Of a DNA stretch of 27,353 nucleotides, positions 1-27,353 are shown piece after piece. This DNA comes from a virus: positions 1 to 27,353 of the IMG/VR virus record IMGVR_UViG_3300042477_000580. One strand, 5' to 3'. The notes under the pieces were generated by a model, which ran no database searches, had not been told where the DNA came from, and was given only the letters and a program-made list of their open reading frames with translations. Numbering within the stretch: position 1 is the stretch's first letter; each line of letters opens with the position of its first letter. Position numbers and translations under genes: made by a program.

Positions 1-473
1 GATTTAATACCAAGTAGTCGTAAACATTTTCTCATGTCATTGATAGACATTTTATCAAACTCTTTAATAGCCTCTCTTCGTCTACGAGAAGATTTGTTAG
101 CTTCTTGAGCTTCAATTTCTTTATTTATAAGAACCCATGTAGCTCCTGGATTTGAATCGCTAATGCTATTCGCAACCTTGCTATGATTCTTTAAAAACAA
201 ATATTGCAATTCATCCCACGGCATTTCAGTGTTAAGGACTAATTCTTTATTTGTTATCTTAACAGCGAACGTATTCCAATATTTACTATATGGAAGTAAT
301 GTTCCAGGTGTTAAGTGAAGTGCTGCTTCAAGTCTTTCAGAGTCTTCTTTCTCTAATCCAGTATGTGCATTTCCAGATCTAGATAATAGTGGACTAATAT
401 AGTCAAAGCATCCTTTATATTTTGTAACGCCAGCCCATGGGTCTTTGCGTTTGTGTCTAAGTGTTACTATCAT
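1..473 (-). CDS. crAss-like conserved protein downstream of the major capsid gene (3' end cut by window)
   Basis: The frame is open from the ATG at 473 to the window edge, so about 157 N-terminal residues are visible. The protein begins MIVTLRHKRKDPWAGVTKYK and continues with YISPLLSRSGNAHTGLE, wording I associate with a conserved protein that follows the capsid gene in crAss-like phages. A basic SSRRRREAIKEF stretch lies near the visible end. It is the next gene after MCP on the same strand, separated by about 95 bases holding two hairpins. That position suggests a virion or head-maturation role, but this is inferred from place and remembered family resemblance; no catalytic motif is visible. 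Confidence 0.75.
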   Translation of the reverse strand, partial: MIVTLRHKRKDPWAGVTKYKGCFDYISPLLSRSGNAHTGLEKEDSERLEAALHLTPGTLLPYSKYWNTFAVKITNKELVLNTEMPWDELQYLFLKNHSKVANSISDSNPGATWVLINKEIEAQEANKSSRRRREAIKEFDKMSINDMRKCLRLLGIK

Positions 474-507
474 TTATATTTTATTTATAAGATTAGTTTT
501 ACATAAG

Positions 508-556
508 ATGGCAATATGCCATATTGTAATATGCGGCAGAACCAACCACCGCATAT
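508..556 (-). terminator. Tandem hairpins between the capsid gene and the next gene
   Basis: Read on the minus strand after the MCP stop, an 8-bp stem (ATATGCGG with CCGCATAT, 549-556 and 529-536) is followed by a 6-bp stem with a 3-nt loop (ATGGCA/TGCCAT, 508-522). Neither is followed by a good T-run, so an attenuator, RNA-processing site or mRNA-stabilising structure fits better than a full terminator. Such an element would let capsid mRNA be more abundant than that of the downstream gene. Confidence 0.5.
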
Positions 557-568
557 ATATTTTATTTA

Positions 569-2044
569 TTACTCTGCAATGTCCATGATTAACTCACCGC
601 AAGCGCGTGGGTCACGTACCATGATACCGCATTCACCTAAGAAGTGTACAGAATATCCGTCTTTAGCGTTAGAGCGTAAAGTACTGATAGACTTAGCGTA
701 TCCAGCTCCAGGGGTTACAGAACCACCAGTATGCCAGATAGACAACTCACGTTCTTTACGTACAACTTTTACGATGTTGGCTTCACCATCACGGGTTCCA
801 AAATCTAAGAAAGTGAAACGATAAGACTCAAGTGGTTTACCAGTAACTGGATGTAACTTACGGTTGTGGATAATATCGTCATACAAAGGCATATGGCGAA
901 CTGTAAGCTCAATACCATTAGTCATTCTGTATGTGGTAAATTGACCACCAAGGATTAACTGTTGTCCAGCGCCTGTAATGAATTTAGAGTCAACAACTGT
1001 ATAAGCTGCAACTTTTTCTTTCAATACACGGTCGAACTCACGCATACCCATCTCGCCAGTGAAGGCTACGAATTTACGTTCAGAAGCACCCAACATATTA
1101 TAAGACATATCAAATAAGAAGTCTTCAAGTAAGTCTGCGCTCAACTGAGTATAGTAACGACGGTTAGCAGGAGCAATCTGTTGTAACAATCCGGCGCCAA
1201 TATAAACTGGACGTCCGTTTGTACCCATAAGGTCTGTAGTACCATCTGAATTAGCATTGTATTTAGAATATACTAATTGACGTTCCATACGTTTGTTCCA
1301 CTCACGCATGGCTTTCCATTCCTGGAAGTCAGACCACAAGTAAGTAGTTTTTCCTGATTTAGGATCTTTCAAACCAACTGCTAATACAGTGCTGTATGCA
1401 GAACCGGTGATGTCATAAGACAAACGGTGAGTAGTCAAGTGGTTTTTCAACTCAATATGAGTATTGTAGTTGATGATATCTGCTTCTTCAGAATACTCTT
1501 CGTATGCAGAACCAAGACGAGATACTTGACATCCGGCTTGTAAATATTGATAAGGAACATAAGAATCGGCTTGACCGTCAGCAATAAAGCAAGTGTAAAC
1601 CCACTCGTTGCCATCCTGATAAGGAGTGCCGGCTACGCGTAATTGATATTCTTTGTCGTCAAGTTCGATTATAGCACCTGGACCAAACCATTTATCTTCA
1701 ACAGATAGCATGATAGGAGTGTTGCCAAGACCTGCCTTAGAATTTGAATCTACTGCAGCACCATTCCATTTCGCAGAGCGAATTGTTACAGCACGGTCTG
1801 AATCGATCATAACTTTCCAACGATATTCGCGTTGGTCGATAGTCATTTTTTTGCCCATACCTCCTGTTAAGAAGTCAAGTACAGAGCTGTACCCCTGATC
1901 CATTGCACCAAACACGTAGGATACTACGCCGGCAACTTCATGAGGTTTTGTAAGTAATGCATTGGCTAACATATTCTCATCCACAAGGTCAGAGAACCAT
2001 TTTCCTTTATACATTACCAAGTCATTAAGAATTGAATTTTCCAT
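569..2044 (-). CDS. Major capsid protein, crAss-like (HK97 fold)
   Basis: This 491-residue protein matches crAss-like major capsid proteins in length (about 490-500 aa) and wording: the N-terminus MENSILNDLVMYKGKWFSDL, the segment DQGYSSVLDFLTGGMGKK, the middle SRLGSAYEEYSEEADIINYN and the C-terminal GECGIMVRDPRACGELI. It would form the icosahedral shell. It lies in the classic order TerL, portal, acidic protein, MCP on one strand, 31 bases after the acidic protein. The start at 2044 follows an AT-rich leader with no Shine-Dalgarno sequence, normal for Bacteroidetes. There is no sign of frameshift or truncation. HK97 fold is family knowledge, not visible directly. Confidence 0.93.
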   Translation of the reverse strand: MENSILNDLVMYKGKWFSDLVDENMLANALLTKPHEVAGVVSYVFGAMDQGYSSVLDFLTGGMGKKMTIDQREYRWKVMIDSDRAVTIRSAKWNGAAVDSNSKAGLGNTPIMLSVEDKWFGPGAIIELDDKEYQLRVAGTPYQDGNEWVYTCFIADGQADSYVPYQYLQAGCQVSRLGSAYEEYSEEADIINYNTHIELKNHLTTHRLSYDITGSAYSTVLAVGLKDPKSGKTTYLWSDFQEWKAMREWNKRMERQLVYSKYNANSDGTTDLMGTNGRPVYIGAGLLQQIAPANRRYYTQLSADLLEDFLFDMSYNMLGASERKFVAFTGEMGMREFDRVLKEKVAAYTVVDSKFITGAGQQLILGGQFTTYRMTNGIELTVRHMPLYDDIIHNRKLHPVTGKPLESYRFTFLDFGTRDGEANIVKVVRKERELSIWHTGGSVTPGAGYAKSISTLRSNAKDGYSVHFLGECGIMVRDPRACGELIMDIAE

Positions 2045-2075
2045 ATAAAACTGATTAATTAATTGGCCAATTATA

Positions 2076-3173
2076 TTATGCCAGTAGTGATTTTGAGGCT
2101 AAGGTCCATAGTGGTGCACTAGCTCCGGTACTTATTGGCTGTTTAGACTTTCCAAGCCCAGTCGTCTTTATCGCCTGTCTGAATTTATCAGTGGCGGTTG
2201 TTTCTCCACTTTTTTTCGCGGAGTTTAATAGTGAGTCGCCCTTCATAGTGAAGTATGCGGACTCTATTAAGTTTTTAGTAGATTTGGCGTAGTCCTTTTG
2301 ATATTTAGTTCTACCGTCAGATTCTACATTAAATAGATAATTGGTCAAGGCTTTTTTATCTTCTTTTGGTATTTTAATACCGCGAACATTGTCCATAGCC
2401 TCTATTTCACTCATAACGGTGTCAACAAACTTTTGTTGTTCCTGTTCTGCGAGAGCTCTACTTTTCTTCTGTTCTTCTAATAGCGTTTTCTTGTCTTCTT
2501 GAGCCATCTCTTTTAGAGACTCAATTGCGTCTTTTGCCTCGTCTTCTAGAATTTCAGCATCTTCATACTTCTCTAGCTTTCTTGATATTTGAGCTTCCGA
2601 GAAACCTTTCTTTGATAAGAATTCGCTAACTACTCGTTTTTGCATATACTCATTAGATGTGTCTATGTTATCATAGTCGAATTCACCGGAAGCCTTGATA
2701 AAGTCCTCCATCTTTCCACCGTTTCTAACGAATTCATCAAGAGCTGCTACATCATCATTAGCGTATTGAGGTTTTGAGTTCTCAGATATAACGTCCTTAA
2801 AGTATTCTATAAGCTCCTCTGGAGTCTTTGGTTTTGCCTCAGCGTCAATATCTTCCCACCCAGCAGCCTCTGCTATCGCATCAAAGAATAAAGCAGTAGC
2901 CTCATCTCCTGTTTCAGCAGGCTCATCTTCTTCTGTAGATATCTTTTCTTCTGGTTCATCATCGTCATCCTTGTCTGGCTCTATATCCAAATCATCCGGA
3001 GTCATATCTGGCTCATCACCTGATGGAAGCCTATCTAGCTTTTCGCTATATTTAACATTTCCATTCTCATCTATCTCTGGCTCGTTTCCTCCGCCTAATA
3101 CTTTCTCTGGGTCAATACCTTCGTTCGATATCTCTTCGAATATGGCAGAAAATCCATTTAGTGTATCTTTCAT
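2076..3173 (-). CDS. Acidic, coiled-coil protein between portal and MCP; probable scaffold or capsid-assembly protein
   Basis: The 365-residue protein has a very acidic first third with runs such as DEPDMTPDDLDIEPDKDDDDE at about 50-72. A helical charged segment rich in K, E and Q follows at about 205-255 and looks like a coiled coil. The tail is more basic and small-residue rich (KSKQPISTGASAP). Low complexity, charge pattern and position directly before the capsid gene are what tailed phages show for scaffolding proteins. No protease motif is visible. The scaffold role is inferred from position and composition, so a different head-assembly job is possible. Confidence 0.65.
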   Translation of the reverse strand: MKDTLNGFSAIFEEISNEGIDPEKVLGGGNEPEIDENGNVKYSEKLDRLPSGDEPDMTPDDLDIEPDKDDDDEPEEKISTEEDEPAETGDEATALFFDAIAEAAGWEDIDAEAKPKTPEELIEYFKDVISENSKPQYANDDVAALDEFVRNGGKMEDFIKASGEFDYDNIDTSNEYMQKRVVSEFLSKKGFSEAQISRKLEKYEDAEILEDEAKDAIESLKEMAQEDKKTLLEEQKKSRALAEQEQQKFVDTVMSEIEAMDNVRGIKIPKEDKKALTNYLFNVESDGRTKYQKDYAKSTKNLIESAYFTMKGDSLLNSAKKSGETTATDKFRQAIKTTGLGKSKQPISTGASAPLWTLASKSLLA

Positions 3174-3191
3174 AATTTAATCTATTTAAAT

Positions 3192-5735
3192 TTATTTCTC
3201 GCCAGAAACCTTATTAGCTCTAGCTGTTTTTGCTTTTAATTGTTCTCTTTTGTAGGCTGCATCATCTTTGGCTTTTTGAAGAACCTTGGCTTGCTCTACC
3301 TTGTATCTTTCAAGATTAAGTTTTGATTTCTCAATCTCTACCTTAGCTTGCTCTGCCTTCTCAGATGCGGCTACTTTTCTTTTTTCTATATCTATCTTAG
3401 CAGATTCAGCTCTCATTTTCTCTGACGCTTGCATAGCCTTATCAGCTATATCTGCATTCATTTGAGTTTGTTTTATGGCTAGATTTCCAAGTTCTATTGG
3501 ATCTGGAACTCCATTCATATCTGCATCTAAATCCTCAGCGCCTCTATATGCGTTAAGCTGGGCAACATATATTCTAGTCTGATTATCAGTATCTATCTTA
3601 TATTTCTCCATATCAAGCTCAGCAGACCTAAGCTGCATTTCAACTTGCTTGGCTTCGTTTTGGGCTTGTATAAGCTGCATTTGTCTATCATTCTCAGCTT
3701 GATTAGCCTGCTCTTGCAATTGCATCCTTTTCTCTTCAATGCGCTTCAACGCTTGCTTCATCTCTGTAATATTATCAAGAGTTATAATCTCGGCAATATC
3801 AAGAAGCGTAGCTCCGTTCTGCATCGCAGGTTGATAAAGGCTTTTAACCATTTCAAGGTTTTGCATCTCTTTAGTTGAATCTACAACAAATATATCCATA
3901 TCTTCATAGAAGAATGGCTCCTCTAATTCAAGGAATGTCCTTGTGGAATCATCAAGTATGTAATGTAATTTAGTCTTACCTGAATCTCTCCATGCCTCTT
4001 TAGCTGTATTTATAAGCCCTTTTAAGACGTTCTTTTTACATTGGCTATGGGTCCAGAATAACGATTCAGTTATATATGCGGACTGCTGTACAGAGCGTTC
4101 AACATTTCCAACAAGCTCGCTACTTGATATAGAACCTTGTCTTTGCCTAGTTACACCAGATATTTCTGATATCATATCTTCTATCTTAGACATAAGATTG
4201 ACGTACTCTCCAATAACATTAGACATTGTTAAGTCCACTGCAGCTATCTGATTAAAGCCACTAGCCCTACCTCCTTCTCTGCCTGGAATATCATATCCAT
4301 TGTCGTATGGATTAATAAAGTTAACACCTACTGCAGATAAATAGTGCATCCATTTTGCTGGATCTATATTCATGTCCTTAGGTATCTGCGTTATGTCCAT
4401 ATTAAGTACCTTACCTTTATCTCTAGCTAGCGCCAACTCAAGTCGATACCAAAGTATAATATACATATATTGAAGTGGCTTCATTATTGACACTAATGAT
4501 TTTCCACCATTATATATTACGCCGAAGTATGGCAATTTCTGCGAATTTGGATTTTCTCTAGATACATGTTGGTATTCTATCGGCTGCACTCCTACGTATA
4601 AATCAGCCCCAATTCTGTAGCCTTCCCATACCTCAATAACCCATTTCCATTCAATAGACTCTTCTGTTCCAATAACCAAATAGTTCTCAGAGACAACAGT
4701 TTCTACCAATTCTCCATTATCGTCTATATACTTAACGAAGCCTATTTTCTTATATGATTTCCATGTAGCATGCCATACGTTAACGACATTTGAGTCAAAA
4801 TTGTCTTCATTTCTAGGATTTGATATCATAGTGTCCATGTGCACGTAATCAACCATTGAATTCTTCATAGGGCCGTATTTGCCTGATGTAGGTTTTTGTC
4901 CTGTAATATCCAATAGCTTGTCTAGGTCTTTTTCTGACATTTTATCGTACAATCTATCATATGCTTCTGTATAAGACATTCTCATTCGTCTGCAAGCCCA
5001 GTCTCCATCTTCAATGAATTCTAAGTCAGGTGCAGTGTCATGAGTGAAGTATAATGGATTTACTCGCTCCAATGTAGGATCCCCGTTTTGAATCCCTACA
5101 TAAAATATCTCTTTAGAACCTTTTAGCAAGTCAGAGAATCCTTTATTAAATTCATGTCTCGTATTAAGCCTCTCCTTAAGATAACTCATTGCATGATATG
5201 CAGATGATTCTGCTACATCTTTATACTCTTTAGACATAAATGACGCAATCTTCTCAGGTGGCATAACCTCACCAGACTCAAGCTTAGCTTGAAATTCAGC
5301 AGCTTGTTCCTCTGACATTGATGCAGTTACAGATGCCATTACATATTCCATAAGCATTTGCTTCATAGAATCCTGCATATCTGATGCAGCTGATTGACTG
5401 GTCCTGGATATCTTATAATTGTCAGGCCTTTTAGTTTCCTCTCCAATTAAAAGGTCTATTTTTGGTTTTATTATATTGAAGTTCTGAGGTGAAGCAGGAA
5501 ATCCATCTTCTTGATTAAATGGGTCTGTAACATACTTCAGGTCGTTTTTGTCAAAGATACTATTGTATAGATCGTAGTTCGATTTCATTTCATCGAATTC
5601 AGTCTTGTCTCCAAACATCTTCGAGTTCTGCTCTCCACTACTTATTATGTAGTCGACGCATAGTTCTCCCCATTCCTCATCCTTTTGCTTCATTGGAAGC
5701 TTCTGTATTGGGAATGCAGTTATTTGATTTTTCAT
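3192..5735 (-). CDS. Portal protein, crAss-like
   Basis: This 847-residue protein sits directly after terminase, and its size and place fit the crAss-like portal, the dodecameric ring through which DNA is packaged and ejected. The N-terminal half carries portal-like wording (FNIIKPKIDLLIGEETKRPDNYKI at about 85-110, then GVTRQRQGSISSSELVGNVE at about 520-540). The last 200 residues are a long charged helix rich in K, E, Q and A (AEQAKVEIEKSKLNLERYK), forming an extended coiled coil. The gene starts 6 bases after the TerL stop, so the two are translationally linked. Assignment rests on context and resemblance. Confidence 0.88.
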   Translation of the reverse strand: MKNQITAFPIQKLPMKQKDEEWGELCVDYIISSGEQNSKMFGDKTEFDEMKSNYDLYNSIFDKNDLKYVTDPFNQEDGFPASPQNFNIIKPKIDLLIGEETKRPDNYKISRTSQSAASDMQDSMKQMLMEYVMASVTASMSEEQAAEFQAKLESGEVMPPEKIASFMSKEYKDVAESSAYHAMSYLKERLNTRHEFNKGFSDLLKGSKEIFYVGIQNGDPTLERVNPLYFTHDTAPDLEFIEDGDWACRRMRMSYTEAYDRLYDKMSEKDLDKLLDITGQKPTSGKYGPMKNSMVDYVHMDTMISNPRNEDNFDSNVVNVWHATWKSYKKIGFVKYIDDNGELVETVVSENYLVIGTEESIEWKWVIEVWEGYRIGADLYVGVQPIEYQHVSRENPNSQKLPYFGVIYNGGKSLVSIMKPLQYMYIILWYRLELALARDKGKVLNMDITQIPKDMNIDPAKWMHYLSAVGVNFINPYDNGYDIPGREGGRASGFNQIAAVDLTMSNVIGEYVNLMSKIEDMISEISGVTRQRQGSISSSELVGNVERSVQQSAYITESLFWTHSQCKKNVLKGLINTAKEAWRDSGKTKLHYILDDSTRTFLELEEPFFYEDMDIFVVDSTKEMQNLEMVKSLYQPAMQNGATLLDIAEIITLDNITEMKQALKRIEEKRMQLQEQANQAENDRQMQLIQAQNEAKQVEMQLRSAELDMEKYKIDTDNQTRIYVAQLNAYRGAEDLDADMNGVPDPIELGNLAIKQTQMNADIADKAMQASEKMRAESAKIDIEKRKVAASEKAEQAKVEIEKSKLNLERYKVEQAKVLQKAKDDAAYKREQLKAKTARANKVSGEK

Positions 5736-5741
5736 AAGCGC

Positions 5742-7790
5742 TTAAAAATTTAATAATGATTTTCTATTGTCTCTACCTGTTTCGAACCATTTAGAGCCAA
5801 ATAATGGGACTTCAAAAAGCCTCATACTTTTTTCTTCTTCTGCTTTCTTTTTTACATGCAGATTATGTAATTGTTCTCTATATATCATCAAGCATTGCAG
5901 TGCTCTAACTCGGTCAAAGTTTCCTTTGCTATTATATTGAATTAGTTCTTCCAATAATGGCTCAGACAATATTCTAGTTAAATTTTTGTATCCAGGAGCA
6001 TATTCTTCGTTGAGCCAGTCCTTGATTAGTATCTCAGAGAAGTCTATTATACCCTTTGTCATGTGTATGCCTTTCCGCCTATTTACGGTGGATTTAGATA
6101 TAATATCTGATATAATGTCAGGCTGGTCTGCTAAAAGATAGTCACAGTGCTTATTAGTAAAGTACGTATATAAGCCTTTTTTTTCATTCTCATATAGTAA
6201 TCTAGCATTATAATACATCATTAGCTTACGCACATTCTCATAGTACTCATCAGCCGTATCAGGCCTACCTGTATATTCAGCCACTATAATGTCATAGTAC
6301 TCTTCAAAGTTTTGGAATCTTTTATATACTATAGTAGCTCCAAGTGATGTTGAATTAGCAGCTTCGTTAAAGTCATAAGGGTCATTGCCTGCTATATATA
6401 ATCCTGCTGGTGCATCTTTCACTGGGTGCTCCCATATAACTATAGATCCTTCTTTCTTATCGTCTTTACCTAATGGATATTTAGTAATATCTCCAGTCTT
6501 CTTTATAGTCCATTCAACCTGGCCATTTACCCAGTTTAAATCACCCACCTGTTTATGGTTTTGAAGCTTCTTGTTGACGCGTATAGCATTGAGCTGCGTC
6601 ATTAGGTCTTTCTTCGGGAAGATGTTACCAGTGAGCTCTAAACAAGCCTCCTGGGGCGTCATTGGGTTCTCAGCTACATATCTATCTATTGCCCTTGAAT
6701 CTGACGCTCCATCTATTACTTTCTTCCTCTCAGACATGGCAAAGTCAGTGGCTTTTTCCTTTAGACTATTGCCAAACTTATCCATGTACAGCTTATTGCC
6801 TTTTGCATCAAGCATAGACATATTAGCCCATACAGGTACAAAGAAAGCACATTTAGTACCTTCAGCTCCAGTATCCCATATATTAGGGAAAGTCTTTACG
6901 TTATAACCATCTGCATGGTAGAACATCTCCTTTAATCCATCAAACCTACTACCTTCATCTCCGCCTGTACCATACGCAATAAGCATAGCGTAAGCATATC
7001 CATCTTCTTCTACTGACGGTCTAGCTATTTGCCATGCTTGCAATATATCCTTGAAGGAACCAGCCTCCTCGAATAGTATTATCTTTCCACGTTTACCACG
7101 AATTTTATTTGGGTCATTCTTTAATGTAACCCCGATTATCTCAGATTTAAATCCAGCCTCAGTCTCGTTTCCAAACTCATCTTTGATTTTAAATCCAGAC
7201 TTTCTATGCATTTTAGTTGTAACAAGCTTCTTTTTTGACCAAGCAGTATTGTTATCTATAAAGTCTATTAAGTCCCATGCTTTTGATAAAACACCATCCT
7301 TTATTAGATATTCAGCCTCTGAGGCTACGGCATATGATTTAGATTCAGGGATTAAAGCGTAGTTTCTAACGAGCATTGATGCGCCCTTGAATGAATATCC
7401 ACTACCACGTTTCTTTAGAACAACCATATGTTTTCCATCATCTTCAGCATCTTGAACAGCTGTAAAGTAATGAGCATCGTAGTCATAGAAGTCAGGAAAC
7501 TCCCTATTCTTCTCACGTCTAGTTTTTATATTTCCATTCCTATCTTTATACTGAATCTCTACAAGCCTTAATATAGGGCAGTAGTTTAAATAGAAATAGT
7601 TATACCCACTAATCCAATCTCCATTTGGAGCTGTATATCCGTCAAGACATCTAGACTCTTCTTTATCCCAGTATTCAGTATACTCGGTTGTCCCTTCTGG
7701 TGCAAAACAGTAAACCCCGTGCTTCTGGAAATGAAGCGCCGGGGCTTGAAAGTGTTCTACGTTCTTGTATTTCTTATTGAAATTTACCAT
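5742..7790 (-). CDS. terL: Terminase large subunit (packaging ATPase and nuclease)
   Basis: The 682-residue protein has both terminase domains. In the ATPase domain, a degenerate Walker A lies at about 127-136 (KKRGSGYSFK) and Walker B at about 236-243 (KIILFEEAG), with the paired acidic residues E241 and E242. The nuclease half starts near 464 with LYIAGNDPYDF (D470 as first metal ligand), followed by ARLLYENEKKG (E534, E536) and YLLADQPDI (D555). It would cut and pump concatemeric DNA through the portal. Its first codons overlap the end of the 94-aa gene by 7 bases. The Walker A lacks the strict GKT but matches what is remembered for crAss-like terminases. Confidence 0.93.
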   Translation of the reverse strand: MVNFNKKYKNVEHFQAPALHFQKHGVYCFAPEGTTEYTEYWDKEESRCLDGYTAPNGDWISGYNYFYLNYCPILRLVEIQYKDRNGNIKTRREKNREFPDFYDYDAHYFTAVQDAEDDGKHMVVLKKRGSGYSFKGASMLVRNYALIPESKSYAVASEAEYLIKDGVLSKAWDLIDFIDNNTAWSKKKLVTTKMHRKSGFKIKDEFGNETEAGFKSEIIGVTLKNDPNKIRGKRGKIILFEEAGSFKDILQAWQIARPSVEEDGYAYAMLIAYGTGGDEGSRFDGLKEMFYHADGYNVKTFPNIWDTGAEGTKCAFFVPVWANMSMLDAKGNKLYMDKFGNSLKEKATDFAMSERKKVIDGASDSRAIDRYVAENPMTPQEACLELTGNIFPKKDLMTQLNAIRVNKKLQNHKQVGDLNWVNGQVEWTIKKTGDITKYPLGKDDKKEGSIVIWEHPVKDAPAGLYIAGNDPYDFNEAANSTSLGATIVYKRFQNFEEYYDIIVAEYTGRPDTADEYYENVRKLMMYYNARLLYENEKKGLYTYFTNKHCDYLLADQPDIISDIISKSTVNRRKGIHMTKGIIDFSEILIKDWLNEEYAPGYKNLTRILSEPLLEELIQYNSKGNFDRVRALQCLMIYREQLHNLHVKKKAEEEKSMRLFEVPLFGSKWFETGRDNRKSLLNF

Positions 7791-8068
7791 TTAAAAGTTT
7801 TTCTCAACCAGTTTAGGAACTTAAATTTTTCTTTCTTAGTAGGAGTAATATCCTCAGATGTAAATACATCAAGGATGGCATTCTCTGGGATTGCCACATC
7901 TTCTACTGCAAGGACAACAATTTTAGGCTGCTCTTGTTTGTTCTTGTTATGTTTCTTACGTGGTTTATAGTTTTTCTTAACCACTGGTTTAACTTGTTCG
8001 TTAATTACTTCTACTGTAGGCATCACTTCATTAGTGGCTTCCACCTTGTTTGCTTTTGTGTTTTTCAT
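7784..8068 (-). CDS. Small basic protein directly upstream of TerL, unknown function
   Basis: This 94-residue protein has a low-complexity lysine/asparagine-rich centre (KKNYKPRKKHNKNKQE at about 35-50) and ends in a short amphipathic basic segment (KFKFLNWLRKTFKW). No family is recognised. It is translationally coupled to terL, overlapping its start by 7 bases, and is the first gene after a putative promoter at 8085-8108. That position is where many phages keep the small terminase subunit, but size and composition do not resemble a helix-turn-helix TerS, so this remains only a suggestion. Confidence 0.7.
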   Translation of the reverse strand: MKNTKANKVEATNEVMPTVEVINEQVKPVVKKNYKPRKKHNKNKQEQPKIVVLAVEDVAIPENAILDVFTSEDITPTKKEKFKFLNWLRKTFKW

Positions 8069-8084
8069 AACATTAGTTTGTTTT

Positions 8085-8108
8085 ACGTATAAAAACGTAT
8101 ATTATATT
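8085..8108 (-). promoter_or_regulatory. Putative late promoter element, copy 1 (ATACGTTTTTATACG)
   Basis: On the minus strand, AATATACGTTTTTATACG lies about 17-40 bases before the 94-aa gene that leads into terL. The same TAT-ACGTT-TATA core recurs before three other minus-strand units (12024-12042, 13007-13024, 15995-16018). Repetition ahead of transcription units after gaps or terminators is the evidence; the polymerase is unknown. Confidence 0.5.
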
Positions 8109-8134
8109 TAGTTGTTTATTTTGATTTATATTCC

Positions 8135-8638
8135 TTATATCAATATAGAAATATAACAGCCTGGATTATCTTTGTCTACCGTATACCACTTGTTATCTAT
8201 CTTCATAGGAAATGGGAGTATACAGTCCATATTATCATCCTCGATTATGTCGAATGCCACCATTAAGTCGAATATTATTTGACATATATTATGGAAGTCA
8301 AACTTAGATTTTGTTTGGCGAACGAAGTGAACGCCAATTTTTATAGGCCCTCCCTCTAATCCTGTCTTCAATGACCCAGAGATTAAGTCCTTGAGGTCTT
8401 TTACCGGAAACATGCATGGCCGAATCTTGTAGTAGGTTATCTCTTTCTTTGATACCGAGTAGTGTTGAATACCCATCTCCCTTAAGAATTTTCCCACTGT
8501 CTTCGAGTGGAAGATCCCCTTGCTTGTTGCTACCTTGCTGTTCTTGCTGCTTGGTATATTCCCTTTTATGAATACCATCTGTGTCAATTCTACCTGCGTT
8601 CCCCATCCTGTATCTACTATTTTAAATCCGCTTTCCAT
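8135..8638 (-). CDS. RusA-like Holliday junction resolvase
   Basis: The 167-residue protein has the N-terminal signature of RusA-like enzymes, IKGNIPSSKNSK at 24-35. Its acidic core is FDFHNICQIIFDLMVAFDIIEDDN, residues 113-136, with D114, D124 and the D134-D135 pair. In RusA this region carries the Asp residues binding the catalytic metal, and the usual wording is P-D-x-D-N...D-L...I-x-D-D. It would cut four-way junctions formed during replication and recombination, leaving DNA suitable for packaging. The first aspartate motif is degenerate (KFDFHN). It overlaps the upstream 80-aa gene by 17 bases and ends before the putative promoter of the terL unit. Confidence 0.75.
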   Translation of the reverse strand: MESGFKIVDTGWGTQVELTQMVFIKGNIPSSKNSKVATSKGIFHSKTVGKFLREMGIQHYSVSKKEITYYKIRPCMFPVKDLKDLISGSLKTGLEGGPIKIGVHFVRQTKSKFDFHNICQIIFDLMVAFDIIEDDNMDCILPFPMKIDNKWYTVDKDNPGCYISILI

Positions 8639-8864
8639 CTTTTATTTTTAATAAATAATTATTTAAATTAATGCTAAAGTCTATAGATCCATCAATATTG
8701 CTTTGTTTGTTGTTTATCATTATGAATTCATATAAGGATGATAATGGAGATTTAGATTTAAATGCGATTAGTTCACTGTCTTTATTTCTTGAGTAAATCT
8801 CATCTCCATCTATGATTGCAATCAGCAATTCTCTCAATGTTGGGGTGTAGTATTTATTTTCCAT
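8622..8864 (-). CDS. Small hypothetical protein (80 aa)
   Basis: The protein starts MENKYYTPTLRELLIAIIDG, a phrasing common in small phage proteins, and has no membrane segment or catalytic motif. The middle is polar and the end is rich in N, L and K. It lies between the metallopeptidase and the RusA-like gene and overlaps the latter by 17 bases, so it is co-translated. Function cannot be assigned. Confidence 0.7.
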   Translation of the reverse strand: MENKYYTPTLRELLIAIIDGDEIYSRNKDSELIAFKSKSPLSSLYEFIMINNKQSNIDGSIDFSINLNNYLLKIKDGKRI

Positions 8865-8870
8865 GTTATT

Positions 8871-9269
8871 TTATTTTTCTTTAAATTCAACTCGACAAAC
8901 TTCATCTATTTTTTCTACAATCCAACCTACTAAATACGCATTTGCTTCAGAGCCGAAATCTATAGTATCCTCTCCTATGTAATTATATATCATATCTGCT
9001 GCATGACACGCCTCGTGTGCCATTTCACTTGGCTTTAGCTCAGCTCCAAGGTATATCATGACTCCAGAATTAGTTGTCTTTCTATTATATAGCAACTCAG
9101 AGCAATATGCGTATGTTTTCATTTTTGTATTAGGATTAACCTCTTCATGTAAGTAGTCTTCTCCATCTTTGATATACTCAAACTCTTCCGCTAGTTTTCT
9201 TTTATCTCCATTTACTACAATCCATATTCTTACTGGATATATGTTTGGGTGAAATGTATATATCTTCAT
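8871..9269 (-). CDS. Putative zinc metallopeptidase with HExxH motif
   Basis: From the ATG at 9269 the protein is 132 residues. It has the zincin motif HEACH (residues 85-89) inside KPSEMAHEACHAADMI, and a candidate third ligand in FGSEANAYLVGWI about 20 residues on, where the Glu sits on the following helix. It is small and without signal peptide, so it probably acts in the cytoplasm or in the virion. I chose 9269 over the ATG at 9299 because 9269 is one base after the upstream stop (TAA-T-ATG), whereas 9299 would overlap that gene. Substrate is unknown; capsid maturation or host-protein cleavage are guesses. Confidence 0.72.
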   Translation of the reverse strand: MKIYTFHPNIYPVRIWIVVNGDKRKLAEEFEYIKDGEDYLHEEVNPNTKMKTYAYCSELLYNRKTTNSGVMIYLGAELKPSEMAHEACHAADMIYNYIGEDTIDFGSEANAYLVGWIVEKIDEVCRVEFKEK

Positions 9270-9270
9270 A

Positions 9271-9798
9271 TTATTTCCTAGGAATTTCATAATATCCAAC
9301 CTTTCCTCCGCCTCTAACAGTAGATGTTTCTAATTCGTCTTTTCTAACCTGGTCTTCTAAGTTCTTAATAGATTTAATAGCCTTCTCTGCTTTAGACGCT
9401 AAATCTAGCAGCTCTTTCATATCTCTAAATGACATATCCTCGTTAGTTGATTTTCTAAGAGACTTTGTCATTAGCTCTATATTAAGCCTTAATCCTCTAA
9501 GCATCTGTAGCGATAATGTATCTGTAAATGCAACATACATTGCCTCTGCTTCAGAAAAACTATCTACCAGCACTGAGTCTCCAGCGAATAATCTATCTAC
9601 TAGCTTCTTCTTTCTAATCTCAGTAGGCATTGATTTGACATATGGACTATCGTGATGATTGTTCAGTACTATATATTTTATTATATTAGTAGCTATTGAC
9701 TTGTCATCAAACTTATTCCATATGTCTGTGAATGCTGGAATTGCTAAAGCATCTGCATGAACAACTACATTATCTCCACTTATATCAAAGTATTTCAT
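9271..9798 (-). CDS. Conserved-looking helical phage protein, unknown function (175 aa)
   Basis: The protein is soluble and mostly helical, with a conserved-looking HHDSPYVKS stretch at about 48-56 and a charged C-terminal helix (LLDLASKAEKAIKSIKNLED). It ends VRGGGKVGYYEIPRK. No family is recognised with confidence. It is packed between the dUTPase-fold protein (2-base gap) and the metallopeptidase (1-base gap), so all three are one translational unit. Confidence 0.75.
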   Translation of the reverse strand: MKYFDISGDNVVVHADALAIPAFTDIWNKFDDKSIATNIIKYIVLNNHHDSPYVKSMPTEIRKKKLVDRLFAGDSVLVDSFSEAEAMYVAFTDTLSLQMLRGLRLNIELMTKSLRKSTNEDMSFRDMKELLDLASKAEKAIKSIKNLEDQVRKDELETSTVRGGGKVGYYEIPRK

Positions 9799-9800
9799 TA

Positions 9801-10217
9801 TTATTCAGGATTAGCTGCAGGAACATCTTTTTTAGGAGCTTCTGATTTATCTTCAAACTCAAATTCAATAGTAGGCTTCTTAATTATAATCATTCTACCT
9901 ATAATATCCTCTTGTTTGAATAATGAAGGTATAGCGTCAGTATTTACCTTATATCGCACTACAAGCTCTTCTGTGCTTGAGCCTACGACTATTTGAGGGC
10001 CTCCTGCTTGATATAATGAATTCCCAACAGCTCGCTCAGGAGCCAATAGTATACCTATCTCGTCCTCATTCATCTCTATTGTTAATCCTGTTTTATATCC
10101 AAGTACTACTTTATTATCTGCTCCAGCTTCAACTGATACGTCTACTGCCTCAAAACTAATTATTCCGTTAGTCACGTCCGGAGTCTTCGCTAGGTTGTTT
10201 ATTTTTGTTATTTTCAT
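9801..10217 (-). CDS. dUTPase-fold protein lacking the usual catalytic motif
   Basis: The 138-residue protein follows the layout of trimeric dUTPases: a hydrophobic strand with YKTGLTIEM at about 44-52, the phosphate-binding-type segment LLAPERAVGNSLYQAGG at about 58-74 (compare RSS/RSG motif), a strand ELVVRYKV, and a GD-R-I-A-like segment EDIIGRMIII near 104-113. In active dUTPases motif III is GxIDxxYRG with a catalytic Asp; here the place is taken by GGPQIVVGSSTEE without an Asp. The tail (KSEAPKKDVPAANPE) is disordered. It may be a non-catalytic binding or structural derivative. Fold assignment by eye is moderate. Confidence 0.6.
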   Translation of the reverse strand: MKITKINNLAKTPDVTNGIISFEAVDVSVEAGADNKVVLGYKTGLTIEMNEDEIGILLAPERAVGNSLYQAGGPQIVVGSSTEELVVRYKVNTDAIPSLFKQEDIIGRMIIIKKPTIEFEFEDKSEAPKKDVPAANPE

Positions 10218-10332
10218 TGTTTCTTATTGTTCGTTGTTCATTACTTCTTTCTATAAGCCAGTTTACCTTATTGCCTATCGGCGCTCTCTTCCAGGCTTCT
10301 GATACATAAAATTCTAATCTAGTCTTACTCAT
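10168..10332 (-). CDS. Tiny basic overlapping gene (54 aa)
   Basis: An ATG at 10332, embedded in the stop of the methyltransferase gene (TATGAGTAA), opens a 54-codon frame beginning MSKTRLEFYVSEAWKRAPIG. It runs on through KVNWLIERSN and ends at 10168, overlapping the first 50 bases of the dUTPase-fold gene. The overlap with the upstream stop is the same coupling used by its neighbours, and without this gene there would be a 107-base hole. It is polar and basic with no recognised family. Confidence 0.65.
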   Translation of the reverse strand: MSKTRLEFYVSEAWKRAPIGNKVNWLIERSNEQRTIRNNENNKNKQPSEDSGRD

Positions 10333-10750
10333 AATTATTAAATATCACTATCATTGATGGAAATGGTGCACTTGTCTTGCTGCCAGAGAACTTTAATCTG
10401 CCTTTTATAAATTCATAAGATATGTTGTCTTTCTTATATATGTAGTCATGAAACCACCGCGTATCTACTCTAGCGGGGACTAGCATTACTACTAAGCAGT
10501 TTTTAGATTCAGCCGCCTTTCTAACCCAATCTGAGCAATTTGAATAAGGTGGATTACACCACACTATCTCATTACTCCAGTCTTTAGATAAGCCATCTTG
10601 CTTCTCATTATAGTATCTCTTAACCTTATAATTACTAGTATCAGCACATACATCCACTGTAAATTTATACTTATTATCTAAGTCTTTGAATAGGTCTATT
10701 GGCGTTGACCAATTTCCAGTTCCACTGCTAAACATTATGTCTTTGTTCAC
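10325..10750 (-). CDS. DNA N6-adenine methyltransferase (phage Dam type)
   Basis: The 141-residue protein has the layout of small phage Dam-like enzymes: SSGTGNWSTPIDLFKDLDNK near the N-terminus, FTVDVCADTSNYKVKRYY at 30-47, and the catalytic NPPY at 66-69 in VWCNPPYSNCSDWVRKA. A Val/Leu-rich strand and PARVDTRWFHDYI follow near 90-105, and the protein ends with the family's typical KGRLKFSGSK...APFPSMIVIF. It would methylate adenine in phage DNA, usually to evade host restriction. Only the catalytic family signature is visible, not the recognition site. It overlaps both neighbours. Confidence 0.9.
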   Translation of the reverse strand: MNKDIMFSSGTGNWSTPIDLFKDLDNKYKFTVDVCADTSNYKVKRYYNEKQDGLSKDWSNEIVWCNPPYSNCSDWVRKAAESKNCLVVMLVPARVDTRWFHDYIYKKDNISYEFIKGRLKFSGSKTSAPFPSMIVIFNNYE

Positions 10751-11000
10751 TTTTACTAATTTTAAATAATCTTTTTTCTAATTCTACAGTCTTTCTGTAT
10801 TTCTCAAGCTTCTTTCCAATCTGAGTCCTTTTTATTCTAAACTTCCCAAAGAAATGAATCATTACTATATCTTCATTAACTGGGTCCATTATTCGTCTTC
10901 TTAAGAACATGAATGGGAATTGACATATTATAGAAATAATCTTCTTATCTACTTTGTACTTTTCAGACAGTTCTGTAAATATATCTTTTTTCTTTACCAT
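10728..11000 (-). CDS. Small basic protein, unknown function (90 aa)
   Basis: The protein is strongly basic, starting MVKKKDIFTELSEKYKVDKK, with FPFMFLRRRIMDP in the middle and many K and R at the end (RTQIGKKLEKYRKTVELEKR). It is likely a nucleic-acid-associated protein, judging only by charge. Its stop overlaps the methyltransferase start by 23 bases and its start overlaps the previous gene by 3 codons, so it is part of the operon. Confidence 0.7.
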   Translation of the reverse strand: MVKKKDIFTELSEKYKVDKKIISIICQFPFMFLRRRIMDPVNEDIVMIHFFGKFRIKRTQIGKKLEKYRKTVELEKRLFKISKSEQRHNV

Positions 11001-11158
11001 ATAAAGAATGACCTGTATGTAGGATATACGTAAGTGTATCTATCTATATATACTACTGTTGGTCTTTTTCTTTTTACATATAAAGATACTTTTGGATTAT
11101 AACTTCCCGTTTTTTCAAATGACGTTTTTGTCAATGAATTAAATAATTTGTTTAGCAT
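10994..11158 (-). CDS. Tiny tyrosine-rich gene (54 aa)
   Basis: An ATG at 11158, inside the end of the 128-aa gene, opens 54 codons beginning MLNKLFNSLTKTSFEKTGSY and containing RPTVVYIDRYTYVYPTYRS near the end. It stops at 10994, overlapping the start of the 90-aa gene. It fills what would otherwise be a 138-base gap and overlaps both neighbours by a few codons, exactly like the other genes here. No family is recognised. Confidence 0.65.
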   Translation of the reverse strand: MLNKLFNSLTKTSFEKTGSYNPKVSLYVKRKRPTVVYIDRYTYVYPTYRSFFIW

Positions 11159-11525
11159 TTTCTTGTATTTTTATTATTATGGACGTTTGAATAACTCTTC
11201 CTCCTATTATGTCTGGTATTAATGATTCGAGTATTGATATCTTGCCATTCTTGGCTCGTATTAATAGTCCTTTTTCTATGAATGTTTTTACGTACTTACT
11301 AATATTATCTTTTCCAATATTCAACGTTGACATCAGAATCTTTCTATTATCAGTCCTATCGACTGGTAGTTTTAAATTCTTTTCTTTTATATCAAGCATT
11401 CTAAGGGAGACGAGAGCCGAGAATACCTCAAGCTCTCTATTAGTTAATCCCATTAATCCATTTAGACCACGTAGAAATTCATAACAAACATCAGATTCTC
11501 GAACAGTCTTTATGAATTTATTCAT
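11139..11525 (-). CDS. Winged-helix-like DNA-binding protein (128 aa)
   Basis: The middle of this protein reads like a winged helix-turn-helix: a first helix LTNRELEVFSALVSLRM at about 27-43, a helix with NRKILMSTLNIGKDNISKYV at about 63-82 acting as turn and recognition helix, then FIEKGLLIRAKNGKISIL as the wing at about 84-102. Such proteins regulate transcription or organise phage replication. The start at 11525 overlaps the upstream stop by one base (TAATG). Assignment is by helix pattern only; I cannot tell a regulator from a replisome protein. Confidence 0.6.
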   Translation of the reverse strand: MNKFIKTVRESDVCYEFLRGLNGLMGLTNRELEVFSALVSLRMLDIKEKNLKLPVDRTDNRKILMSTLNIGKDNISKYVKTFIEKGLLIRAKNGKISILESLIPDIIGGRVIQTSIIIKIQENAKQII

Positions 11526-11998
11526 TATTTAAGCCCTTTTAATACTGTTAAGATATTTTTATAAACAGTTAAGTCCACGTCTATTTCATTAAAGAATGTA
11601 GCGTATTTCAAGTTATCATAATGATTAACATACAAGTCTTCAAACTTCTTAATCTGCTTATCAATAGATTCTACCAATGAGGCATAAGATTCATCTGCAA
11701 GCTGCATTTTATCCTCTAGCTCTACAATTACCTTAGATAATTCATCGCGCTCTTGAACTAATGCATTAATGCGTTCTTTATTAGTAAGCGGTTTTTCTGC
11801 AAACCATTCTATTGCTACAAAGTGATCTTTATCCAAAAGAGATTCTGATAATTCTACTATCTGTTTGTGAGAATGGTCTTTACCTGCATATTCTGATTTA
11901 TACACAAAGTTGTCGTTTGAATTTTCTCTAGACAATACTGCGTCTACGTGTAAACCATATACTGGCTTAGTCACTGCTACTGATTTTATATTTTTCAT
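11525..11998 (-). CDS. Coiled-coil protein, unknown function (157 aa)
   Basis: I place the start at 11998, giving MKNIKSVAVTKPVYGLHVDA. An earlier ATG at 12061 would add 21 residues but runs through the putative promoter at 12024-12042. The N-terminal 65 residues are mixed strand and helix; residues 70-125 (ERINALVQERDELSKVIVEL onward) form a long charged helix with heptad-like spacing. It is the first gene of a unit lying after the terminator that ends the RNase H transcript. No catalytic residues are visible and the function is unknown. Confidence 0.7.
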   Translation of the reverse strand: MKNIKSVAVTKPVYGLHVDAVLSRENSNDNFVYKSEYAGKDHSHKQIVELSESLLDKDHFVAIEWFAEKPLTNKERINALVQERDELSKVIVELEDKMQLADESYASLVESIDKQIKKFEDLYVNHYDNLKYATFFNEIDVDLTVYKNILTVLKGLK

Positions 11999-12023
11999 AT
12001 TTTTATGATTTGTTGTTTGGTTA

Positions 12024-12042
12024 CATATATATAAACGTATAA
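12024..12042 (-). promoter_or_regulatory. Putative late promoter element, copy 2 (TATACGTTTATATATATG)
   Basis: On the minus strand this element lies 26-44 bases before the 157-aa gene and just after the terminator that closes the RNase H transcript. It shares TATACGTTTATA with copies at 8085-8108, 13007-13024 and 15995-16018. A promoter exactly between a terminator and the next gene is the expected arrangement. Confidence 0.55.
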
Positions 12043-12089
12043 CATAGTCAAATTGTTGCATGTTTTATATATCTTTTTTAAAATTAGAC

Positions 12090-12119
12090 AAAAAAATAGG
12101 AGCTATTACTAACCCCTAT
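12090..12119 (-). terminator. Rho-independent terminator after RNase H
   Basis: On the minus strand a 7-bp stem (ATAGGGG with CTCCTAT, one G-U pair, 10-nt loop) is followed at once by seven T residues. The TAG stop of the RNase H gene lies in the 5' arm, so translation ends on the hairpin itself. This is the clearest intrinsic terminator of the left block. Confidence 0.8.
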
Positions 12120-12568
12120 AGTATCATTGTTGCTCTACTCCCATACATGCCATCTCTAGCGTTCTTGGCTATTTCGTCTGCAACTGCATTCTCTTCTCTA
12201 GGAATCCATGTAACATTGACATCCATCATTGATATTAGCTCATATAATCTAATCCATAGATCGCTATTCTTTATCTTATCAAAATGCGTTAACATCCATC
12301 TATCTAGCCATTTGAGGTTAATCGGATTCTCTATATATTTAGAGTCAGTGTATATGTTGATTTGAGTTCCAGGTTTTAAGTCGGGGCTATTTAAAGCCAT
12401 TTCTAATCCATTGATGAACCCAATTAACTCCATTCTGTTGTTTGTAGTATCAGAATCATGACCGCAAGTTATTACTTTATCACAACCTGAACTTAGAACA
12501 GCGGCCCAGCCACCAGGCCCTGGGTTCCCAGAGCAGGCGCCGTCTGTGTATATTTCTATACTTTTCAT
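12116..12568 (-). CDS. rnhA: Ribonuclease HI
   Basis: This 150-residue protein has the full RNase HI catalytic set: D9 in IYTDGACSGNPGPGGWA, E47 in TTNNRMELIG, D75 in INIYTDSKYI, and D131 in AVADEIAKNA. The length is that of the single-domain family. It removes RNA from RNA-DNA hybrids, such as lagging-strand primers or R-loops. The loop that carries the conserved His in E. coli reads WIPREENAVAD, so that histidine is replaced, as in some phage and retroviral forms. It follows the GroES-like gene with a one-base overlap and is closed by an intrinsic terminator. Confidence 0.95.
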   Translation of the reverse strand: MKSIEIYTDGACSGNPGPGGWAAVLSSGCDKVITCGHDSDTTNNRMELIGFINGLEMALNSPDLKPGTQINIYTDSKYIENPINLKWLDRWMLTHFDKIKNSDLWIRLYELISMMDVNVTWIPREENAVADEIAKNARDGMYGSRATMIL

Positions 12569-12987
12569 TAAGCTTTGACTTTAAATAAGACATCAAATGG
12601 CTTAACCAACATGCTATCCTTAAAAAGGTCAAATTCAACAGAATTAAACTTGCCATTGAATACTATTGTATCTCCAACATTAATTTCTTTACAATAAGCA
12701 GAATCAATAGGCAATGCCAATACTATACCTTTTCTAAATATAGATGGTACCTGCTGAATCTCTTTTCTCATCTCCATGATAGGCTCTCCATCTTCGTCTA
12801 ATTCTTCAGACTTAAATGGTACATTAACCTCTCTATCTATCATGATTGGCTCAAGTGGTTTAACTAGGATATCTTTGATTGGTTCGTATACTAATTTTTC
12901 TACAACCATTTCTAATAATTTTTCATTACTCACGTTATCAAGAGTTTCCATTACTTGCTCTTGAGTAGTATAAATTTGTTCTTCCAT
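12568..12987 (-). CDS. GroES-like (co-chaperonin fold) protein
   Basis: Of 139 residues, the part from about 37 onward lines up with GroES: DILVKPLEPI matches the first strand, RKGIVLALP (about 86-94) matches the GEVLAVG strand, INVGDTIVFNG matches VKVGDIVIFN, and the end DSMLVKPFDVLFKVKA matches EEVLIMSESDILAIVEA. The first 36 residues are an extra acidic helix. The mobile-loop position holds an acidic stretch (KSEELDEDGEP) instead of the usual GGIVL. T4-like phages use a GroES-like protein (gp31) to fold capsid protein in GroEL; a similar role is plausible. Alignment is by eye. Confidence 0.65.
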   Translation of the reverse strand: MEEQIYTTQEQVMETLDNVSNEKLLEMVVEKLVYEPIKDILVKPLEPIMIDREVNVPFKSEELDEDGEPIMEMRKEIQQVPSIFRKGIVLALPIDSAYCKEINVGDTIVFNGKFNSVEFDLFKDSMLVKPFDVLFKVKA

Positions 12988-13006
12988 TTCTTTTTAATTA
13001 ATTAAC

Positions 13007-13024
13007 TATACTTATATAAACGAA
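13007..13024 (-). promoter_or_regulatory. Putative late promoter element, copy 3 (TCGTTTATATAAGTATA)
   Basis: This element lies about 20-37 bases before the GroES-like gene on the minus strand and directly follows the T-run of the terminator at 13023-13049. It matches CGTTTATA of the other three copies, with T instead of A before CGTT. Confidence 0.5.
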
Positions 13025-13049
13025 AAAAGCGACACTATTGTTGCCGCTT
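13023..13049 (-). terminator. Rho-independent terminator after the 34-aa gene
   Basis: On the minus strand an 8-bp stem (AAGCGGCA with TGTCGCTT, one G-U pair) has a 7-nt loop and is followed by six T residues. The stop codon of the 34-aa gene lies in the loop region. It separates the upstream 521-aa unit from the GroES-like/RNase H unit. Confidence 0.8.
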
Positions 13050-13139
13050 ATCCTTATTATTTTTATCTTTTTGTATATCTGCGCACGTGTCATATATTGA
13101 GTGCCAGCACTTACAATCATTGCAGTATCCGTATTCCAT
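13035..13139 (-). CDS. 34-aa cysteine mini-protein
   Basis: An ATG at 13139 opens 34 codons beginning MEYGYCNDCKCWHSIYDTCA and ending in a lysine-rich tail, with the TAG at 13035 inside a terminator hairpin. C6, C9, C11, H13 and C19 resemble a one-knuckle zinc-binding motif. The frame is closed upstream by a stop, so the ATG choice is firm. It sits after the 521-aa gene on the same strand. Being so short it could be chance, but the tight Cys/His spacing and the stop placed on the terminator argue for a real gene. Confidence 0.5.
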   Translation of the reverse strand: MEYGYCNDCKCWHSIYDTCADIQKDKNNKDKRQQ

Positions 13140-13246
13140 AGCGTGTCGTATAATAGTATTTTAAGCCTCTCTAAGGCATTATCTCTGTAAAGTAATACAT
13201 TTGTATCATTTAAAAATTAAGTGCTTTAAAAGAGCTTAGAATGGGT

Positions 13247-14812
13247 TTAATGGACTTTAATTATTTTTCCATCTGGACTAATTTCTATTCTTGCTTTGAC
13301 ATTCATTGGTTTTGCAACACCATATGCTTGGTATGGATCTATATCACCTATTTTTTTTAATACTTTTCTAACTATTTTTTTTACCATTTTTGGCGCATTT
13401 GTTTGTTCAAAGTTTCTTGTTGCAGATTCCATTGGCGTCCTGAGCGGGTTTATATCCCAAACGTCATTTGCCTGAAATTCAAAATTGCCTGTATCTAATT
13501 TCTTGACGTCCATATTATAAAATCCCATTGTCTTATGGAACATATCTTTGTTGCCTCCAACATTATATTCGTTGTCAGAAATTTTAACTACATTAGATCT
13601 ATCCCTTTTCGATGCTGCTGAAGTCTCTCCGGTCATGGATCTTATCTTAGAAGAAACTCTTTCTGCTTTATCTAAAAATGCATTAGCATCGACTGATTTA
13701 GGATTAAATGTATATACTAGGTCCTTATTTGTAGACAAATCACTAACTCTATATGCACTATTTTTATGTTCAACGCCCATAAATGTATCATATGCCGATA
13801 CTCTATTTGGGTTTTCCGACATAGACTTTTCTCTGATTTTTATAGCCGCCTCTCTAGATGTTTTTGAATTAAATATAGGGTTTTCTATATTGTATGATTT
13901 TCTGTAGTTGTCTATTAATCTAGCCTGGTCCTCTTTTGAAATCGCAGTAGAGCTAAATCTAGTAGCCTCCTCTAATCTGTTTTTTATATATTGCTCCTCA
14001 GTGATATAGTTCTTATTTTTAGAATTGAATGAATATCTAAGAATATCCTTGCCTCTTTCTACTACATCCTGATATCCAAATGGATCTATAGCCTTGTGTA
14101 TTGAATTTTTGAATAGCCTGTTTCCTGTTTTTTGAATTTCCAGGACTCCATTTTTTTCAATTTCATTATTCATTAAGTCTAATTCATATTGGTGTAGTGG
14201 TCTTCCTGAATTATTTTTATTTATCACATCCTTTGATGACTTAGGCGCCTCTAATTTTGATTTGATCACATCATCCAATACTCTTGTTTGCGCCTTACTC
14301 TGTATAGCTTCGCCTGCCATTTTACCTGCTATTTTTGTACCAGCAGCATTCATTATTTTACCAAGCATCTCTGCTTCTAGTACGCTGGTAACACCATCTG
14401 CAACCATTCCTGCTTTTTGGATTGGGGTTCCAAGCCTACCAGTCTCTATATCTTCTTTACTAGTAGGAGTTATTAATCCTGCTGTATATTTAGATACTGC
14501 ATTTGCAGTCTTTGGTGATATATCATTAATAGCATTACCAATCAAACTTCCGCCCAGAGTCTTCATTGCACTAGCAGTGTATGTTCCAATATCGCTAACC
14601 TTATCTCCGATAGTTGGATATTTTAATCTATACGCTTTATCTATCTGTTCTTTCGTATTTTTCCATACCAATGATTCTGGGGCAACTGTAGCCTCCACTA
14701 CTTTTTTAGCTGGAGTTCTTGTATTATCCCTGGGAGTATTTCCTATAGATGTGCTATTTATTAACTTGCTATTCCAGTATCCTGTTCTACTATTGTTTTC
14801 TTTTGGCTCCAT
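13247..14812 (-). CDS. Large protein of unknown function (521 aa), possibly virion-associated
   Basis: The N-terminus is polar and asparagine-rich (MEPKENNSRTGYWNSKLINS). A small-residue-rich segment at about 80-175 (GGSLIGNAINDISPKTANAV, then MLGKIMNAAGTKIAGKMAGE) looks like amphipathic or membrane-seeking helices. The rest is charged and ends with a basic helix (KMVKKIVRKVLKKIG) and a short strand IEISPDGKIIKVH. No catalytic motif is recognised. It starts 2 bases after the 175-aa gene. Glycine/alanine helices in a large late protein suggest a protein ejected with the DNA or packed in the head, but this is inference. Confidence 0.75.
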   Translation of the reverse strand: MEPKENNSRTGYWNSKLINSTSIGNTPRDNTRTPAKKVVEATVAPESLVWKNTKEQIDKAYRLKYPTIGDKVSDIGTYTASAMKTLGGSLIGNAINDISPKTANAVSKYTAGLITPTSKEDIETGRLGTPIQKAGMVADGVTSVLEAEMLGKIMNAAGTKIAGKMAGEAIQSKAQTRVLDDVIKSKLEAPKSSKDVINKNNSGRPLHQYELDLMNNEIEKNGVLEIQKTGNRLFKNSIHKAIDPFGYQDVVERGKDILRYSFNSKNKNYITEEQYIKNRLEEATRFSSTAISKEDQARLIDNYRKSYNIENPIFNSKTSREAAIKIREKSMSENPNRVSAYDTFMGVEHKNSAYRVSDLSTNKDLVYTFNPKSVDANAFLDKAERVSSKIRSMTGETSAASKRDRSNVVKISDNEYNVGGNKDMFHKTMGFYNMDVKKLDTGNFEFQANDVWDINPLRTPMESATRNFEQTNAPKMVKKIVRKVLKKIGDIDPYQAYGVAKPMNVKARIEISPDGKIIKVH

Positions 14813-14814
14813 GA

Positions 14815-15342
14815 TTATAAGTATAATAGATATGGGTTATAAGGAGCTTTGCCTCCTGCTCCAATAGTATTAGACAATACATCCACTACAGGCTTAGGCT
14901 TTCTTTTACTGCTAACATAGTCTTGATTAAAATAACGATACTCAGGTGTTCTCTTTATTAAATCCACGTATTTATCATTTACATCATTAAACATATAGTA
15001 GTCTTTACCGGCAACCTTGCCTTCTGGTCTATATTGTAATGCATTAAGCAATTCATCTGTAGACTTGCTATCGAAGTCTTCTAACTTAAATCCTTTAGAT
15101 GATAGTATCTTAGATACAGTATCTTTATATTCAGACAGCTCCTCTTTGCTGTTTTTGTATTCTAATCTCTTCTCATTACTACTCAAGCCTAGAGAGCCAA
15201 CCCTCGGTTGTCTACCACCTTCACCGGCCCACTTAGCCGCCATTAAATGAGTGAGGGCTGGAGAAAAGCCTAAATTATTCGCCTCTTCTATCAGCCCATC
15301 CACATAACCCCAATTCTTTGTATATTCCTTCTTTGGATACAT
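14815..15342 (-). CDS. Hypothetical phage protein (175 aa)
   Basis: The protein starts MYPKKEYTKNWGYVDGLIEE and contains LTHLMAAKWAGEGGRQPRVG at about 30-49, followed by a lysine-rich helical middle and a proline-rich tail ending APYNPYLLYL. The AAKWAGEGG stretch slightly recalls muramidase-like sequences, but no catalytic arrangement can be confirmed. It ends 2 bases before the 521-aa gene and starts 1 base after the 111-aa gene, so the three belong to one operon. Confidence 0.7.
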   Translation of the reverse strand: MYPKKEYTKNWGYVDGLIEEANNLGFSPALTHLMAAKWAGEGGRQPRVGSLGLSSNEKRLEYKNSKEELSEYKDTVSKILSSKGFKLEDFDSKSTDELLNALQYRPEGKVAGKDYYMFNDVNDKYVDLIKRTPEYRYFNQDYVSSKRKPKPVVDVLSNTIGAGGKAPYNPYLLYL

Positions 15343-15343
15343 A

Positions 15344-15679
15344 TTATATCTTTATATATAAATTACTAAGCCAGATTGATACTAGCCCAGTGTTCTTTCC
15401 TTTTATCCATAAATCCATCTTTGTTACAAGTCCATCTGATGATTCAAATCTAACAAAGTATTCTCCTAGCTCAGTAGCTCTTCTGCTGCCTCTTCTTATA
15501 GACTCACTATAGATATCCTTCATATCTATGAATGCTTTTCCATGTTTAACCTCTTTAATTCCACAAGATATAGGCAAACCTACCCTATTGAATATAGTTA
15601 TCCCTGCCTTCTTAATATAATCTATATTAACCTCTTTAATACATCTTAACATATATAATTTATATATCTTTCTTCTCAA
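15344..15679 (-). CDS. Hypothetical protein, first gene of the minus-strand block (111 aa)
   Basis: The protein begins MRRKIYKLYMLRCIKEVNID; a later start at MLRCIKEV (residue 10) is also possible. It is basic in the first half, with ESIRRGSRRATELGEYFVRF at about 60-79, and ends in hydrophobic WLSNLYIKI. No family is recognised. It is the promoter-proximal gene of the left block and lies after about 300 bases of structured untranslated sequence. Confidence 0.6.
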   Translation of the reverse strand: MRRKIYKLYMLRCIKEVNIDYIKKAGITIFNRVGLPISCGIKEVKHGKAFIDMKDIYSESIRRGSRRATELGEYFVRFESSDGLVTKMDLWIKGKNTGLVSIWLSNLYIKI

Positions 15680-15689
15680 TTAAACATAA

Positions 15690-15995
15690 TTCACCCCTTG
15701 TCGCCGGACCATATTTCGGCATGGTTTATAGAGTTGTTCATTATTATGTCTGTACGTCGGCTATGCCTTTGCATTGCTTACACCCATCAGCTTATCTCAA
15801 TCTCCCCTTATTATTCACACATTCTATATCAAATATATAGCAGTGAACCGCTGCACATAACTCTTACTTAAAACCTTTTGACTCTGCCGGAGAAAACATA
15901 TTATCTAGTATGTAAATGCGATAATACCAATCCGACGTCTAACCATTTAAACTTTCGCCCTTATGGTGGTCAGCCCCAGGTGGGTGCCGAAGTCA
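15690..15995 (-). ncRNA. Structured untranslated leader or ncRNA ahead of the minus-strand block
   Basis: No gene fits on either strand. Read on the minus strand from the putative promoter at 15995-16018, the segment holds a long-range 7-bp pairing (ACGTCGG with CCGACGT), a 6-bp hairpin CTATAT/ATATAG, a small hairpin GCAG/CTGC, and near its 3' end interleaved CCAT/ATGG and GCCG/CGGC pairings that would make an H-type pseudoknot (about 15701-15725). It would be transcribed as the 5' leader of the 111-aa gene or as a separate RNA. Structure was drawn by eye. Confidence 0.5.
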
Positions 15996-16018
15996 TTATA
16001 CTATAACGTATATAATTT
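15995..16018 (-). promoter_or_regulatory. Putative late promoter element, copy 4 (TATACGTTATAGTATA)
   Basis: The minus-strand sequence ATTATATACGTTATAGTATA heads the structured leader of the left block. It shares TATACGTT and the following TATA with three other elements placed before minus-strand genes, making this the likely main promoter of the block. Confidence 0.55.
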
Positions 16019-16127
16019 TATTTTGTTTACATGATGTTGAGAAAAAATAGCAAAAAAATGCATTATTTTTAAAAAAATATTAAAAAAAGTGATGAAATAG
16101 TAAAATTTTTGGGAAAAATATTTTTCG
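16019..16127. other. A/T-tract-rich segment in the divergence region
   Basis: About 110 bases with almost no G or C, made of runs of A on the plus strand and T on the minus strand. Such a tract next to repeats and palindromes at the point where the two gene blocks diverge could be an UP element, a bent or easily melted region, or part of a replication origin. A minus-strand open frame across it is low-complexity and not credible as a gene. Confidence 0.45.
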
Positions 16128-16209
16128 AACAGTATGCCCAGGCTTGTGCAAAGGTAAAAAAATTTAGTATAATAATTTTTAAACAGCATATCCATGCTTA
16201 CACAAAGGT
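16128..16209 (-). repeat. Two degenerate 28-bp direct repeats
   Basis: Units at 16128-16155 and 16182-16209 match at 21 of 28 positions and six of the seven differences are transitions; they are 54 bases apart start to start. On the minus strand each begins ACCTTTG and carries CTGTT about 17 bases on. The shared ACCTTTG could be the TTTG box of a Bacteroides-type promoter, or the units could be operator or origin iterons. They point toward the left block. Confidence 0.5.
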
Positions 16210-16269
16210 GTCTTAAATCAATCCCCCTGGCTAAAAACTCGCGCCAAGTACCCCCGGTGGGTAGATACC

Positions 16270-16540
16270 TCAAGCATTATCTCTTGGCCGTCGGAAGACT
16301 CAACCGATACTGATAATGTTGACTGATGTGAATCAGACATACAATCCTCTATTATCTATGTAGTTAGTACATGTTGTTTAGACATAGCCAAGGAATGGGT
16401 TAGGAGACCTGTTGCATGGAACACTACATAGCTTACCATTGTATTGTATATACACACTAAGTATGAGGCACGAATACGTGGCTCTCCGCAGGGCGGAGCG
16501 GGGAGGTGGGTATAGACAGTTAATAACTGTTATGATATAA
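16270..16540. ncRNA. Structured non-coding segment, strand unclear
   Basis: No credible gene lies here. Visible pairings are CATTAT/ATAATG enclosing TCGG/CCGA, CTGAT/ATCAG, an 8-bp long-range CTATGTAG/CTACATAG, a GC-rich hairpin CTCCGC/GCGGAG at about 16484-16498, and a perfect 7+1+7 palindrome ACAGTTAATAACTGT at 16516-16530 that could be an operator. Inverted repeats read the same on both strands, so direction cannot be fixed; an ATACGTTATG element near 16607-16616 on the minus strand would allow minus-strand transcription. Confidence 0.4.
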
Positions 16541-16580
16541 GAATATGTCATTGGCAGTATGCCTATTAAGATAATTGGCC
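16541..16580 (+). promoter_or_regulatory. 40-bp repeat A, probable promoter or control element
   Basis: Starts GAATATGTCATTG and ends ATAATTGGC. It matches repeat B (16827-16866) at about 31 of 40 positions. The two blocks most conserved are 17-18 bases apart, like the two boxes of a promoter. A is followed by a structured RNA-like segment, B by the first plus-strand gene. Confidence 0.5.
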
Positions 16581-16826
16581 TGCACGTAAGGCGGGGTAGA
16601 GACATAACGTATCTTGAAACTCTACAAATTCATGTTAAACTCAGCTAAAGGTTGGCCTCAACCTGCACATTATAGTGCGAATTAAGTGGCATTGAAAGCT
16701 CATATACAGATGAGTGTGTGTAGGTCACACCTGCCTACCATTGGACGTCCAATGAAAACAGTTATTGTGAAAGCCAGTGAATACTGACGGTGAAAGCCCG
16801 TAATCTTTTTCTCTTTAATAAGAGAA
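16581..16826 (+). ncRNA. Structured RNA between repeats A and B
   Basis: About 240 non-coding bases with consecutive hairpins: GCCT/AGGC, GTAGAG/CTCTAC (16596-16625), AGGTT/AACCT, GCAC/GTGC, CTCAT/ATGAG, AGGT/ACCT, a perfect 16-base palindrome CATTGGACGTCCAATG (16739-16754), CAGT/ACTG and ACGG/CCGT. The short phrase TGAAAGC recurs three times, each before or inside a hairpin. The last hairpin is followed by AATCTTTTTCTC, a weak terminator-like end near 16812. A promoter-like repeat before it and a T-run after suggest a discrete small RNA. Confidence 0.5.
16739..16754. repeat. Perfect 16-base palindrome
   Basis: CATTGGACGTCCAATG equals its own reverse complement. With no unpaired centre it is a poor RNA hairpin but a good binding site for a dimeric repressor. 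It lies about 80 bases before promoter-like repeat B. Confidence 0.5.
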
Positions 16827-16866
16827 GAATATGTCATTGTTAGGTCGCCTTTCAATATAATTGGCA
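16827..16866 (+). promoter_or_regulatory. 40-bp repeat B, probable promoter of the first plus-strand gene
   Basis: GAATATGTCATTG, then 17 less conserved bases, then ATATAATTGGC. The second box ends 27 bases before the lipoprotein ATG. A third partial copy, AGAATATGTCTTTG, is at 17660-17673 before the 158-aa gene. Recurrence ahead of early genes makes a phage-specific or host-type promoter likely. Confidence 0.55.
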
Positions 16867-16893
16867 ATTCAGCCAAATTAAATCATTATCAAG

Positions 16894-17235
16894 ATGAAAC
16901 GTTTCAAATTAATCGTGTATGCCCTTGCTATGGCCATAGCTAGCGCAGTTGTTTTCAGTTCATGCAGTCCAAGCAAAAGCGAAGTTAATCGCATTGAACG
17001 TCAGGCCATTAAGAAGTATGCAGCTGTTATGGACAGTCTTGCTGCAAAACCTGTTACTGTTTATTGCGGTCTTGTTGAGTGTTATCGTAATGATACACTT
17101 GTTAGCAGTGAGGCTGCATATAACAGAGATGCTATCGCCCTAAGGGTTGATGTTGATGTTATTCATTCCAATTATGCCAAGTACAGTCCACAAGACAGTC
17201 TTAGTGTTACATATTGGGAGCTTACTGTTAAGTAA
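16894..17235 (+). CDS. Small lipoprotein (113 aa)
   Basis: The N-terminus MKRFKLIVYALAMAIASAVV followed by FSSC is a typical lipoprotein signal peptide: basic start, hydrophobic core and a lipobox with Cys at 24. The mature part of about 90 residues is mildly charged, begins SPSKSEVNRIE and contains a second Cys pair (YCGLVECY). It would be anchored in the inner or outer membrane of the Bacteroidales host. Phage lipoproteins made early often block superinfection, but nothing here proves that. It has its own upstream repeat B and a strong downstream terminator, so it looks monocistronic. Leader is CATTATCAAG-ATG. Confidence 0.85.
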   Translation: MKRFKLIVYALAMAIASAVVFSSCSPSKSEVNRIERQAIKKYAAVMDSLAAKPVTVYCGLVECYRNDTLVSSEAAYNRDAIALRVDVDVIHSNYAKYSPQDSLSVTYWELTVK

Positions 17236-17239
17236 TTAT

Positions 17240-17257
17240 GGGGCTTCGGCCCCTTTG
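17240..17257 (+). terminator. UUCG-tetraloop terminator
   Basis: GGGGC-TTCG-GCCCC followed by TTTGCTT, four bases after the lipoprotein stop. The stem is 5 bp of G-C pairs with a very stable UUCG loop; the T-run is short. Confidence 0.8.
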
Positions 17258-17297
17258 CTTGAATTATCTTTATTATTAATTATATACATTTATTACA

Positions 17298-17561
17298 ATG
17301 AAAACAAGAATTGTTAAAGCAGTTGGTATTACAGGTGTAGATTTCAGCCTATCTGTATTTGAAATGATTGAATTGAAGAAAAGAGTCAATGCCATTAAAG
17401 CAGGAAGAGAGGCTATTGACAACGGTATGCTCGAGGGAGGAGTAGTTGCTATTGCACATTGTGCTGCAGACGAGTTGGCTGTATTTGTAGATAAGCTATG
17501 CTTTGATATGAGTGATATCGTTAAAGATTGCGAAGAACTATTTCAAGAACCAATGGCATAA
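17298..17561 (+). CDS. Small hypothetical protein (87 aa)
   Basis: The protein starts MKTRIVKAVGITGVDFSLSV, is mixed helical, and has a glycine-flanked middle (NGMLEGGVVAIAHCAADELA). There is no signal peptide or membrane segment. It is preceded by an AT-rich leader (CATTTATTACA-ATG) after the previous terminator and followed by a large hairpin at 17563-17610. Function is unknown. Confidence 0.75.
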   Translation: MKTRIVKAVGITGVDFSLSVFEMIELKKRVNAIKAGREAIDNGMLEGGVVAIAHCAADELAVFVDKLCFDMSDIVKDCEELFQEPMA

Positions 17562-17562
17562 T

Positions 17563-17610
17563 GAGCAAGAGTTAGGATATTTAGAGGGTAGGCCTCTTTA
17601 TATCCTGCTC
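17563..17610 (+). terminator. Large nested hairpin after the 87-aa gene
   Basis: Three nested stems share one axis: GAGC/GCTC, AGGATAT/ATATCCT and AGAGG/CCTCT around a 5-nt loop, with a 7-nt bulge on the 5' side. No T-run follows, so this is more likely an mRNA 3'-end stabiliser or processing structure than an intrinsic terminator. Confidence 0.55.
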
Positions 17611-17659
17611 TATCTGTCGTCCTCAACACGCCTTTGCCGTAACCGCAGAATTAAAGAAA

Positions 17660-17673
17660 AGAATATGTCTTTG
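17660..17673 (+). promoter_or_regulatory. Partial copy C of the AGAATATGTCNTTG element
   Basis: AGAATATGTCTTTG differs from the start of repeats A and B at one base. It lies 66 bases before the 158-aa gene and 7 bases after a CGTAACCGC motif. The downstream half of the 40-bp repeat is not conserved here. Confidence 0.45.
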
Positions 17674-17739
17674 CCACTACTCCTGTCGGGAAAGGTGCGA
17701 GTATTATTAATTTTATCAACATTCTAAATTTAAAGGAGT

Positions 17740-18216
17740 ATGAAGTACGACGTTTTAGCGGTTACCCGCAAAGAAGTAGAAGAGGGCGACAACAAAGGTA
17801 AAGCTTATTTTGTAGTTGAAGCCAAAGACCCTGACCCAATGGTTACACGGTCTATTAATTTCCCTGTTTTCCCTGAATCAGAAGCAGTGATTGAGTGGTG
17901 GGAAGAAACTGCGGCTAAATTTGAAGCAGGCGACAAGAGTCGCTTAAAAGCTATCAATGTAGGTCGCTATTCAGTGGGCGATACGGATATTAATCCGAAT
18001 TCAGAACCACTTCCTGCATTTCAGCTGATGAATAGCAAAACTAAGGAGTATGGTGCAGTGAGCACGTCCATGACGGTTCATGTGTTGCTTGATAGCGACG
18101 GCAAGCCTCGTGTTAGCCCACGCAAAGAAGCCATGCGTATCATTGCCAATATCGGCAGGTTCGTGGATAGTCACGTGAGCCAAGAGCCACAGGCTGATAC
18201 CGAACCACCTGTTTAA
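17740..18216 (+). CDS. Hypothetical protein with host-like base composition (158 aa)
   Basis: The protein starts MKYDVLAVTRKEVEEGDNKG and is acidic, without membrane segments. Its middle FEAGDKSRLKAINVGRYSVG and C-terminal KEAMRIIANIGRFVDSHVSQ are well formed. I do not recognise the family. It is richer in G and C than its neighbours, with codons such as CGC, GGC and GCG, suggesting more recent transfer from a host or mobile element. The start is preceded by AAAGGAG only one base before ATG, which is too close for normal Shine-Dalgarno use. A 13-bp hairpin with a T-run follows. Confidence 0.75.
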   Translation: MKYDVLAVTRKEVEEGDNKGKAYFVVEAKDPDPMVTRSINFPVFPESEAVIEWWEETAAKFEAGDKSRLKAINVGRYSVGDTDINPNSEPLPAFQLMNSKTKEYGAVSTSMTVHVLLDSDGKPRVSPRKEAMRIIANIGRFVDSHVSQEPQADTEPPV

Positions 18217-18233
18217 TTGACGCATAAAGTGAT

Positions 18234-18273
18234 GCAGTAGTCGACCATTCGGTTGGCTATTGCTGACCTTTTT
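18234..18273 (+). terminator. 13-bp terminator hairpin after the 158-aa gene
   Basis: GCAGTAGTCGACC pairs along its whole length with GGTTGGCTATTGC (three G-U pairs) around the loop ATTC. Five T residues follow after TGACC. The fully paired stem makes this a confident structural element and a likely terminator. Confidence 0.7.
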
Positions 18274-18552
18274 GTCTAAATTATGGTGTTTTTGGGACAC
18301 ACAGTTCTTTACCTCGTAACCGCAAAATTAGTGGTAAAATAGTAGTGTAAAATGAGTGGATATTTGGAGGATTATCTGATTAACCCCCAATTCTACCCTT
18401 CTACCATATAACCGCAAAACAACTCACCCTTAGATACGCATAATATAGCCCTCAAAGCTATTTTAAGCCTATTTAAGACACTTTCTATATTAAAACGTAT
18501 TACCCTACTATAAGTACCTTAGTATGCTTAAAACGCTTTAAAACACGTCATT
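18274..18552. other. Non-coding gap with CGTAACCGC motifs
   Basis: About 280 bases without a gene. It holds two CGTAACCGC-type motifs and a possible GGTA/TACC plus GTAG/CTAC pairing across 18334-18406. Its end is AT-rich, with TTAAAACGTATTACC near 18491 that vaguely recalls the minus-strand ACGTT elements. It is probably the control region of the membrane-protein gene that follows. I see no strong RNA structure. Confidence 0.4.
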
Positions 18553-18568
18553 TATTAATCAATAATAA
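18553..18568 (+). repeat. TATTAATCAATAATAA leader, copy 1
   Basis: Perfect copy of the recurrent early-gene leader, ending 10 bases before the ATG of the 73-aa membrane protein. Five further copies precede other plus-strand genes. Confidence 0.7.
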
Positions 18569-18578
18569 CAAACAAAGC

Positions 18579-18800
18579 ATGTTTAATTTAACAGAATTCT
18601 CATTATTATTAAGTGGAACTTCTTTAATTGCAATACCAATTATAACATTAATGGTATATATATTCATGAAGGTAGACTCAGACGGCATATATAAAATACG
18701 AAAGAAAGATATTAGTCCTATAATTATATCATGGGTAATAATGCTATTGGTGTTTTTATTTGTATTATTTATAGCAAAACCGCATTATATTAATCAATAA
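18579..18800 (+). CDS. Small two-helix membrane protein (73 aa)
   Basis: Two hydrophobic helices, about residues 7-31 (LLLSGTSLIAIPIITLMVYI) and 47-67 (IIISWVIMLLVFLFVLFIA), flank a short polar loop with KVDSDGIYKIRKKD. The size fits small phage inner-membrane proteins such as holins, antiholins or exclusion proteins, but no family is recognised. Its last codons (INQ-stop) are encoded by the next copy of the leader repeat, so stop and downstream leader are fused. Confidence 0.75.
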   Translation: MFNLTEFSLLLSGTSLIAIPIITLMVYIFMKVDSDGIYKIRKKDISPIIISWVIMLLVFLFVLFIAKPHYINQ

Positions 18801-18803
18801 TAA
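18788..18803 (+). repeat. TATTAATCAATAATAA leader, copy 2
   Basis: Identical to copy 1. It overlaps the end of the previous gene (codons for I, N, Q and the stop) and ends 4 bases before the next ATG at 18808. Confidence 0.7.
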
Positions 18804-18807
18804 CAAT

Positions 18808-19182
18808 ATGAAAAGAGAAAGAGCAAAAGATTTATTACCTATTATCACTGCCTATGCAGAAGGTAAAGTAATAGAATGCAGAGATGCAGTAAGAGCAAAA
18901 CAAGGGTCATGGGAGATAGTAGATGAACCAAGTTGGGTTGACACTATTGAATACCGTATTAAACCTAAGCCTAGGTACATACCATTCACATTTGATGACA
19001 ATTTGGTAGGTAGAGTTGTAGTTACTAGAGGAGGGGGTAAGGCGCTAATTGTAGGGCAAATAGAAGGAGGGGTATATGTTGGAGCTGGACTAGAGCCAAT
19101 AACATATATGGCATTGTTACTTTGGACCTTCTTAGATGGCAGCCCTTGTGGTAAACTATCAGAACCAAAAATAAGTGATTGA
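18808..19182 (+). CDS. Phage protein of a widespread small family (124 aa), unknown function
   Basis: The N-terminal half, AKDLLPIITAYAEGKVIECR followed about 20 residues on by W-x-x-V-D-x-P-x-W and EYRIKPKPRY, is a wording I have seen in many unrelated phages, usually unannotated. The second half ends LLLWTFLDGSPCGKLSEPK, like the W-x-x-x-D-G-S-P-C-G ending of the same proteins. It is soluble. No enzymatic motif is visible. It starts right after leader copy 2 and is followed by a very large structured RNA region. Confidence 0.75.
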   Translation: MKRERAKDLLPIITAYAEGKVIECRDAVRAKQGSWEIVDEPSWVDTIEYRIKPKPRYIPFTFDDNLVGRVVVTRGGGKALIVGQIEGGVYVGAGLEPITYMALLLWTFLDGSPCGKLSEPKISD

Positions 19183-19194
19183 ATTCACTATTTC

Positions 19195-19890
19195 AACTAA
19201 GTCCAACCTATATGGTTGGCCTATTAATGCAGCAGTTAAGTCACAAGCCTTAACACTTCTAGCTTTTGGAGGCGGGAATTATGCAGAGTGGTAGAGAATA
19301 ACTGGTTTATGTCAAACGTACTGTAATCCAACCACAGTCAGCCACTTCCTCGTGGTAGAAGAAATTAATAGCTCGCAAGGCTATTTGAGTTGGAGCTATA
19401 CACACATATTATCGTTTCTATGTGTGGAGGATATAGTTTTTAGATAACGAACGGGTTAGTCTAGCTCGTTAATAAATCCCATTGCAGCAGGGATGGGCAA
19501 CGCTGCAAATTAATCCTACACCGGGAACGCTGGAAATAGGTGAGTTCAATACCAGCATAAAAATAATCAGAACTATCGGTACGTAATCGGGTATATAACG
19601 GGAGGAAAGGGACATTCGAGAGCCCAGCCAACTGTCCTTATACTGACGAGATTACCAGTTGCTCCCAGTATTAGTCTTCGTGATTAATAAAACTGCCACA
19701 ATCTAAGACCTCTAAACCTTGTAACGGGAATAGGAAGAGGTCGCATTAATGTAGCCACAGCAATGTGAGAGTCCAAAGCCTCTATAAATACAGATGGATG
19801 CACTATTTTCTATGATACAACGCATCATATGGTTGCACAGAGTTCGTTAAAACGCGCATGCTTAATAATTACGATATCATAGATTAAAGT
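19195..19890 (+). ncRNA. Large ornate structured RNA with apparent pseudoknots (about 700 nt)
   Basis: No gene fits in about 740 bases. Perfect stems along it are CCAACC/GGTTGG (19203-19219), AATAGC/GCTATT, CACACATA/TATGTGTG (19401-19426), TAACGA/TCGTTA, GGGAG/CTCCC (19600-19666) stacked on CAACTG/CAGTTG (19629-19661), GACCTCT/AGAGGTC (19707-19742), CACA/TGTG and TATGAT/ATCATA. At 19476-19508 ATCCC/GGGAT and TTGCAGC/GCTGCAA interleave as an H-type pseudoknot. CCTA/TAGG with GCTGG/CCAGC (about 19515-19556) would make another. Size and style recall giant phage ncRNAs such as GOLLD and ROOL, but I cannot align it to either. Confidence 0.65.
19476..19508 (+). other. H-type pseudoknot
   Basis: Stem 1 is ATCCC (19476-19480) with GGGAT (19490-19494). 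Stem 2 is TTGCAGC (19482-19488, in the loop of stem 1) with GCTGCAA (19502-19508). All 12 pairs are Watson-Crick. Confidence 0.65.
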
Positions 19891-19905
19891 GTAGTATATA
19901 AATAA

Positions 19906-19921
19906 TATTAATCAATAATAA
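19906..19921 (+). repeat. TATTAATCAATAATAA leader, copy 3
   Basis: Identical to copies 1 and 2, ending 8 bases before the ATG at 19930 and directly after the large RNA region. Confidence 0.7.
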
Positions 19922-19929
19922 TAAATATC

Positions 19930-20157
19930 ATGGACAAAGGAATTAGTCATTTATTTTTAATTGCAATAGCAATATTATCTTTTGTAATAATTCTTGGATA
20001 CGCAAGTCGCAAGCCAGGAGCAGATGCAGCAGCAGAGCTAGCCATACCTATTATATGTATGATAGCAGTGTTAGGTCTTTTTGAATACTTCGGAAGAGCC
20101 GGAGATGAGAAAGAAAGCGATGATGAAGATTTGGACCCTAATATGACAGGAAGATGA
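19930..20157 (+). CDS. Small membrane protein with acidic tail (75 aa)
   Basis: There are two hydrophobic helices, about residues 5-24 (ISHLFLIAIAILSFVIILGY) and 36-55 (AELAIPIICMIAVLGLFEYF), then a cytoplasmic-type acidic tail (GDEKESDDEDLDPN). No family is recognised. Its TGA overlaps the ATG of the following lipoprotein gene (ATGA), so the two are translationally coupled and probably act together at the envelope. Confidence 0.75.
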   Translation: MDKGISHLFLIAIAILSFVIILGYASRKPGADAAAELAIPIICMIAVLGLFEYFGRAGDEKESDDEDLDPNMTGR

Positions 20158-20642
20158 GAAAGTTATTTACTTATATTGCCTTCTTGTTTGTTATATTATC
20201 ATGTAGTCACGTTAAAAATGAAGACAAGCTAATAGAGAAATTAGGAATTTGGAGTAATTTTGAAGAAGTAAGAGAAAGTAAAAGATATAAATTAAGACAA
20301 ATGAGCTCTGGCAATGAATCATATTCAAAGACAAGTGCTTCATTCTTTTTAATTTGTGGGAGTTACAGTAAAGAATCAGGTCAGGAATATAAAATAAAAG
20401 TATTCTGCGAGACTGATAATGGTTATAAAATATTTGATTTAGACCCTGAAGATACATATATATGTGTTGATAATAGTCTTGAATCACCAGAATTGTCAAT
20501 TAGATATCGCACAAGACCAAATGAGGAGAAGTGCGCTAATCTAGAGCGTAAAATAGATTGGATAACTACAAAGGTGTTAATATACACACCAGAAAAGTAT
20601 TTCCCAGAATCAATTGAGGCATTTAATATTAACAACAAATAA
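20154..20642 (+). CDS. Predicted lipoprotein (162 aa)
   Basis: The signal sequence MRKLFTYIAFLFVILSC ends in a lipobox with Cys at 17, followed by SHVKNEDK, a charged stretch like the export signals of Bacteroidetes surface lipoproteins. The mature domain has mixed strands and three further Cys (CGSY, VFCET, EDTYICVD) that could form disulfides. No family is recognised. It is coupled by ATGA to the small membrane protein before it. An envelope role such as receptor blocking or superinfection exclusion is plausible but not shown. Confidence 0.8.
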   Translation: MRKLFTYIAFLFVILSCSHVKNEDKLIEKLGIWSNFEEVRESKRYKLRQMSSGNESYSKTSASFFLICGSYSKESGQEYKIKVFCETDNGYKIFDLDPEDTYICVDNSLESPELSIRYRTRPNEEKCANLERKIDWITTKVLIYTPEKYFPESIEAFNINNK

Positions 20643-20667
20643 TTATTCTCTAAAACTCATTATCAAA

Positions 20668-21078
20668 ATGAAAAAACTAACAAAAGCAGTATTAATCGAG
20701 AGAGGTAAAGCACTTGGTCTTGATTTAACAATGAAAATGACAGCAGTTCAAATGACTGAAGCTATTGCAGGGGCAGTAGTTAGCGATGTACCGGAAAAAG
20801 AAGCTGAAAAGCCAAAAGAATTAGCAGTAGGCTCATTAGTAGTAACTGTTAATCGCGTAGCTGATTGTGAATGCTCTTACATATATCCAAAAACTATTGC
20901 AAAAATTCTTCAAAACGACAAAAGCGGTCACAAACCATTGAATGTACGTTTTTGTAATAATGGTTGTACTGTATGGGTAGAAAAACACGATGTTCGCGCT
21001 TTAACTGCAGACGAAGAATTGTATGCGGCAGCTCGATTCAGCAATGCAAATGGCTACAAGTATGCTACAGTCGATTAA
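20668..21078 (+). CDS. Hypothetical soluble protein with N-terminal helical domain (136 aa)
   Basis: I start at 20668 (MKKLTKAVLIERGKALGLDL), which has the CATTATCAAA leader also seen before the first lipoprotein. An earlier ATG at 20614 lies inside the previous gene. Residues 1-35 form a LEM/SAP-like two-helix segment (TKAVLIERGKALGL...MTAVQMTEAIAG). After an acidic linker, a strand-rich domain begins GSLVVTVNRVADCECSYIYP and holds Cys pairs (CEC, CNNGC). SAP-like segments often bind DNA, but this is only a resemblance. Confidence 0.7.
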   Translation: MKKLTKAVLIERGKALGLDLTMKMTAVQMTEAIAGAVVSDVPEKEAEKPKELAVGSLVVTVNRVADCECSYIYPKTIAKILQNDKSGHKPLNVRFCNNGCTVWVEKHDVRALTADEELYAAARFSNANGYKYATVD

Positions 21079-21475
21079 CATTCAAACTATACTATTGCTG
21101 TTCCTTTTTGGGGCAGCAATAGCTATGCTTGGAATGGCATTTCAGGCATTTATGCGACCTGGCCAAATATTCAATTGGTATGCATTGTGGCTTATTAAGA
21201 TGGTTGAAAAATCAACAACTAAGCAAATTGTAAAGGTTAAAGTGTGGGACTGTTTTGATGATGCAAGCTGGGAAGATGAAGAAATAAATGCAAAATGGTA
21301 TTATAGATTAATTGCAAAATTATCTAAGCCATTAGGGCTATGCCCTTATTGCAATACAACATGGATAGCAATAATATTCTATTTGATTTACTTTGGAATA
21401 TCATTTAATATATTCTTGTTAATAGGAATAGTGTGGTTCTTCGTAAAGATAATAAGTCTATTAGACGACAAATAA
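21050..21475 (+). CDS. Membrane protein with CPYCNTTW motif
   Basis: Starting from the ATG at 21050 (alternatives 21023, 21044, 21062) the protein has about 141 residues. One N-terminal helix (IQTILLLFLFGAAIAMLGMA) comes first, then a soluble stretch, then GLCPYCNTTWIAIIFYLIYF leading into a hydrophobic hairpin at the C-terminus. The C-x-x-C before a Trp and a membrane segment resembles small phage membrane proteins with a C-x-x-C-x-x-x-W signature. It overlaps the end of the previous gene by 29 bases from this start, suggesting coupling. Function is unknown. Confidence 0.65.
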   Translation: MATSMLQSINIQTILLLFLFGAAIAMLGMAFQAFMRPGQIFNWYALWLIKMVEKSTTKQIVKVKVWDCFDDASWEDEEINAKWYYRLIAKLSKPLGLCPYCNTTWIAIIFYLIYFGISFNIFLLIGIVWFFVKIISLLDDK

Positions 21476-21476
21476 T

Positions 21477-21583
21477 CCCTAAAGCGTTAGGGTTTAGTGG
21501 TAATAAACCACAAAAGTAGAGGAGCAGAGATATAAGTCCGAAAGCGAAATAATTATTAGCAAGGCAGCCAAAATCTCTGCTCC
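21477..21583 (+). ncRNA. Three-hairpin structured RNA
   Basis: Directly after the stop come CCCTAA-AGCG-TTAGGG (21477-21492), GTGG-TAATAAA-CCAC (21497-21511) and a longer element closed by a perfect 11-bp stem, GGAGCAGAGAT with ATCTCTGCTCC (21521-21583), followed by GTATTTTAAA. The inner 41 bases of the last element include CGAAAGCG. Three stems in 107 bases between two genes point to a discrete small RNA or an elaborate 3' end. Confidence 0.6.
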
Positions 21584-21638
21584 GTATTTTAAATTGAATA
21601 TAACAAACTCAATATAAAACAATTAACATTTATCAAAA

Positions 21639-21989
21639 ATGGCAACAGACAATCAAGTCAAGGCAAGAAAGAAAAACTTCTTAAAATTGATTCAGCATGG
21701 CTCTATTAGGCTACAAATGAATGGGAGTCTAACTCAAAGAGAGCAGTACCTATTAAAAATAGTTCAATCGGCAGCCGCTGCAGCAAGTGCAGAAAATGAT
21801 GGGGTTAATGAAATTTGGACAACTGGAAATAACTCTATAATTGCATTAGCAGATATAGGAAGCGACCACTTGTCTAATATAATTAGCTTTATTGAAAGAG
21901 GTGGAATGGTTAACAAGGAATTGCAATATGTGCTATTTTGGAAATTTATGATGATTGGTGAACAAGTACGAAGAAAACATAATAAATAA
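21639..21989 (+). CDS. Hypothetical helical protein (116 aa)
   Basis: The protein starts MATDNQVKARKKNFLKLIQH, with a helical alanine-rich stretch (KIVQSAAAAASAEN) and a C-terminal half DHLSNIISFIERGGMVNKEL ending in basic residues. It is soluble and small-residue rich. The leader is CATTTATCAAAA-ATG, the same family as at 16894 and 20668. It is followed after 5 bases by the next gene. Function is unknown. Confidence 0.75.
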   Translation: MATDNQVKARKKNFLKLIQHGSIRLQMNGSLTQREQYLLKIVQSAAAAASAENDGVNEIWTTGNNSIIALADIGSDHLSNIISFIERGGMVNKELQYVLFWKFMMIGEQVRRKHNK

Positions 21990-21994
21990 ACAAT

Positions 21995-22219
21995 ATGGCA
22001 GCAAGAAACTTTGAACTAATAACAGTTCTCGAAAAACCAGAGAAAGAAATTGTATATCACAGATTTGTAAAGAAACACATTGCAGCTAAATTGATAATAG
22101 CAATTAATCTAATAGATAATTCTGTTAGATATAAAGTGCAATGGAACACCTCAAAATTAAGAGGTAAAAATGAGTACTTAAAGATAAAAGATGCTATAGA
22201 ATACTATAATACATTGTAA
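21995..22219 (+). CDS. Small basic hypothetical protein (74 aa)
   Basis: The protein starts MAARNFELITVLEKPEKEIV and is rich in K, I and N, with a strand-helix pattern and the segment NSVRYKVQWNTSKLRGKNEY. There is no signal or membrane segment. It lies 5 bases after the previous gene and 1 base before the next, so the three form an operon. Function is unknown. Confidence 0.7.
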   Translation: MAARNFELITVLEKPEKEIVYHRFVKKHIAAKLIIAINLIDNSVRYKVQWNTSKLRGKNEYLKIKDAIEYYNTL

Positions 22220-22220
22220 C

Positions 22221-22478
22221 ATGTTTATAATTATAATAGGAACTGGGCCTCCAATATTTCATGAGCCAAGAAACTATGAAGAAGAAGTGATAGTTATTGA
22301 CGATTCAAAGAGAGTTAATTCAACAATCTATGAAATGCAAATAATTAATCGCGAATACGAATTAGTTCTGCGAAATGAGATTCAATCTGAAAAGAAAATA
22401 AGCTACCAAAAGATAAATGAAAAGCCGCAATTTTGCAAACCAACATTTAGGATGCATGAATGGAACTTTAAATTCTAA
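22221..22478 (+). CDS. Small hypothetical protein (85 aa)
   Basis: The protein starts MFIIIIGTGPPIFHEPRNYE, with a short hydrophobic N-terminus that is too short for a membrane helix. It continues with acidic and then strand-like stretches (TIYEMQIINREYELVLRNEI) and ends KPTFRMHEWNFKF. The start codon follows the upstream stop by one base. Function is unknown. Confidence 0.7.
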   Translation: MFIIIIGTGPPIFHEPRNYEEEVIVIDDSKRVNSTIYEMQIINREYELVLRNEIQSEKKISYQKINEKPQFCKPTFRMHEWNFKF

Positions 22479-22488
22479 TTCAATTCAA

Positions 22489-22630
22489 TGGTAGTAAGAA
22501 AATAAAATACCACAAGGACGACTCAAAAAGCAAGCGGCAAAAATATCGTGTATGCAAGAAGAGCGTGCTTGTGGTTGTAAATTCCCCTGACGAGTCTTTG
22601 AAAATTAAGACGAAACTATTTATAGCCGGG
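22489..22630 (+). ncRNA. Structured non-coding segment
   Basis: An 8-bp perfect stem, ACCACAAG (22509-22516) with CTTGTGGT (22568-22575), encloses about 50 bases with GCAAG/CTTGC-like inner pairing. GACTC/GAGTC and TGGTA/TACCA are alternative outer pairings. A frame runs across it, but its only start is GTG at 22565 and it overlaps a better gene, so I read the segment as RNA. It ends at TTATAGCCGGGAAAC, a phrase nearly repeated at 23609. Confidence 0.5.
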
Positions 22631-22634
22631 AAAC

Positions 22635-22648
22635 TATTAATCAATAAT
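22635..22648 (+). repeat. TATTAATCAATAAT leader, copy 4
   Basis: Fourteen of 14 bases match copies 1-3. It ends 4 bases before the ATG at 22653; an out-of-frame ATG lies at 22649. Confidence 0.65.
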
Positions 22649-22652
22649 ATGT

Positions 22653-23009
22653 ATGGAAGAGAAAAAAATTATCCAAATGGGCTCTTGGTTTCTATTAATT
22701 ATATCATTTATGAGCATGACACTTGTATTGATATTGGGAAAACTAAAAGCATTTGATCTTATTATTATGTCTATCTTTTTATTGACAAATTTTTCATTAG
22801 CGGTAATGCTTCTAAGGAATATATTTGAAAAACCATTAAAAAGAAAAACTAGAATAATCGTAATGATATTTTCGGTGTTCATAGTAGCTATGAGCATGAA
22901 AATAATGGGAGGCGAACAAATACATATTGTTGACCTATCAATAATTGTAGTAACAACGACATTATTACTGGCTCTAGGCAGGGAAAGTAATAAAAAAACT
23001 GCTCAATAA
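22653..23009 (+). CDS. Four-helix membrane protein (118 aa)
   Basis: Four hydrophobic segments are visible at about residues 11-29 (GSWFLLIISFMSMTLVLIL), 34-54 (FDLIIMSIFLLTNFSLAVML), 67-86 (RIIVMIFSVFIVAMSMKIMG) and 93-108 (VDLSIIVVTTTLLLAL), with basic residues in the loops (KPLKRKTR). It is probably an inner-membrane protein. No family is recognised. It is flanked by structured RNAs on both sides and uses leader copy 4. Confidence 0.75.
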   Translation: MEEKKIIQMGSWFLLIISFMSMTLVLILGKLKAFDLIIMSIFLLTNFSLAVMLLRNIFEKPLKRKTRIIVMIFSVFIVAMSMKIMGGEQIHIVDLSIIVVTTTLLLALGRESNKKTAQ

Positions 23010-23695
23010 GAGTTCTCTACAAGGGATTTATCCCAAAATCACATGTTAATGCAAGTAGCAGCGTTCTCAATCCTGAGCTACTGTTTAAAAGCGTAGACAT
23101 TAATTGCCTTATGGTAATTGGTATCAGTTCTTAAGCAAGTGGGAAATGAGTGTCTTGTGATTATTGTACATGATGCAGGGGTTATCATACCTTAAAGCTC
23201 TAATCACGGTTTTTCGTCCGTAAAACGAGTGCTATCGCTAAAGTAAGGCGTATTATTCTTAGAAAAGAGCATGCTGCGGTCAATCGCGTAGTGAGCCCAC
23301 AAAGCTGATTGGTTAAGAACCCGTACGGAATCGTTATCTGTCCATATAGACAAGAACTATATGGCCCTTGGAAGCAGGTCTCTTCGGAGTCGAAAGGGAT
23401 GGTACGTGAGAATCGTATTAAACTTCATGATTGGTTAAGAACTGCTACCTGTCAGTGATTAGGCAACTGTCATTTCCTATTCGAATAGGTTGGCTAATTA
23501 GAGAGGAGTTGGAGAGGAAGTGGTGTCTCGAAAGGATCGAGATAAGTATTTAAATAGCCTTGTGAAATACAAGCAATAAATAGGCGCAAGTGTCCTCTAT
23601 TTATTCCCGTTATAGCCGGAAATCTTGAGCCATACATATCCAAAGCGAGCAATATCCCTATGGGGACGCCTAAAATAGATATGTATGGCTTAATC
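23010..23695 (+). ncRNA. Second large ornate structured RNA (about 690 nt)
   Basis: No credible gene lies here on either strand. Perfect stems follow one another: GGGA/TCCC, AGTAGC/GCTACT, ATTGCC/GGTAAT, CCATATAG/CTATATGG (23342-23364), CTC-TTCG-GAG, CCTAT/ATAGG, TCTCGA/TCGAGA (23526-23542), CTTGT/ACAAG, AATAAATAG/CTATTTATT (23575-23605), and a 13-bp stem AGCCATACATATC/GATATGTATGGCT (23628-23690) just before the next gene. A 15-base direct repeat TGATTGGTTAAGAAC occurs at 23306 and 23428, each containing GGTT-AAG-AACC or its start. The density of stems and UUCG loops points to a folded RNA rather than spacer. Confidence 0.65.
23306..23442 (+). repeat. 15-bp direct repeat TGATTGGTTAAGAAC
   Basis: Exact copies at 23306-23320 and 23428-23442, 122 bases apart, inside the second large RNA. 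Each is followed by a different sequence, so it is a repeated structural module rather than a larger duplication. Confidence 0.7.
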
Positions 23696-23719
23696 GAAAA
23701 ACAACTAATCATAATCAAT

Positions 23720-24214
23720 ATGAACAAAACAACAAAAAAGAAAAAGTATTTACAGATATGTCGTATTCTTGATGAAATAAACCGTCAAGGCAATTTTTGC
23801 GATATTAAAATTGAAAACGGAATTACAACTTGTGTTAAAAGCAGAGAATCTCATTCGAAGATACCTGACAACACGCTTTGTTGTACAGGATGCTCAAATC
23901 TAACAAAAAATGGATGTAAAGCAAAAAGCATTTCATGTAAATTGAGTTATTGTTATTTCGGATGTGGACCAAGATATTGCGGATTAGTTGAAACTGAAAA
24001 GCAAGAAGTATTGGTAGAGAGAAGAGGGAAAGTACGTGAAATTATAATTCAATACGCCAGTAAGCACAGAATACCTATATTTGAAATAAGGGCTTCTATG
24101 CGATCTCAATTCAAATTATCAGATAAAACTGGTAAAATTGATTGTGATATATCTGAATTAAGAGGGTTATATAATTGGGACTCTGCAAGATTTATTAACA
24201 ATAAAACTAAATAG
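23720..24214 (+). CDS. Cys-rich, probably zinc-binding protein (164 aa)
   Basis: I start at 23720 (MNKTTKKKKYLQICRILDEI) because it has the AATCATAATCAAT leader. An earlier ATG at 23660 lies inside the 13-bp stem of the preceding RNA. The centre holds a dense Cys cluster: CCTGCSNLTKNGCKAKSISC at about 70-89, then CKLSYCYFGCGPRYC. The C-C-x-x-C...G-C...C-K-x-x-x-C pattern resembles a small metal-binding family seen in anaerobe phages. The remainder is basic and ends with a helix-rich region. Likely a nucleic-acid- or protein-binding zinc domain; function unknown. Confidence 0.75.
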   Translation: MNKTTKKKKYLQICRILDEINRQGNFCDIKIENGITTCVKSRESHSKIPDNTLCCTGCSNLTKNGCKAKSISCKLSYCYFGCGPRYCGLVETEKQEVLVERRGKVREIIIQYASKHRIPIFEIRASMRSQFKLSDKTGKIDCDISELRGLYNWDSARFINNKTK

Positions 24215-24216
24215 AC

Positions 24217-24477
24217 ATGAAAAAGCAGGAAATCAAAAGTATATTTTCGAATTCAATTGAAGGGTGTCAAATAAATTTATCAGCCGCAGAAATGATGTCG
24301 TTGAGAGAGCTTAGTCATAAGCTTGAAAAATTATCTATGGATGAAACTGTAGAGGGAAAAAGAAGGTCACTGAGAGATGCATATACATTTTTATCTAAAA
24401 TCTCAACAGGAATATCTATGGATATTTCAGTAAGAGAAGAATTATTTTGTTTTCATGCATTAAGAGAAAGAAACTAA
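24217..24477 (+). CDS. Small helical hypothetical protein (86 aa)
   Basis: The protein starts MKKQEIKSIFSNSIEGCQIN, then LSAAEMMSLRELSHKLEKLS forms an amphipathic helix and KRRSLRDAYTFLSKIS another. It is soluble and charged. It starts two bases after the stop of the Cys-rich gene, so the two are co-translated. Function is unknown. Confidence 0.7.
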   Translation: MKKQEIKSIFSNSIEGCQINLSAAEMMSLRELSHKLEKLSMDETVEGKRRSLRDAYTFLSKISTGISMDISVREELFCFHALRERN

Positions 24478-24478
24478 C

Positions 24479-24492
24479 TATTAATCAATAAC
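24479..24492 (+). repeat. TATTAATCAATAAC leader, copy 5
   Basis: Thirteen of 14 bases match the other copies. It overlaps nothing and ends 3 bases before the ATG of a 37-codon gene. Confidence 0.6.
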
Positions 24493-24495
24493 AGT

Positions 24496-24609
24496 ATGAC
24501 AGTAAATCAGAGAAGAATTAAGCGAATGAAGCGCAAGTTAAGAACATTCGTAAGAGAAGCAAAGCTTGAAAACAAGCAAAAAGCAAATGCTCTAAAAAAT
24601 AATAAGTAA
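24496..24609 (+). CDS. Tiny, very basic protein (37 aa)
   Basis: An ATG at 24496, three bases after leader copy 5, opens 37 codons starting MTVNQRRIKRMKRKLRTFVR and ending in KANALKNNK. Fourteen of the 37 residues are Lys or Arg, and only two are acidic. Presence of the conserved leader is the main reason to call it a gene. A peptide this basic could bind RNA, DNA or the ribosome. It stands just before the tRNA-containing RNA region. Confidence 0.6.
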   Translation: MTVNQRRIKRMKRKLRTFVREAKLENKQKANALKNNK

Positions 24610-24649
24610 ATAAATAAGATTAAACTATCTAAGAGTACTCAGGTAAAAG

Positions 24650-24833
24650 CAAATTCTAAAAGGAGGTATCCATTGATGTGTGCTAAATACCTAATCATGA
24701 TTTAGAATCTCTATTTATTTCTTTCCATAATCTACAAAAGTGTATGCTTTAATAGTATTATGGTTCTTGCAAGGGTAACTTTTATAAGTTAAAAGAAGTA
24801 CAATTAGTGCATTAATTTGCCGCCCTTGTACAC
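24650..24833 (+). ncRNA. Structured RNA upstream of the tRNA
   Basis: ATTCTAAA/TTTAGAAT (24653-24708) encloses AGGTAT/ATACCT. Next come CCATAAT/ATTATGG (24725-24763), then CAAGGG/CCCTTG (24770-24828) enclosing TAACTT/AAGTTA and AATTA/TAATT. The last stem ends 6 bases before the tRNA. The sequence AAAAGGAGGTATCC at 24658-24671 is an unusually good match to the 16S anti-Shine-Dalgarno end, yet only a 9-codon frame follows. The segment is probably part of the same transcript as the tRNA, which ends at the terminator near 25037. Confidence 0.55.
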
Positions 24834-24905
24834 GGCCCTATCGTCTATCGGTTAGGACAATAGACCTTCAGTCTAAGAAGCGGGGTTCGATTCCTCGTGG
24901 GGCTA
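24834..24905 (+). tRNA. tRNA-Glu (anticodon TTC), with unusual C33
   Basis: The cloverleaf is complete. Acceptor GGCCCTA pairs with TGGGGCT (one G-U at 1-72, one T-G); the D-stem is GTCT/GGAC; the T-stem CGGGG/CCTCG has loop TTCGATT; the discriminator is A at 24905. CCA is not encoded. The anticodon stem is TAGA/TCTA after an A-A mismatch, with the loop CCTTCAG, giving anticodon TTC for Glu. Position 33, almost always T, is C, and C32 can pair with G38. The gene would supplement decoding of GAA codons, common in this AT-rich phage. Confidence 0.85.
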
Positions 24906-24914
24906 CAATAAAAC

Positions 24915-24980
24915 ATAAATATTCAAAGATTGCCGCGCGGGCTACAAATGAGCAAAATCAATATTTGCAAGAATATTTAT
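24915..24980 (+). ncRNA. Long-stem hairpin after the tRNA
   Basis: ATAAATATTC (24915-24924) pairs perfectly over 10 bp with GAATATTTAT (24971-24980). The interior includes a GC-rich GCCGCGCGGGC and a GCAAA/TTTGC hairpin. It lies between the tRNA and the terminator, so it is transcribed with them. Confidence 0.55.
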
Positions 24981-24987
24981 AGTTTTT

Positions 24988-25037
24988 AGCGAGACAGATA
25001 GTGGTGTGAAACCACTTTTCACTCTGTCTCGCTTTTT
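24988..25037 (+). terminator. Strong Rho-independent terminator of the tRNA transcript
   Basis: AGCGAGACAGA pairs perfectly over 11 bp with TCTGTCTCGCT, with an inner AGTGG/CCACT hairpin; TTTT and an AT-rich stretch follow. It ends the tRNA/structured RNA transcript before the next gene at 25065. Confidence 0.88.
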
Positions 25038-25064
25038 AAAATAAAACCAAACAAAAACAAAAAG

Positions 25065-25481
25065 ATGAAAAAAATATCAGTATCAGACCTAAAAGGAGGT
25101 GAGACAATAAGTGTGACAGGGGCGAGAAACAATGGTCTAAAAGATGGAATATATACTGTTAAATCAGTAAATAATCAGTACGCAACGGCATCAGATGAAT
25201 TCGGAATGGTGTGGACAATCAATCAAGGAACAAATATATCTCTTTACGAATGGGTAGATTTAGTCAAGGTAAAGGAAGATGAACTAGAGAAATTAAATGC
25301 CAAGGTAAAGTTAATTCAAAGTCAGATTGACAAATACAAGAAGTATTCGTCAGAAGAAGAATATACTGCTTCTAAGCTAGTTCAAATATTGTCAACAAAC
25401 AACAAAGATATTTCAGATATTCAAAAAATAGAAGAAATAACAAAGATATTAAAAAGCAGTTCAGAAACAAGCCTGCTTTAA
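25065..25481 (+). CDS. Hypothetical protein with N-terminal beta domain and C-terminal coiled coil (138 aa)
   Basis: Residues 1-65 look like a small beta barrel (GETISVTGARNNGLKDGIYT, then FGMVWTINQGTNISLYEW). Residues 70-138 are charged helices with heptad-like spacing (KEDELEKLNAKVKLIQSQID). The leader is A-rich without Shine-Dalgarno sequence. It lies alone between the terminator and the next large RNA. No family is recognised. Confidence 0.75.
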   Translation: MKKISVSDLKGGETISVTGARNNGLKDGIYTVKSVNNQYATASDEFGMVWTINQGTNISLYEWVDLVKVKEDELEKLNAKVKLIQSQIDKYKKYSSEEEYTASKLVQILSTNNKDISDIQKIEEITKILKSSSETSLL

Positions 25482-25860
25482 AATAAATCAATTTCAGATT
25501 GAAGCAATAGATAATTAAGGACGAAAAATCTAAGAATAGCCTCTTCACTTAAGTGTGAATGTAGCTTAGTGATATAATTATCAATCACATGCAGGTGATT
25601 AGTTTGTTAGATGTAAATATGTAAAAAGAGCGTGAAATAGTTTGTAGAGATTGCAATCGTAATACTAATCGAGCCACGTCCTCCCATGTGGAGAAAACTA
25701 CGTACAAATATTTATTCCACTGCAAGGACTGAAATTGACTTATACAGTATGATACTAACTGCAAATAAGAGTCAAAAATTAAAGCAATGATGCAAGCGCA
25801 AATCTTAATCTTCTATTAATGATAGGTGATAGTAAATTAGTCTTCATTGCTTTAACCAAA
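25482..25860 (+). ncRNA. Third large structured RNA region, first part
   Basis: Non-coding. Pairings include TTCAC/GTGAA, AATCAC-ATGCAG-GTGATT (25583-25600), CCACGT/ATGTGG (25674-25691, one G-U), and a 12-bp perfect stem TTAAAGCAATGA/TCATTGCTTTAA (25779-25855) that encloses TTAAT/ATTAA. It runs directly into the tRNA-like elements at 25862 and 25952, so all may be one precursor transcript. Confidence 0.55.
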
Positions 25861-25861
25861 C

Positions 25862-25943
25862 GCCACTACTTATTGGGATGATAGCCCTAATAAGGAACCG
25901 GAAACCAGAAATGGACTGATGAGTTCGAATCTCTAAAGTGGCA
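25862..25943 (+). ncRNA. Possible tRNA-like RNA (82 nt), non-canonical
   Basis: GCCACT pairs with AGTGGC at the ends and is followed by A, like an acceptor and discriminator. A canonical T-loop sequence TTCGAAT lies 8 bases before the 3' strand, but its stem is only GAG/CTC. In place of D- and anticodon arms there is one long arm (CTTATT-GGG with CCC-T-AATAAG) with the 7-nt loop ATGATAG, which has T at position 2 and would read GAT as anticodon. A CCA-GAAA-TGG hairpin follows. The fold does not match a normal tRNA, so treat it as a structured RNA with tRNA-like ends. Confidence 0.4.
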
Positions 25944-25951
25944 CAAAATAC

Positions 25952-26153
25952 GGGGATAGAGTGAAATGGATGGGGAAATCTATGCCTAAGGCCGAGAACA
26001 GATGATAACTGTTCGCCGACTTGCAAGACTAGGCATACCCTAATCACGTAATCTCACCTGAATGCAAATAAACATAATTGGATTTCGAAAAGCAATTGTA
26101 GATATAGGCATTAAAGAAGATTAAAATAGCTAGTTCGACTCTGGCTATCCCCA
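25952..26153 (+). ncRNA. Expanded tRNA-like RNA (202 nt)
   Basis: The ends form a perfect 7-bp acceptor, GGGGATA (25952-25958) with TATCCCC (26146-26152), and discriminator A. The T-arm is good: GCTAG-TTCGACT-CTGGC (26129-26145). GA then GTGA (25961-25964) pairs with TCAC (26054-26057) as a D-stem, but its loop holds about 90 bases with TATGCCTA/TAGGCATA enclosing GAACAG-ATGATAA-CTGTTC. AATGC/GCATT (26061-26112) would be the anticodon stem, with about 42 bases inside including AATTG/CAATT. The GGGGATA start followed shortly by GTGAAAT resembles tRNA-Leu, but the expansions exclude a normal tRNA. Confidence 0.55.
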
Positions 26154-26192
26154 CAATTAAAATAGTTAAAAACAACAAATTCTGTAATCAAT

Positions 26193-26324
26193 ATGGGAAA
26201 CACAATTAGATTAAGAGACAAAACCGGTCCTGGGACAAAGGAGATTATTGCCAAGGAGATAATTGCTATAAAAGGCAAGAAAAAGCCAAAAATGAATCCA
26301 TTCACTAAAAAGGAAAGGATTTGA
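26193..26324 (+). CDS. Tiny basic protein (43 aa)
   Basis: An ATG at 26193 with the leader GTAATCAAT opens 43 codons starting MGNTIRLRDKTGPGTKEIIA, with KGKKKPKMNPFTKKER at the end. The TGA at 26322 is followed one base later by another ATG. It is the first gene after the tRNA-like element. High lysine content and ATCAAT leader match neighbouring tiny genes. No family is recognised. Confidence 0.55.
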   Translation: MGNTIRLRDKTGPGTKEIIAKEIIAIKGKKKPKMNPFTKKERI

Positions 26325-26325
26325 T

Positions 26326-26421
26326 ATGAAGTGGACAAAAGAAAAATTATTAAATACAGGCGTATTATGTACAAGTGAATTGCATGGAATTAGAAAAAGT
26401 ATTGCAGTTTCATTCAGATGA
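26326..26421 (+). CDS. Possible 31-aa peptide
   Basis: A frame from 26326, one base after the previous stop, encodes MKWTKEKLLNTGVLCTSELH and ends at 26421. It overlaps the first 38 bases of the 56-aa frame. It is close enough to be coupled to the 43-aa gene, but its short length makes it uncertain; it may just be the link that reinitiates translation. Confidence 0.3.
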   Translation: MKWTKEKLLNTGVLCTSELHGIRKSIAVSFR

Positions 26422-26554
26422 AATAAAAAAAGCATGTAATGCAACAAAAATTGAATGTTTAGACAAAGAAGAGTTCAATAATTCAGATGGAGAGTTGCAT
26501 GAATTTGAAATTGAGGGTCAAATCTTCAGAGTGAAAATAAAAGAAATAGACTAG
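26384..26554 (+). CDS. Small acidic protein (56 aa)
   Basis: An ATG at 26384 opens 56 codons, MELEKVLQFHSDEIKKACNA and onward, acidic in the middle (DKEEFNNSDGELHEFEIEG) and ending FRVKIKEID. The TAG at 26552 is followed after three bases by the ATG of the next gene, so it fits the compact operon of tiny genes. Coding periodicity looks better than in the overlapping 31-codon frame. Function is unknown. Confidence 0.55.
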   Translation: MELEKVLQFHSDEIKKACNATKIECLDKEEFNNSDGELHEFEIEGQIFRVKIKEID

Positions 26555-26557
26555 TCA

Positions 26558-26839
26558 ATGGAAACAAAAATTAACCCAGGAGAAAAAATATCTGTGTCTT
26601 TTTCAAAATTAATGGAAGAGCATGGGTGGACTACAGCAAAAAATCCAATTGAAATCGAATGTAATAAGATAGAAATATCAAAAAACAATGAAATTTACGT
26701 ATTTGAAATGCCCAGAGTAGAATTTAATTCAAAAAACAATTCTGGAGCATATGTAAACTTTCCATTAAGACTGGAAAGAGACGAAATACCAGAAATAGGT
26801 AAATCATTTAAATACGATTGGATTTACCGAACGAAATAG
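26558..26839 (+). CDS. Small hypothetical protein (93 aa)
   Basis: The protein starts METKINPGEKISVSFSKLME and is strand-rich (IEIECNKIEISKNNEIYVFE), ending GKSFKYDWIYRTK. There is no signal or membrane segment. It is coupled to the 56-aa gene (3-base gap), and its stop lies at the edge of the following structured RNA (26839-26935). Function is unknown. Confidence 0.7.
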   Translation: METKINPGEKISVSFSKLMEEHGWTTAKNPIEIECNKIEISKNNEIYVFEMPRVEFNSKNNSGAYVNFPLRLERDEIPEIGKSFKYDWIYRTK

Positions 26840-26935
26840 ACGATCGTACAGCCAGTTAAATCGTCAATTGGTGGATGTCGTTACCAAACGGCCCATGGGG
26901 AAAGTGTGTGAACATGAGTACCCTAAACAATAAAT
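26839..26935 (+). ncRNA. Short structured RNA between two genes
   Basis: GACGAT (26839-26844) pairs with ATCGTC (26860-26865). Further on are GGTGG...TTACC and GGCCCATGGGG, which carries the CCCATGGG palindrome. The segment starts on the last base of the upstream stop and ends at leader copy 6. Confidence 0.4.
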
Positions 26936-26936
26936 T

Positions 26937-26951
26937 TATTAATCAATAATA
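26937..26951 (+). repeat. TATTAATCAATAATA leader, copy 6
   Basis: Fifteen bases identical to copies 1-3, ending 4 bases before the ATG at 26956. Confidence 0.65.
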
Positions 26952-26955
26952 TAAG

Positions 26956-27285
26956 ATGAAGCAAGAAGATTTTAATCGAGTATCTTTGCACTCAAACGAT
27001 AGCAGAGAGGAAGTTGTTGCCACAATAAAACTGTTCACTAATTTTACAAATTCAATCAAGGTTGTTGTAAGAATACGCGACATTAAAAAGCAAAAGAAAT
27101 TACGAAATAAGTTATTGAAAAATTACAGTAATGCTGACTTAAAAGCAATAGTGAATCGCGAGGTTCAGTTATTGGATTTTCATGACAACGATACTATTAT
27201 TTCAGTAACTGATGGAATTAGGATAGGCTATGCTCTTGTTGATGAAATCAATAGAAGAGTCGGCCTAAAACTATACGAAATATAG
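26956..27285 (+). CDS. Hypothetical protein (109 aa)
   Basis: The protein starts MKQEDFNRVSLHSNDSREEV and has a basic middle (VRIRDIKKQKKLRNKLLKNY) and a C-terminal half DTIISVTDGIRIGYALVDEI. It is soluble and well charged. Preceded by leader copy 6. No family is recognised. Confidence 0.72.
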   Translation: MKQEDFNRVSLHSNDSREEVVATIKLFTNFTNSIKVVVRIRDIKKQKKLRNKLLKNYSNADLKAIVNREVQLLDFHDNDTIISVTDGIRIGYALVDEINRRVGLKLYEI

Positions 27286-27353
27286 CCCGAAAAACCAGCA
27301 ATGGAATAGGCTGTATCATGGAAGAGCAAGACGGGACCTCGAAAGCCCCACCT
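27286..27353 (+). ncRNA. Start of another structured segment, cut by window end
   Basis: CCCG (27286-27289) pairs with CGGG (27332-27335) around CAGC/GCTG, and the last bases CTCGAAAGCCCCACCT look like part of a folded RNA. No gene starts here. The rest lies outside the window. Confidence 0.3.

Follow-up and report, generated by a model that had tools for sequence, protein, structure and literature searches.

Two predicted twister ribozymes bracket a large noncoding RNA region with a probable pseudoknot in a crAss-like phage

The large phage RNAs GOLLD and ROOL build RNA-only cages (PMC12286853). The twister ribozyme cleaves at a U-A step beside its stem P1 and needs two pseudoknots, T1 and T2 (PMC5408937). 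No precedent for a pair of twisters bracketing a large RNA was found in the literature searched. Here we analyzed a viral DNA of 27,353 nucleotides (IMG/VR record IMGVR_UViG_3300042477_000580, referred to below as the window) in which an initial annotation had singled out one noncoding region for its pseudoknots. Two twisters, which that annotation lacked, bracket the same region and are more telling of the identity of the RNA than the pseudoknots.

The window belongs to a crAss-like phage, with the major head protein, portal and large terminase encoded on the minus strand in its left half. The terminase is 55-63% identical to those of many crAss-like phages (top match cr118_1, 63%) and three IMG/VR contigs carry a terminase which is 100% identical to it. 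Small rightward genes begin at about 16.9 kb, with several noncoding gaps of unusual size between them. The gap bearing the pseudoknots (19183-19930), within the rightward operon, has no ORF of at least 80 aa, and the G+C content of its RNA is about 0.42, against 0.27-0.35 in the flanking genes.

Further large, apparently structured noncoding gaps were observed in the same operon at 16260-16880, 23010-23660 and 25480-26160. The stretch 15631-16235, which adjoins the first of these on its left, is 61-67% conserved in contigs G002, G011 and G014, and parts of the last are conserved in loci L005 and L011. Two sets of tRNA-like ends were seen, GGGGATAG...GCTAGTTCGACTCTGGCTATCCCCAC at 25953-26152 (200 nt apart) and GCCACT...GAGTTCGAATCTCTAAAGTGGC at 25875-25945, neither of them called by ARAGORN or Rfam; L005 and L011 hold pieces related to them. 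ARAGORN called only a tRNA-Glu at 24834, and no Rfam tRNA or tmRNA model matched the pseudoknot-bearing locus at permissive thresholds. A hammerhead-like core (CCUGACGAG..CGAAAC, Rfam 22.8 bits) at 22569-22621 resembles the type-I hammerheads of cr272_1 and cr273_1 (L187 4985-5035, L188 ~4320); it has GCC at the expected GUC-like cleavage triplet and is possibly inactive. A ATTAATCAATAATA box recurs directly upstream of gene starts (18555, 18790, 19910, 22640, 24485 and 26940) and was also found in related phages.

The 3' twister (Table 1) was detected with Rfam at a permissive threshold, with E-values for RF03160 of 1.6e-10 over 1.4 kb and 1.3e-9 over 11.8 kb. Its score is below the curated gathering cut-off of 67.2, as are those of all scored relatives, and the same twister is present at 86% identity in intergenic regions of the crAss-like phages cr7_1 and cr124_1. 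For the 5' twister the curated covariance models returned only a Twister-P5 fragment of 25 nt that does not rise above noise (15.7 bits, E 2.7), because an insert, which occupies the position of the optional stem P5 between P4 and P2, breaks the model. Both elements contain P1, P2, P4, the conserved L1 and L4 and the T1 pseudoknot. When stems P1, P2 and P4, the conserved loops and T1 were required simultaneously, this pattern was found at 12 distinct places in the 3.9 Mb examined, all of them twister-bearing loci in or beside phage intergenic regions. Random sequence matching the window in dinucleotide composition gave one hit in 645 Mb, and none with an insert of at most 40 nt. T1 is compensatory among relatives (CCA/TGG, CAC/GTG, CGT/ACG). 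In the alignment TAA-TG-AGC and GTC..AAGCC are invariant, and the 5' twister keeps its L4 GTCNNAAGCC, the GC of L2, all three stems and T1. We are highly confident that both twisters are real. Insert-bearing variants escape the current models, so more twister brackets may exist.

Table 1. RNA elements of the pseudoknot-bearing gap, numbered from the first letter of the window
Feature	Positions	Strand	Elements	Basis
5' twister, 29-nt insert	19221-19294	+	By eye CTAT-TAA-TGCA-GC-AG-TTAA-GTCACAAGCC-TTAA-insert-TGCA-GA-GTG-GTAG; P1 CTAT 19221-19224/GTAG 19291-19294; P2 TGCA 19228-19231/TGCA 19282-19285; L2 GC 19232-19233; P4 TTAA 19236-19239/TTAA 19250-19253, enclosing GTCACAAGCC 19240-19249; T1 CAC 19242-19244/GTG 19288-19290; predicted cut between U19225 and A19226	Pattern, alignment, Rfam Twister-P5 fragment
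Predicted released RNA, 522 nt	19226-19747	+	Ends A19226 and U19747	Deduced from the two twister cuts
Hairpin directly 5' of PK1	19454-19472	+	ACGGGTT..AGCTCGT	Minimum-free-energy and centroid folds
PK1	19476-19508	+	S1 ATCCC 19476-19480/GGGAT 19490-19494, interleaved with S2 TTGCAGC 19482-19488/GCTGCAA 19502-19508; loops 1, 1 and 7 nt	5 + 7 perfect pairs
PK2 candidate	19515-19556	+	CCTA 19515-19518/TAGG 19537-19540 with GCTGG 19529-19533/CCAGC 19552-19556; loops 10, 3 and 11	4 + 5 pairs; not significant
Closing hairpin, directly 5' of 3' twister	19707-19742	+	GACCTCT...AGAGGTC	Folding
3' twister, type P1	19743-19801	+	P1 GCAT/ATGC; P2 TGTA/TACA; L4 GTCCAAAGCC 19771-19780; T1 CCA 19773-19775/TGG 19795-19797; predicted cut between U19747 and A19748	Rfam RF03160, 52.5 bits, full model

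Both PK1 and PK2 fall between the two predicted cuts. During transcription of the operon each twister would cut at its U-A step to give a single RNA bearing a 5' hydroxyl and a 2',3'-cyclic phosphate, in which the 5' twister body is followed by a folded core that includes PK1 and by the 3' end GCAUU>p, while the downstream mRNA would keep the body of the 3' twister as a leader. We infer cleavage and release from the sequence, and consider it likely that the RNA would be released in this way. A fold of the whole RNA (717 nt) was mildly better than shuffles (z -1.93, 20 shuffles). The ends of the predicted product, 5' AAUGC... and ...GCAUU 3', are perfectly complementary over 5 bp, and a host ligase of the RtcB type could join them when paired. 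A search of 12 related phages gave no RtcB, and the matched ends may be accidental since the released ends of the GOLLD RNA of a second phage (see below) are not complementary; a circular RNA is a possibility and not our main claim.

The initial annotation described PK1 and PK2 as back-to-back H-type pseudoknots marking a compact, tertiary-folded core, and inspection of the sequence found all four of its helices exactly in place. A 12-pair pseudoknot had also been thought improbable by chance. When the 559-nt RNA region was dinucleotide-shuffled 3000 times, 31 of the shuffles (about 1%) had a compact H-type pseudoknot with 12 or more Watson-Crick pairs, in keeping with that judgement; the whole window holds two such pseudoknots on the plus and one on the minus strand, which makes the weight of PK1 moderate at that scale. 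The loop lengths of PK1 give good, classical H-type geometry. Stacking amounts to -9.6 kcal/mol for S1 and -13.5 kcal/mol for S2, whereas these 33 nt reach -8.9 kcal/mol in their best nested fold, so that PK1 remains favoured when 9-10 kcal/mol is charged as a pseudoknot penalty. For PK2, at least one pseudoknot of its size was present in 83% of shuffles of the region and, when the 62 nt located 3' of PK1 were shuffled, in 5.8% of cases; PK2 is thus not significant by itself and the back-to-back arrangement is not supported beyond chance. Nested folding of 19430-19600 was ordinary (z -0.73). Generic loop-complement counts in these RNAs were indistinguishable from those of shuffles, indicating that general kissing or pseudoknot potential is not enriched and that only PK1 and a 7-mer contact shared with the phage described next stand out. 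As it is both rare in shuffles and energetically favoured, PK1 is credible where PK2 alone is not, and we think that it probably forms. What stands of the proposed core is a large structured RNA with PK1, on the strength of shuffles, energy and the counterpart described next; PK2 is no better than chance.

An IMG/VR search with the 3' twister gave eight stretches, one of which (L174) is from contig G025 (IMGVR_UViG_3300021254_000026), a crAss-like phage by its terminase (E 2.4e-66), whose gene has in-frame TAG codons. G025 carries three successive twisters, at 33.9, 42.7 and 52.9 bits, spaced 1.24 and 0.86 kb apart. Between the second and the third lie about 770 nt of noncoding sequence, which Rfam identifies as a GOLLD RNA (RF02032 over the whole model, 86.6 bits, E 7.7e-22), and the same kind of ribozyme therefore brackets a known giant RNA. 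In the retrieved locus the twister-bracketed GOLLD spans L182 4334-5251, with the remaining twister and a RAGATH-1 hammerhead (64.1 bits) upstream.

Upstream of the second G025 twister (L182 4178-4230) the RNA contains TTGCAG flanked by CACATCTG and CAGGTGTG, then CTGCAA flanked by ATCAGTG and CACTGAT, which form two strong hairpins whose six-base loops are fully complementary (kissing hairpins). The contact TTGCAGC/GCTGCAA is letter-identical to that of PK1, and the flanking stem is rewritten on both sides (CACATCTG/CAGGTGTG in G025 versus ATCCC/GGGAT in PK1). Among the loci examined the motif TTGCAGC..GCTGCAA was present at only two others. With 5 short-range complementary 7-mer pairs in the window RNA and 16 in the G025 RNA, the estimated chance of one shared pair is about 0.5-1%, without the further demand that the two be located in a hairpin loop; the similarity of the two whole RNAs was not significant, with 7% of shuffles scoring as high. 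The second strand in G025 is inside its own hairpin loop and the contact there is consequently a kissing pair and not an H-type pseudoknot, so that the topology differs, loop-loop in G025 and loop-tail in the window. A homologue with either helix broken and uncompensated was to count against the original proposal, and no such break was seen in this lone candidate, a thin sample of one. The counterpart is suggestive at the sequence level, not decisive. Most likely PK1 is a real tertiary element, H-type in the window RNA and loop-loop in its G025 counterpart.

Blastn searches of 50,697 phage records and of the relatives matched the twister alone and gave no homologue of the RNA body. IMG/VR pattern searches from PK2 and from the 5' twister gave no match, and searches with neighbouring proteins no useful relative; RNase H and terminase anchors did yield relatives. 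The near-identical contig G009 is without 10.9-20.7 kb of the window and hence does not cover the RNA locus, and the syntenic G002 and G017 keep the neighbouring genes with the RNA absent. With no homologue of the body found, covariation of PK1 rests on the one G025 candidate. In contig G004 two twisters lie about 0.8 kb from each other, and the interval holds a 53-codon ORF besides about 600 nt of noncoding sequence. In cr7_1, cr124_1 and G006 a different RNA, which ends in a tRNA-like fold, begins with a twister whose insert is longer, and in most other relatives the twister merely precedes a gene. The structure closing the twister-led RNA of these three is GTGGTTA...CGGTTCGAGTCC..TAACCAC (L002 5380-5490; L107 3500-3640, minus strand). 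Homology of the window RNA to this RNA was rejected, as the long alignment held in the twister part only. The annotated tmRNA of cr7_1 (L002 10860-11216) also matched the permuted-tmRNA model (66.4 bits), and the Oafivirinae phages (L187, L188, L002) carry many intergenic copies of small hairpins with GGAAAGAC/GGAATAGAC loops and of a TTCGTGAGAATAG hairpin.

By analogy with the bracketed GOLLD, we somewhat favour the reading that the window RNA is a free-standing structural RNA of the phage, released by ribozymes and made during infection. The twisters might instead merely tidy the polycistronic mRNA between genes, the intervening stretch being a discarded leader or spacer whose structure is incidental. 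Relatives of the window phage without the RNA would agree with this, as would the twister located just 5' of an ORF, with no large RNA before it, in cr7_1, cr124_1, G005, G006, G007, G024 and G026. This explanation is nevertheless unlikely, given that the G025 pair encloses a recognizable GOLLD, that PK1 goes beyond chance and that the RNA is richer in G+C than the genes on either side. It is much less probable that the window RNA is a highly diverged GOLLD, ROOL or other named giant RNA. The twister-bracketed layout is shared with G025, as is a location 11-12 kb beyond the terminase, and the hairpin at 19369-19387, AATAGCTCGCAAGGCTATT, is similar to the GOLLD consensus ggcuCGCAAggcc; against this, even with E allowed up to 10 RF02032 did not match the window where G025, the positive control, scored 86.6 bits, and among all Rfam families, ROOL and OLE included, only the twister rose above noise at the locus at permissive thresholds.

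It seems improbable to us that PK1 is accidental and the intergenic stretch around it ordinary. The 1% frequency within the RNA, the second compact 12-bp pseudoknot on the plus strand of the window and a competing hairpin CCCAT/ATGGG speak for chance, but the energy is clearly on the side of PK1 and the 7-bp contact recurs identically in G025 with its flanking stem rewritten. A cis-acting role of the pseudoknot, in frameshifting or in the control of translation, would fit the classical geometry and is scarcely credible here: no ORF of at least 80 aa crosses PK1, no slippery heptamer was seen by eye just 5' of it, and the next gene start is more than 400 nt away, beyond a twister. Frameshifting was rejected as a reading.

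If the window RNA is indeed a released, stable structural RNA, a function like that of GOLLD or ROOL, as scaffold, cage or decoy, may be put forward tentatively by analogy with the G025 GOLLD. The twister bracket would be a simple, protein-free maturation route for phage giant RNAs with termini predicted to the base, and it is seen around the unclassified RNA of the window and around GOLLD in a second crAss-like phage. More speculative, and rather doubtful, is the idea that maturation defines a new class of giant phage RNAs, in which large structured RNAs including GOLLD would be released by twisters and in some the complementary ends (AAUGC/GCAUU) would hold the 5'-OH and the cyclic phosphate together for ligation into a circle.

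Among known RNAs, the RAGATH-1 hammerhead is a self-cleaving motif of the same noncoding regions in related phages (L002, L182, L187); it is a different ribozyme and had no match at the window RNA locus. With type P1 twisters (RF03160) both window elements share P1, P2, P4, the UAA of L1, the GC of L2, L4 GUCNNAAGCC and T1, and they differ in scoring below the Rfam cut-off and, for the 5' element, in the 29-nt insert. GOLLD, of which many examples exceed 800 nt (PMC12286853) as compared with 522 nt predicted here, is likewise a large phage noncoding RNA in the same type of genome neighbourhood, and in G025 it is flanked on both sides by the same twister. ROOL is close in size (ROOL env-120, 659 nt), is phage-borne and combines intramolecular pseudoknots with kissing loops (PMC12286853), features which the window RNA resembles.
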